Part shown: one piece after another, positions 1-64,000 of the stretch | Position numbering within the stretch: the first letter of the stretch is position 1 | Layout of the letters: each line of letters opens with the position of its first letter | Program-made: the position numbers and the translations under genes | DNA from: Hysterangium stoloniferum | Taxonomy: Eukaryota; Basidiomycota; Agaricomycetes; Hysterangiales; Hysterangiaceae | DNA: 64,000 nucleotides | NCBI GenBank assembly: GCA_015178975.1 | Contig: WHVD01000005.1 | Span: forward strand, 1,054,001 to 1,118,000 | Direction of reading: 5' to 3' | Notes under the pieces: generated by a model | Told to the model about the DNA's origin: nothing | What the model saw: the letters and a program-made list of their open reading frames with translations, nothing else | Database searches by the model: none

Positions 1-511
1 TCGATGACTCCCCGCTGTTGCCGACTGGAAGGGTGCCGAATTCACGTTGGGCGGGGATAGCGGGGCTTCGAGTGTGAGTCGGGGGAGGGACGCGGATTAT
101 CCCTGTGCGAGAAGACATCTGGGGCACTGGACCCTTCTCTGAACCATTCAGTGTTGCCGATGAACTCCCCGCTGTTTTGGCAGTTCTCTTCTTGTACATC
201 CATCCAAACAAGCGATGAGCCCCGCAGCGCCGAACCATGAATACTCCTACGAGCACGAGTACGAGGATGGTAAGGACGATACCGATGATGACATAGCCTG
301 AGATATTGGGTTTGACATCGGATACTGAGAGGGCGGCAGGGCCTCCTATTCGACCAGATGTGAGTGCTCTCGAGGCTGAAGTAGGACTTGTATTGTGAGC
401 ATCGGGAAGCCAAGCACGGGGAGTAAGTTGGATATACATTAGAGGGGAAAGGAGTGTCTCAAAATTATGGATGAAATAGCCAGGGACAGCGACAACTGAC
501 TGGTTGAGCAA
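1..511 (-). CDS. partial single-pass membrane protein, unidentified
   Basis: A minus-strand frame is open from about position 511 to the left edge, so the C-terminus lies outside the window. The first in-frame ATG is at 439, but the frame is open further upstream (it reads VPGYFIHNF) and a splice acceptor sits at about 512-514, so an upstream exon may exist. The visible part has a Ser/Thr-rich stretch, one strong membrane segment (roughly GYVIIGIVLTILVLVLVGVF) and a basic, Pro/Ser-rich tail, which suggests a surface-anchored protein with a cytoplasmic tail. A TATA-like motif lies near 710. I do not recognise the family. The gene lies downstream of SEC61 gamma on the same strand. Confidence 0.5.
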   Translation of the reverse strand, partial: MLNQSVVAVPGYFIHNFETLLSPLMYIQLTPRAWLPDAHNTSPTSASRALTSGRIGGPAALSVSDVKPNISGYVIIGIVLTILVLVLVGVFMVRRCGAHRLFGWMYKKRTAKTAGSSSATLNGSEKGPVPQMSSRTGIIRVPPPTHTRSPAIPAQREFGTLPVGNSGESS

Positions 512-765
512 CTAACTCTTAACAGTCCATGGAGAGACCACTCAAGAAGCGTTCACTGAACGGCTGACTTCCCGAGGTCTTAATACAACACAAAGCGCTT
601 GTTGGTTCTTTGAGGCGAGGTATAAGTACGCACTCCAGCAAGGCTAGGCACAAAGCAAGCACTTCATCAATCCTGCTCATATGTATATATATCCAGTAGA
701 AAGAGCTTTTTATAATACACAAGTGAAATCCCCCGTCAGGCTCCTCCTCTGGAAAGACCTCAATC

Positions 766-1159
766 TCAGTCATCAGTTGCCTTGCTTGAAAAATATACGT
801 ACACGAGGATGTTATTACTATAAATCATAATGGCTCAAAATTGAGTGAACTGCCATGTATAATGAGCTTACATTGGGATATGGATAAGTTTCACAAAGTA
901 ACCAATAAAACCAATCACTGCGAAACCGATAGCCACTGCCTTGCAGATCTGAGCGAATTCTAGGATATGGTGAGACCATATATCGCGGAATATTAGCTTA
1001 GGAACAGCTCACCCTTCTGAGAGGGCTTGGTGCATCGTGTAATGAACTGACATCACAGTGCTTAGTCCCAAGCGACTTACTTGCGCTACAACGCACCTGA
1101 TTTCCCTCCCGAACAAACTGTTGAGGAATTTCGACGAATTCCTTGATTTTTTCTGACAT
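766..1159 (-). CDS. SSS1: Protein translocation subunit SEC61 gamma (Sss1)
   Basis: This is the small tail-anchored subunit of the ER protein-conducting channel Sec61/SecY. Four short exons are visible. Exon 1 starts [20 protein letters not shown], exon 2 gives [11 protein letters not shown], exon 3 gives [16 protein letters not shown] plus the membrane helix [14 protein letters not shown], and exon 4 reads INNILV followed by a short polar tail before TGA. The first exon, the TKPSQKEF motif and the IHIPINNIL end are hallmarks of the family. The gene is divergent from the PPR gene across about 390 bp. The tail after INNILV is longer and more polar than the usual two or three residues, so the last exon is the least certain part. 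Confidence 0.9.
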
Positions 1160-1549
1160 TGTAGAGGTCAAGTGCGCGTAAAAGGAGCGGATGGAAATGC
1201 GACGTGTAGAAGTTAGGTAAGTGAATCAGGCAAACCAAAATTTCCATATTAGGCATTGGGTCATTAAACGGTGATCTAGTGTACTTATTCCCCTCCAAAG
1301 GTATGTAGCAGCCACAGATATAAGTTAGTAAGCTATCTCTCAAGTCTTTTCTTTAAACTTTTCCTTAGCTTGTGAACCTAGCTGGTCCGAGGTCGCCTTT
1401 GAATACCCTCTCATTTGTACCAGGCGCGATCGAAGAAAGACTTGGGAGCCTGTTTCATGTAGCTCGATTCGTCCTATCATCCGCCAGTGGTTTGCAAAGC
1501 TTTCATTTTCCCTTTCTGGTTGTTTTACTGTCCTGGACCTTGAACTCGG

Positions 1550-4500
1550 ATGGTAGTTTGTACTCGTCAGATACTCTTCCAAGCCAGGGCCATAATCCAG
1601 CAGTCCCTTTACAACCAACAGCTATTTTCCTTATCTTCTCACTTTATTAATTTTCGGAGATATGGACTCCGTGATGGGCCTATTCCTACTGGAAAGCGCA
1701 ACCAATCTACTAAGGCTTCGCCATCGCCTAAGAAACTTACAAGCTTCCAGGAAAGACGGAATATACTTCCCTCTGATCTCCTGGCGGCTATAAATGCGTT
1801 CGAGCAGCAGGTGAATCAAAGGGATCTTAATTACTTCTCCGAACGATATGCAACCCTACGCCAGCATGTCGCAGATCTGGACCGCCATTTGTTAAATCAA
1901 ATCGATCGGAGGGCATTACCGACTCTACTCAGGTCACCGGAGAAAATCCTCGAAAGCGCCATGACTCTTCTGACGACATCTGGTTCCAAAGAGCATGCCT
2001 TACTCCATCGCGACATATTCCGCGACCTAACGGTTGTCTTCCATTCTTCGGTTTTGTCCGACTCCCCTTTGCAATTCTCTGCGAAGGTAATGGATAAGCA
2101 TTTGGATCGCGGAGACTTGGATGCCGTATACGCCACCTATAGCCACATATGCCATCTATGTGGAGCTTTCCCACGTGATGTGACTGCCTTCGACTTTCGA
2201 AGAGTAGAGATATGGATGGACCGGCTTGTTCAGCTTGGAGAGCCTAGGCATATCGAACTTCTACGCCGCATCGTGAGCGATCTACATCGATGCTTTGGTG
2301 TTTTACCCACTCGAGCGCATCATCATGCTATTATTAAAGGCTTTCTAATAGCAGATATGGTCAGCGATGCATGGAAATGGGTGCAACATTTGGAACAGTC
2401 ACAGGAGACACCAAAGGCAACATGGAAATCCAGGCTCAATGTGTTTTCGTGGTTCAGTAACACTGCCGCAAACTCATCAGATGAGAGCTCACTCCGTGGT
2501 GTTGTCCGGCTAACATCTGGAGAGTATGATTTCTTCCTCAACTATTTTTCGAAGGAAGGAGATTTCAGATCCGCGCATATGCTGATGATGCAACTCATTC
2601 AAACCGGCGGAGATGTGGCCCCCAAGCGTCATTCATGGCATCTCTACCTTGCTGCTGCGCTTGCTAGTCCGGAATTGGACATGGGGTCAATACAATCGGT
2701 GCTGGCTGGAATGGAAAAGGCAGGATATGCAGTGAGCCTGAACACGTTGTGCGCTGTCTCTGGCAGATGGCCAATTGAGAAATGGGTCACGGATCTTCGA
2801 TTACGATCGATCACACCGTACACTCGTCCTAGAACCCAAAGACACGACGGGGACGTCGAGGATGTAGATATTCTGCCAGAGGTTATCCCTCTCAATAAGC
2901 CGAAAGTACCGCTATTAGTGCCTTCGCTCATCTCAGACACACCAGTGGTGAAAGAAAATGTAGACACTATGGCCGTTGAAGCGGACCTGGACACCTCTGA
3001 CTCTCAAACAGTCCCTATAGACATGCCTTCAAACATATCCGTGAATACATCATCAGAGAATGCCCACGACACTAGCACACGCGCCGCTGATATTCAAAAC
3101 ATCGAGGTACAGCCTATTGTACATTCGAAATCAGAATCCGACCCAGCGACTCAGGCGAATGACGTATCCGCTCACGGTGGACAGTTTGGCATTGCTAACT
3201 CCCTTTCGTACGCCAACATTGACGATCATAATACGCATGTTGAAGAGGATCACCACGTAGGCTTGCAAGTTGATACAGAATATCCCGATAATACCATTCC
3301 AGACCATATCACCAACCTACTGGACAATGGACACCATATCCCTGTCACCGACGCAATCTCTGATTATAAACAACTCCGCCGGGGTACCAAACTCAGGATT
3401 CGGATCATGAAAACGTCGACATACGACGCATCGAGTGCTCTATTGGCCTATAAAGAATATGTTAAACTCCCAGGAATACCGCGACCAGATATCGAGCTTG
3501 CAGACGCTCTTATCACGATCCTGTGTCAAGGTTCCGTGAGATCACCATCTAAGGCGCATGTCCTGCAAGCGGTCCAAGTTTATGAGGACTTCGTTAAACC
3601 CTCCGCAGGTTCTTTTGAGGGCCAGGAGGCCAAGGAATACGCACGCTTGTGTAATATATTGATACGGGCTTTAACTGGGATCCCGGCCAAGTCTATTGTG
3701 GAGAATGATCTGGCCTCTGAAGAGCGGTGTGCTACAGAAACAAAGCGGCTCTTGTCGGATATGAAGAGTCTCGGCATCTGGCCGGATGAACGGACAATCT
3801 GCTCTACTATTTTACATCGATTTCGCGTTGCAGGCAGCCATAAGGAAGCGCTTACATGCTATATCTCATTCACATCTGAATTGGAGGCAATGATCCCTCA
3901 AGCCCGCCGGGATGTCCAGCTGAAACAATTGCCCTGGCAAAAAACACCGGTCTTAAGCCGCTCTACGTGTAAAGCTGTCTTAAATGCATTCGGTGAACTC
4001 AGTTTCCCGAGTTCGCCGGTTACGCCTGCACGGATGTGGTTCTCGATGTTATCCGACATGTGCTCCAGGAGCTTTGCCGTTGGCGTGGCAGACTACACCC
4101 GTTATCTTGGAAACATCCTGTCCAAGAAGGTGTCCCCTTTGGCACTGCACTGGGATGCCATCGGAGTCGAATCCCCCGATGGTGAGGAGAAACGCATCAA
4201 ATCAATGTATGCGTCCGTGAAGTACCTGCATAGAAAACTAGCCATTGACATTAACATCGTCCCCGACGCTATACTGCTAAACACGCTAATGAACGCATAC
4301 CAGCATCTGGGAGCGTTTGATGATGCAGTGAAGGTCTTCAACACGATTTGGGTGACAGACCGTGCAAACAGTGTAACGCCCATTATCGCATTCGACGCGT
4401 GCGGGTATGCAAGACGCAGTCACGAGGCCGCTATAATATGGGGCATGTTCGTCCGACGGGGCTGGAAATTTGACAAGAAAGCGCTGGATACATGGGTGGA

Positions 4501-4726
4501 GTGTCTATGCCGTTTAGGGGAAGTTGATACGGCGTGCAAGTTCGTCTGTCTAACAATGGGAAAGGACAATGCAGGCTATGATAGCCACGGCAGTACACTG
4601 CCAGACGAACATACTTGTGCCATTCTGCTGAAGCTTTCATGGACCGTGGGGCAGTCGGCGGATGTTAAAGATAAGATACGTGTATATCTGCCACATGTAT
4701 GGCGAAATATATCCGCACAAAGATAG
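1550..4726 (+). CDS. Large mitochondrial PPR-like protein
   Basis: A single uninterrupted frame of 1058 residues starts at ATG 1550. The first 60 residues are rich in Arg, Ser and Gln and nearly free of acidic residues, as in a mitochondrial presequence. The N-terminal and C-terminal thirds are helical, with degenerate pentatricopeptide-like repeats: for example PDAILLNTLMNAYQHLGAFD followed by DAVKVFNTIW near residues 905-935, and the following helical pairs up to the C-terminus. Residues of about 440-590 form a polar, probably disordered linker. PPR proteins bind organellar RNA and act in processing, stability or translation. The exact role here is unknown. The absence of introns over 3.2 kb stands out beside the intron-rich neighbours. 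Confidence 0.8.
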   Translation: MVVCTRQILFQARAIIQQSLYNQQLFSLSSHFINFRRYGLRDGPIPTGKRNQSTKASPSPKKLTSFQERRNILPSDLLAAINAFEQQVNQRDLNYFSERYATLRQHVADLDRHLLNQIDRRALPTLLRSPEKILESAMTLLTTSGSKEHALLHRDIFRDLTVVFHSSVLSDSPLQFSAKVMDKHLDRGDLDAVYATYSHICHLCGAFPRDVTAFDFRRVEIWMDRLVQLGEPRHIELLRRIVSDLHRCFGVLPTRAHHHAIIKGFLIADMVSDAWKWVQHLEQSQETPKATWKSRLNVFSWFSNTAANSSDESSLRGVVRLTSGEYDFFLNYFSKEGDFRSAHMLMMQLIQTGGDVAPKRHSWHLYLAAALASPELDMGSIQSVLAGMEKAGYAVSLNTLCAVSGRWPIEKWVTDLRLRSITPYTRPRTQRHDGDVEDVDILPEVIPLNKPKVPLLVPSLISDTPVVKENVDTMAVEADLDTSDSQTVPIDMPSNISVNTSSENAHDTSTRAADIQNIEVQPIVHSKSESDPATQANDVSAHGGQFGIANSLSYANIDDHNTHVEEDHHVGLQVDTEYPDNTIPDHITNLLDNGHHIPVTDAISDYKQLRRGTKLRIRIMKTSTYDASSALLAYKEYVKLPGIPRPDIELADALITILCQGSVRSPSKAHVLQAVQVYEDFVKPSAGSFEGQEAKEYARLCNILIRALTGIPAKSIVENDLASEERCATETKRLLSDMKSLGIWPDERTICSTILHRFRVAGSHKEALTCYISFTSELEAMIPQARRDVQLKQLPWQKTPVLSRSTCKAVLNAFGELSFPSSPVTPARMWFSMLSDMCSRSFAVGVADYTRYLGNILSKKVSPLALHWDAIGVESPDGEEKRIKSMYASVKYLHRKLAIDINIVPDAILLNTLMNAYQHLGAFDDAVKVFNTIWVTDRANSVTPIIAFDACGYARRSHEAAIIWGMFVRRGWKFDKKALDTWVECLCRLGEVDTACKFVCLTMGKDNAGYDSHGSTLPDEHTCAILLKLSWTVGQSADVKDKIRVYLPHVWRNISAQR

Positions 4727-4942
4727 TTGCAATATGACATGTTTATGATCTCGGCAAAGCAGATACAATACATGTCAGTCTTTGGTTGAACAATGCAGTA
4801 TAATATTAGTCTATGAAAATGAAAGACAAATCCAATGAGGGTCATATGATGTAGTTCGTGCTTCTATTAGGTGTGGCTCAATTCCTCGACCGATGAACAG
4901 TCACACTGAAAGGCAATGTGAGCCGAGAACAACAAGTGATTT

Positions 4943-7900
4943 TCAAATACGTACAATTAAATTCATGTCGCCATAAGCTATTAACATATCGTAAGTCTGA
5001 CGGTACAAGAAATCACGTAAGAAACGTACTATCATCGATTCGGGAAACAGTGGGCCAGAATTTGCGTTCACGGAGATGGGGAAGAGGATATACAGCAGTT
5101 GCCCGGGAGTATGGACTACGAAACGAAAATGGGGCTGAGAGCCTGAATTTGTAAACATCCAGTCTATCAACTCACCGATTCCACTCTGCATCAGATAGCG
5201 CAATTATTGACACTGGATGGGGAGCTCTCTTTAGTACGTTATTATCCTTCGGTTGCTTCCCGGTTATGATATCCTCTGCCTCCTGCCGGATAGAAATCAT
5301 GGCATCACAGAACCTGTTATAATTGATATCGGAGGACAGATGTATCAAACTTGACCACTTACTTATCCAGTTCTTCGAGTGATTCAGACTCTGTAGGCTC
5401 AATGAGCATACAGGTTGAAATAGGCCAGGAACATGTTGGCGGATGAAATCCATAATCCTGGGAAAAGGCTTCAAACACGACAAAAGGTTGTCGTTCAAAA
5501 TATCATACCTGTAGTCGTTTAGCAAAATCAGTCACCTTCAAACCGGCCTTCTTGTCAAATTCGGCCAGATCAATGAGTAGTTCGTGTGCTACACGATTGT
5601 TCTTGTTTTTATACCGTATATTATAGTGATTCGTAAGGCGATAGGCAATATAGTTGGCATTCAGGAGAGCAATCTTAGAAGAATCTGCCAGTCCTTTGCA
5701 GCCCAGCATCTTTATATATGCCCAAGAGATAATAAGGATCGAGGCGCTACCCCAGGGTGCTGCAGATACTGCGCCAATCGGTGAAGATCCGCCAACTGGT
5801 ATAATGGGATGAGAGGGTAGGAATGGTGCAAGATGCTCTGCAACACAGATTGGTCTTTCGAGATGTAAGTATAAACCATTAGATGGATTCTAATAGCTTA
5901 CCCAACACCTGGACCCCCACCACCATGCGGGCTTATGGAAGTTCAGCGGCAATGTACAGAAACGTGATACAGAAATACGCACATGGCAAATGTTTTATGC
6001 AGGTTCAAATGACATACATCGCTACCGCAAGTCGCTGGATCGGTTAAACTGACCTGCGCATTAAGATTGGCACCTGAAGAGCACATTAGCCAAGGAACCA
6101 AAAGAAGATGAAGTGTGAGCACCATCAAGATATACTTGTCCGCCGTAATCATGTGTTATCTTGCATGCCTATGACAACACGTGAGGGAAATTCTAAGCCG
6201 CTCATAAAAGCCAACTTACTATTTGTACGCCTTCTTCGAACACGCCATAAGTCGATGGATAAGTAATCTTTATGAAGTGTGAGCAGGGCCATGCCAAAAA
6301 TGATGTGATGGCTTACCATAAATGCGGCGAGGTTGTGACTATGCTTGTCGGCCTTTTCTTTCAGATCTTGCAAATCAAGGGTACCGTCTATGTGCGTCTT
6401 CACGGGTACAACCTTCAGCCCAGCCATAACAGCAGACTTCATAACAGATCAAGCTTTTGCATTTTGCAGACGTTTGAATACTCACTGCTGGATTGGTCCC
6501 ATGTGCACTAACAGGGATTAAACAGATGTCACGGTGCTTATCACCACGGGACTCGTGATATGCTCTGATGACAGTCAAGCCGGCATATTCGCCCGCCGCA
6601 CCCGAGTTTGGTTGGAGCGAACAAGCATGGAAACCTGTAATTCTGCAAAGATCCGCCTCTAGTTCCTGAATGGAGGTCATCAATTAGACACACCGAAAAA
6701 TACCAAAATCACGAACTTTGAAAATCTGGGCGTAGCCTTTCGCCTGCTCCATGGGGACAAAGGGGTGGATCGTACTGAATTCAGGCCACGTCAAAGGTAT
6801 CATGCTACTGGTGCTATTCAGTTTCATCGTACAACTCCCAAGTGGGATCATCGCGTGAACCAGAGATAAATCTTTTTCCTGAAGATGATGGATGTAGCGA
6901 AGCATCTCTGTCTCCGAGTGATGCGTATTGAAGACAGGCTGGGAGAGATAATCCGACTCTCGTGCGATGGAGGTTGGAAAAGAAAATGACATAGTGGAAG
7001 GATGAATCATAAGAGTTTCGAGAGAAACGACAGTGCAGTCAGCAGCCAATGCAAAAACATTGATGATGTCAACCAGGTCACCAGGAGACACACTCTCGTC
7101 GAGAGTAATACCAACAACCTTGTCATCAATGTTACGAAGGTTGATCCCCATATTTACGGCAATCTTGTGAAGACGTCCCGCTTCTTGTGCGGCAGAAGTT
7201 ACATCGATTGTCAACGTATCGAAATATGCTCCGGAATTCAATACTTTATAACCAAAATCTTCGAGTTTCGTCTTCAGGAGGTGTGTATACGCGTGGACTT
7301 TCATGGCAATACGCTTGAGGCCGGTGGGGCCATGATACACTGCGTACATGGCAGCCATATTTGCGAGCAGCGCCTGACTGGTACAGATGTTACTGGTGGC
7401 CTTTTCTCGACGAATATGTTGCTCCCTCGCTGTAGGTAAACGAATCAAATTACCATAAGCAACATATGTGAGAATGACGCACTTTGCAAAGCAAGCCTAT
7501 ATGCAGGCTTCCCAGTAACATCCTTGCTCCTTCCAATCAATCGACCAGGCATTTTGCGCTTCAATTTGTCCGTAGTAGCAAAGAAGGCAGCATGAGGCCC
7601 ACCATAACCTGTGGGAACACCAAAGCGAGCTGACGATCCAAAAACAATATCTGCTCCCCATTCACCTGGAGGCTTCAACAGCGTCAATGCCAATAGATCA
7701 GTTGCAACAATCACAAGTGCTCCAGTTTCGTGGACACTTTGTGAAACAGACGCCAAATCTCGAATAGAACCATTCACATCAGGATATTGAACGAGAATGC
7801 CGCATACGTCCGAACTCTCTATGTCTGTCTTCGACAGGGAAGAGGCATCACCAACTATAAGATTGATTCCAAAACCTACACAACGCGTTCGAAGAACACC

Positions 7901-8688
7901 AATTGTTTGTGGCGAGACAGCATTATCAACAAAGAAGTTGCGCCTTTTCGAAACTGAGTTTGCAAACGACATAACCATAGCTTCTGCAGCAGCTGTTGCC
8001 TCATCGAGTAGGGAGGCATTAGCGATGTCCATGCCAGTCAATGACATAACCATAGTTTGAAAGTTAACAAGTGATTCCAGCCGGCCTATGAGGAGTTGAG
8101 ACAGCGGAAGCTCTGGTTTTGAATGAGAACCTACCCTGAGCGATTTCAGGTTGGTATGGCGTGTATGGGGTATACCAACTGGGATTTTCCATAACCTAAA
8201 ATATAACGAAGTTAAGTCCACCAGTATTCGTTGTGCAACGCAGAAAACCTGACATTACGAAGTATAACAGGGGGCACAACAGCATTATGGTATCCCATTC
8301 CGATGTACGACCTCATTAGTTTATTTTGTGCACCTATTTGCTTCGCCTTCTGAAAGAGTTCTGATTCACTTAATGGTACGATAGCTTCATTGTTGGTGGG
8401 ATTGGACAACAACCGGATGGTGGGAGGCACAGTATCGTGGACGAAGTCCTCCATAGACGTGTACCCTAATTTGAAGAGCATTTTGGCAGCCTCATCACCG
8501 TCTGGGCCAATATGACGATTCGAGAACGTGTCAAGTGGCGCAAAGAACTCGTTGCTTGGTGTCGCAAAAGTCCGTGAACTGCCTCCGTTGGTGAAGCATA
8601 GAATGCCACGATACTTATTACTTTGTTTGGATAAAAAATGTCTGACAGTCGAATGAATGCCTGAACGTAGTCTCAAGGCGTTCGCCAT
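4943..8688 (-). CDS. GCV2: Glycine decarboxylase P protein, mitochondrial
   Basis: This is the PLP-dependent subunit of the glycine cleavage system. It decarboxylates glycine and passes the aminomethyl group to lipoylated H protein in the mitochondrial matrix. The start at ATG 8688 ([15 protein letters not shown]) gives an Arg/Ser-rich presequence, followed by SNRHIGPD, the family N-terminal motif. Further on are [63 protein letters not shown] and [10 protein letters not shown]. The PLP lysine lies in CHLNLHKTF near position 6000, and an intron splits it from the following [10 protein letters not shown]. The C-terminus is [14 protein letters not shown], then TYGDMNLI and TGA at 4943. There are many short introns. 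The neighbour downstream is convergent with the PPR gene. Confidence 0.93.
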
Positions 8689-9083
8689 TGCTTGAAGCAA
8701 TTCGACTGCTTCGAGTCACAACAGGGAAGATAGAGGTTAAAAATAAGAGACAACGACGACGACCACTTTTCCATAATAACTGTAACGTCCCATTCCACCG
8801 AGCCATCCACCGAGCCAAATGTCTCTAACATTGAGTTCATCTACGAGCAGGACAGTAAAGGGGCGGAAATACCCGGAACCCGGGTAAAAATATTTTACAC
8901 GGAGTTATAATTTAGGTTGTACTCGGTTGCGATCATATCTTCAGCTATTCCTCCATAAGCGCCAAGATATCAATATATGCCCAACGAATAAACGATATAA
9001 CTGCAAGATCGTCGGAATAGCGCCTGTCCAGCCAAAAAAAAAAAAAAATGAGGTCGCTACAGAGATAAGAAGCATACTTGGGC

Positions 9084-11525
9084 CTACATCGGCAATTCTT
9101 CTGGAGATTGTTCAAAGACTCCGTGAATTCCTTCTTGATCAACCAATTGACCAAGAAGTTTCATTACTGCATTAGCACTTTGTATATTACTTTCTGTCAG
9201 TTTTGTTTGATAATAGGTTGCGAGCTCTTCCAAAGCCGAGAGTTGAGCCGATCCACGGGGCGTCAATGAGTTTCGTTTATTTGTCTGGTGTTTTAAGTTA
9301 TTGAGCAGTTCATGCTGTTTGGTGAAGGTTGTTCTGGCACGAACAAGCTCGTACTGTGAAACGGTCTAGACCTCTTAATGGCACATTCAAAATGAGACAA
9401 CACGCACCACCAACTGATGTAACGACTGAGGTGAAGGTAAAAATCGTTCCGATGACCGTACCACATAATCAAGCAGGAAGATGACCTAATATATAGACTT
9501 AGCTGTGGGATGTATAGAGCCTAATTTAAAACTTACTTCCTGAACCAGCTCGTCCACTTTCGCGATCGATTTGAGAGACCCGATTTGATTTGCTGAAAAC
9601 TCTAGAACTAAAATCAATGACCGCCAAAGTTCTTCCCAGAGGTATTCTGAACGCAGTAGAACGATCAGTGACAAGCAGATGCAATTTGCCCTTTCTGACC
9701 TATCCGTAGTTTCTCCACGCTTAGATGACGTAAAATACGGTTTACTATTCTTATACACATTCTGCAAAACAAATAAATGATTTATTACAAGTTAAGAGGA
9801 TTTCTTACAAATAAGACAAGACTTCCAATCGTTTATGCAAATTATGTCGTAGCCAAAGGACACAGCAGTCCAATACAGCGCATACAGGTGGCCTTGCAGA
9901 TGCAATATACGGGAGATATGGCGGTCGCTATACAAGAGCATTTCCTGTATAAGTAATCATAAAACTGCGATTGGTCTAATTGAAAGCATGCCTGTCTGCA
10001 AAGATGTACGTCATTTTGGTCCGCTGGTCGGGGCTGACAAAGTGCATGGACAATATCGGCATCCTCTACCACGACTAATAAAGTTGACAGACTAAGGTAC
10101 GCGTATCCCAAAGAGCGTGGGGAGGATGCCGATGATGCATGAGTGAGTATATACGATGACAGTGATATCAAAGAGTCGGGGAGCGAGATTATGGCCTGCG
10201 GGGAAGACTCTGAAAACGGAGATTGGAACACCTTCCTAAATGTGCTATTATAATGTAGGAAATCATGTAATGGTAAAAGCACCACAGCGGCCTCGATTGG
10301 CCTATGTATAATATTTGAAAAAATGCTCATAGTGTAGTACAATAACGCCTTACTGTTGTTTAAACAAATCCTTAGGGGGGTCGACGGGAGTGGCAGAGAG
10401 AGCACGATCAGGCCTTAGGGCTGTGACAAACGATGTGAAAGATGTCGCCAAGGAAGGCGCCGAGTCATCCAGGATGCTCTGATACGCACTAGCATAGAGC
10501 ATCAATATATTGCACTTTAAGATGCGGCTAGTTGCGACTTTTCTACGTACCTTACTGCCTTTTGTGCAGCATACGCTACTATCCACCCAATTCTCGCAAT
10601 CAAAACTTCATCATCTGCTTGCTTGACCTGATTCAAATAAGGATTTGTTTTCGCCGCATCTGACTTGTGAAAATTCGACAAAAGACAGAGTGAAAGAGTA
10701 GTTTCGAAAGTGAATGGCTGAGTTTGGGGGGAAAGTATGAGCTGCACGATAATAAACCAATTAGCATATTCAGGGTGAAATTAAGCAGACAAGTGCTTAC
10801 TGAAACCAGCGAAGGATATAAATTTCGCCGTAGAAAATAAGCTCCAGGACTGAGTTGTTTTACTCCGCACATAAATATTAATACCAGTTGAAGAACCCTG
10901 TGTTTTGATTTTACTAATGCCGGGAAAGGCAACTAGCCTATATCTCAATTCCTTCTTTGAAAAGATATAAGACCCTAACCGACTCACCAGGGGCGTCTTC
11001 ATCTTTCAAAATGTCATCAATAGTCTTGGTGAAACTCTGGATATACATATCAGTTTGTATGTAACGTATGCTGAACCATTTTTAAAAACATACAGCAAAC
11101 CACACATCGCTTTGCACGACTCCTCCAGCATATACATCCATTATCTCCCATCCGGTCATTTGCTTGTTTAATGTGCCACGGACAAATATCACTAGCGTTT
11201 CTAGCGCATTGGCACTCACAATGCTTCCGCATGGTGAATTACTGAGATGCAACAGCGAACGACGACAAAGCAAGTTTAGAAATGGCTTCATCGGCCCTAG
11301 ACAATCTTCTTGACTAAAACTGTTTAGTTTTGTTGACAACCAGGTGGTGTCTACATCTAGGGAGAACAAATCAATCCACCATTGGTCTTGATCTACCGTC
11401 TTTAGATGAGCTGGAGTGAACTAGAAACAGGGCACGTAAGAGCTCGTTCCAAACTGTAGATTAATTCTCACTTGAAACAGACTCTCATATGTAATAACGA
11501 ATTTGGATTTCAGTGTAGCAGACAT
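9084..11525 (-). CDS. ARMH3-like (UPF0588/DUF1741) armadillo-helical protein
   Basis: The first exon starts MSATLKSKFVITYESLFQ at ATG 11525. It is followed by exons carrying LKTVDQDQWWIDLF, SLLHLSNSPCGSIVSANALE and TLVIFVRGTLNKQ, then an all-helical middle and the motif EYLWEELWRSLILVLEFSAN near 9600. The last exon ends EELPM and TAG at 9084. The ELW(R/S)(A/S)LI...L motif followed by a helical C-terminal domain resembles animal ARMH3 (C10orf76) and the fission yeast UPF0588 protein, which are membrane-associated and, in animals, partner GBF1/PI4KB at the Golgi. The assignment rests on remembered motifs, and the exon borders between 9.5 and 11 kb are approximate. A GC-rich minisatellite lies immediately upstream of the start codon. 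Confidence 0.7.
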
Positions 11526-11530
11526 TATAA

Positions 11531-11706
11531 TGCGTGCGCGGTAGATGGGAGCAGGTGCGCGGTGGATGGGTGCAGGTGCGCCGTGTATGGTGCGCGGTGG
11601 ATGGGAGCAGGTGCGCGGTGGATGGGTGCGGGTGGATGGGGTGCGCGGTGGATGGGGTGCAGATGGATGGGGTGTGCGGTGGATAGGAGCAGGTGCGCGG
11701 TGGATG
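11531..11706. repeat. GC-rich minisatellite upstream of ARMH3
   Basis: About nine imperfect head-to-tail units of 10-21 bp share the core gcgcggtggatgggagca or gcgcggtggatggg. The array starts a few bases upstream of the ARMH3 start codon, so it lies in its 5' leader or core promoter, and about 180 bp upstream of the IMP dehydrogenase start. Open frames through it are by-products of the repeat. Confidence 0.9.
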
Positions 11707-11818
11707 GAATTTTCGCGTGAGTGACAAAAAACACGCCGATTGGCGACTTTACTATATATGGATGGATATGATCATACTCTGCTTGCTTTGTACATATTTG
11801 GTTCCAGCGCCAATCGAT

Positions 11819-11826
11819 TATATAAA
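11819..11826 (+). promoter_or_regulatory. TATA box of the IMP dehydrogenase gene
   Basis: The perfect motif tatataaa lies 59 bp before the ATG at 11885, a normal distance for a basidiomycete TATA promoter with a short leader. It sits between the minisatellite and the gene. Confidence 0.55.
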
Positions 11827-11884
11827 CAATTCAAATTACAAAAGTTTTCTACCGGCCTCAGAGCCCCTCCACCTCATTCTCTCA

Positions 11885-13717
11885 ATGTCTTCGTTGCCTC
11901 TTTTAGATCCCTCAACAGCTCTTGAGCACCTCGCCTTGTACAAGAGGGGCGATGGTCTCACTGTATCTGAGCTCATCGACTCCACAGTCAACGGTGGTCT
12001 AACATACAACGACTTTCTCATTTTACCTGGCAAAATCGACTTTGGGGCAACTGAGGTCGTCACTGAGAGTCAGATTACGAGAAATGTGGTATTGAAGACG
12101 CCGTTTATGAGTTCGCCTATGGATACAGTTACTGAGAAGGAGATGGCAATTAATATGGCGGTATGTGTTTCTCTAGCTGGGTCGACGGAATATACAATGT
12201 TTATCATGCCTAATCTCAGCTACTTGGTGGGATTGGTGTTATTCATCATAATCAGAGTGCCAAAGAGCAAGCCGAAATGGTTAGGGCTGTTAAGCGCCAC
12301 GAAAACGGCTTTATAACAGACCCGGTTGTTTTGTCGCCCAAACATATTGCAGCGGATGTATTGGATGTTAAGGCGCGTCTAGGATTTTGCGGTATTCCCA
12401 TTACAGGTGAGACCTTAATAGTATTATTACTTGTCATTGTGATGCATTCCACAACCTTCGTTCTGCCGAGCCAACGTGCATTCGCGCGTGATTTGCGGAG
12501 ATGTTTTTTACTAGTGCTTAACTGATTATTTATAACTACACATCCCCCAACTTCAACCATACTCACATTTATACTCTTGACCAGACACCGGCGCCGTGGG
12601 CGGTAAACTCTTAGGTATCGTGACCGGCCGCGATATCCAATTCCAATCCCCAAATACTCCCCTCTCCGAACTCATGACCACTACCCTCGTCACAGCACCA
12701 GAAGGCGTAACCCTCGTCGAAGCCAACACCATCCTCCGGGACTCCAAAAAGGGCAAGCTGCCCATCGTCGACTCTTCCGGGCGCCTCGTCTCCCTCCTCG
12801 CCCGGTCCGACCTCCTCAAAAACCAAAACTTTCCCCTTGCGTCCAAGCGTCCAGAAACAAAGCAATTGTACGCCGCCGCAGCGATCGGCACCCGTCCCGC
12901 AGACCGCGATCGTCTTGACTTACTCGTCAAGGCGGGCCTGGATATTGTCGTGCTCGACTCGTCGCAAGGGAACTCAATATTCCAAATCGACATGCTTAGA
13001 TGGATCAAAAAGACCTATCCCCAGCTTGAGGTCATTGCAGGGAACGTGGTCACGCGCGAGCAAGCCGCAACACTGATTCACGCTGGCGCGGATGGTCTCC
13101 GCGTGGGGATGGGGAGCGGGTCGATTTGTATCACGCAGGAGGTGATGGCTGTCGGCCGTCCACAAGCTACCGCCGTCTATGCCGTGTCTGAGTTCGCGCG
13201 CAAATTTGGTGTGCCGGTTATTGCTGATGGAGGGATCAGCAATGTCGGGCACGTTGTAAAGGCGCTTGCGCTCGGTGCTGGGGCGGTGATGATGGGAGGT
13301 TTGCTTGCAGGCACGACTGAGGCGCCTGGAGAGTATTTCTACCACGAGGGGAAGCGCGTTAAGGCCTATCGCGGGATGGGATCGATCGAAGCAATGGAAC
13401 AGGGTAAGCCTGGTGTTTCCAAGACTGTCACGACGGCCTCGAAAGCTGGTCCGATCGACAACGCAGCGACGAGCAGATACTTCTCCGAGTCTTCTGCCGT
13501 CAAAGTTGCACAGGGCGTGTCGGGCGATGTGCAGGATAAAGGATCGATTCACGCGTTCTTGCCGTATTTGCATGCGGGGTTGCAGCATTCGTTGCAGGAC
13601 ATTGGGGTGAAGAATGTTGTGGCGTTGCAGGCGGGTGTGGAGAGTAAAAATGTGCGGTTTGAGTTGAGGACTGCGAGTGCGCAGGTTGAAGGTGGGGTGC
13701 ATGGGTTGAATTCGTGA
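11885..13717 (+). CDS. Inosine-5'-monophosphate dehydrogenase
   Basis: The enzyme oxidises IMP to XMP with NAD+, the rate-limiting step of guanine nucleotide synthesis in the cytosol. There are three exons: 11885-12160, 12220-12406 and 12585-13717. Exon 1 holds [11 protein letters not shown] and the substrate loop [13 protein letters not shown]. Exon 2 starts [13 protein letters not shown] and leads into the CBS pair ([14 protein letters not shown] and so on). Exon 3 has VLDSSQGNS, the catalytic loop [20 protein letters not shown] with the active-site Cys, [37 protein letters not shown] and the flap region [12 protein letters not shown]. The length of about 531 residues is normal. The third exon is strikingly CpG-rich compared with the first two, which may reflect codon bias in a highly expressed gene. 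Confidence 0.96.
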
Positions 13718-15103
13718 GTTTCACCGTTAATTTTAAGGGATGAAATGTTGGTGATTGACGCTTTATCTCCTCTAAAGGTACACCAAACGACTCTACGCAT
13801 AGGGGAGTTTATCATTATCGCTGCTCTAGCGCATAGTTTCTTTGCATTTCATTATATCATGAGCGTATCTTAAGAAATACTCTGAGATTTTGAGAAAATC
13901 TTTTTCGGGTAATTAGCGTTTCATGTACACCAGTGACCTGGTAGCCGCCTCGGGAACCAGCACATTGGGAAGAAGCGCGTCCCCTCGATGCTCCTACACC
14001 TACGTGTGGTAGACCTCCCAAACGGGCTGCGGCGTGACACCCTTAGTAGGGGGTTCCTAACTACAACGCGTGCATCGCGTCGACTTCCTGGAGCCTCTAT
14101 ATCGTTTAGACCTCGCGTACCAGACCACGTAGACCAGATGTTGCTTTTCAGTGTATGTACGTGTGCTCTGTGCATTGCCACTAGTCGAGTCGTCTGCACG
14201 GTTCAAATTAATTTTCAAGTTTATCGCTGCAGTTATTAATGTACTGCTACACTGCTGGATCAAATGACATGTAGACCCACTTGGATTTTTTTTGCTGTGA
14301 CTGAAGTCTGAGAAGCACAGATCTGCCACTGAAATGATTAGAAAGGCACCTACAGGTGCGTAGAATCCCGTTTCACTATAAATAGTCTTATATCTTTTGA
14401 CACACTTGTTTAGATTATGCACCGTCGACGTTGTCGGAGCTGAGGATGGCGAACTGCCTCACTCTTGTCCATGCAACCCAAGATCCAAGGCATTCAAGAC
14501 CACCGACGTTGCGAAGACCCATGGAAGTAGCGAAGAATTAACGACATGTGCACTTATCTGCGAGTTGACAGCAGATACAGCTACGGTAGTCTATCCTCCA
14601 TAAAATTCTCGGTTCGGCTACTTGATATTCTGTTTGTCTTTTACTAAACCGCCCCACATTGACTAAAACGGATTTCTCAGGGATCCCCCCACTGCTTCGC
14701 GCTCGCTTGGGAACGACAGATATGTGAAATAAACGATCTTCACTGTACGACAAATAGATCACCACTCAGACATAGACACATACTGGTTACCAGAAGTAAC
14801 TGAACTCCGGCTGATGTTAACAGCAGGCAGCAAACTATGATTTCGTTTTACATAGTGGAATTTTTTTTTTACAATTTGCCTAACTAAAGTAAGATAAGAA
14901 CTACTGCGGCGTAGACGCAGCGCAGCGCTCACGGTAGAGCAAAGCATGATGGTGTAGCGCCTCTAATGCATGCGTAGTTCTTACTAAATCTGAGTGACTT
15001 AAGCACTAAGCGCTCGGTTGCTCCCCGCACAGGATATTGTGTTTCTCTTCTTTTGCCTTGCTGTTCCGTAGATATATAACATCGACATTGCCTGCTTTTT
15101 AGC
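13718..15103. other. intergenic, no gene supported
   Basis: About 1.4 kb lies between IMP dehydrogenase and the PalI gene. Short open frames occur on both strands at 13.9-14.6 kb, but none has a start, splice signals or motifs that I can support. The part at 13.92-14.12 kb is more GC-rich than its surroundings. No tRNA cloverleaf was found. Confidence 0.5.
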
Positions 15104-16942
15104 ATGGTTTTGAAGCCAGCTACTCCTGGTTTTGTGGTCACACTTATTGCAACCATTCTGCTGGCAGTGGTCTCCTTCTCTGTTCCGTGGATTAAGTCCG
15201 TGTTTTTCCTCCAGGTAAGAATTGTTTCAGATGTCAGTCCTACCTAACCTTGTTTTTAAGGCTACTGTCAATTTTGATGGTCATAACGGGACAGCGACGT
15301 TTGGAGTGCTAGGTTATTGCTTCAATGTGGGGGGAACAGTCAACTGTACCAGCCCTAAGATAGGATACGAATTCGGTACGTCTATGGAATGCTTGCCGTC
15401 AGTTGCTACAAAGGGCTTTAATGAAGATAAACACAGATCCTAACGCATTACTGGGAAACAAGACGCCAATACAAATCCCTGAAGTAGTGGTAAAATGGCT
15501 AACATACGCCCTTGTTTTGCACATTGTCGCTCTTGTTCTTGCCGCAGGCTCAGCCGTCTTCGGCCTGCTTGCACATGTACGTGAAATGTCCATGACATGC
15601 TGCAGCACTTGCATCTCCGGTTTTGGTGCAGCTGTCACCCTTATCGCCTTTATATTTGACATCGCATTTTTCTTTCTCGCGAAAGCCAGAATTAACAAAA
15701 TTCCCGGAGGCTCTGCTCAAATAGGCAATGCGATTTGGCTCACACTAGTGGCATGGATTTTGCTGTTCTTCGCAGGATGCTTCTACAGTTTCGGTCGGTG
15801 CTGCATCCGCAATAGACCTAGGGGTCCCCGAGACAAACGAGTCGACCCCTCTAACAGTGCAGAGACAGGGAATGCTGAGGCGTTGAGATTAGATGCTGTC
15901 AAAGCTGAAGCTGACCGAAAAGCGCGCCAGAAGCAAGGCGAGATGGGATTACCTGCCTTCAATGAATATGACCCAACCAAGCCGCTTACAGCTAAGTATG
16001 ACGAAGAAGATGAGCCTTACACAGATAGTCATCCCAGTCGGCGACCAAGCGACTTTTCCAACTTGCCGGCTACTGGATACACTTCCGTACCCACAGGTGC
16101 TTCTGCGATGGACCCTTACTATGCCGCTGCAAATGCAGCTCCTCTGGGTGCTGTCACAGCAGCCGCCGTCGCTACGTACCCCCCGCAACCGCAGACGTAC
16201 ACACAACAATCATCCATGCAAAATACTACTTATGGCAATGTTGTGAACCAACCGGGGCATGAGCAATACCCAAGCACCGATGTATATGGTCGCAATCAGC
16301 GACCTCTTAATACTCAGTATGATGCTGCATTTGGGCAAGGCCAACACGCTTCTACAGAGGGCATATATGGTCAAGGACAGTACCTGTCCGCCGACCAAGG
16401 AGGTGCTCCTTTCAGTCATCACGCACAGGCGACTTCTTGTAAGCCTTTTTCGTATTCACTACCTTCCGCGCATTTACATTGTCCCATTAGATTATTCTAC
16501 AGCATCTCACTATCCCGAGCCTTCCCATAACCTAGAGGCCAGCTCATATGTAGCAGGTGGTCATACTCCACAGAATGATACCGTCCTCAACACTCCATCT
16601 CCTCCACTCACAAACTACGCTGGGAATCCCCAGCAACAACACACTTCTCCTGGTCAGTTCTTGGCCAGTACAGCGGCACTAAGCATGGGCCGTGATGACT
16701 ATACGTTTAGTCGAAATCCACAACCTCTTCACACCTCGCCACCCCCATTGAATATTACACCAAATTCGCCTCGGCAAACTTCGGGTCCCCGAGGGCCACG
16801 CTCACCTACAAGCCCGAGTGCCTTCACAAGCCCGAGTGCCTTCACAAGCCCGAGTGCCTACAGTCAGCAGACACACTCAGACATGCCTCCAGGATATGAG
16901 GGCGGTAGTCAAGGTGCCATGTGGCCTCGCGAAAAACGTTAA
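15104..16942 (+). CDS. PalI/SUR7-family tetraspan membrane protein
   Basis: There are four exons: 15104-15214, 15261-15375, 15437-16438 and 16503-16942. The start MVLKPATPGFVVTLIATILL provides membrane helix 1. An extracellular loop follows with FGVLGYCF and a pair of cysteines, then GYEFDPNALLGN across a phase-1 splice, then three helices (ALVLHIVALVLAAGSAVFGL, AAVTLIAFIFDIAFFFLA and AIWLTLVAWILLFFAGCFYS). The rest is a long cytosolic Pro/Gln/Tyr-rich tail. It ends with three near-perfect repeats of the hexapeptide TSPSAF before a basic end. PalI/Rim9 proteins act at the plasma membrane in ambient pH signalling, and SUR7 relatives in eisosomes. Which role applies here cannot be told from sequence. 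The choice of the 15376-15436 intron keeps the family motif in frame. Confidence 0.88.
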
Positions 16943-17233
16943 AGCTCAAATCTGGGTTTATATGGACTTTATACTTCTTCCACGGACAGAACTATATATT
17001 TTGCATACAGCGAGAGGAAGAAACGATGCGTTGTATATCTTTACTAGTTTGATTGCATTGTAGCGACGACCTGTACGCTCTTGTAGAGCATGATTTTATA
17101 TTCTTCGTAACCATTATGGTGACATCTAGTATATATATATACGAGCTTATCGCACTCTCCTTATCTCGACTTGTCATTGACATCATTGGATTTAAGTCAA
17201 CCAAACTCGAGACAGCTCTCAGTGCTTTTCTTC

Positions 17234-18894
17234 ATGAAAACTTCTATCTTGTACGCCACATTAATTGCAGGAGTTCTTTCCAACCAGACTCCCCTGGATG
17301 TAGCAGAAGAACCTTGGACAAAGACGTATGGCCCACAAATCGACTTACCTTTCACTGGTCCATTGAGCTTTGCACACCTCCCATATATTCGCTGTCTGGA
17401 CGATGGATCTCAAACGTTCAACATTGGACTCTTGGGTCTCCCATTCGATACTGGAGTATCATACCGTCCTGGAGCACGGTTTGGCCCATATGCTATCAGG
17501 TCGGGGTCCCGACGGCAGAGGGAGCTCAGGGGATATACGATGGCGTGGGGCATCAATCCTTATGTTCAAGGCGCAAAGATAATTGACTGTGGAGATGTGC
17601 GTCTGCCCTTCACATTTCAATGAGGCATGTATCACTGGATCTTAATATTTCTAGGTGCCTGTGAGCCCATTTGATAACGCACTAGCTATCGATCAAATCG
17701 AGGCTGCATATACTACACTGCTTCAACGTCCCGTGGCTGTCGGGGGCGAGGGTGTCCCATATACTTCAGCACCACTCGGAAAGGATGGCAAGGAGCATCC
17801 CAGGATTATATCTCTTGGAGGAGATCATACCATTGTAAGCCATTTCTGTGCCAGTACTATTCGATGTTCTAGGTAACTTTAGTGAACTGTCCACGATAAC
17901 TCGTAGGTTCTACCAATATTGCGATCACTTCATAAAGTCTATGGTCCCGTATCGGTAATCCACTTTGATGCCCATCTTGATACATGGCCGCCGTTTGGTT
18001 ATCCTGGTGCAAGTACTGTTCAAGCACAATCCAATCATGGGACTTTCTTCTGGGTTGCTGCCCAAGAAAACCTGATCTCAAATACCAGTATTCATGCAGG
18101 CATTCGATGCAAATTGATGGTGAGTCTCAGTGAACTTACTAACCAAGATCTAATAGCATTGTCCACGTGAAGGGTATAGAAGACATTGAACACGATACAT
18201 CTGTGGGCTTTGAGCTCATTACTACGGACGATATAGACGATTATGGGGTAGCAGAGATTATCAGGAGAATAAGGGCAAGAGTAGGTGACTCACCCGTGTA
18301 TCTGAGGTGCATTCTGGCGTCCTTTTCTTTGCATTGATATATACTTAAACCTTCTCTCTACCAGTCTAGATATCGACGTCGTTGGTACGTATTTGGCCAG
18401 TATAAAAACCACCTGCTAAAGTACCAGTCACTACAAAAACTGCAGATCCTGGTCTTGCTCCCGCTAGTAAGACCATTATACCTTTTGAATTAGTGATACT
18501 GAACACTGACACCGTTCACACTCGCCACCAGCTGGGACACCTGAAGCAGGCGGCTGGACAACACGGGAGTTGAAACGTATTATACGTGGACTTGCTGGGC
18601 TCAATTTTGTGTAAGTGGCTGTAAAGATTGAAGATGCTATGAGTTGGCAATCATACCCTTATAACTAACAGCGGGGTCGATCTTGTGGAAGTTGCACCAT
18701 CATATGACCATGGTATATGCTAGTATAATACCCTCGTACTTTGCTTACGGGAGTTTTCAGCGGAAATCACTGGTGTCGCTGCTGCCGATCTCATCCACGA
18801 ATTCCTGTCAATGCTGATGACATCCCCTATTCCTTCTAAAGGCGAGCGAGGGGATAAGGAACATGTTCAAAATATCATGAAGGATGAGCTCTGA
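17234..18894 (+). CDS. Agmatinase/arginase-family enzyme, secretory, ending KDEL
   Basis: This is a ureohydrolase, which would hydrolyse agmatine or a related guanidino substrate to urea and an amine. The start [20 protein letters not shown] looks like a signal peptide. The binuclear manganese ligands are all present: His in SLGGDHTI (17.82 kb), the DAHLD motif ([10 protein letters not shown], 17.97 kb) and SLDIDVVDPG, split by introns near 18.37 and 18.45 kb. [17 protein letters not shown] and [13 protein letters not shown] are standard C-terminal motifs. About ten exons are separated by introns of roughly 50-60 bp. The last exon ends ...[10 protein letters not shown] and TGA at 18894. KDEL is the classical ER-retrieval signal, so the enzyme probably resides in the ER lumen or secretory pathway. 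Substrate specificity is inferred only from overall similarity to fungal agmatinases. Confidence 0.88.
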
Positions 18895-19045
18895 TCAAGC
18901 GCAGAATCAGGAGCTCCTGACTGTTGTTTACTTTGAAGAGGTGTAATACAGACTAACTTGTTCATGACTACTGAGCGGATAGTACACAGAAGACTAGAAC
19001 ACTATGAGAACAGGAAAGACACAGTAGACGTATGATTCGTGGCAT

Positions 19046-22022
19046 TCAAAGCTTGTCATAATAGTTATCGAGAGCCGGGATTTCGGGCTAGAAAGATTTA
19101 TCAGTATTTGAGCTTTCGAGTAAAAAAGAATTCCAGGAATATTGACCTTAAGACCCTTCCGGGTGCGGATCGCAATGACCATTTGTTCAAGTTTGGAACC
19201 TTTCTCGATGGGGGCTGTTAAAGTTATTGAGTATGTGCTATTTTAATTTCATTAAACACGTACTGCCGTTCATGAGTTCCCAGTGATCGAACACGCTCTG
19301 GGGGAAGGCCTGCCCACCAGTGGCAGCACGCAAGTCGGCGGTGAAACCGAATGATTCATTGACAGGCAAGTAAGCCTTGACCGTGAACATGGGTGTTCCT
19401 GGGCGCTGCTCTTCGCTGAACACTTGACCTCTGCGCTTGTTGAGACAACTGTAGATACCACCAATGGCGTTCTCTGGACATTGAATCTCAACGAGGTACA
19501 CTGGCTCCTGGATACCTGGAGTGGCGAGCAATGAAGCAGCATAACAGACACGACGACAAGTGGGGATGATTTGTCCTCCACCACGGTGAATGGCGTCGGT
19601 GTGTAGCTATATCAAAAAGAGCAAATCCAAACGCTTAACAGCCACTCTTTTAAGAGAAGCTTACAGCTAGACTTACGGTAACATCAAGGATATTGAACCG
19701 GACTCCGCGCATGTTCTCCTCAGCACAGACACCTTCTTTTGTGGCCCACTGGAAAGCAGCAACACACGAATCTTTGATTTCATTGAGGTATTGAACACCC
19801 TTAGTCACATCAACCAACAAATTGGGGCCAGTGGTGTCAGGGCCGAAACACCAAATCTTTCTGGCATCCGTGACATCCCAGCCGAATTCATCGGCGAGAA
19901 CACGAGCACGTGCCTTGAAATCGTCACGAGGGTTGATCTTGCCAGCCTCAATGGCTAATGAAAGCCCCTCGTCCATAGGCATGGCCTTTGCGTAAAGACG
20001 ATTGTGCTTGTTCTGTGACTTCGACAACGCGACAATCGAGGACTCGGCCTTTACCGTCTCACAGTATCCTACGACGGGGTCAGACTTCTTAAGGGGAACA
20101 CCAGCATGGTCTTCCTCCAAATCCTGGAATAGTTCAGTCAGCTCAACAACTAGTAACCGCTCGTATAGATATGTACCTTTAAGCAAATCTCCAAGTGGAG
20201 TTCACCTGCACCAGCGACGATGTGCTCACCGGTTTCTGAAATATAGGCCTGGACACATGGATCCGACTTGGATAAACGCTTGAGGCCTTCGACGAGCTTC
20301 GGTAAATCAGCGGCGTTTTTGACTTCGACGGCAACCCGCACAACGGGGGATACGGAGAATTTCATGACCTTCATGTTGTGAGCAGTCTCCGAAGTGGTAA
20401 GTGTTCCACTCTTAAGCAAGAACTGGTCGACACCGACGAGACCGACAATGTTTCCGGAGGGACAGTCTTCGATGGGCTCGACGTAACGACCCATCATCAA
20501 GACAGTACGCTGAATGGACTTAACGAACAAATCGTCTTTCTTTCCGGGAACGTAGTTAGGTCCTTGAATACGGATCTTTGGTCCTGAGCGAACAGTACCA
20601 GAGAAGACACGGCCGAAAGCATAAAAGCGACCCTTATCGGATGTGGGAACCATTTTTGAGACATAAAGGACGAGGGGGCCATTGGGGTTGCAATCCCTGA
20701 TACCGATGGCAGATTCATCGTCCATGGGACCCTCATACAATGTCTCGACACGGTAACGCTGGGCGGTAGCGGGAGAGGGAAGGTTAATGACTATCATCTC
20801 CAAGAGGGAGTCGCCAGCAGGCAAGAATTTGCGCATAATAACCTTGAGAAGCTGCTTTCCTTCGAGATCACGCTCATCAGAGGCAAGTTTAACCTCCAGC
20901 TTCTCGAGTATAGTGCTGGTTTGTTCCTTTTTGAAGTTCATGACAGCATCAAAAATCTTGAAGATCGGATCGAGGACAAACATATTGAAGGCACGCTCGA
21001 GCTGCTTGCCATCGGCGTCGGTGCCCTTTGTGGTCCATTTCTTTGTTGAAGGGTTAAAGTAGTTGTCGCCCCAAAGCTTAGCCATCATCTTGTCCTTGTC
21101 AACACCGAACTTTTTGGCGTAACGGCCAGCGAATTGACGGAGGGTGAAACCCCATCCATGCAGACCGGAACCGAAAGCAACGGTACCCTTGTCGGGGTAA
21201 ACTTGGACGTCACCGAGAGCTGCATCGTGGTATGTTGAAATAACGACGTTAACCGACTCAATGGTACGAGAAAAGGACTGGAAAAGATCTTCCTTTGAAA
21301 CCTGGAGTTCGAGAAGCGCGCGGTCGACCTTGTTGATGATAACGACCGGCTTAATGCGCTCGGTAAGGGCCTGACGAAGTACTGTCTCTGTTTGCACACA
21401 GACACCTTCGACACAGTCAACCACAACCAAAGCACCGTCGGTTACTCGAAGAGCAGCCGTTACTTCCGATGAGAAATCAACGTGTCCGGGCGAATCGATA
21501 AGATTGATCAAGAACTCATTACCTGCCGATTATATCGATATCAGGGTGTGTTAGAGGGGGGGGGGGAGTATATAAATACCCTCAGTTTTCTGTTTAACAG
21601 CGTCCAAGTCATCCTTGCCGATCTGGAAGTACATGGAAATAGCAGTGGATTTGATAGTGATACCACGCTCTTTTTCGTCGTCTCGGGTATCGGTAAATCG
21701 CATATCACCGGCTTTGCTCGATGCGATAATACCGGCTTTCGATACAAGAGAGTCGGTAAGTGTGGATTTTCCGTGGTCGACTGTAAGTGTAAGGCATTAG
21801 GACCATACCTCCATCGATTACGATAGAACTCACCGTGGGCAATGACACTCATGTTCCGAATATTTGTCGGCCTGTCCATGAGGGCACGCACCTGGTCTGT
21901 GAAAAAATCCATCAGTATCGAGACCGGATGAGGCCTCAGAAGTCTACTTGCCAACTGTGAAGTTCCTACATTAATAGTGAGCTTTGAATTTTGCGGATAA
22001 CGAGAGAAAAACCTTACACCAT
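19046..22022 (-). CDS. EFT1: Translation elongation factor 2
   Basis: This is the GTPase that translocates the ribosome. A tiny first exon (ATG GT) is spliced to NFTV and then to [20 protein letters not shown]. The G motifs follow: [50 protein letters not shown] and NKVDR. Domain II-V motifs include [32 protein letters not shown], the diphthamide loop [16 protein letters not shown] (19.6 kb) and [20 protein letters not shown]. The final exons encode [20 protein letters not shown] and, after a 59-bp intron, [13 protein letters not shown] and TGA at 19046. Reading through that last intron gives a false, longer tail. The second intron (21897-21951) has a GC donor. Confidence 0.96.
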
Positions 22023-22979
22023 TGTGATCTAATTTTATGAGACGAATGGGAAATGAAAGTTTGTCTAGAATGAAGAAAAAACACTCCTGCGCAAGGTAGG
22101 GAGTGTCGTGGCAGCAAGGCTGACAACTACAGCTGCGAGTAAGGTTTGTTCAGTATCGATGGTAAACTTTTTCAGGCTCCGCTCCAATGTCAAGTTAAGG
22201 GCCGGCTTGATTACACACGGTTCTGGCTGCCCCTTGAAGTGAGGTTCGGTTGGGTTCAAGAACATGAAATAACTCCTTAACGTTGTTTATTACCGTCTCG
22301 GACGAAGAGTGACTGGTACTGTTCGCCATGTCTTTGTAACTCGCATTCGGATATCATCGGGACGGTACACAAGAGCTACGTTTACAACTTGAATACTGGG
22401 TTAGGCTGCTGTACTGTTTTATTCTGCTAAGGCTCAAGACTTCAGAAACTATCTACGCTACATATAGTCCTCACAGTTTGTTGGAATTTTGACATCATTC
22501 TCAAGTCTATTTTTTTCCTGAAGTTAGCTATACAAGTTGACTGGACCATAAACTAGCCCAGATAAAGCAGGCGAATGAAATATCGGCGGCGGTGTATAAC
22601 GTTCTCTTCCTGCGCGATTTAATATCGACTAAAGACCCGAGTCGAGCGTAGTTAACATCTACCAGCTTTTGTTCGCCCTAAATGGAGTTAAATACACTAC
22701 CAGGGGGACATCGCTGAAAGCCCATCCACCTCCTTGTATGAAGCCAACTTCCTTTTATTAAGATACAAGCTTCAGCTGTAGCAAGTATTCTTATTAACTG
22801 TCGGAATGAATGCTACTGTTCAAATTCAATCCTCCAATTAGACCGGCCACATCGTTCAGTAAATAATGTTATAACTATTCGACACCATCAAATGATACGT
22901 ATACGCTAATGAGGTGTGAAAGACTAGTTGCTCTTTCGAAATACAGATCCAATCTATCGTACTCATCCTTGATTGTGAA
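22023..22979. other. promoter/leader region of EF2, no other gene seen
   Basis: The 957 bp between the EF2 start and the end of the beta-trefoil gene contains only short frames without recognisable motifs. It should hold the EF2 promoter and 5' leader and the 3' end of the upstream gene on the same strand. Confidence 0.45.
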
Positions 22980-24074
22980 TCATATGGCACCTGTCATAGC
23001 TTTGACCCTCAAAAGTGGAATAACCTCCCAACGTCTTCGTTCTCTTGCCAAAGCGCCAGCACTGGTACCAGCACCATCCAAGAGCGATATAACTCTGACT
23101 CGCCGAACAGGATCTGGCGAATCATCCACACCGTCCTCATCGGCACGATCAACTTCTAACAACTCGTCTTCCCTTAAGTCAAATTCTCCTCTACGTACTT
23201 CTGCCGCTGATGTGCTACTGGTACCAGGAAAATCGGCTCCGAAAACACTGGCAAATGGGTTAGCAATGACAGAGGCTGCGCCTTGAATGAAATCTGCCGC
23301 ATCATCCAGGAGTCCTCGTGGTTTTCGAAGGGGAATAGAGGTAAGGAAATACGTCTTATCACGCCAAGTAGAGGCAGAAGCTTGATTGAATCCTGGATAC
23401 GTGGGATCGTGGGCAAATTGGATGGTTATATGGCAAGTTCTCGGGGAATAATGGAACTGGGGAAGTGGGTGTGATTGTTGGTTCGGGAAAGGTGTAGTAA
23501 CTGGGCGGCGATGCCGTATAACAACTTTTCCCTCAGCTAGGCGTATGATTATGGATATAAGTCACTATCAAAAGGAGTGGACATACGATTAACATCCAGC
23601 CCATGTCCTGACGCTTTAGAACACAGATTGCCAAGATAGTCAGTGAAGAAAATCTGCAAATAAAGATCAATATACATGGTTATTAAAGCTGGTTGTAAAG
23701 ACTGGCTTGATTGTCAGAGTCGGAATTTCTGAAGCCTTGAGCACGGCTTTTGTTAGGTGGGAATGGAACAACAAGAATCACAGCTCAAGCTTTCGCTCAC
23801 CAAGTACATGAGAGTTTTCGGTTTCAGGATATAATATTGCCTCAGTGTCTAGTAATCGTCAGTCCTTCACGAATAACACGTTATTCGACATCCAACACTC
23901 GCCATCCTGATGTTCGTTCCTCTCGATATCCAACAGTTTTCCAGTGCCGAGGTTTTTTATAAGAAAGTAGCCAGGAGGGAAACCAGTTGGACTGGGAGAG
24001 TAAGGAGGAGGCTCAGACGGGGTAGCAGAATTACCAGTGCTCATAAATGTAGTGATTTCTGGTGAAGCGGACAT
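22980..24074 (-). CDS. beta-trefoil (ricin-B-like) conserved fungal protein
   Basis: Starting at ATG 24074 (MSASPEITTFMSTGNSATPS), a Pro/Ser-rich head is followed by FPPGYFLIKNLGTGKLLDIE, then DTEAILYPETENSHVL, IFFTDYLGNLCSKASGHGLD and VVIRHRRPVTTPFPNQQSHP, a C-terminal part with DEDGVDDSPDPVRRVRVISL, and the end WEVIPLLRVKAMTGAI. This layout resembles a family of cytosolic fungal proteins with a ricin-type beta-trefoil N-terminal half (GYF.IRS...G..LDV...DGTE.ILWPEKE) and a conserved C-terminal half. Its function is unknown to me. At least four introns are needed. The first (23849-23902) fits the family only with a GC donor. The gene is divergent from the AIM6-like gene across 356 bp. Confidence 0.75.
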
Positions 24075-24430
24075 GCTAAATTGCTAATTTGTGGCTGTGC
24101 CGCATCGCGACAAACCGGGTTGGCCACAGTCTTGCACGTCCATATTTAACAGTAACTCAAGTACGGTCAATGTTCAGTGCGATTGCTATAATATGACGAT
24201 CTTTTTGTGAAGGACGTCTGCTACACACGTTGACATTCGGTAAAGCCTCATCACAGCTATTTTTTACTTTGTCATGGTCACAAGGCGACCTTCAGCGCAC
24301 GTTGTACCTTGTGAAAGTTGCTCATCCGTGGGTTATCTTAGGCCCTCTTGAGCTATTGGTGGTCCACTGCACCATAAGCGACATGATTAAAAACTCGGGA
24401 TAGTCTACAGACTGGCAACAGAGTGCACGC

Positions 24431-25616
24431 ATGTCCTCTCTTTGCTCATTTTTTCTGGCATTGCTTCTGGTGACCCCTATAGTCCACAGCACACCTGGGG
24501 TCAATACGGAGATAGCTACTTTAGAGCATCAAAATTCTGCCTTACTCCAGTACCCCACAAGTTTTACTCAGAACATCGTACCAAAGCCAATTCATTCTCA
24601 TAATGATTGTACGGTCAGTCTAATTTATGTATGCATGTATTGCTTAAACGTCCGCCAGATTGGCGTGATGTCCCATTACTTACTGCCCTAAGCTTTGGTG
24701 TCGCCAGTGTCGAAGCCGATGTTTGGCTTGTTGACAATATACTCTATGTGGGACACGAAATGGCTGCTCTGACCAAGGACAGGACGTTTGATTCTTTGTA
24801 TGTGCAACCGCTCTTGAAGATAATCCACGGTATGAACCCTGTGGATTCTTTCACGGTGAATCAGACAACCCCGAAGTCTGCGTTACTTTTTGATGTGCAT
24901 ATACCTATCTTTGAACATTAGTAATGCAGTGGTGTTTTCGACACAGCATCTAACATACCGCTCCAACTTTTAGTGGATATCAAGACGGATGGGGTCGAGT
25001 GAGTATTGCATATCGTGGGCCAATTGTTTACCTGACCTTGTCCAGGACACTTCCCGCAGTTTTGAAGGCGCTGCAACCTTTAAGATCAGCAGGCTACTTG
25101 TCTACATTTGCTAACGGAACATTTACGCTTGCTCCTGTACTTGTCATTGGCACTGGAAACTCGCCATTGGAACCAATTAAAGCTTTGGAGCCCAGGGACT
25201 TCTTCTTTGATGCACCTCTCACAGAACTTACTGTCCCGTCAAACACTACATGGTCTCCAACATTGAGTCCGATTGCTAGCACAGACTATAATGTCGCAAT
25301 TGGTGTACGTGTATGGCCATTATAGGTTAAATTAGCTAATCTGGTTTTTTTTTGCTGTAGTGGTCAGGCATAGGACCTATCAGTGATGCTCAAAAAGCAA
25401 ACATCACAAAGTTCGTGAATGATGCAAAAAGCCGAGGGATAAATTCTAGGTTTTGGGACACCCCTGGCTGGCCGATTTTTGCTCGGTACGAGCTTTCTAA
25501 AGTGTGATGACTCGTTTGACTAAAAGACCTTTAGCAACGCCATTTGGCAAGAGCTCATAAATGATGGTGCATTCTGGCTAAATGCTGACGACCTTGAAGC
25601 AGCGAGCACTTTCTGA
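24431..25616 (+). CDS. AIM6-like PLC-type phosphodiesterase, secreted
   Basis: The signal peptide MSSLCSFFLALLLVTPIVHS is followed by PKPIHSHNDYWRDVPLLTAL, in which the Tyr codon spans a spliced junction near 24610. SFGVASVEADVWLVDNILYV and GHE complete the first half of a GDPD/PI-PLC-like active site, with two His, one Asn and acidic residues. LLVDIKTDGVETLPAVLKAL, FWDTPGWPIFAR and FWLNADDLEAASTF end the protein at TGA 25616. The order matches the 'altered inheritance of mitochondria 6' family of phosphodiesterase-like proteins, whose substrate is unknown. There are about five introns. The gene is convergent with bL17m, leaving only about 64 bp between the stop codons. Confidence 0.78.
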
Positions 25617-25680
25617 GCCCTACTTACCACAAACACTGTGCATTCAGAGCTTACAAAATATTTTTTGACCACGATATACT

Positions 25681-26701
25681 TTATGAGGTAGCTTGAGAGT
25701 CTACACGCACGCCTAGCTTTGTCCGTTTCTCCCAAAAAGAGGAGCCTTGTACTGCACTCTTTCCTAAAGCTCCTTTAGCCAGCCGCAAACTTGTCGCTTG
25801 GGTTGTCATTCCGGCCAACCGCTGTCCTGCACGTGCAGTAAATCCCCGATAGACTAACTTCTTTTCATCGTCCTTTTCTTCTTCCACAACACGCCGCAGC
25901 CCATTTAAGGCATCTGGTTGAGCGAGTAAACGTGCCTGAAAATGTAAGTATATGGAATCCGGAGTACTAGAAAAAAACAAGTTACCATGTGTAGTCCAGC
26001 TTTCTCCGTAATTTGGCGCATTCTATCTTCGCCCGTAAACTTGAGAATCTTACTCAGATTTCGCTTGGTAAGGTCTCGTAATGGAATCCCCTTTGCACGA
26101 CTATTTTCAGCCACGGATCGCACGGTATCCATCACCTTATCAATATCAACAGAGGCCACGCTTGAGTCATCCTCACGGATCCTGCGTGCAAGAAGTTCCC
26201 ATCCCACAGCTTTCGCCGTCATCTCAACCTTGAGATCTCGGGGATTATCAACCAATTCGATAATTGCGTTCGGTGCATTGTCTCCTTGACGGTTTCCGTA
26301 TTTATGTATCCGTGTATATCCCCCCGGCCTACTAGCATACCGTTCTCGTAATGACGTGAATAATTTGGGAAGAACGTGAGGCTTGAGGATAAAGCCAGTA
26401 GCTTGTCGGAAGGAAGTCTCGTCACCATTCTTGCCAAGGGTAATAATCTCCATAAAAGTCATATGTGATAAAGAACGTGAAACATTGAGACTACGAAACT
26501 GACCTTTTCCGCCAATCGAGCAGTCTCTCGAGCCTTCGGTAAAGTTGTTTTAATCTGCTCATGTTCGAGGAGTGAAGTTACAAGATTCCTACGAATGACT
26601 CAATAATCGTCAATTAAATCGGTCCATGGTGCAAACCTCAACATAAGAATACGATGGGATGACTTCTTCGATAGTTTCCTGAAGCCCGCGCCATGCTTCA
26701 T
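25681..26701 (-). CDS. Mitochondrial ribosomal protein bL17m
   Basis: Exon 1 (ATG 26701) reads [20 protein letters not shown]. Exon 2 reads [20 protein letters not shown] and RETARLAEK. Exon 3 begins [20 protein letters not shown]. These are the defining motifs of bacterial-type L17. The long C-terminal extension (helical, with [20 protein letters not shown]) is typical of fungal mitochondrial L17 (yeast Mrpl8). The protein belongs to the large mitoribosomal subunit near the exit tunnel. The start lacks a separate presequence, as is common for this protein. Confidence 0.92.
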
Positions 26702-27779
26702 AATTGTCACCTATGTAGAGGACAGACACGACAATGAGAATTATGTAAGCTATATTGACTAGACGCTCCTTTCTCTGGTGGAGGCGTTAAATTCATTAAC
26801 TTACCTCGGTTGGCACTTATCTTCACTGCAAGGAGATTCCAAACAGTTCAATGTACCTCTTGAAGTCTATCTATTTGTGAACTATTCGTAATCTTTGGTC
26901 ATGGCTCGTAAGCACGTATACAGTTTTTGGCATTATCAGTCATTCTGGTCCTGACGGTGAAGTCCCAAATAACCCCTTCTAGGCTGGAAACTCCCAGCAT
27001 TACTGCCTTATTTTGCGATTAGCCTCGCTCGCAGATGTCCGCACAATTCGCCGGATACGTCAAAGAATAGGCGATTCATCTTCTCAAGTCCCAGAATTTG
27101 TCTATCCCGAATGGCTCTCTCTATATATCATCTCGAAGGTTCCATTGCCGTTGGACAGCCGTGGAATATATCACTTCTGGATAGGGAAAAAACTTATGGA
27201 CTTCGGTGATTGCCTTGCCTTTATGCGCTCTGGTGCTCCGACAACCGACAGCCCCTCCAAGAAGACGCCGTACGATACGATGCACGAATCTTTTACCTAT
27301 GAGCCTATTTTCACGATAGTATCCACACATATGGTGTATATTTGTCTATGAAACTTTCTATCAGAAGACATGATGAGGATTGACGGTCCAATCATCAAAC
27401 AAGATTATGCTTCTAACTCCGATTTTAAAGGAAAGTCGATACTCCCTTGTTCTCCTCTGTAGGTATTAATGTCCCATATATAGCTTTAAACTATTTTGTT
27501 GGTTTCTAGGAGATTTCCGATGAGATTTCAGACACGTCCGAGATATGGCATGATAACAATGCGCTGATGTGAATTACTTTCGCTACGCACATGTGATCTA
27601 TGATAGATAATTAGCATCCAAAAAGTGGCCATTTCCACAAGTAACAAACATAACGTTGAAAAATGATAGCTTTTGGGAGAGTCAAAGCTGTCGTCAACTT
27701 ACATGAATGCCAACCGAGGATGAACGGAAGGTGACCCGTGTACGTAAGCGGGATTTTAATCTGTTTGCAAGTCCCAACC
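26702..27779. other. divergent intergenic region bL17m / ACP1
   Basis: This 1.08 kb separates two nuclear genes for mitochondrial proteins that diverge from it. A plus-strand stretch at about 27025-27351 is open for about 100 codons but has no good ATG and no recognisable motif. I see no supported gene. Confidence 0.45.
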
Positions 27780-28318
27780 ATGTTTTTGCTTCGCAAGGCC
27801 TTTCTAAACGTAGCACGGACGTCGCGGACGGTTGTTACTGTGTCAAGGCCAATCTTATTAAGACCCTCACCACTTCAGTTCCACACTCAACGCGCTTTCT
27901 CTGCTGCGGCTGGATTGTCGAAAGCTGACATCCAACAGCGCATTTTTGCTACTTTGGAGTCATTTGAGAAAGTGCCAACGGAAAAGGTAGCACACTACAC
28001 AGATTATGTATTCATTCACTAATAACAGCGTGTAGCTTGCAGAGTCTGCATCATTCAGCAGAGATTTAGGTTTAGATAGTCTCGACGCTGTAGAGGTCGT
28101 TATGGCCATTGAAGAGGCACGTCTCTATGAATTTGGAGACTATATTCGTTGTATTCATGACCGTTCTCTTAGGAGTTTGGCATTGAAATTCCCGACAAGG
28201 AGGCGGACGCGATCACAACTGTGCAACAAGGTTCGTGGTCTCCCAGCTATTTGTCTCGTAACTTTCCTGACTCCTTTTAGCCATTGATTACATTGCCAAG
28301 ACGCCGGAAGCCACTTAG
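27780..28318 (+). CDS. ACP1: Mitochondrial acyl carrier protein
   Basis: The start MFLLRKAFLNVARTSRTVVT gives a classical Arg-rich presequence. The mature protein has IQQRIFATLESFEKVPTEK, then SASFSRDLGLDSLDAVEVVM with the phosphopantetheine-bearing Ser in DSLD, then AIEEEFGIEIPDKEADAITT and VQQAIDYIAKTPEAT. It is a carrier of type II mitochondrial fatty acid synthesis, the source of octanoate for lipoate, and an accessory subunit of complex I and of Fe-S assembly. There are four exons. The third intron (28117-28172) starts with GC rather than GT, and the conserved MAIEE/EFGIE junction leaves little choice. Confidence 0.94.
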
Positions 28319-28698
28319 ATAGGTGAATTGACATGAGTATCGTGCCTAACCAGCTCTGTTGACATGATTTATTTAGAAATGTGCAGTAGGATAAAAGAAT
28401 GAGAAGCGGGTTATTTCAATACGGAATAGAGCACGGCAATTGCCCTGTCTTGGCTTCAAGCCTGTTTTGTTCTCACGTCCCACTTGTGAGGAAATAACAA
28501 CCGATACCGCTTCTCTATCATCATCGATGCAACCAACCGTCACGGGTGTGAGCCAAATATCTTTTGAGGCAAAACAAGTAAGGACTCGCAAGAACGCCGT
28601 TGATATACATCTGTGGTGGTAAGTTTGTCAATTATGCGAGGCGGTCCGCAGACTCGACTATGGACCCGCCTGACTGGCCAATCAGTTCCATTCGACCG

Positions 28699-28706
28699 TA
28701 TAAAAG
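28699..28706 (+). promoter_or_regulatory. TATA box of the SMP-30 gene
   Basis: The motif tataaaag lies 49 bp upstream of the ATG at 28755. Confidence 0.5.
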
Positions 28707-28754
28707 CAACAATCCATTTTCTGCGCTTCTATTATACATGCCAACAAATTCTTA

Positions 28755-30020
28755 ATGTCAACGCCGTATCATGAGGTGCATATGCTATACAAGACGCAAT
28801 GTGTTTTGGGAGAAGGTACCACCTTGACGTTCTCTTTGGATCACAATTCTGATACGCATCTACCTAGGACCTTTGTATGAGGCCGCAACTTCCACATTAC
28901 ACTTTGTTGACATTGGGAAATACCAAGTAATTAGCCTTCTCTTCGAGAAGTCCTTGGAAGACATATCTTACGACGAACGCTTAGGTCTTGCACTATAATG
29001 TAGTCACAGAAGAATTAACATACGACCAGCTTGAGGAGCCCGTTGGTTGTCTTGCATTGCGCAGGAACGGGGAAGGTGTATGCTTTCCATCCATCTTGAA
29101 AATATTTGTGTCCTTCATTGAGTCTAATATAGCTCGCCGTCGCCGCCAAGAAAGGCTTCGCTTTATTGCTCTCTACTCCATCCCCACGTCTGCAGTATGT
29201 GGCAGAACCTCTACCTGAGCTTCAACAGCCCTATACTCGATTTAATGATGGTGCTTGTGATCAACGCGGCCGATTCTTAGCCGGTACTCTGTGCCACAAC
29301 ACTAAGCCGGAGTTCAGCGGTGCGTTGTATAGCTACGATCCAGAATCCGGGAAAACCATGATACTCGACGACAATGGCATAACTGTAATACTGTTTCCGG
29401 AATTCTATCCGTATGCCCTTTTGACTATCACTTTGCAGGATGCTAATGGTCTTGGCTGGAACGCGGACGGAAAGACATTGTTAGTTGTGCGAGTGTTGGT
29501 CACTTGACCATTAACAACTTCGTTGCAGGTACTTCACCAATTCATTGGTAAACCATATCTATGCATATGATTATGACGTTGAGACTGGTTTGGTGGCCAA
29601 CCGGCGGATCTTCATTGATGCCATTGCACAGGGTTTTGCACCTGGGTCATTTTGCGACGGGTTATGCTTTGATGATGAAGGAGGCCTATGGAGTGCAAGG
29701 TGGGGTGGGGGCTGCATTGCCCGCTTTCATAAGGACGGTGTTCTCGACTTCATCGTCCACATTCCCGGGGCGTTGAACATTACAGCATGTACTTTTGGTG
29801 GTGAGAAATGGAATGGAAGTCTTTCCTGGCCTACCATCTAACTCTTCTTTTAGGCCCGAAGAACGATCTTTTGTATGTGACAACAGCACACTGCGGCGCG
29901 CTTCCAGGGTCGGGTGATCCCGCACTACAAGAGCTTTATCCACATTCAGGCAACCTGTTTGTAGTAGATTTCCACGGTCGTTTTCATGGCGGACAATGGC
30001 GATTTGAATTTGGCGGGTAA
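28755..30020 (+). CDS. SMP-30/gluconolactonase/LRE-family protein
   Basis: Exon 1 reads MSTPYHEVHMLYKTQCVLGE, ending in the family Glu metal ligand (LGEGPLYEA across the splice). Later parts are HFVDIGKYQ, EEPVGCLALRRNGEG, LAVAAKKGFALLLSTPSP, TRFNDGACDQRGRFLAGTLC (with the Asn and Asp of the metal site), DANGLGWNADGKTLYFTNSL, FCDGLCFDDEGGLWSARWGG (Asp ligand region), NITACTFGGPKNDLLYVTTA and the final FHGGQWRFEFGG. The six-bladed propeller with a single divalent metal fits lactonase or regucalcin activity. The substrate is not predictable. About six introns are present, and the protein is near 300 residues, normal for the family. Confidence 0.9.
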
Positions 30021-30232
30021 ACTTTGGCGAAATAGATTCCAATACAATATTTTAAAGTTTCGTGAGGTCCAAATGATGTGGATTCATATTGTGTGAGAGG
30101 TTATGTGTGATATGACAGTGAGTACATGCTGAAAACAATGCGTATGAAGCCAAGCGGCGTAGCGTAAATCAAAGCAAACGGACAATGGTAACGAAACAAG
30201 GTGCAGAGTTTGTCCGGTGAGGTTTTATTTAA

Positions 30233-31450
30233 TTAAGCTGTCCGTCGATGTTGGTTATCAGGTTCAGGTCTCCCTTCCCAGGCGAAGTACTTCTCATTGG
30301 CAGTGCCTTCTTCGCTCTCTGCACGGACCATCTCTTCTTCGTCAGGAATACGACTAGCAAATACTAATCTGATCTCGCCTGCAAGGTAAATCTTACGTGT
30401 GTCCATAGATGAACTGTTAGAGGAGCTGCGGATGACCTTTCTTCGATGAGAATCTCCTTCACCAGCGCTGTGACTAGATAAATCGCCTTCGTCGCTGTCA
30501 ACCGTGTTGTGTTCTATATTTGCGGATGTGATAGAGGTCATTGCAAAATTTGGGAACGGTGAGCGTCGGTTGACAGGCTGGCCGGTTGAGTGTGCTCGCG
30601 GGCGGGGCGGTGGACGAGGAGACGGGCAAACAAATTTGAGGTGCACAGCATAGCGTATGACTTCCTTCGGAGGAATCTCCTCGTCCTTGTCCTGCGTTCC
30701 ACGAGCTGTTTGCTCAACATGTGGTTCATAATTACCCTCTCCATACCATACCCTACGCATAGGAGCCTGCGTTCCGGGTGGCATATCTTTGAGATCATAT
30801 GGGATGACAAGGATCTTCATGACTGTTCCAAGCTGGTTTTTTATGACAAGTTGAACTTGTCCTTTCGGAGGGACACGATAACCACCCTCAGCCTGGTACA
30901 TTTTTGTTTGGAGTTGAGGCGCTTCATCGAGATCGAGGGAACCAACCCAAGGGCCGGATAATTCATAGAACTGCGCCTCGAAAGGAAGATGGAGTTTCGG
31001 GGGAACAAAGAAGTTGCGAAAGGGGGGGAGAGAATTTATGGAGAGGGTGAGGGTGAAGGGACTAGGTGGTGACGCGGGCCCTGACATTCGCCCAGATAGT
31101 AAGGAATGCTTGTATGAGCCAAGTAAAGGTGATGACATTGGTGATGTACAAGTTGAACCGTCCTCAGAAGTGCGATGAGAGAACCTCCTACGGCGGCGAG
31201 AAGATGCCGATGCAGAGCGGGAAAGTGAAGGTGAAGTAGTAGCGGACGAAGGACCACTTTCGCCTGCCTCGTCGGATGGTGGCGTCAAGGGGGTGAGCCT
31301 CAATGACTCTATGTTTAATTCACGAGCTAGAGGACTAAGGTCTAACCAAAAGAGACCGTTCAAAAGCGGAAAAAAAAACCTAAAAATAAGGAGGGTGAAC
31401 ATACGGGTGCTACGGGGCAGTGCGTCATGATTGTGCGCGCGAGAGTTCAT
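30233..31450 (-). CDS. Atos-domain (FAM214-like) protein
   Basis: An Arg/Ser-rich disordered head, with runs of Ser-Arg and a stretch of five Arg near residue 90, precedes the first conserved block (SPFTLTLSINSLPPFRNFFV, PPKLHLPFEAQFYEL). The second block contains YRVPPKGQVQLVIKN and VIPYDLKDMPPGTQAPMRR, followed by an acidic/Ser-rich linker and IYLAGEIRLVFASRIPDEEE. The two blocks correspond to the paired domains of the Atos/FAM214 family, annotated in fungi under 'chromosome segregation during meiosis'; animal members are nuclear regulators. A strong donor (gtatgt at 31405) and an acceptor near 31342 suggest a 64-bp intron near the N-terminus that the uninterrupted frame reads through. Confidence 0.75.
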   Translation of the reverse strand: MNSRAHNHDALPRSTRMFTLLIFRFFFPLLNGLFWLDLSPLARELNIESLRLTPLTPPSDEAGESGPSSATTSPSLSRSASASSRRRRRFSHRTSEDGSTCTSPMSSPLLGSYKHSLLSGRMSGPASPPSPFTLTLSINSLPPFRNFFVPPKLHLPFEAQFYELSGPWVGSLDLDEAPQLQTKMYQAEGGYRVPPKGQVQLVIKNQLGTVMKILVIPYDLKDMPPGTQAPMRRVWYGEGNYEPHVEQTARGTQDKDEEIPPKEVIRYAVHLKFVCPSPRPPPRPRAHSTGQPVNRRSPFPNFAMTSITSANIEHNTVDSDEGDLSSHSAGEGDSHRRKVIRSSSNSSSMDTRKIYLAGEIRLVFASRIPDEEEMVRAESEEGTANEKYFAWEGRPEPDNQHRRTA

Positions 31451-32979
31451 AGCGACGACGGGAGCACAAGCTCACCGTCTTGAATGATGTCTACCAGTCA
31501 AAATGAACGCAAGGAATTTAAGGAGAAGTGACTGTGGCAGCCCGTGTGACACACAAGGCTGGAGAAAGTGGAGTGGTAAGCGACTTCTGTATCGGGTTAT
31601 ACCAACCAACAACCCACCTCAACTATCCCAATATGTCATTTGGTCCTTTCAAGGAAATGGTTCCCACACTCTAACCATTCTGGTGTACTGTTGCAGGTCG
31701 ACAACTCTGTAGTGCCTACAATGCACGCCTCTCTGACTATTACGCTGCCTAAGGTAGTAAACGCCCTATTGCTAGTAATAAAGGAGAGCGGCGGGTGGTT
31801 TTTGTCTATCCGCATCACATGCGGAAAACAGCCGAGAGGAACACACGGTAGGAGTGGGAAGTCAACACACTTGAAGGAAACATTTTAGGCACTTCATGTA
31901 TGTGTTGAAGTATAATAAGTACAATGACTATTATGACATTAATTAGTACTGTCATAGCAAAAAATATGTAGTGATATCGACCTCGGTCGATACGGAAGGG
32001 TTAAATCGACTGAGGTATAGGTTCGTCCGTCTGGGTATTTATATGTGTGGAATAAGAAAAATAGGAAACAAATGGTTGCGAGGCACGAAGACATGATTGT
32101 GTTGAGATTAGGAGTTAAAATGGTTGCAAGACACAAATAAATAAATGATACGGATCAGAGAATATGACCGAAGAAAAAAGAGTCGCGGTCTGCTACGGTG
32201 TTCTGAATGAGTCACAATTAGCCTTTATTCACAACATGAAGCCTGAACATTGATCTCAAGCTAAATGGATGCTGGATGATCCATCAAAGACACTAATTCA
32301 AAGCAACAGTCTTCAAGCACTTTCACACCTAACTCCAGTCCATAACACTCTTCAAACCAGTTCATTAAAATAGCAAATACACTGAGGATCATTCAGTGAT
32401 ACACTTTTACCATATCCCACATCCATCATTCACTGTGACAGGGGGTTAAGATCTAAAGTCTAAAGACAAAAGAGGAGTGATGTTGGAGGGCCAACAGGTA
32501 TCTTGTACTTAACTGGGAGGTCCAGTCCTACTGTTAAGATCTAAACAAAAAGGGCTCTATGTAGGCTTTGTTAAGATCTAAGCCAGGAAGAGGGGGAATG
32601 CTCTGGTCAGAGGACCGATGATGGGAAATGAACTAATTGGGGGGCCAAGGATAGAGATTGTACCAGTTGGGAGGTCTGACTCTGTAACCATAGTGTTGTG
32701 CCCTCACACAAACTGTCAGGGTGCTCTGGTATTTCAAACAGAGCAGATAGTACAATATGAGCAAAAGTCAACACTTAGCTTAATTAACCAGAGGGCCAAA
32801 TTACTAAGAGTCAAGAGATAGAGGGTTGTGGCTTGCCAATGACCACTCTTGAGGAGTATAGTGGTGAGGAAAAGGTGAAAAACTATGAGAGGCTAATCTA
32901 AGTCAATATTTGAACTAAAGAGCTGTAGTGTACATATATGGAAAGAGCTTTATACTACATTGAGACAGGTGATCAGAAG
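31451..32979. repeat. transition from gene island to repeat block
   Basis: The region 31.45-31.9 kb shows nothing I can identify. From about 31.95 kb short segments recur elsewhere: the 'tcgactgaggtata' stretch near 32.01 kb reappears near 63.36 kb, and the sequence around 32.84-32.98 kb reappears at 38.67-38.80 kb and continues, across an LTR insertion, at 37.09-37.2 kb. These are fragments of old repeats of unknown class. Confidence 0.55.
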
Positions 32980-33168
32980 GCTGATGTTACGACTGGACAA
33001 TCCTGCTGGACTCCGGATACTAACCTGTATGCTGCCATGCCCTACACGCACCAAATGTCTGTTTATAGGATTTCCCGCCCAGACTCCATTACATCAAGAC
33101 TTGTTATGTTCGACCTCATTACGACACATATCAGTCACCAGACTTCCCCCAAACTCCATCTCTGTCTA

Positions 33169-36100
33169 AGGTAGGCGTCACTTTAGTTCAGCACCTGTTT
33201 ATGTAAGCAAAAAAGTGACCTACTCGCACTCCTTTCTGTGCTTCCACAACATAGATAATCTGTAATTAAAACCCAGGGAAGTGGAGTTGGGATCCATTCC
33301 TCCAGTTCTCAGGTTTAAAACTTGAAAAATAATTCACCCTTGCCAAGTAGTAGGACTTACAAATTTTAACTTTTTTTTTGAGTCTCTGAATGCTTAAAAA
33401 CTCGTTTCCATGTGATTCTGAGATTTTCAAAATTTCGCAAGTGTCAGTATTGGCCGCTTACATAATCATCACGTGATATATTGGGCAGCCTTGTTTTAAG
33501 GGCCTAAAATTGGGAAAGAAAACTGTATTGAATTCAAATATATGTACTTATCTTACTACATAAAAATTCTCCTAAGAAAAAGAGGGTATAGCTGCACATG
33601 TACTTGTGCAGTAAGCTGTGCACTTGATCACAGGCCACATTACATAAGCAGTGCAGTGGCAAATGTGCAGTTGCACAGTTCTACTACCATGCCTTAGAAG
33701 TCTAAAGCTGCACAATCTCGCATCAAAAACCTTGGATCCAAGGCACAACAAAAGCCCTCAGTGACAATCAAGGATGTCCCAGATGATGATGACTTCAATT
33801 GCAAACCAGTTTCTCTCAATCTAGATCAAAGCAATGAAAGGATGTATGAGGAAGCATTTATTGTGGATGAAGAAGATGGATCTCTCACCTTGGTAGGCTT
33901 TCTTGATGACTTTGAGGAAGAACCTCTACTAGATCTTGCTCATGATTTGGACTCGGATGATGAAAATGATGAAAATCCTAGAGATAATTATCCAGAGATT
34001 CAAGAACTCTCTGACCTGGAACAGTTCTCAAGGATACTTGCTGAGGCACAGAGGATAGCAGTTGAGGCTGAAGATGAGAGGTTAAAGGAAAACAGGCGAC
34101 CAAAGAAATATCTCAAAAACTCTGCACGAACAAAATGAAGGCATAAACAGATTGGAAAGGACCTAGAGAAGCAAGGTTACCTTTCCATTAGGACATGGTT
34201 TGCAAAAGCCAATGCTGCAGAGAGTGAGGTTAATGAGGTTGCTAGGGGGCAGAATTCTGAGTCAGATGTGGAAATGGCCACCCTTGACAAAGATCAAGAG
34301 AACATATCTGCTGGAAAAAGCGACTCAGTGAGTTTGATCTTATGGACTGCTATGGTTATTGTTCTACTGACCAAATATTATTAGTCAATTGAAGAAATTG
34401 AAAGACAGGTTAACACTGAAATATATCTACCTTCCAAAGCTCATGAAAAGGTTGAAGAGCTCCTTCAGGCACTACGAGAAGGCCAAAAACCTGGGGACAA
34501 CACTCTATCCACAGAATCTGATATCATACTGGATCAATTAAATTACAAGGACTTACCAAAGCTTCGGCAAGCCTGTGCAGCACTGACTATGAAGAGCAAA
34601 GATAAGAAAATTGATGTTCTCTTTCGAGGACGGCTTACTGGGATGGTTGGGACATTGAACCTTTATCTTGACCCACAGCTCTCATATACCTGGCGTGAGG
34701 CTTCTCTTATTGCATCAAAATCACAAAGCCATGGAGTTAGCCATGCACGCAATCTGCGAACATGGATACATCAGTTCCTGGGTTCTGGAAAATTACCTCT
34801 TCACAGATATGGAAAGCTACGGGGTACCCTTCTTGATGATGAGGACTTTTCACAAGCAATACAGATTCACCTGTCTGGAATTGCCAAGAACAACTATATC
34901 CAAGCTCAGGATATTGTTGACTTCATGCAGACACCAGAAATGCAAGAAAGGCTTGAGGAGATTGGTTCCAATAAAAAGAAGATATCAATATGTACCACAC
35001 AACGGTGGCTCCACAGGATGGGATGGCGATATGGGAGGAAAAGGAATGGTATGTATGTTGATGGCCATGAGAGGGAAGATGTTGTCAAATACTGGATGGA
35101 ATTTATTGAACGGTGGAAAGTCTATGACAAGCGGATGTATTCATATGATAATGATGGAAACCGCGAAGGTGAACTCACTGGATTCCCTGTCCCACCTGGC
35201 CAACATTTCCAGCTCATTCTTATCACCCATGATGAATCAACATTTTATGAGACTGACCGTCAAAAAACCATGTGGGCCCATCAATCAGATAAAGCAGTCC
35301 CATTAAAGAAGGGGGAAGGTGTTTCTCTCATGGTCTCAGATTTTTTGACCGTTGAATGGGGAAGATTGCAAAGTGAGGATGGCATGGAGTTAATCTTGCA
35401 CTCTAAATTTAGAATTACTATTTAATCTATGAAATGCAGGTCAGCACGTATTGTCTTCAAAGCAGGAAAAAATCGTGATGGCTACTTCTCATCTGATGAC
35501 TTGATCACACAAGTTGACACAGCCATCAATATTTTTGAAGGATGGACAAATGGGTTTGCAACAGGTCTGTTCATTTTTGATAATGCACCGAGCCATCAGA
35601 AGCGTGCAGATGATGCACTTTCTGCAAGAAAGATGCCAAAGTATCCATCTGCAACCTGGGTTCATCGCAAAGGAGGCTCTCACATGCGAAATACTGTGTT
35701 ATCAAATGGAGACACCCAGTCCTTTTATTTCGAAGAGGACCACCCTACAATGCCTGGATGGTTTAAAGGGATGGAACAAATCATCCAGGAACGAGGCCTA
35801 TGGAGGGAAAGTGGCTTACTTGCACAATGTGAAGGTTTTAAATGTATACAAGGAAAAACTGACTGTTGCTGCCGTCGCCTTCTTTTTACCCAACCAGACT
35901 TTGTGGCACAAAAATCTCAACTTGAAGAGTTCATCACATTGTGGGGTCACATCTGTGACTTCTACCCAAAATATCACTGCGAGCTTAATTTTATTGAGCA
36001 GTATTGGGGTGCAGCAAAGTTCCATTACCGAAACACCCCCAAAACCAATAACATTGTTGAGATGGAAAAGAATATGCTTACATGCTTGGATGATATCGCT

Positions 36101-36456
36101 TTGCTTCAAATCAGAAGGTATTTCTCTTATCCTTCTGCCCACTATCTGATCTCATTGTTTTCCCATGCTAGATATGCAAATAGGTCTGCCCGGTTCATAT
36201 CAGGTTATGATCTCGGACTGTCAGGAGTGGAGACTGCATAGGTCAACAAAAGATACCATGGCCATCGTACATTACCTCCAATCATGCTTGCACAAGTATG
36301 GCAAGCTCAAATTAATATGCCTGTACCATTATAGTGACTCCAATTCATTTTTTGACTTTGTAATAAATTTTTCAAAAATTTGATTCGCAAATTTGGCCGC
36401 TCTTGGCACTTAGTAATATGATTACATAAGGTGCTGAATTAAAGTGACGCCTACCT
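33169..36456 (+). mobile_element. Tc1/mariner (IS630-type) DNA transposon, copy 1
   Basis: The element is 3288 bp with 28-bp terminal inverted repeats (aggtaggcgtcac...cagcacct, one mismatch between ends) flanked by TA on both sides. The target is the alpha LTR: the uninterrupted copy at 58.9-59.8 kb reads across the site with a single TA. The flanks, the TA duplication and the DDE motifs agree with Tc1/mariner. The right TIR is at 36429-36456. Confidence 0.93.
33689..36310 (+). pseudogene. DDE transposase of transposon copy 1, lightly damaged
   Basis: The parts in order are an acidic N-terminal region (33.76-34.14 kb, with LDSDDENDENP), a linker, a block starting FRGRLTGMVGTLNLYLDPQL, helix-turn-helix-like segments (NLRTWIHQFLGSGKLPLHRY and CTTQRWLHRMGWRYGRKRNG) and the catalytic core. 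The DDE residues lie in LILITHDESTFYET (35.23 kb), LFIFDNAPSHQKR (35.58 kb) and YHCELNFIEQYWGAAKF (35.98 kb), the D...DNAPSH...NFIE..W pattern of IS630/Tc1. Likely introns lie at about 34.33-34.38, 35.38-35.45 and 36.12-36.17 kb. An in-frame TAG is the third codon after the ATG at 33689, and a TGA occurs at 34136, so the gene is probably inactive even if spliced. Confidence 0.8.
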
Positions 36457-37438
36457 TATGTCCATCTTTGTCCTATGCATCAGTCACCGGACCCCGCTCA
36501 GAATCCTGTCACTGCTCTAATCGAGCCCCGTTCCCGTTTTAGTCAAATGACCTGTCACGATTTGTACTCTGCTCCCGCTCTGTTTCCCATTAAGGGTTAT
36601 GCTTTGTTACGATTCAGACTCCGCTCCATTCCATCCTGTTCCTAACACCAATTTGGTGTTTACTATTCCCGTTTTATGTTTTGCTCACTTCGTTTCATTA
36701 TTACTGGATTCAGTATGACATTTACTCCATGGTCTATTTAAACTGGCAGATGTTGTACATACAATCCAGTCAGAAAATTAGCTTAGATTCCCCCCAGTAA
36801 TCTAATACATTTTCTGCTCTAAAACCCAACTTGATTCACACTGCTTGCACTAGTCGGAGCCCACGGGCTCTGGTATATCTATCTCTCTCACCAGTCTCAA
36901 CTCACGACCCACAACCTCCGACTTACGACTTACGACCCATGACCCCTGCCCAGACTCCCTGGGATTCCCGTCTGCCTGTCTGAAATTGGACAACACGATC
37001 TAGTGAGGGTGCAGCCTATAAGCTGAAGCCAAGTCCTACCGGATATTCTGTGGGTTTCTCCGGAGACCCGCCCTGTACGTATCCTAATAGCTGATCAGAG
37101 AAGTGAAGTGTAGAATGGATCAAAAGGAAGTGATGACAAGGTGGGGAGATATGTATAGAAACTAATGTATGATACTAAGAAACAATACTAGGTGGCAAAT
37201 AAGAGTATACATGGAGATGGAAATGGAGGAATGGGTGGAGTAGAGATGGAATGGGACAGGGGTGTACTATAAACAAGTATTGGGGGTGCCACAAGGGGTA
37301 ATGATGTAGGTGGGGGCTCCAATAGTGAGACAATGAGGGTTTTCTAGTAAGAAATGAATCATAGGGGTCCAAATGATGGGATCCTAACAAGGCTACTGTA
37401 AGGTATCCGGCTATTTACTCTCTCAAATAATTAACAAA

Positions 37439-38662
37439 TGTTGACACGGCAAGGGATTCAAGAAATAAACAAATAAAGGTCCAGTAATTTAAATACTGAT
37501 AGATTAATTAGCTGCGCTATTAAGCTTAAACAACTAAAGTCAATATTTGTTTGGTCTCTTGACAAATTCAGATGAACTTGTAGTGACGTGCTCTATGAAA
37601 GTTAAGTTCTCCTTGAGAATAAAGGTTCGGGAGCTGAATGTATGCGCAATAAGTTGGCGGAAACTTGTCGTAAGCCTTCGCTTTCTTGTAGCCTTTTAGT
37701 TTACTATTTATAAAGATTTAACAAGCTGTTAAATAATTTATAAATACAGTAGAAAGATTGTCCGAGAGTCGAATATCCAAGCATTTGTTTAAAGATCGAT
37801 TAACTGTGCTGTTAAAATGGGCTCTTGAATAACCTAAATGGGCAGGGATTTCAGTAATGAGAATTTAGATTTACTTAGGTGATTAGTAAGCCTAAAGGTT
37901 TTCCGGGAAGCTGAGGGAACTTAGATGAATTAGCTAAGTTCAAGAGAAAGAGTTCAAGATGCTGCAAGTGTAGGTGCTTGCAGTTAGATATCAGACTAAG
38001 GCTATTTTTGTCCTTAGGATGATTAGATAAGCTTTGAGCTGGTGCTGTTGATAGTAGTAAAATAGATTGATTTATTCAGTGATTTAGGCCTCTTTTTATA
38101 CATGTAGAGATTTTTGCTTAATAATATCTAAATAACTAATTAGGAAATTATTAGAAGCTTCTAAAGGTTTCTATAATTCTGCTATGATGTCATAGCTATC
38201 ACCTGACTTGAAGATCTGAACTGAAGATCCGAACCGGTCGAGTCAGAAAATAAACCTGGGATGGCCGAGGGTGGAAGCAAAATAAGCCGGGTGGCCGAAA
38301 TGGAAATAAATGTGGCCGGGCGGCTGCGAAAACTACTTGTGACAATTTGTAAATATGTTGTGATGTCATCGTCACATGATGTCACGTGATCGCGTGATAA
38401 TAATGCGCATATATGTAGTAATATAATATAATAAAAACCCAGCCTCTCGAAATTAGATAACCTGGCTTTATTATATTTATATTTCGACCGCTCTAGGCTT
38501 CAATTACATAATGTGATGTCATTCGAAGCTTTGAGTATTCGAAGTTAAAAGGAAACAGCCTAATTCTTGAAATAATAAACAAAATAAAATAAATGGAAAT
38601 AAATTAAAATAAATTTGGGAAAATTAAGGGAAAAATTGTGAAAATCAACTGGATACATCACA
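37439..38662 (+). repeat. dispersed repeat R1, longer copy
   Basis: This AT-rich segment, beginning about tgttgacacgg and ending ggatacatcaca, shares its right 500 bp with 43.68-44.21 kb (from cttaataatatctaaataac to the same end). It contains a TATA-like run near 38.42 kb and no coding frame. LTR is the likeliest class, but no target duplication was found. Confidence 0.55.
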
Positions 38663-38910
38663 GCCACTCTTATGAATGCAGTGATGAGAGGGAAAGGTGA
38701 AAGAACTAAGAGGGGCTAATCTAAGTTGATATTCAAACTGAAGAACTGTAGTATACATGGAAAGACTTTATACTACATCGAGATGGATGATTGGAAAGCC
38801 GATCAGAGAAGAAAAGTGTAGAATGGATTAAAGGGAAGTGATGATGAGGTGGGGAGTGATAGAAACTAATGTATGGTACTAAGAAAACAATACTAGGTGG
38901 CAAATAAAGT

Positions 38911-39164
38911 TGTTATGTATTTCTAGGTTTTTCCCGATTTTTAACCAATCTCCCCTAACAAATCAATAAAAACAAGTTTAAATGTACTTATATTGCAACA
39001 GAATTATTGTAAAATAGCCTCCTGAAATTAACCTGAATTATTACAATTTATTTCATATTTTTATCATTTATTTTGGGAGAACTATTGAATTTCTACTGTT
39101 TATTCTTTTTTTAACTAAATATCTTTGAAGTCAGCCATCTGGCGCTTATTGCACAAAGCACGGG
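38911..39164 (+). mobile_element. fragment of an LTR related to LTR-A
   Basis: It starts tgttatgtatttctagg and continues with ttaaccaatctcc, like the LTR-A copies at 45784 and, reversed, 41429, but it is clearly diverged. It is interrupted or followed at 39165 by a zeta-like LTR. Confidence 0.55.
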
Positions 39165-39797
39165 TGTGAGAGGTATGGCAAAATATACTCAGGAAATATA
39201 GTCTGGATGAGCTCATACTATATTTCCATTATTATTTCTACTTTCTCTCTATTTTATTATACACATATAATTAGTTCGACGACCTATGTATTCGGTACAT
39301 TGACTCTTGTGGGCACATACATGCCAGACTTATGTATTCTAGCACCCGTAGTTAGAACTCAGACACTTTTTACCCCACAACCACAACTTACCCAGACACC
39401 AGTTAGTGTCCTGTAAGTTGTGATTGGGGTATCGTCTTGACCGTCACAGACAGGTTTTAACTATCTACACAATCAGAGTTTCAAACTGTACCAGTCGAAA
39501 CTCCACCTTTATCTCAATCTGCATGGACTACATCTGTGCTACTCTGTTATTTGACTCTCATTATTCTCTTCTATGCTCGAGCAGTCATTCAGAATCATAC
39601 TTAATAGTTGATTCTCCTTATTCGTTTTAGCTCTCTATTCTACTTTAGATAGCTATTTCACTCAACCGTATTGAACTAAATAGTCAATACATACTCAGTC
39701 TGTATTAGACTTAGATAGTCAATACATCTTCGTGTTGTACCTAAACAGTCGATATTCTTCGTATATAGAACAGTTAGAACTTCCACCACTCTTCATA
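39165..39797 (-). mobile_element. zeta-like LTR, diverged
   Basis: On the minus strand it begins tatgaagagtggtggaagtt and ends cctctcaca, matching the zeta LTR at 46799-47277 (tgtgaagagtggtataagtt...cctcaca). No matching target duplication was found, so the borders are approximate. Confidence 0.5.
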
Positions 39798-40299
39798 CTT
39801 ATCAGGATCTTAATGTAGTCTTTAGGATCTTGCAAGGATATTCTCAGTATTTATTTATGCTCAAACACTTAAGATATTTTGTGAATATACTTTACTATTC
39901 ACAATAAATGAGCAATGGAACAGGGATTATTTGTAATGTAATAAACAGTCAAATTACTCAACTAGAGGTGACTGAAGTCTTAGATTACAAATAACAATGT
40001 AGAGGGAACTAATAATCAGTACTCAATTAAGAGGTGACTATAGTATAAGATTATTTATATATTATAGGTTGATAGCCAACAACTCTTACCGAGGTGGCAA
40101 TAGATATACGTATAAAAGCCAACTATTCAACTAAGAAGTGGCAAGGGGGAACAACTCAGATTGAGGTGACAAGGGGAACAACAGATCAGTCAACAACTCA
40201 GATTGAGGTGACAAGGGATCTGATTGGGCCAACAACTCTGATGGAGGTGGCAAGGGTTGATAGAGGTGGAATTAGATGTCCAACTGCCCAGATTGGGGT

Positions 40300-41429
40300 G
40301 GAGTAGGCTGCTTGCTGCAGTGACACACAGATGTGGTGGGTTGATGAGATGATAAGATGATAAGATGTTTTATTCAAGGCTGGAGCTGAGCTCCTTATAT
40401 ACATTTTGGTCTGAGACATTTAGAAGATTCTAGAAGATTGAATGATGTCATTTAGAATTTTCTAGAATTTTCTAGAGCATTGTGGAAGATTCTAACTATT
40501 TCTAAGACATTATAGAATGTTCTTGGCATAATAGAACATTCTAGAATCTTATAGAATATTCTATAATATTCTATCTACTATTTGTACTTATTATTTACTG
40601 TTCCTTTGGAAGCCACTGGACCGTTCCAGGAGTTTCTGGTTTTTTCTGCAGTAGCATACTGTACATGATGACATACAGTAATATTCTCGCGCCTGTGCAT
40701 GTATGACACCCTTCATATCTTGTGACTGTTGCACACCTTTGTGACTGTTGCACACCTTTGTGACTGTTGCACACCTTTGTGACTGTTGCACACCTTTGTG
40801 ACTGTTGCACACCTTTGTGACTGTTGCGCGCTTTGTGACTGTTGCGCGCCTTGTGACTGTTGCGCGCCTTGTGACTGTTGCGCGCCTTGTGACTGTTGTG
40901 GGCCTTGTGACTGTCACACCTTGTGACTGTCGTACACCTTTGTAATGACTTTTCCTTGTGCCATGTAATAAGCCCCAGGTGGCTGGTTTTATATTATTAT
41001 ATAATTATTATATTTACTTTTAGTTAATTATAAATATAATATTTAATTATAATAATATACAAATATAATTGCTTTGATTATGCGTGATTATTTCACATCA
41101 GTTGTCGGAGTTTGTGACAAGTGTCTGGTTTGTGACAACTTGTCATATTCCTGACAATTGTAACATTGTCACGTTTCATGACAATATTCTTGCACGTTGT
41201 GAATAAGCGCTGAGTCGCTGGTTAATCAAAAAAGAATAAAAGATAGAAATTTCATAGCTCTCTCAATTTATTAGATAAAAATACAAAATAAATTGTATAA
41301 TTTCAAGATAAATCAAGACAATATTGTACAGTTTTATCGTCGCAATATAATTACATTTAAATATTCTTTTTTGCAATTTGTTAGGGGAGATTGGTTAAAA
41401 AATGGAAAAAAACTTAGAAATACATAATA
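40300..41429 (-). mobile_element. LTR-A, left copy of the inverted structure
   Basis: Read on the minus strand it starts tattatgtatttctaag at 41429 and includes the minisatellite at 40.71-40.94 kb, a run of near-palindromic 'ttctagaa' motifs and a promoter-like stretch ending gagctcagctccagcc near 40.38 kb. The same order occurs on the plus strand from 45784. The inner end of both copies is preceded by the same internal sequence, so each is the 3' LTR of its own element. Confidence 0.7.
40712..40940. repeat. minisatellite in left LTR-A
   Basis: About eleven head-to-tail units of 18-19 bp (tgtgactgttgcacacctt and variants with tgcgcgcctt). The inverted counterpart is at 46.13-46.47 kb. Confidence 0.93.
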
Positions 41430-41439
41430 CTGAAATCTC

Positions 41440-42700
41440 CTGGCACCTGATTTTAAAATTGGTGACCAAGTTCTTGTTAAAGCTGAGTTTTTTAGGACTA
41501 TCCAACCCACAAAAAAGCCTGCTGAATAAGGTCAACCTAAGCTTTAGAACAATAATAATCACTTAGTTAGTTCATAAACATCAGTAAGTGTCTCTGTCAG
41601 GGAAGGCATCTCTGTCAGGGAAGGTGTCTTTGTCAGGTGTGACTGTGAACTAATGATATATACTATATAGGAACTGACTGCCATATTGGCACTTGTTGGA
41701 CATCTGTTTTCATTAATTCTGAGACTGATGACCACTTTAAACTCAGTAATTATGATATACTTCAATTAATTTTATAACATTCAGATAACTCTCAAGAGAA
41801 AGGTTCAAAATATTACTTGCATCGAGAGCCAAAGGAAGATAATGCTAAGTACTAAAGAAGAAGGAGCCTTGTCATCACCTTGCATCATGATATCAGTGAT
41901 TGCGACCATTTAACACACCATTTTACCATAACTTAAATTGTAACCACAATGTGGGCAGCAATCTGACATCTACAATCAATGATTAGAGTATGGGGAGGTC
42001 AAAGGCCCAGTGCATTAACTGATACTATACATTGGAGTTCTAGAATAGAGGACTTAGTAAAGCAAAGTGTAAAGTCAGCACATGCTACTTATATGTGAAG
42101 GTCAGCAACTCATCTCAACTTGCAGGGTTGGGTGCAGCAAAGAGGACCCATCCATTTTGCACAGAGTTGTAAAGTGGTCCTTTGGTGCCAGCCTGACTAT
42201 TGGCAAGCAGAATTGGCTGCTCTTGTTGAAGTAATGCAATGCCATTATTAATTCCTCCAATATCATGCACCATTTTCTGAAAGTTTTGTTGCAATTGTTG
42301 AAAGTTCTGCTGGATATTGGCTTGAAAGGCTTGCAGCCATGGTGTCCAACAGGACTGGGTGCACACTGGAAGATGAGGGCATGCCTCAGCAAGTCCAACC
42401 TCATGGTCTGTGGCAGGATTCTGAACAACATTCCCTAGTGATCTGGAGTTATTGACATCAGTGAAAGCTAGTAAGGCAGCCTCTTACCACTGCACATCCA
42501 GATCAGGCCCTCCAAATATTGGTGTGTATAGGCTATGTCATTGTATATTGCAGGATTTTGTGGCATTTGTGGCAGAGAACTCTTAGTATATCAACCCTCT
42601 GGTTGAGTGTTTTATAGAGTTGGACCTCCCAACTAGTACACTCTCTATCGTCAGCCCCTTGACATAGAGCCCCTTCTTACTCCACTGCTTGGATCTTAAC
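41440..42700 (-). mobile_element. retroelement internal fragment, left arm of inverted structure
   Basis: The reverse complement recurs in pieces at 42.83-43.68, 44.76-45.48 and 45.48-45.78 kb. It includes a stretch at 42.12-42.37 kb that reads as a Gln-rich coiled coil of about 80 residues (QANIQQNFQQLQQNFQKM), which looks like part of a gag-type protein. The element is an old, much broken fossil. Confidence 0.6.
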
Positions 42701-42829
42701 AGCAATTTGTAGGATTACCATTAACAACACTTCCAGAATACACATCAAATGCACAGGCCCCTAAAAGCTCCCTGAAAGCTCATCCAGACCTCTTCTGGGA
42801 TGTCTGAGTATTAGTGGTAGTGTTTTTTG

Positions 42830-43680
42830 ACACACTCAACCTCCTGGGGGCTGACAAGAGAGATTGCAGTAGTTGGGAGGTCCAACTCTATAAAACACTC
42901 AACCAGAGGGTTGATATACTAAGAGTTCTCTGCCACAAATGCCACAAAATCCTGCAATATACAATGACATAGCCTATACACACCAATATTTGGAGGGCCT
43001 AATCTGGATGTGCAGTGGTAAGAGGCTGCCTTACTAGCTTTCACTGATGTCAATAACTCCAGATCACTAGGGAATGTTGTTCAGAATCCTGCCACAGACC
43101 ATGAGGTTGGACTTGCTGAGGCATGCCCTCATCTTCCAGTGTGCACCCAGTCCTGTTGGACACCATGGCTGCAAGCCTTTCAAGCCAATATCCAGCAGAA
43201 CTTTCAACAATTGCAACAAAACTTTCAGAAAATGGTGCATGATATTGCAGGAATTAATAATGGCATTGCATTACTTCAACAAGAGCAGCCAATTCTGCTT
43301 GCCAATAGTCAGGCTGGCACCAAAGGACCACTTTACAACTCTGTGCAAAATGGATGGGTCCTTCTTGCTGCACCCAACCCTGCAAGTTGAGATGAGTTAC
43401 TGACCTTCATGCATAAGTAGCATGTGCTGACTGTACACCTTGCTTTACTGAGTCCCCTATTCTAGAACTCCAATGTATAGTATCAGCTAATGCACTGGGC
43501 CTTCCACCTTTACCTCCCCATACCCTAATCATTGATCATAGATGACAGATTGCTTCCCGCATTGGGGGTTACAATTTAAGTTATGGTAAAATAGTGTGAT
43601 ATCATCATGCAAGGTGATGACAAGGCTCCCTCTTTTTTGGTACTTAGCATTATCTTCCTTGGACTCTCAATGCAAGTAAT
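42830..43680 (+). mobile_element. retroelement internal fragment, right arm (inner)
   Basis: This is a near-identical inverted copy of 41.85-42.65 kb, including the Gln-rich coil region. The centre of the inverted repeat is near 42.70-42.83 kb, where short unique sequence separates the arms. It ends where repeat R1 joins. Confidence 0.7.
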
Positions 43681-44215
43681 ATTTTGCTTAATAATATCTA
43701 AATAACTAAATAGGAAATTATTAGAAGCTTCTACAAGTTTCCATAATTCCACTATGATATCATAGCTATCACCTGACTCAAAGATCTGAGCCACTTGAGT
43801 CAGAAAATAGGTCCAGGATGGCCGAGGGTGGAAGCAAAACAGCTTTCAGGGCTGAATTTGGATGAAACCAGCCGCTCAGTTGTGGAAACGGCATGCGTTG
43901 ACTTGTAGATGCATCATCAAGTTGATGATTACATAATATCATGTGATAGAGCTGAAAAAATGTGCATATATACAGTGATTATGAGAAAAGGGGCCAAATC
44001 ACTAAAAATAGATAAATTGGCTTATTAATCTTAACTTTGGGCCACTCTAGGCTTCAATTATGTAATGTGACATCATTTGAAGCTTTGAGTATGCAAAGTT
44101 AAAAGGAAATAGCCATATTCTTAGAATAATAAATAAAATAAAATAAAATAAAATAAAGAGAAATAAATCCCAGAAAATTGAGGGAAAATTTGTGAAGATA
44201 TACTAGATACATCAC
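43681..44215 (+). repeat. dispersed repeat R1, shorter copy
   Basis: It matches the last 500 bp or so of 37439-38662 and shares the end agatacatcaca. It lies between two pieces of the retroelement fragment (compare the continuous sequence at 45.41-45.50 kb). Confidence 0.65.
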
Positions 44216-44760
44216 AAATCTAAAGTGGTCATCAGTCTCAAGAGTTAATGAAAACAGATGTCCAACAAGTGCCAATATGGCAGTCAGTTCCTACATATAT
44301 AGTATATATCATTAGTTCACAGTCACACCTGACAAAGATGCCTTCTCTGACAGACACACCTTCCCTGACAGAGATGCCTTCCCTGACAGAGATGTCTTCC
44401 CTGACAGAGATGTCTTCCCTGACAGAGATGCCTTCCCTGACAGAGACACTTTTTGATGTTTATGAACCAATCAAATGATTATTATTGTTCTAATGCTTGG
44501 GTTGACCTTATTCAGCAAGCTTTTTTGTGGGTTGGGAAGTCCTAAAGAACTCAGCTTTAACAAAAACTTGGTCACCAATTTTAAAATCAGGTGCCTGGAA
44601 ATATCAGCAGTCTGCTGATTTCTGGATATATGCTTGAGTGTTGAGTATGGACTGCCAAAGAGTGTGGTTAAGTTCATATATATCAGTGACAAACTCCTGG
44701 GCACAAGTAGAGGCCATATCATGTTCTGGATAGACCATGATATTGGAATTATAAGTTTTT
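44216..44760 (+). mobile_element. retroelement 3' internal tail with 18-bp repeats
   Basis: It is the same as 45.48-45.78 kb and, reversed, 41.44-41.77 kb, but expanded by about seven 18-bp units (ccttccctgacagagatg) at 44340-44455. The other copies have one to three units, so the unit number changed after duplication. Confidence 0.65.
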
Positions 44761-45783
44761 CACTAGGGAATGTTGTTTAGAATCCTGCCACAGACCATGA
44801 GGTTGGGCTTGCTGAGGCATACAAAACTGCCCTCATCTTCTGCTGTGCACCCAGTTCTGTTGGGCCACCATGGCTGCAAGCCTTTCAAGCCAATATCCAG
44901 CAGAACCTTCAACAATTCTAACAAAACTTTCAGAAAATGGCACATGATCTTGCAGGAATTCATAACGACATTGTGGGAATTTGTAACAACACTGCATTAC
45001 TTTGACAAGAGCAGCCAATTCTGCTTGCCAATAGTCAGGCTGGCATCAAAGGACCACTTTACAACCCTGTGCAAAATGGATGGGTCCTCTTTGCTGCACC
45101 CAACCCTGCAAGTTGAGATGAGTTGCTGACCTTCACATATAAGTAGCATGTGCTGACTATACACCTTGCTTTACTGAATCCCCTATTCTAGAACTCCAAT
45201 GTATAGTATCAGTTAATGTACTGGGCCTTTCACCTCCCCATACCCTAATCATTGATTGTAGATGACAGATTGCTACCCACATTGGGGTTACAATTTAAGT
45301 TATGGTAAAATGGTGTGTTAAATAGTCACAATCACTGATATCATGATGCAAGGTGATGACAAGGCTCCTTCTTCTTTGGTACTTAACATTATCTTCCTTG
45401 GGCTCTTGATGTAAGTAATATTTTGAACCTTTCTCTTGAGAGTTATCTGAATGTTATAAAATTAATTAAAGTATATCATAATTACTGAGTCTAAAGTGGT
45501 TATCAGTCTCAGAGTTAATGAAAACAGATGTCCAACAAGTGCCAATATGGCAATTGGTTCCTATATAGTATATATCATTAGTTCACAGTCATATCTGACA
45601 AAGACGCCTTCCCTGATAGAGACGCTTACTGATGTTTATGAACCAACCAAGTGATTATTATTGTTCTAATGCTTGGGTTGACCTTATTCAGCAGGCTTTT
45701 TTGTGGGTTGGATAGTCCTAAAAAACTCAGCTTTAACAAAAACTTGGTCACCAATTTTAAAATCAGGTGCCAGGAGATGTCAG
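44761..45783 (+). mobile_element. retroelement internal fragment, right arm (outer)
   Basis: This is another copy of the Gln-rich coil region and downstream tail, running directly into LTR-A at 45784. It is the best mirror partner of 41.43-42.45 kb. Confidence 0.65.
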
Positions 45784-46129
45784 TGTTATGTATTTCTAAG
45801 TTTTTTCCATTTTTTTAACCAATCTCCTCTAACAAATTGCAAAAAAGAATATTTAAATGTAATTATATCATAACGATAAAACTGTACAATATTGCTTTGA
45901 TTTATCTTGAAATTATACAATTTATTTTGTATTTTTATCTAATAAATTGTGAGAGCTATGAAATTTCTATCTTTTATTCTTTTTTGATTAACATGTCATA
46001 TACCAGCGACTCAGCGCTTATTCACAACGCACAAGAATATTGTCACGAAATGTGATAATGTTACAATTGTCATCAATATAATAATATAAAACCAGCCACC
46101 TGGCACTTATTACATGGCACATGGGAAAG

Positions 46130-46470
46130 TCATCACAAAGGTGTGTGACAGTCACAAGGTGTAACAGTCACAAGGTGCACAACAGTCACAAGGTGCACAA
46201 CAGTCACAAGATGCACAACAGTCACAAGGTGCACAACAGTCACAAAGGTGCACAACAGTCACAAAGGTGCACAACAGTCACAAGGGTGCGCAACAGTCAC
46301 AAGAGTGCACAACAGTCACAAGGATGCGCAACAGTCACAAGAGTGCACAACAGTCACAAGGGCACGCAACAGTCACAAGGGCAGACAACAGTCACAAGGG
46401 CATACAACAGTCACAAGGGCAGACAACAGTCACAAGGGCATACAACAGTCACAAAGACATGTAATAGTCA
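46130..46470. repeat. minisatellite in right LTR-A
   Basis: About eighteen units of 18-19 bp (cacaaggtgcacaacagt and variants). It is longer than the left array. The frames that read NSHKGAQQSQ arise from the repeat and are not taken as a protein. Confidence 0.93.
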
Positions 46471-46798
46471 CAACATACATACGTGCACAGGCACAAGAGC
46501 ATTAAATCATCATGTACAGTATGCTACTGCAGAAAAAACCAGAAACTCCTGGAACATTCCAGTGGCTTCCAAAGGAACAGTAAATAATAAGTACAAATAG
46601 TAGATAGAATATTGTAGAATATTCTACATATAAGATTCTAGAATATTCTATTATGCCAAGAACATTCTATAATGTCTTAGAAGTAGTTAGAATCTTCCAC
46701 AATGCTCTAGAAAATTCTAAATGACATCATTCCTCCCAGAATGACATCATTCAATCTTCTAGAATCTTCTAAATGTCTCAGATTAAAATGTATATAAG

Positions 46799-47277
46799 TG
46801 TGAAGAGTGGTATAAGTTCTGACCATTCTATGTACGAAGAAATGAGTAGGAAGGAAGAATATTAACCTATTCGGTGCAATATAAGAGAAAGTGAGAGAGA
46901 GAGCACGAGATGACACAGTAGTCAAAGAGTGCGATGGATCGAGTGGAGGCCTCGACTGTTACAGTTCAAGGCCAGAAGTGTTACATAGTTCAGATATTGC
47001 TACCTATGTAGTAGCTAACACGTTACCCTGATCACCACTCGTAGTAGACCTAGTTTATGTCTTACGAGTGGTGATTCTTGGGTAAAAGTGTGTCTGAGTT
47101 TCATTTGATGCCAAGTGCACCCACAAGTACATATACACAATGCTTCGAACTAATGAAATGATGCAATATTTGAAGAATATAAAAGATAGCAAAATATGAA
47201 TAGAATGTGTAAAATATAAATAAAATAAAAGGAGTGTTTTACCACAATGAAACTGTGGTAAAAGCATACTCCTCACA
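46799..47277. mobile_element. solo LTR (family zeta), 479 bp
   Basis: The ends are tgtgaagagtgg and cctcaca, with the target duplication ataag at 46794-46798 and 47278-47282. It is inserted in LTR-A just after its TATA-like motif. Confidence 0.85.
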
Positions 47278-48341
47278 ATAAGGAGCTCAGCTCCAGCCTT
47301 GAATAAAACATCTGGGTGTTTAACTGATAATGCTCTATTTACATCAACAGGTGTCAAATTCAAGTTGCCTAATGGTACTCTATTTGGAGAAGGCCAAAAG
47401 GTCGGGTGCATATACCAAATGAAGGCACAAATCAATATGAGTGCCAAACCAAGTAAATTTGCCACAATTGCCAAAATGCACACTTGGGACAAATGGCACA
47501 GGATACTTGGCCATATCAGTGTTGGAGCAGTCAATTTATTAAAGAAAAATAAATTAGTTACAGGACTACAGGTGGACAAAACACAGGAATTTACTTAATG
47601 CAAGGCTTGCATACAAGGAAAGGCACATGTGGAGCCATTTCCAAAACAGGCTGAAGACTCTGTAAGTGATATAGGCAAATTAACCATATTTGATGTATGG
47701 GGACCAGCTGCAACTAAAGGACCAAATCACAAGAAATATTTTTACTCATTCACAGATATTAAAACAAGACACAGTGTTTTATTTATGGACACATCAAAGG
47801 ACCAGGCCCTGAAACACTTCAAAACATACAAGGTGTTTGTTGAAAATCAAATAAACAAGAAATTAAAGTGTATTAGGACAGATAACAGTGGTGAATATAC
47901 TAGTAAACTATTCAAAGACTTTTGCACAGAGGAGGAATAATTACAGAAACCACAGCATCTTATTCCCCTGCCCAAAATGGGATAGCCAAGCAGTTAAATT
48001 GCACAATAGTTGAACATGTGAGGGCCATGATATATGTATGTGAAGGATTTACCAAAAACCTTATAGCCAAAATGGGATAGCTGTTAGGGCAACACTAACA
48101 AGGCTACCAAACACAAGATAGAATATAGAAATATAAAGTGAGGAGGGGACAGTTCAATGACAGGAGAGATCACACTTGTTTTAGTAAGATTCCTAAGAGA
48201 TTGAAACTAAAGACTAGCTACATATGTACATGCCCCCTATTTATACTATTTATTTATTATTTATGAGAAATTAAAAGAAAATGCATATACATATGCATTG
48301 CTATTGAGAAAACTGTCACTTTGATGCCTAACTGGCATCTT

Positions 48342-50170
48342 TGTAAGCCTGGTGCCCCACATTCTCCTTTTGTTTCACTCTTTTGTGCCACTCTTTTGTG
48401 CCACCCCTTTTGTTCTAGCATGTGATCACAGCACATACATATAAGCCTAGGTAATTTTTCTTTCTCTTATCTTACCATATGCTGCATCTGTCTGTATCCT
48501 GTTCTTATTCTGGACAATACACCATGGTCCTGTCAACTCGTGTGACCGCCAGTGATCCCAATTGACGACGGGATTACACTTTTTTTTTGACACCGACCAC
48601 TTCTTACTACTTCCTTCATTCTGGACGACACCACTGTACCTCGGTTCACTCGTCAGACCGCCCGCTCACATTCCCTAGCACTCCACACTCCCTTGTCTCT
48701 TCCCAAGAGACGTCAACCCCTGTTGGCACCCGTACTTCTCCAATTGGACGACAATGACGACTGTGACACATCAACCATGGCATCAAAAATTGTCACCCCG
48801 TTTGCTGGCCCTCTCATGCCAACTGCTATTGAAGCTTGGCTTGGCCAGTGTGAGGATGGGTTTGCTATATATGCCTCTACAAAAACTGAGAAGGCCCCAG
48901 ACCTGTCCATTGAGACCAAGATCTGACTTGCAGGTACCAACATGCAGGAGTTGACAATGGCCGCCTGGTGGAATGCTGGCCGCACAGAGTATTTGAGGTT
49001 GACATCATGGGAGAGCTTCGAGAAGCAGATTCGGAACTGCTTCATGCCCAAGGGCTACAAGATGGTCACTCTCGGCACATTTTTTTTTTTGTGCACTCAA
49101 AATCAGCAGCCATTTTTGGATTATACAGCCAGTCTTGCAGATGCTCGCACTGCATTAGGACCCACTATTATCACCAGCAACATCTACAAGTACCAACTTC
49201 TTTTCCATTCCCATCCCATGCTCCTCCTTCATATCATGGCCATCCCTGAATTCAACCTTGAGGACATCACCTTCGACAATCTCGTTGCCCTCATGTCCAT
49301 GCAGTGGGAGAGCCTAATCATGGAGATCCCTGCTGCTACTCGTTCGACCCTTAGACCCAACCCCGCTCATGCTTCATCAACCACCACCAGCATTACACCC
49401 CCTCATCGCAGTCCACTTAGTATTACTGAGCGTGAACATCTTTTGACAGCTGGAGGGTACTGGAGATGCCAGAAGGTCCCCACCAATGTGGGTTGGACCA
49501 CGCATGTCAGTCGCACCTGCCCCAGAGATCCCACCCAAGATGTATCCCCTGGCCCTGATTTTGTTGCCCCTGGAACACCTATCATCAAAACAGAACATAT
49601 GGGCGCTGTTTTACTGGATGCTGATGACTCCTCTGCCACATACCAGGACGATGACACAGATTTGGACATCTAGTGCCAATGTGACCACAAATCGGTTTTT
49701 TTTTAATGTTAGCTCACCTTTTAATTGCCATGTCAAATTTCCATCATCATCGCATGTTTTTCTGGACCGGGTTCACGGACTCCACCACCTGAAGTTCCAT
49801 AGGTCCACCAAGGTTGAATTTGAGGTAGTGGGTCGGCTTTTGTGTGGGGAGGGTCGTGAGTGTGACAATTTAGCCTTGCATGCATGAACTCTTTAAGTTT
49901 TAGTTATTTGGAGTAGTTGGTTTGTTTTTGTGTGGGGAGGGGTGTAAGCCTGGTGCCCCAGTCTTACGCATTCTCCTTTTGTTTCACTCTTTTGTGCCAC
50001 CCCTTTTGTTCTAGCATGTGATCACAGCACATATAAGTCTAGGTAGTTTTCCTTTCTCTTACCTTACCGTACACTGCATCTACCTGTATCCTGTTCTTGT
50101 TCTGGACAATACACCGTGGTTCTGTCAATTCGTGTGACCACCAGTGATCCCAATTGACGACAGGATTACA
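48342..50170 (+). mobile_element. gag-only non-autonomous LTR retroelement (TR-GAG-like)
   Basis: It has two LTRs of about 237 and 228 bp, each starting tgtaagcctggtgcccc and ending gattaca, at 48342-48578 and 49943-50170. A purine-rich tract (ggggagggg) lies directly before the right LTR. The flanks atctt and acctt are probably an aged 5-bp duplication. The interior encodes only a gag-type protein in the two frames at 48.69-49.67 kb. No protease, integrase or reverse transcriptase is present. It looks nearly complete for its type, with few breaks, and must have been mobilised by another element. Confidence 0.82.
48942..49673 (+). pseudogene. gag-like region of the nested LTR element
   Basis: The region has a capsid-like stretch (AWWNAGRTEYLRLTSWESFE, CFMPKGYKMVTLGTFF) and a C-terminal zinc-knuckle-like motif (GYWRCQKVPTNVGWTTHVSR and CP), followed by an acidic end. 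This is the layout of gag polyproteins of Ty3-type elements and their domesticated or non-autonomous kin in mushrooms. It is a fossil; upstream gag sequence begins near 48.69 kb. Confidence 0.7.
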
Positions 50171-51318
50171 ACCTTGGTGCTTGCATGTGCTGACTTTGTC
50201 TGCAGTGGCAGGGTGCATATTGGATGGCTTTAGACACACAGTGCTTTGCACTGTGTGTCAACCAGACTGTGGGCAGTGGTGGCAGCCTTACAATAGTGGT
50301 GGCTGTGATGACCTTGCAATGACGGCATCTGTGGCAACCTTGCAATGATGGCAGCTGCCTTGTGACAACAGTGGCTGCCTTGTGACAATGGCAGCTGCCT
50401 TGCAATGGTGGCACAGCCTTACAATGGCAGTGGAATTACATAATGCTGCTCGCACCTGTATCTGTGTGTAGGTGCATATATGCACCTTATAAAATATAGA
50501 AAAATATAATAAACTTAAATAAAACAAATGGCAATCATATATTATATATATTGCCCTGACAATAGCCAAGTAGTTAAATTTCACAATAGTCAAACATGTG
50601 AGGGCCATGATATATGTATGTGAAGAATTTACCAAAAACTTTATGGCCAGAAGCCATTTCATACACATACTATATCAAGAACCAATCACCTACCCAAGCC
50701 CTTGGAGCTGACATAACACCCCATGAAGTGTTTTTCAGTAAGAAACCAGATGTGTCATGATTAGAAGAATTTGGGACTAAATGTTGGATTATGGTACCTA
50801 ACAAATGGCGATCAAAATTGGATCCCAAAGTGGAAGAGTATATATGTATTCACAGGAATATCTGAGAACACTAAAGCCTGGAAATACTATAACACTAAAA
50901 CTAAATGTGTTCAAACTTCCGGGAACATTACATTTGATATTACAGATACTAAACGGTACCCAATACCTGGAGAAATGAAGGCAAGGAAATAACTACTGTC
51001 CTGCTTGAAGGGGAGAGTTTCAGTGCCAAGCAATCCAGTAGTACGGTCATCATACCAAATACATCAATTGCACCCACAGAGGCCTACATTGAAGAAGTCC
51101 CATCACAACCAGATATTCAGCCACAAGAAGCACAACATAGTTCAATAATTAATAATAGTATATACCTTACCAGACTACTGGACACTTAATAACCCAAATA
51201 CCTGGCCCAAATCAAGGTTTATAGATAAAGTAATGGTGACATGAGAAATTGTGACTCCTCCCAAGGATTACAAAGAGGCAATTTCCCAAAATGACTCACC
51301 AATATGGATGGTGGCTAT

Positions 51319-51797
51319 TGTCACGAACGTACAAGCTCAAATTTCGATAATATTCAATATTATATTTCTTCGACATTCCTTCAACTTTCCGACTCAATTT
51401 TCGACTCGACTTCTGATTCAACTATTCTTCGACAATATCTTTGACAATCTCGAATATCTTTGACTTGTCTCAGGTTGATGTCATTGATGATTTCACTTTG
51501 ATATCATATTATCATCATAGGTAAATGATATATAGTATATAAGGGCAATGATAGGAACGAAGGAAGTCAGTCAGAAAACCTGTATTATATTATATTATTA
51601 CTGTATTACATAATCGTCGAACTTTTCCGAGTTCTTCTTTGACTTATTTATTCGTGAGCCTCTGTGTCCTATCTTTGCCTCACACTTTATCAACAGGACG
51701 AATTAATACTTCGTCGAATGAGGCATCTTTATTCAATATTGTTGAATATTCTTCGATTGTTTATTCGACTTTATTGAGTAAAATTTGATTCGTGACA
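51319..51797 (+). mobile_element. solo LTR (family gamma, copy 1), 479 bp
   Basis: The ends tgtcacgaa and ttcgtgaca are a perfect 9-bp inverted pair. The target duplication is gctat (51314-51318 and 51798-51802). A TATA-like tatataagg lies near 51.54 kb. It sits in copia pol. Confidence 0.9.
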
Positions 51798-52054
51798 GCT
51801 ATGGAAACAGAAATAGAACAGCACCAACAAATTGGTACCTGGTAATTAATTGATTTACCACCTGGCAGGATAGCAATAGGATGCCATTGGGTATATACTA
51901 CCAAAACAAGCCCAGAAGGGAAATTTGAAAAGGCAAAAGGCCACTTAGTCACACAAGGATTCACATAGCATCCTGGAATAGACTATTATGAAATAACTTC
52001 ACTGGTATTTAAATTTGTGTCACTCAGAGCACTATGTAATTGTTTTGGGAACAG

Positions 52055-52443
52055 TGTAAGGGGACAAGTCATTCACACTTTATATCCCCCAGATTAGTAT
52101 CCCCCAGATTATGCTCTATTGTCTATTCCATTTTATTACCTCCCCATTACAGGACACCTTATTCTTTATAGGGTACATTGAACTGATGTATGAGGGTGCT
52201 TAAGGTGTGGGAAAACACACTGCGTGCTGTATAGCTGACATGTCACACCTGGTAGAGTTTCCTTAGACTTTTCTCTTTGGATTTCCTCTACTATGTAGGT
52301 GAGTAGATAGTTATCTTGTATTTAGTCATTTATATATATCTTTGGATTTCCTCTACTAGGTGAGTAGATAATATTTAGTCATTTATATATATCTTTGGAT
52401 TTCCTCTACTAGTGTGATATCCACTATTAGGGTTGCCCTTACA
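52055..52443. mobile_element. solo LTR (family delta), 389 bp
   Basis: The ends are tgtaaggggaca and gcccttaca, with the target duplication aacag (52050-52054 and 52444-52448). It contains three spaced copies of tttggatttcctctacta. It is inserted in the reverse transcriptase region of the copia fossil. Confidence 0.88.
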
Positions 52444-53289
52444 AACAGCCCTAAATTGGGAAATAGAATTAATGGACATTAAAGGCACATATCTGAACTC
52501 TATTCTTGAAGAAGAAATCTATATGAAACAGCTGGATGGTTTTAATGATGGAACTGGAAGAGTACTTAAATTATATAGGGTGCTCTATAGACTCAAACAG
52601 GCAGGTCATGCTTGGCATCATTGTCTAAAGAAGACATTACTCAATTTAAGATATATTCAAAGTGCCACTGATGAATGTATCTTCATCAGGATCAATGGAC
52701 CAAATATTGAGGTCATTGCAGCTTATATACATACATAGATGATCCAGGATTATTTGCAAACACACAGGAGGGCATGGCAAGAATTAAACAGGAATTAAAC
52801 AGAAATTTCACTATGACCAACTTAGGGGATATGAAAAAAATACTAGGAATACAGATACAAAGGGATTGTGAAGTTGGAATACTCAAAATATCACAAGGCA
52901 TATATATCAATGTCATCCTATCTTGTTTCCAAATACAGGATGCAAATCTAGTATTCACACCCCTTAATAAATTGACAAAGTTAACTATGCCGATACCAGA
53001 TTCCAAAAGTGAACTGGTTATCAATGAACCTTATGCAAAGGCAGTCAGATCACTCATATATGTGGCACTGGGAACTCAACCTGATATAGCATTTGCCATT
53101 CAACACTTAAGGCAATTTACAAACTTTTATTCAAATGAACATTGGATGGCCATTAAATATGTCTTAAGGTACCTTAAGGGGACCAAAGATGATGGCATTA
53201 CTTATAAATCAAGCTATCAAATTGAAATAGATATTTATGTCAATTCAGATTATGCAAATTGGGATGATGCACTATCAATTGGCAGTTAC

Positions 53290-54277
53290 TGTTAAGTGCC
53301 ATGTTGGAACCTATTCCAGAACTATCGGAAGGTCACTGGAAAGTCGAAATTATTGGATAGGGTCAGGATGTCAGCTTCAGCTTATATATGTGCTGTACCT
53401 CTATGTCACAACCATCACAAGTCACAAAACTGTCACAAATATTCAAAGGTAACTTTCGACAACTCTTTGACTCCTCAAATTCGACTCGACAAACCTGAAC
53501 ATTATTCGACAACATTGAATCTCTTCAACATGTCTCATTTCGATGTCATGTATGATTTCATTATTAGTTCATAACATACATAGTCATAACAATATGAAGA
53601 AAAGCATAAAAGGGCTACAAAAGGAGCGAGGGAGGTCAGTCGAAATATCTGTAAATTGGTGATACTAGTAATCTATCTTGTTGTAACTTCTTCGACAAAT
53701 ACTTCCATGAGTTCTCATGACTGGTAATAGCCTCTTACTTCATTGACAGGGCGAATATATACTTCATCGAACAAGGCTTTCGATTCAATCTGTAGAATAT
53801 TATTCGACTTTATTGAAGAATAATTGATTTGTGACACTCTAGGCAAATGCTTGGGAGTCCTTAATTTCAGAGATGAAAACTTACACTGGAAGATATGGAT
53901 ATTCAGAGTTCTGAAGAGTTCCAAATATTAAGCATACAGAAAGACAGAAAAGGGAATAAGAAACTAAGTTGATATCAGATCTAAAGTAAAGTACAATTCA
54001 CAGAAACTAATATAGATTATCTTGTTATTGTACTACAAATTTAGGATCATAATAAGATGAAATCAGAAGTATTCCAAAATGGGAATACAATAAGATGGAC
54101 TAGGGAAAATATTCTGAAATGGGGTTACAATAAGTAAATGAGTGAATACTTGTCAGTCAACAAATTACTAAATGTGGAACAAAGGTGAGCTCTGGAAGTC
54201 AGGGTTGGATATTGAGGTGGAGGTCAGATGTTTTGGATGGTATTGGATATTAAAGTATCTGGGAAAAGGTCATAACA
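53290..54277 (+). mobile_element. solo LTR (family beta, copy 1) with gamma LTR inside
   Basis: The ends are tgttaagtgcc and ggtcataaca, with the target duplication gttac (53285-53289 and 54278-54282). It is about 550 bp without the nested LTR at 53404-53836. The RNase H reading resumes directly after it. Confidence 0.9.
53404..53836 (+). mobile_element. solo LTR (family gamma, copy 2), 433 bp
   Basis: The ends are tgtcacaacc and tgatttgtgaca, with the target duplication ctcta (53399-53403 and 53837-53841). The unoccupied equivalent is seen in beta copy 2 near 54.52 kb (cacctctacgcaaac). Confidence 0.9.
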
Positions 54278-54412
54278 GTTACATTGTATTAATTAACAGA
54301 GGATGTGTCACTTGGAGTTTAAAGAAGCAGTGAATGGTGGCATTATCCACAACTGAGGCCAAATATACATAGGTTGGGTGGTGGAATCAGATGGTGTCAG
54401 AATGTGGAGGTC

Positions 54413-54956
54413 TGTTAAGTGCTGTGTCAGGAACTTATTCCAGAACTATCGGAAAGTCACCGGAAAGTCGGGAACTATCAGATAGGGTCAGGACATTGGC
54501 TTCAGCTTATGTACTGCACCTCTACGCAAACGCTCAAAGTCCTTAATTTCAGAGGTGAGACTTACGATGGAAGATACGGATATTCAGAGTTCCGAAGAGT
54601 TCTGAATATCGAGCGTACAGAAAGACGGAAGAAGGAATAAGAAACTAAGTTGATATCAGATTTAAGGTAAAGTACAAACTCACAGAAACTAATATAAGTC
54701 TTCTCATTATTGTACTACAAACTAAGACCATAATAAGACGGAAATAGGAGTATTTCTAAAATGGAAATACAATAAGACATATTGGAAAGACAATATTCCG
54801 AAATGGAAATATAACAGACAAATGAGTGAATACTTGTCAACGGACAAATTACCAAATGCGGAACAAGGGAAGAATGTGGAAGATACAGTAACTATGATGT
54901 TCCATAGTCAGAGATTGGAAGTCAGATATTGAAACATCCGGGAATGGGTCATAACA
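54413..54956 (+). mobile_element. solo LTR (family beta, copy 2), 544 bp
   Basis: The ends are tgttaagtgctg and gggtcataaca, with the target duplication aggtc (54408-54412 and 54957-54961). It is inserted near the end of the copia RNase H region. Confidence 0.9.
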
Positions 54957-55055
54957 AGGTCATGAATCGGATGGCATCAGAATATGGGAGTCGTGAAGGG
55001 ATAGCGGAGTCAGAAACTAGAGGTATATCTAAGTTGATATTCTGATTACTTAGTA

Positions 55056-57931
55056 AGGTAGATGACATCTATTTCCAGCACCTCATTACATAAGCCAAAC
55101 ATACACATCCTCACACTTGCTACTACATTTGCAACATTCATATTTTAACACTTGTAGTCTATAGGATCTATAGTTCACATGTATAGCAAGAGTTCCTATA
55201 AGCTATTCTCCTCCATTTATGTCCAGTACCCAAAGAGTAGCCAAACAAACCTTTTCCTATATTTTTCAACTTCTATCTATTTCTCCTGATGTTATGAGCA
55301 AAAAGGAACAACTTTCAAAAATTTGAGTCTCAACATTTGGCTACATCATGTGACCAATCACATGATATCTTGGTAGGAAGGAGGGGATGGAAATGATGGT
55401 GCATACTGTATCCTAATATGCCTCGAAGATCTAAAGCCCAGCAGGCAAAAGTACAGAATGCTGCTCAAGCATGTGAAGCATACAAACAAGCAACTGGAAA
55501 GGCTCAGAAGGTCATGGTTGAAGAAGTCGAAGATAAGGATGTCATAAGATATCATCCTGACATATGTACTCACAAGACAAGCCCACAGGAGGATCCCAAG
55601 ATTCTGGAGATCATCAATGAGTTTGTCCATATACAAGAGGACAGCTTTCTGGGCTATGACCTAGAGTTGGATGATAATGATGATGAAGATGACCTGGACC
55701 CATTGATTGAGATTCAAGAACTTACAGACCTGGAAGTGTTCATCCAGACTTTGCAGAAGGCACATGATGCTACAACCATTGCTGAGCATGAACGCTGGAA
55801 AGGGAACAAGCGACCCAGAAAATATCTGGGAAACTCAAAAAGGACACAGCGTCACATGTTGAACTAAAAGGAGCTCAAGAAGAAAGGATTCACATCAGTG
55901 ATCCAATGGCTTTCACCTGCACAAAAAATGAAGGGTGCCTCTCCCAAATGCAGCTCAAGTCAGGCAGAGCCTCATTATGTCTTCAGTGATAGCAGGTCAG
56001 ATGAAGAGATAAGAGGTTTTAAAAAAAGGGAGTATTTGATATATAATTGTTGACACCTTGACTGGTCAAGATCCCCAATGTGGAAAGAGAAACACTGAAT
56101 GGGGGTGGTGAGTCTCCTTCTCATCATCATGACAGCCCAGGAATGGTGACTGAAGAGACAGAGCCAAATGCTCTCACAGCCTTTAATGCAGGGCAGCAGG
56201 TTGAAGCAATGTTGAAGGACATTTGTGAGGGGCGAAAGCCACAGGATAACAGCATAGATACCACCTCTGACCTTGCTTTGAATCAGTTACACTATAAAAA
56301 CTTTCCTGCACTTCGATGAGCAGTGGTGAAACTTACTGTGAAGAGCCATGATAAGAAGCTTGATGTGTTCTTCCGAGCACGGATCACTGCAAAGGTTGGC
56401 ACCTTGAATCTGTATATAGATTCTGAGCTTTTGTATTCCTGGCATGAAGCCTCCCTGGTTGTGTCCAAAACACAAGGGCAAGGGAGTAATCATGGATGCA
56501 ACATCCAGACCTGGATCCATCAATTCCTGAGCTGTGGTGTATTTCCCTTCCATCGGTTTGGCCAGGCATGATCATTGATCCTAGATGACGAGGATTTTTC
56601 ACAGATGATCCAACTTCACCTCCAGAGTGTTGCCAAGGATGGGTACATCCAGGCCCAGGATATTGTTGATTTTATTGAAACACCTGAGATGCAATAGAAG
56701 CTTGAAGAGAGTGGAGCAAGAAAAAAGAAGATCTCACTGTGAACAGCCCAGTGTTGGCTACATTGGATGGGCTGGCATTATGGAAAGCAGAAGAGAGGCA
56801 TGTACTGTATATTGATGGCCATGAAAGGGAAGATGTCATCAAGTACCATAAAGGATTCATTGCATGATGGAAGGAGTATGAGAAGCGGATGGTTGTATAT
56901 GACAATAATGGCAACATTGCAAGTGTCCCGGCAGGTTTTCCTGTGGCTCAAGGTCAGCTGTTCAAGCTAGTTCTCATGACACATGATGAATCCACATACT
57001 ATGCATATGATCAATGAAAATTGAAATGGACACACAAGAGTGACAAGCCTGTCCCAGAACAGAAGGGTGAGGGGCAGTCACTGATGATTTCAGACTTCTT
57101 GACACTTGAATGGGGGCGTTTGGTCTCTGATGATGTGTGAGTTCATTTTTTTTGCCTCAAAAATGTGATTATGACCTGTAAACACAGGGAAAGTTTGCCT
57201 TCAGAGCATGAAGCCCGACTTGTCTTCAAGGCAGGGAAGAACCGCAATGGATACTTCACAGCTGAGGACTTGATCAAGCAGGTTGAGAAGGCAATCAACA
57301 TCTTTGAGAGATGCACCAAAGGGTGGGCCACAGGCCTCTTTATCTTTGACAATGCACCAAGTCATCAAAAGTGATCTGATAATGCTCTCTCTTCACGCAA
57401 AATGCCTAAGAATCCCTCAAATAGCTGGACACACTGAATAGGAGGTGCCAACATGCGAAATGGATTTTTTAATGGCAAAACCCAGGCATTTTACCATCCA
57501 GATGATCACCTAACAATGCCAGGATGGTTTAAGGTATGGAAACCATCATTAGGGAACATGGTCTCTGGCCTGCTAAAGGTCTTAAAGCCCAATGTGAAGG
57601 GTTCAAGTGTGAACCCAGGCAAACTAATTGTTGCTGTCACCACCTTCTTTTCACACAGCCTGATTTTACATCACAGAAATCTCAACTGGAAGAACTCATC
57701 ACATCGCGAGGACACATTTGCGACTTCTATCCAAAGTACCACTGTGAACTGAACTTCATTGAACAATATTGGGGGGCATCCAAATATCATTATCATTCAA
57801 TGGCTCACACTACAAAGCTTGCAGAAATGGAGAAGAATGTGCTTGCAAGCCTTGATAATGTCCCACTGCTGCAGATTCGTCGGTGTGTCCCATTTTTCTC
57901 ATTTTATCCACATGATGCTTATCAGTCTTTG
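55056..57931 (+). mobile_element. Tc1/mariner DNA transposon, copy 2, 3' truncated
   Basis: The left end (aggtagatgac...ccagcacct, next to TA) is a diverged version of the copy 1 terminal repeat. The right end is missing: alpha LTR copy 2 begins at 57932 inside the last intron of the transposase, and no transposon sequence reappears on its far side. Confidence 0.82.
55418..57900 (+). pseudogene. decayed transposase of transposon copy 2
   Basis: An intact N-terminal frame of 149 codons starts MPRRSKAQQAKVQNAAQACE and includes an acidic stretch (LELDDNDDEDDLDP). It is followed by broken frames matching copy 1 throughout. Catalytic-site sequence is still visible at 56.98 kb (MTHDESTYY), 57.35 kb (LFIFDNAPSHQK) and 57.74 kb (YHCELNFIEQYWGA). 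Several in-frame stops (for example TGA at 56317 and before the DNAPSHQK downstream region) make it non-functional. Copy 1's start region is damaged while this one is not, so the two copies decayed independently. Confidence 0.8.
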
Positions 57932-58759
57932 TGTTAGGGTATGTACACAGCGGGTTTCCGGAGAAACCCGTGGGATATCTGGTAGGACTTGGCTTCAGCT
58001 TATAGGCTGCACCCTCACAAGATCGTGTTGTCCAATTTCAGACAGGTAGACGGGAATCCCGGGGAGTCTGGGCAAGGTTCATGGGTCAAGGGGTCATGGG
58101 TCAGAGGTCGTGGGTCGAGAGGTCGTGAGTCGAGATAGATATGAGAGATAGATGCACTGGAGCCCGTGGGCTCTGACTAGTGTGAGCGGTGTGATTCAAG
58201 TAGGAGTTTAGAGTGGAAAATATATTAGATTACTGGGGGGAATCTAAGCCGATTTTCTGACTGGATTGTATGTACAACATCTGCCAGACTAAATAGACCA
58301 TGGAATGAATGACATACCAAATCCAGTAATAATGAAATGAAACTAGCAAAACATAAAACGAGAATAGTAAACACCAAATTTGGTGTTAGGAACAGGATGG
58401 AACGGAGTGGAGTCCGAATCATGACAAATCATAAACCATAATGGGAAATGGAGCGGGAGCAGAGTCCGAATTGTGACAGGTCATTTGACTAAAATGGGAA
58501 TGGGGCTCTGTCAGAGGGATGACAGGTTTTCCGAGAGGGGTCCGGTGACTGATACATGGGATGAGGTCGGACATAGACAGGGACGGAGTCCAGTGGGTAT
58601 TCCGGCGACTGAAACACAATGTAACGAAGTGAAGTCAAACGTAGACAAGTCTACATATGGAGTCTGGCAGGAATTCTGGTAAACTGACAATTGGTGTGTA
58701 TAGGGTGCAGGTGCATATAAGTTAGTGCCCAGAGTCTGGTGGGAATTCCAGTCGTAACA
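57932..58759 (-). mobile_element. LTR (family alpha, copy 2), no target duplication
   Basis: Plus-strand ends are tgttagggtatg and gtcgtaaca, with full similarity to copies 1 and 3. The flanks ctttg and catag do not match, unlike the other two copies. Confidence 0.85.
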
Positions 58760-58889
58760 CATAGGTGAGACATAGAATAAAGGGATCATCAAAGGATAAA
58801 GGGACATATCAGAGTATAACCAGATAGTACAAGTATAATTTGACAGGGCTGTAGTGGGGTTTGATTGCCGTGAGGGTGTACATCAGTGT

Positions 58890-59795
58890 TGTTAGGATAC
58901 ACACACAGGCCGGGTTTCCGGAGAAACCCACGGGATATCCGGTAGGACTTGGCTTCAGCTTATAGGCTGTGCCCTCGCTAGATCGTGTTGTCCAATTTCA
59001 AACAGACAGACGGGGATCCCGGGGAGTCCAGGTGGGGTTCATGGGTCGTAGGTCGTAAGTCGGGGGTCGTGGGTCGTAAGTCGGAGGTTGTGGGTCGTGA
59101 GTCGAGAGGTTGTGGGTCGTGAGTCGAGAGGTTGTGGGTCGTGAGTCGAGAGGTCGTGGGTCATGAGTTGAGATAATTGAGAGAGATAGATGTGCCGGAG
59201 CCTGTGGGCTCCGACTAGTGAAAGCGATGTGAATCAAGTAAGGTTTTAGAGTGGAAAATGTTATTAGATTACTGGGGGGAATCTAAGCTAATTTTCTGAC
59301 TGGATTGTATGTACAACATCTGCCAGTTTATATAGACCATGGAGTGAATGACATACCAAATCCAGTAATAACGAAACGAAACTAACAAAACATAAAACGG
59401 GAATAGTAAACACCAAATTGGTGTTAGGAACGGAACGGAACGGAGCGGAGTCCAAATCGTGACAAAGCATAACCCATAACGGGAAATGGAGCAGGAGTGG
59501 AGTCCTAAATCATGACAGGTCATTTGACTAAAACAGGAACGGGGCTCGATTAGAGTGGTGACGGGATTCTGAGTGGGGTCCAGTGACTGATGTGTGGGAC
59601 GAAGACGAACATAGACAGAGACGGAGTCCGGGGGAAGTCCGGTGACTGATATGTGTCGTAATGAGGTCGAATGTAACGAGTCTTGATGTAATGGAGTCCA
59701 GGTGGGAAATCCTATAAACAGACGATTGGTGCTTGTAGCGCGTGGGGGCATACAGGTTAGTGCCCAGAGTCCGGCGGGATTGTCCGGTCGTAACA
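58890..59795 (-). mobile_element. solo LTR (family alpha, copy 3), 906 bp
   Basis: Plus-strand ends are tgttaggatac and gtcgtaaca, with the perfect duplication agtgt (58885-58889 and 59796-59800). It retains many CpG sites, so it is probably the youngest repeat here. It has an internal short-repeat patch (gtcgtgggtcgtgagtcgag) at 59040-59165. Confidence 0.92.
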
Positions 59796-59800
59796 AGTGT

Positions 59801-60857
59801 CAGGTTTACTGACGGTGGCCGATATGATGACATGATGATAACTTGAGGTGATAGCATCATCTGTTATCTTCGGGTTACAACATGGTCATAACAGGTGCAT
59901 ATATTCAAGTAAACTCTTGACTTCAGGGGTTCTAAGTCTATTCAGGCTACCACTGATTAATATCAAATACTTAAATTATTTTACCTTGCAGTGAATTGAG
60001 TATTTGCACAATTTGATAGAGCATTGGACTCCTTTTTCCAGAAGATAGTATTAAAATAAGACTAATATATCACAATTGTGAATCAATCTTTCCAAAACAA
60101 CAAAACATTGGAATAATTTTTTGAGCCACTGTAGAGCATTTCACACAGTATTTGACATTCTTTAGAGCCTCTGTCATCTATAAGTAAAGTTGTTTTAGTG
60201 TCACAACAGATTCCTTCCTAATTAGGAAGGTAACTGCAGTGACATACAAATTTTTGGTGTAAACCTAGAATTAACATCATATCATTTAGAAGTTGCATTT
60301 TATTATTTTGGACTTTAGTGAGTTTATTTGAGCATAATATTACTCAAGGAAAGGCTAAAACTAAAGATGTGCCAATTAAAGTGGTGCACAAGGTATATTT
60401 CACCAGGAAACTGTACTGTACACTAGGTGTAACAGAATAGCTCTCATGTTTTAATAATCTAGTGTCAAATATAATTTTATTTTGATAATTTCCAATACAA
60501 AATTGATGAAGTATCTACTTAATTTGAAAAAAGAAACATGTTGTGGCACTTTTCTATAGCCCCTTTCATATACACTATCCATTTGCCTCCTACAAGACAC
60601 AGAGGTCAAATGGAAAATTATATTTCTTTTAGTACTATTGTGAGCTTCCGAGAATTGATTCCAACACTTGACAGACCCTACAATCCTTACAGTAAATTAT
60701 ACAACCAGAGTCTGTTTCTAGCAGGAGGATATATTAACCGAATCAGTCAGGGCTATGAATCTACATGTGTCATGCTTCCAAGAAAGGTGCAAAAAATGAT
60801 GAATATGACTTGCCACATGCAAGTTCATATTGAGGGTACCACGAGTCGCAATCCGTC
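59801..60857. other. AT-rich non-coding stretch
   Basis: About 1 kb separates the last alpha LTR and NPC2. I see no repeat boundary or supported gene. A 107-codon frame starting at 60538 runs into the 3' end of NPC2 on the opposite strand and shows no family features. Confidence 0.45.
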
Positions 60858-61614
60858 TTAGATCGCTTGACCAAAAAGACCAGTAAGTGTACTCGACATG
60901 AAGTTGATATCAATGTGGATACACGTAAGAGGCGCTCCATCAAAATTGTAGGCGTCTGCTTCGACAGAGAACTTAGCTACAACGCTATTTTAGTTACTGC
61001 TTTCAACGGTTTAAAAATATTGACACCAACCTGGGGGAATTTCGGCAGGCAGCGCAACCGTCTGAACGACGGTATACTGTTCTTCTTCTACAGGACACTG
61101 AATGCTCGCGTTCGCGTTCTTACTACGAGAGTATCTCAGTAACTAAACCACTTACGCCCACGCCACTTACGCTTCTTCACATATGTCGAACTTCTTGGTT
61201 AAAAGCTTGATGATTCCTAACTTGACGCTGACATTGACATATGCCCCGGTCTGCACGGCTAAATGTAAGTAATAAGCCTTTATAGTACTTTGCCAGGCCT
61301 GCTGACTTTGATTGTCTCGGATACGTAGCCTGTAGCCGTAACAGTAAGGTCCTGACCAGGCTTTGGTGGATTTGGAGAAATAGTAATGGTTTGAACATCG
61401 ACGAGATCGTTCTCGTCGCCTGAGATCCAAGTCAGCCTTGCATCACAAGCCATATTAATATATTGGACTACGGACCGCAGCTGTACCACGACCAAGCACT
61501 TGATGATTGGACTTGGGATGGAACAAGTGGTATTTGCTCGCTGCTAGAAGGCCTAGCAATACTGCACAAAACAAGACAGAAAGAAAGAAGGGCAAGGGAG
61601 AGAATGCGGGACAT
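60858..61614 (-). CDS. NPC2: NPC2-type ML-domain sterol/phospholipid transfer protein
   Basis: The signal peptide MSRILSLALLSFCLVLCSIA starts at ATG 61614. Exon 1 ends WSWYSCG, and exon 2 continues with DENDLVDVQTITISPNPPKP and GQDLTVTATGYVSETIK. Exon 3 is GAYVNVSVKLGIIKLLTKKF plus DICEEA, exon 4 is NANASIQCPVEEEQYTVVQT plus VALPAEIPP, and exon 5 is AKFSVEADAYNFDGAPLTCI plus the C-terminal strand, ending at TAA 60858. The cysteines and the ML beta-sandwich order match fungal phosphatidylglycerol/phosphatidylinositol transfer protein and NPC2, which moves sterols or lipids in the vacuole lumen. The strand order and short introns are normal. Confidence 0.92.
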
Positions 61615-61813
61615 GGGATGGGGTGACGCAAGGTGCTGCGGCGTGGCTGAGTCAGCATCAAGCGCTTAAGTATTACTCCCAGCACAGCGTTGCTCATTGC
61701 CTTGCCTCTCTCCTCTCACCACCATCGCTCTGGATCAGCGAGCGATCATAACGCATTATCTCGATTAACACGCTTTCAGTTTTACTAAAATCTTATTACA
61801 GGTTGATCCCGCC
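61615..61813. promoter_or_regulatory. divergent promoter NPC2 / MARVEL gene
   Basis: Only 199 bp separate the two start codons, so the core promoters of both genes must lie here. A 'cttgcctctctcctctcacc' pyrimidine tract is near 61.70 kb. No TATA box is obvious. Confidence 0.55.
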
Positions 61814-63137
61814 ATGCGCATTGTCAAAGACTATTGTTGTTGTGCCATCCCTCTTCTGAATGCAGGCATCTATATCACGCTTACAGAACAATTTATTGTG
61901 GCCATAACCGCTGGCATATTAACTTTTGCGACCCCAGCTCGTACGTACGCATGCATCATTCATAGAAATGTTACTAAATACAGCCTAACCCAGTCGTTGG
62001 TGCATCTGTTCCAAGCTTTGTCCCGACAGTCTTCGCAATATTATGCTTTGTTGCGGCAGCAATCCAACTATTGGGATTTCTTGGCGTATTTAGAGTAAGT
62101 GTACCTCCTTCTCCTTATACCATCTTGATAGATCATTCTACAGGAGTCTACAATTATCTTTCGCCGCTACACCACACTCCATTCTATCATTATGATTGCC
62201 GTTTTCGCTTTCTCAGCATCTTTCATTGGTGTTTCAGCGTCAAGACACAATACTGCTTCCTCTAAATGTGTTACTACTTTTTTCCCTCCTGATCCCAGGT
62301 TCGATTATTCTTTTCGACCTTTTGTGCTCATGCTCATCTTCCTTAGTGCCCAAGCGACGGCCTTAACAGGTTCCGATAGTGAAGGCAAACTTCTATGTAA
62401 CATATTCACATGGGTTGGTGTTGGCACACTTGCCGGCCTCTGGGTAGTGCTTGCAATTTTTCACGTATGTTCCAAACATTACATTACTTATATTCAAGTT
62501 ATATTCACTCATGTTGCATAGCTGTATCTTTATTTCGTTATTTCCGGCTACGGATCAAGTCAACGTGACGACCATTCGAAATATTATGCACTTTATTCTC
62601 TCAATTCTCATCCCGGCTCGACCAATACCGCACACCCTTCCTACCTACCTTCCGATAATATTGGAATGCAAAATATGGGACATCAAACCGAGACTTGGGA
62701 TACAAGAGATAGCATGGATACCATTGGTTTCGAAAAACAGAACGCTTATTCTCAAGCTCAGTACCCTATAAGTGATACTACATACCCCCGGCATGGTCAA
62801 CTGTCGACCACTTACCCAGGCGCGGCCCGTACAATGTCGCCAGCTCCTACTCCAGCTCCGATGAACTACCAAGACCCATACCACAATAACATGGGAGTAG
62901 AGGGGTTGGATAGACCCGATCCCAGTGTTAGACATCCTGGTCAGTGAGCATGAGCTACAGAAAGATCAATATATTTAATTATATCTGACTTCTCATGTAA
63001 ATCAAACGTTCTTTGGCGTTCGATGTACAGCTGAAGGGTCATTTCATCGCAAGACACCTCGTATGACACCTGCGCCTCAAACCCAACAGTATCCAGACCC
63101 TTATTTTGACCGAGAATTTTTTACTCCACCGCGTTAA
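61814..63137 (+). CDS. MARVEL-like tetraspan membrane protein
   Basis: Starting at ATG 61814 (MRIVKDYCCCAIPLLNAGIY), four membrane helices follow: IVAITAGILTFATPALVGAS, TVFAILCFVAAAIQLLGFLG, SIIMIAVFAFSASFIGVSAS and VGVGTLAGLWVVLAIFHLYL. After them comes a cytosolic tail rich in Tyr, Ser, Pro and Gln. The last exon (from about 63030) ends YPDPYFDREFFTPPR and TAA at 63137. The CCC cluster near the N-terminus could be palmitoylated. About six exons are needed. The 'PPDPRFDYSF' segment near 62.29 kb stays in frame and appears to be exon, though it looks intron-like. MARVEL proteins organise membrane domains; the exact role is unknown. Confidence 0.82.
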
Positions 63138-63690
63138 ACGTTTATCTAATCCTCGATTTTATTTTATTCGTCGCACCCTTTGATTCCTTACCCCTTTCTC
63201 TCAAGGACTTTAAACCCTTCCTTTAACTCGTGTACATCAATGGTCATAGTTAATATGAAGTCATACTATGCTAGAATAAGATCAACCCAAGCATTAGAAC
63301 AATATTGTAGAACATGGAATAGAGATGGGGTAATGTGCCTCAGTTGACACACAGTGTAAATTGACTGAGGTATAATCTGGTAACCTTAGTTGTTCTTCTT
63401 ATACAAAGTCCAAGGTCAAGAAAATAAGCTGGGAACAATATCAGAGAAATATAGTATGTAGCAATGGAAATGGTTGTAAGACATAATCGGCCCCTTGCAA
63501 CCCCTGTGGTATGGTATAACGGCCTTGGTTGTTCTCATGACCGGGAGCATGCAATAGCCCCTTAACTACAACACTCCACTGGCTGAGCAGGCTCGCGTAA
63601 ATGGAATAATACACATTGTTTCTTGTACACCGAAGCAGTCAACACGCATTGTAAATTAACTGTATTATAAAGTACAAAAGAAGGAGCTCT
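63138..63690. repeat. repeat-derived intergenic sequence
   Basis: The stretch near 63.27-63.30 kb (cccaagcattagaacaatat) is the same as, or inverted relative to, the retroelement tails at 41.53, 44.49 and 45.67 kb. The part near 63.36 kb resembles 32.01 kb. No gene is supported. Confidence 0.5.
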
Positions 63691-63699
63691 ACATTGTAA

Positions 63700-64000
63700 T
63701 ATAACCATCTAACACACCATTTTACTGTAACTTAAATCGTAACCCCAATGCAGGCAGCAATCTGTCATCTACGATCAATGATTAGAGTATGGGGAGGTAA
63801 TGATGGAAGGCCCAGTGCATTAGCTGATGCTATACATTGGTGTTCTAAAATAGAGGACTCAGTAAAGCAAAGTGTACAATCAGCACATGCTACTTACGCG
63901 TGAAGGTCAGCAACTCATCTCGATTTGCAGGGTTGGGTGCAGCAAGGAGGACCCATCCATTTTGCACAGGGTTGTAAAGTAGTCCTTTGGTGCCAGCCTG
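63700..64000 (-). mobile_element. retroelement internal fragment (copy cut by window edge)
   Basis: This stretch matches 41.91-42.20 kb in the same orientation and, reversed, 43.3-43.6 and 45.04-45.32 kb, including the start of the Gln-rich coil region. It continues beyond the window. Confidence 0.75.

What the first reader, a model, noticed from the sequence alone, without database searches (positions are those of the whole stretch)
46799..54961. Serial nesting of seven LTR-bounded insertions with readable target duplications
Within 8.2 kb, six solo LTRs from five families and one two-LTR element interrupt a copia fossil and its neighbouring LTR. The target duplications are ataag (zeta), atagc (epsilon), atctt/acctt (gag-only element), gctat (gamma 1), aacag (delta), gttac (beta 1), ctcta (gamma 2) and aggtc (beta 2). 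Nesting gives a relative order: copia before epsilon, which came before the gag-only element, and copia before beta 1, which came before gamma 2. Almost every autonomous element is reduced to a solo LTR, which suggests frequent LTR-LTR recombination in a region that attracts insertions, such as a pericentromere or other heterochromatin.
Basis: seen in the sequence. Interest (0 to 1): 0.72.

Follow-up and report, generated by a model that had tools for sequence, protein, structure and literature searches.

The report
Nested retrotransposons including a gag-only family
A crowded stretch of a fungal genome holds eight stacked retrotransposon insertions, an ordinary kind of genomic fossil bed, but one of them belongs to a multi-copy family that keeps only the shell-protein gene and probably borrows its copying machinery from another element.

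Summary
All eight units have the stated ends; seven have exact 5-bp target duplications, the gag-only element 4 of 5. Other copies end at the same borders with their own duplications, and uninterrupted host copies show empty sites for gamma 1, delta, beta 1, beta 2 and, less fully, zeta. The nesting order stands; CpG loss agrees.

Beta and delta are LTRs of gypsy elements; no full-length zeta, gamma or epsilon was found among the copies examined. Zeta lies beside the copia fossil, in another repeat. Conserved genes end about 15 kb away, so a pericentromere is not indicated.

The best discovery is the gag-only element. Four other copies share its architecture, each with its own exact duplication. 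Gag seems constrained (dN/dS about 0.15 between two diverged copies). Gag-less miniatures share its priming-side and polypurine signals; 33 of 38 priming sites pair with a polypurine site within 1.6 kb, too short for pol. It resembles gag-only retrotransposons of plants; its polymerase donor is not identified.

The parts
46478..47303 (.). Repeat in which zeta sits (matched parts 46478-46798 and 47283-47303); its left limit was not determined
   Evidence: Matches L051 (C45) across the zeta site: joined flanks align over base 2-68 (4 gaps, 8 bases past the junction), and go on (bases 66-81) after a gamma unit present in L051
46799..47277 (.). zeta, single LTR-like unit, TSD ATAAG at 46794-46798 and 47278-47282
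47332..54367 (+). Ty1/copia fossil, in pieces 47332-48081, 50562-51318, 51798-52054, 52444-53289, 54278-54367; truncated at both ends
   Evidence: RVT_2 hit; integrase and RT reading frames with stops; copies C23 and C7
47982..48072 (+). First copy of a tandemly duplicated copia segment; second copy 50562-50652 lies right of epsilon
   Evidence: 91% identity; present once in C23; the units differ at 12 of 99 aligned sites
48082..50561 (.). epsilon, single LTR-like unit (651 bp without the nested gag-only element), TSD ATAGC
   Evidence: right border: of 47 rows 19 epsilon rows end and 14 copia rows begin there; left border has no independent check
48342..50170 (+). gag-only two-LTR element inside epsilon, TSD ATCTT/ACCTT
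48342..48578 (+). 5' LTR of the gag-only element (237 bp)
48777..49673 (+). gag frame of the gag-only element, broken by one in-frame TGA (48924-48926), ending TAG at 49671-49673; zinc-knuckle-like region near the C-terminus
   Evidence: no Pfam hit; the knuckle is my reading of the letters
49932..49942 (+). Polypurine tract GTGGGGAGGGG beside the 3' LTR
49943..50170 (+). 3' LTR of the gag-only element (228 bp)
51319..51797 (.). gamma 1, single LTR-like unit in copia, TSD GCTAT
   Evidence: empty site in C23 copia
52055..52443 (+). delta, solo LTR in copia, TSD AACAG; carries an internal 41-bp repeat absent from the L083 LTR
   Evidence: empty site in C23 and C7 copia (4 gaps each)
53290..54277 (-). 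beta 1, solo LTR in copia, TSD GTTAC, interrupted by gamma 2
   Evidence: empty site in C23 and C7 copia
53404..53836 (.). gamma 2, single LTR-like unit inside beta 1, TSD CTCTA
54370..55055 (.).
54413..54956 (-). beta 2, solo LTR, TSD AGGTC
   Evidence: empty site in C323 and C544

Best explanation
This is a palimpsest of at least eight independent integrations of LTR-type elements into older repeats. Each made a 5-bp target duplication (shown). Beta and delta are solo LTRs, most likely left when the two LTRs of a gypsy element recombined (inferred from full-length relatives). The order is copia, then a small tandem duplication in it, then epsilon, then the gag-only element; and copia, then beta 1, then gamma 2 (shown by nesting, except that the duplication's place in the order is inferred). 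The gag-only element belongs to a semi-autonomous family: it encodes its own capsid-type protein, keeps LTRs, a conserved sequence after the 5' LTR and a polypurine tract, and is reverse-transcribed and integrated by enzymes supplied in trans by another LTR element not identified here (inferred). A gag-less miniature family with the same signals probably uses the same supply (inferred).
For: Exact ends and duplications; copies with the same borders and own duplications; empty sites; gypsy relatives of beta and delta. Gag-only family: complete relatives on C346 (92%) and C544 (89%) and a partial-identity one on C104 (74%); with C7 they have exact own duplications GTAAA, ATTTC, GTTTA, GCGCC. Open gag on C104 (318 aa) and C346; dN/dS 0.149 between them. 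Tract-LTR junction 85 times, reversed control 0, with a gag match within 1.5 kb upstream at 21 of 85 and at 57-350 bp in 18 of those 21. Priming-side junction 38 times, control 0; 33 of 38 pair with a tract at 440-1595 bp. Pol probes found no match at E 0.1 or better in 16 loci.
Against: The window's gag is itself broken. The trans-supply is not shown and no partner with both signals was seen, though patterns were near-exact and a diverged partner would be missed. 64 of 85 tract junctions have no gag match nearby, and 8 such upstream or downstream stretches at most were read (L086-L093). Two pol-probe matches of 20-25 residues at E 0.13 and 0.65 (L091, L088) were taken as chance. dS near or above 1 makes the 0.149 approximate; ratios within the C346 group are 0.32-0.62. 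The sequence after the 5' LTR does not look like a usual tRNA-complementary site. Epsilon's 5' border and the empty sites of epsilon, gamma 2 and the gag-only element were not verified; the joined epsilon flanks do not align as one piece in C23.
Confidence: 0.85

Rival explanations
1. The gag-only copies are separate deletion or decay products of ordinary gypsy elements and not a family that spread in that form.
For: The window copy is broken; many gag matches are fragments.
Against: Five copies (window, C346, C544, C104, C7) have the same layout and own duplications, and 6 of 33 paired signals cluster at 1290-1595 bp with none longer. Gag dN/dS is about 0.15 between diverged copies.
Confidence: 0.1
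2. Zeta and gamma (and perhaps epsilon) are not solo LTRs of autonomous elements but short stand-alone elements with LTR-like ends and 5-bp duplications.
For: No full-length copy was seen: 0 of 5 gamma and 0 of 1 zeta copies without a duplication share internal sequence, against 9 of 11 beta. Termini are inverted over about 8-11 bases (read). The C4 zeta pair 6.1 kb apart shows no pol match.
Against: Only 11 zeta and 31 gamma copies were examined, of 1712 and 1037 first-look candidates; sizes, TG...CA ends and 5-bp duplications are usual for LTRs. Old families can persist as solo LTRs alone.
Confidence: 0.2
3. The cluster marks a pericentromere or other heterochromatin that attracts insertions.
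For: Eight insertions in 8.2 kb; strong CpG loss in the older units.
Against: PPR, GDC-P, IMPDH, SUR7, EF-G and Chromosome_seg/DUF4210 genes lie at 1-31.5 kb. No genome-wide density comparison or chromatin data were available.
Confidence: 0.12
4. The nest is an assembly artefact.
For: Repeat-rich sequence in a 554-contig assembly.
Against: Each junction has its own duplication and host sites are continuous without the insert elsewhere; the contig is 1.75 Mb.
Confidence: 0.02

Closest known systems
RLG_Quinta of wheat with partner RLG_Cereba (PMC11302176, passages seen)
   Same: LTR element that encodes Gag and lacks RT and integrase; proposed to contribute Gag and to be mobilised in trans; diverged gag lineages
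   Different: There the partner is known by shared LTR ends, priming site and tract, and Quinta carries a further domain (DUF1). Here no partner was found, the host is a fungus, and gag-less miniatures share the signals
RLG_Kyoko of the lichen alga A. mediterranea (PMC12542154, passages seen)
   Same: Non-autonomous LTR element encoding only Gag
   Different: Kyoko is centromere-specific with an identified partner, RLG_Beelzebufo; neither was shown here
TR-GAG elements of plants (named in papers listed; the original description was not held)
   Same: Terminal repeats around a gag only
   Different: Described in plants; the searches listed no fungal report
TRIM elements, reported in three of five Boletales genomes together with LARD (PMC5689174, passages seen)
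   Same: Short non-coding LTR elements in basidiomycetes
   Different: The miniatures here share signals with a gag-only family; the paper's passages do not describe such a pair
Solo LTRs of Pleurotus ostreatus (PMC4905642, passages seen)
   Same: 609 and 585 solo LTRs in two strains, attributed to recombination between LTRs
   Different: No difference in kind for beta and delta

Membership tests
Solo LTR (beta, delta) | Single LTR with target duplications at both ends | tested here: met
   Beta 1, beta 2 and delta exact; empty sites
Solo LTR (beta, delta) | Same LTR bounds full-length elements with pol | tested here: met
   L084: beta LTRs (second one partly covered) around gypsy RT, RNase H and a chromodomain; L083: delta LTR then 760-aa gypsy pol; three delta pairs 5.5-6.2 kb apart on one strand
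Solo LTR (zeta, gamma, epsilon) | Same LTR bounds full-length elements with pol | tested here: inconclusive
   None found among 11 zeta and 31 gamma copies; epsilon only by hit positions
Ty1/copia (host fossil) | RVT_2-type reverse transcriptase | tested here: met
   PF07727, 39.6 bits, cut-off 31.6
Ty1/copia (host fossil) | Own LTRs at both ends | tested here: not met
   Copia similarity stops at 47332 and 54367; both ends look truncated
Gag-only LTR retrotransposon (TR-GAG, Quinta type) | Two LTRs, target duplication, polypurine tract, gag, no pol | tested here: met
   Window plus C346, C544, C104, C7; pol probes gave no convincing match
Gag-only LTR retrotransposon (TR-GAG, Quinta type) | The protein is a Gag | tested here: inconclusive
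   Position and a C-x2-C-x11-H-x4-C stretch (my reading) fit; no Pfam hit at E 1, no solved-structure hit at E 10, fold model unusable
Gag-only LTR retrotransposon (TR-GAG, Quinta type) | Autonomous partner sharing LTR ends, priming site and tract | tested here: inconclusive
   None of 33 paired signals spans more than 1595 bp; diverged partners would be missed
TRIM (miniature family) | Short LTR element, no coding capacity, own target duplications | tested here: inconclusive
   Internal stretches without gag or pol on C545 and C515; duplications not read

The most novel reading that the evidence does not exclude
This genome holds an old, diversified lineage of gag-only LTR elements (gag down to about 44% identity with the same gag-tract-LTR spacing, constrained where measured) that has persisted without any autonomous member of its own kind. 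It would supply capsids for itself and for gag-less miniatures, while reverse transcriptase and integrase come from an unrelated LTR family: a two-level dependency chain in a fungus.
Probability: 0.25. Interest if true: 0.6.

Novelty: new member of a known kind. Interest (0 to 1): 0.4.

Why it matters
Nested solo LTRs are ordinary in repeat-rich fungal genomes. The gag-only family bears on an open question: why an element should keep gag while doing without polymerase, and how specific the trans-supply of reverse transcriptase and integrase is. A compact set of gag carriers and gag-less elements with shared signals would make this testable outside plants and algae. The nest also gives an ordered series in which CpG loss can be checked against known order.

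Tried and rejected
Structure prediction of the window's open gag fragment alone gave mean pLDDT 34.4, so no fold search was made. Pfam and solved-structure searches with gag found nothing. Long target duplications at epsilon and beta 2 were considered and rejected: the copia duplication lies outside the 5-bp duplication and is single in C23, and the repeated stretch of about 30 bp around beta 2 is also present in C323 and C544, which lack beta 2. My first reading of the sequence right of 54367 as copia RNase H was wrong. The C4 zeta pair 6.1 kb apart, first taken as one full-length element, shows no pol domain in the three ORFs scanned, no pol-probe match and no matching duplication. The 511-bp, 98% copy of 55054-55564 on C511 was tested as an empty site for the whole nest; it is not one, since the left side there is another repeat. 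LTR divergence within copies (window 15 of 219, C346 12 of 241, C544 8 of 213, C104 6 of 259 aligned sites) served only as a relative measure, with another alignment, gave 27 of 227 for the window pair. In the paper searches for gag-only or TR-GAG elements in fungi I saw no fungal case in the listings or passages; these cover open-licence papers only, most seen as listings.
Full report
What the window is. The window is C441:1054001-1118000 of a 111-Mb assembly in 554 contigs. Open frames in its first 31.5 kb match PPR, glycine-cleavage P protein, IMPDH, SUR7, EF-G and Chromosome_seg/DUF4210 families (7 of the 10 ORFs scanned). The IMPDH fragment scores 585 bits against 4af0 and 514 against 5mcp; from memory these are Cryptococcus and Ashbya proteins, so the host is probably a basidiomycete. 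The species was not identified.

Checking the observation. All eight units start TG, end CA and are bordered by the stated 5-mers: seven exact, one 4 of 5. By chance an exact pair occurs at 0.00165. With overlapping loci merged and window copies left out, exact duplications flank 10 of 11 zeta, 26 of 31 gamma and 17 of 28 beta copies. These are copies close to the window's (8 of 40, 30 of 47 and 30 of 46 rows had been fetched as loci, plus some met by chance). Delta is supported by empty sites in C23 and C7; the one other delta copy read whole, C38, has no matching duplication.

Hosts and empty sites. The copia fossil carries RVT_2 and has 39 matches in the genome, itself included. Copies on C23 and C7 run through the sites of beta 1 (no gaps) and delta (4 gap positions each), and C23 through gamma 1 (no gaps). 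Copia similarity stops at 47332 on the left (C23) and 54367 on the right (C23 and C7). Beta 2 lies in another repeat: copies on C323 and C544 run through its site with a 5-bp overlap equal to the AGGTC duplication. Zeta lies in a third repeat, seen without zeta on C45 (L051); that match crosses the site by 8 bases before a gamma unit and then goes on, with 4 gaps. Epsilon's right border is where 19 rows of epsilon copies end and 14 rows of copia copies begin (of 47 rows). Its left border has no such check. A copia segment of about 90-100 bp lies on both sides of epsilon but once in C23, so the joined flanks do not align as one piece. As it lies outside the 5-bp duplication it should be an older tandem duplication. 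Its units differ at 12 of 99 sites, about the distance between copia copies (89-90% identity).

Relative age. Observed-to-expected CpG is 0.07 in copia, 0.08 in epsilon, 0.08 in delta, 0.13 in beta 1, 0.42 in the gag-only element, 0.62 in zeta, 0.86 in beta 2, 0.93 in gamma 2 and 1.61 in gamma 1, against 0.91 in the genic half. Each of the six inserts whose host was scored is at or above its host, as nesting predicts. Family baselines differ: median 1.06 for 31 beta copies (0.65-1.39), 1.52 for 31 gamma copies (0.49-2.03), 0.33 for the one delta copy measured. So beta 1 at 0.13 is old or from another subfamily. Between C346 and the window gag-only copy, 38 internal differences read C in C346 and T in the window (either strand), 18 of them at CpG; 30 run the other way.

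Solo LTRs or not. L084 has two beta LTRs (the second partly covered) around gypsy RT and RNase H and a chromodomain; L083 has a delta LTR followed by a 760-aa gypsy pol. Three delta pairs lie 5.5-6.2 kb apart on one strand (read). As a control, 9 of 11 beta copies without an exact duplication share internal sequence beside the LTR; 0 of 5 gamma and 0 of 1 zeta copies do, and the single zeta copy gives no power. Zeta and gamma could be solo LTRs of families whose full-length members are rare or gone, or short elements in their own right.

The gag-only family. The element at 48342-50170 has LTRs of 237 and 228 bp, a tract GTGGGGAGGGG, and a gag frame with one in-frame stop. Relatives on C346 (92%), C544 (89%), C104 (74% from query base 94) and C7 (85%, in two pieces) have the same layout and exact duplications GTAAA, ATTTC, GTTTA and GCGCC. 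C104 has an open gag of 318 aa and C346 is open too; C544 and C7 are interrupted. tblastn with the C104 gag finds 89 matches, some of them pieces of one copy. A gag of 44% identity on C40 is followed after 339 bp by the same tract and LTR start. dN/dS is 0.149 for C104 against C346 (dS 1.17) and 0.32-0.62 among C346, C168, C7 and the window (my own Nei-Gojobori script). The C7 row includes a shifted tail, and dS above 1 is near saturation, so these are approximate; the higher ratios fit copies decaying after insertion.

Signals and miniatures. The tract-LTR junction (one mismatch allowed) occurs 85 times, 0 in the reversed control; 21 of 85 have a gag match within 1.5 kb upstream, 18 of those at 57-350 bp. 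The 5' LTR-priming junction occurs 38 times, 0 in the control. 33 of 38 pair with a tract on the same strand within 9 kb: 27 at 440-1041 bp and 6 at 1290-1595 bp. Two of the first group were read (C545, C515) and show neither gag nor pol; C545 matches gag-only C7 at 94-95% at both ends. Of the five unpaired sites two were read: one miniature-like (L092), one truncated (L093). Four other no-gag tract junctions (L088-L091, 711-871 bp each) were read. Pol and protease frames of L083 and L084 and the window copia RT, used as probes on 16 such loci, gave two matches of 20-25 residues at E 0.13 and 0.65 (L091, L088) and no others up to E 1; the same probes match each other's loci at 1e-49 or better. 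So no autonomous partner with these signals is visible, within the limits of near-exact patterns and of the few stretches read.

Mechanism. Shown: 5-bp target duplications, repeated nesting, a multi-copy gag-only architecture, constraint on gag between diverged copies. Inferred: Gag assembles particles, reverse transcriptase and integrase come in trans, miniatures ride on both. This is the model given for RLG_Quinta in wheat (PMC11302176, passages) and RLG_Kyoko in an alga (PMC12542154, passages). Non-coding TRIM and LARD elements are reported in three of five Boletales genomes (PMC5689174, passages).

Verdict. The nest is real and ordinary in kind. The pericentromere idea lacks support. The gag-only family deserves follow-up as a fungal member of a known kind; its missing partner is the open point.

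Noticed in passing
window 55054-55564; L075 (C511:60824-61334): A 511-bp stretch is 98% identical to one other place, far closer than the LTR copies, with abrupt ends on both sides; an open frame of 156 aa (55397-55867) begins in it.
   Followed up: partly
window 46191-46492 and 44328-44471: Tandem arrays of 19-bp units (about 11 copies in register) and 18-bp units; the 19-bp type recurs beside the gamma unit in L051.
   Followed up: no
window 44241-44607 and 45511-45783: Direct repeats about 1.2-1.3 kb apart (85-93% alike), possibly the terminal repeats of another short element.
   Followed up: no
window 36457-37079, 57932-58760 and 58889-59795: Related repeat units: two in tandem at the right, one inverted at the left, all with relatives in fetched loci; an ORF at 35426-36241 has a weak DDE_3 hit below cut-off.
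   Followed up: no
window 52319-52412: Delta carries a 41-bp exact repeat 53 bp apart; the C38 copy matches over the whole 389 bp while most rows and L083 have a shorter LTR.
   Followed up: partly
C26:160050-161136, C301:194977-197041 and C13:881409-882838: Other places where several beta or gamma units, whole or partial, lie beside or inside each other.
   Followed up: no
window 48342-50170; L069-L071: The last 60 or so bases of the LTR are far more alike between C104 and the other copies than the rest of the LTR, and the sequence after it (CTTTTTTTTTGACAC) does not look like a tRNA 3'-end complement (the last point is my judgement).
   Followed up: no
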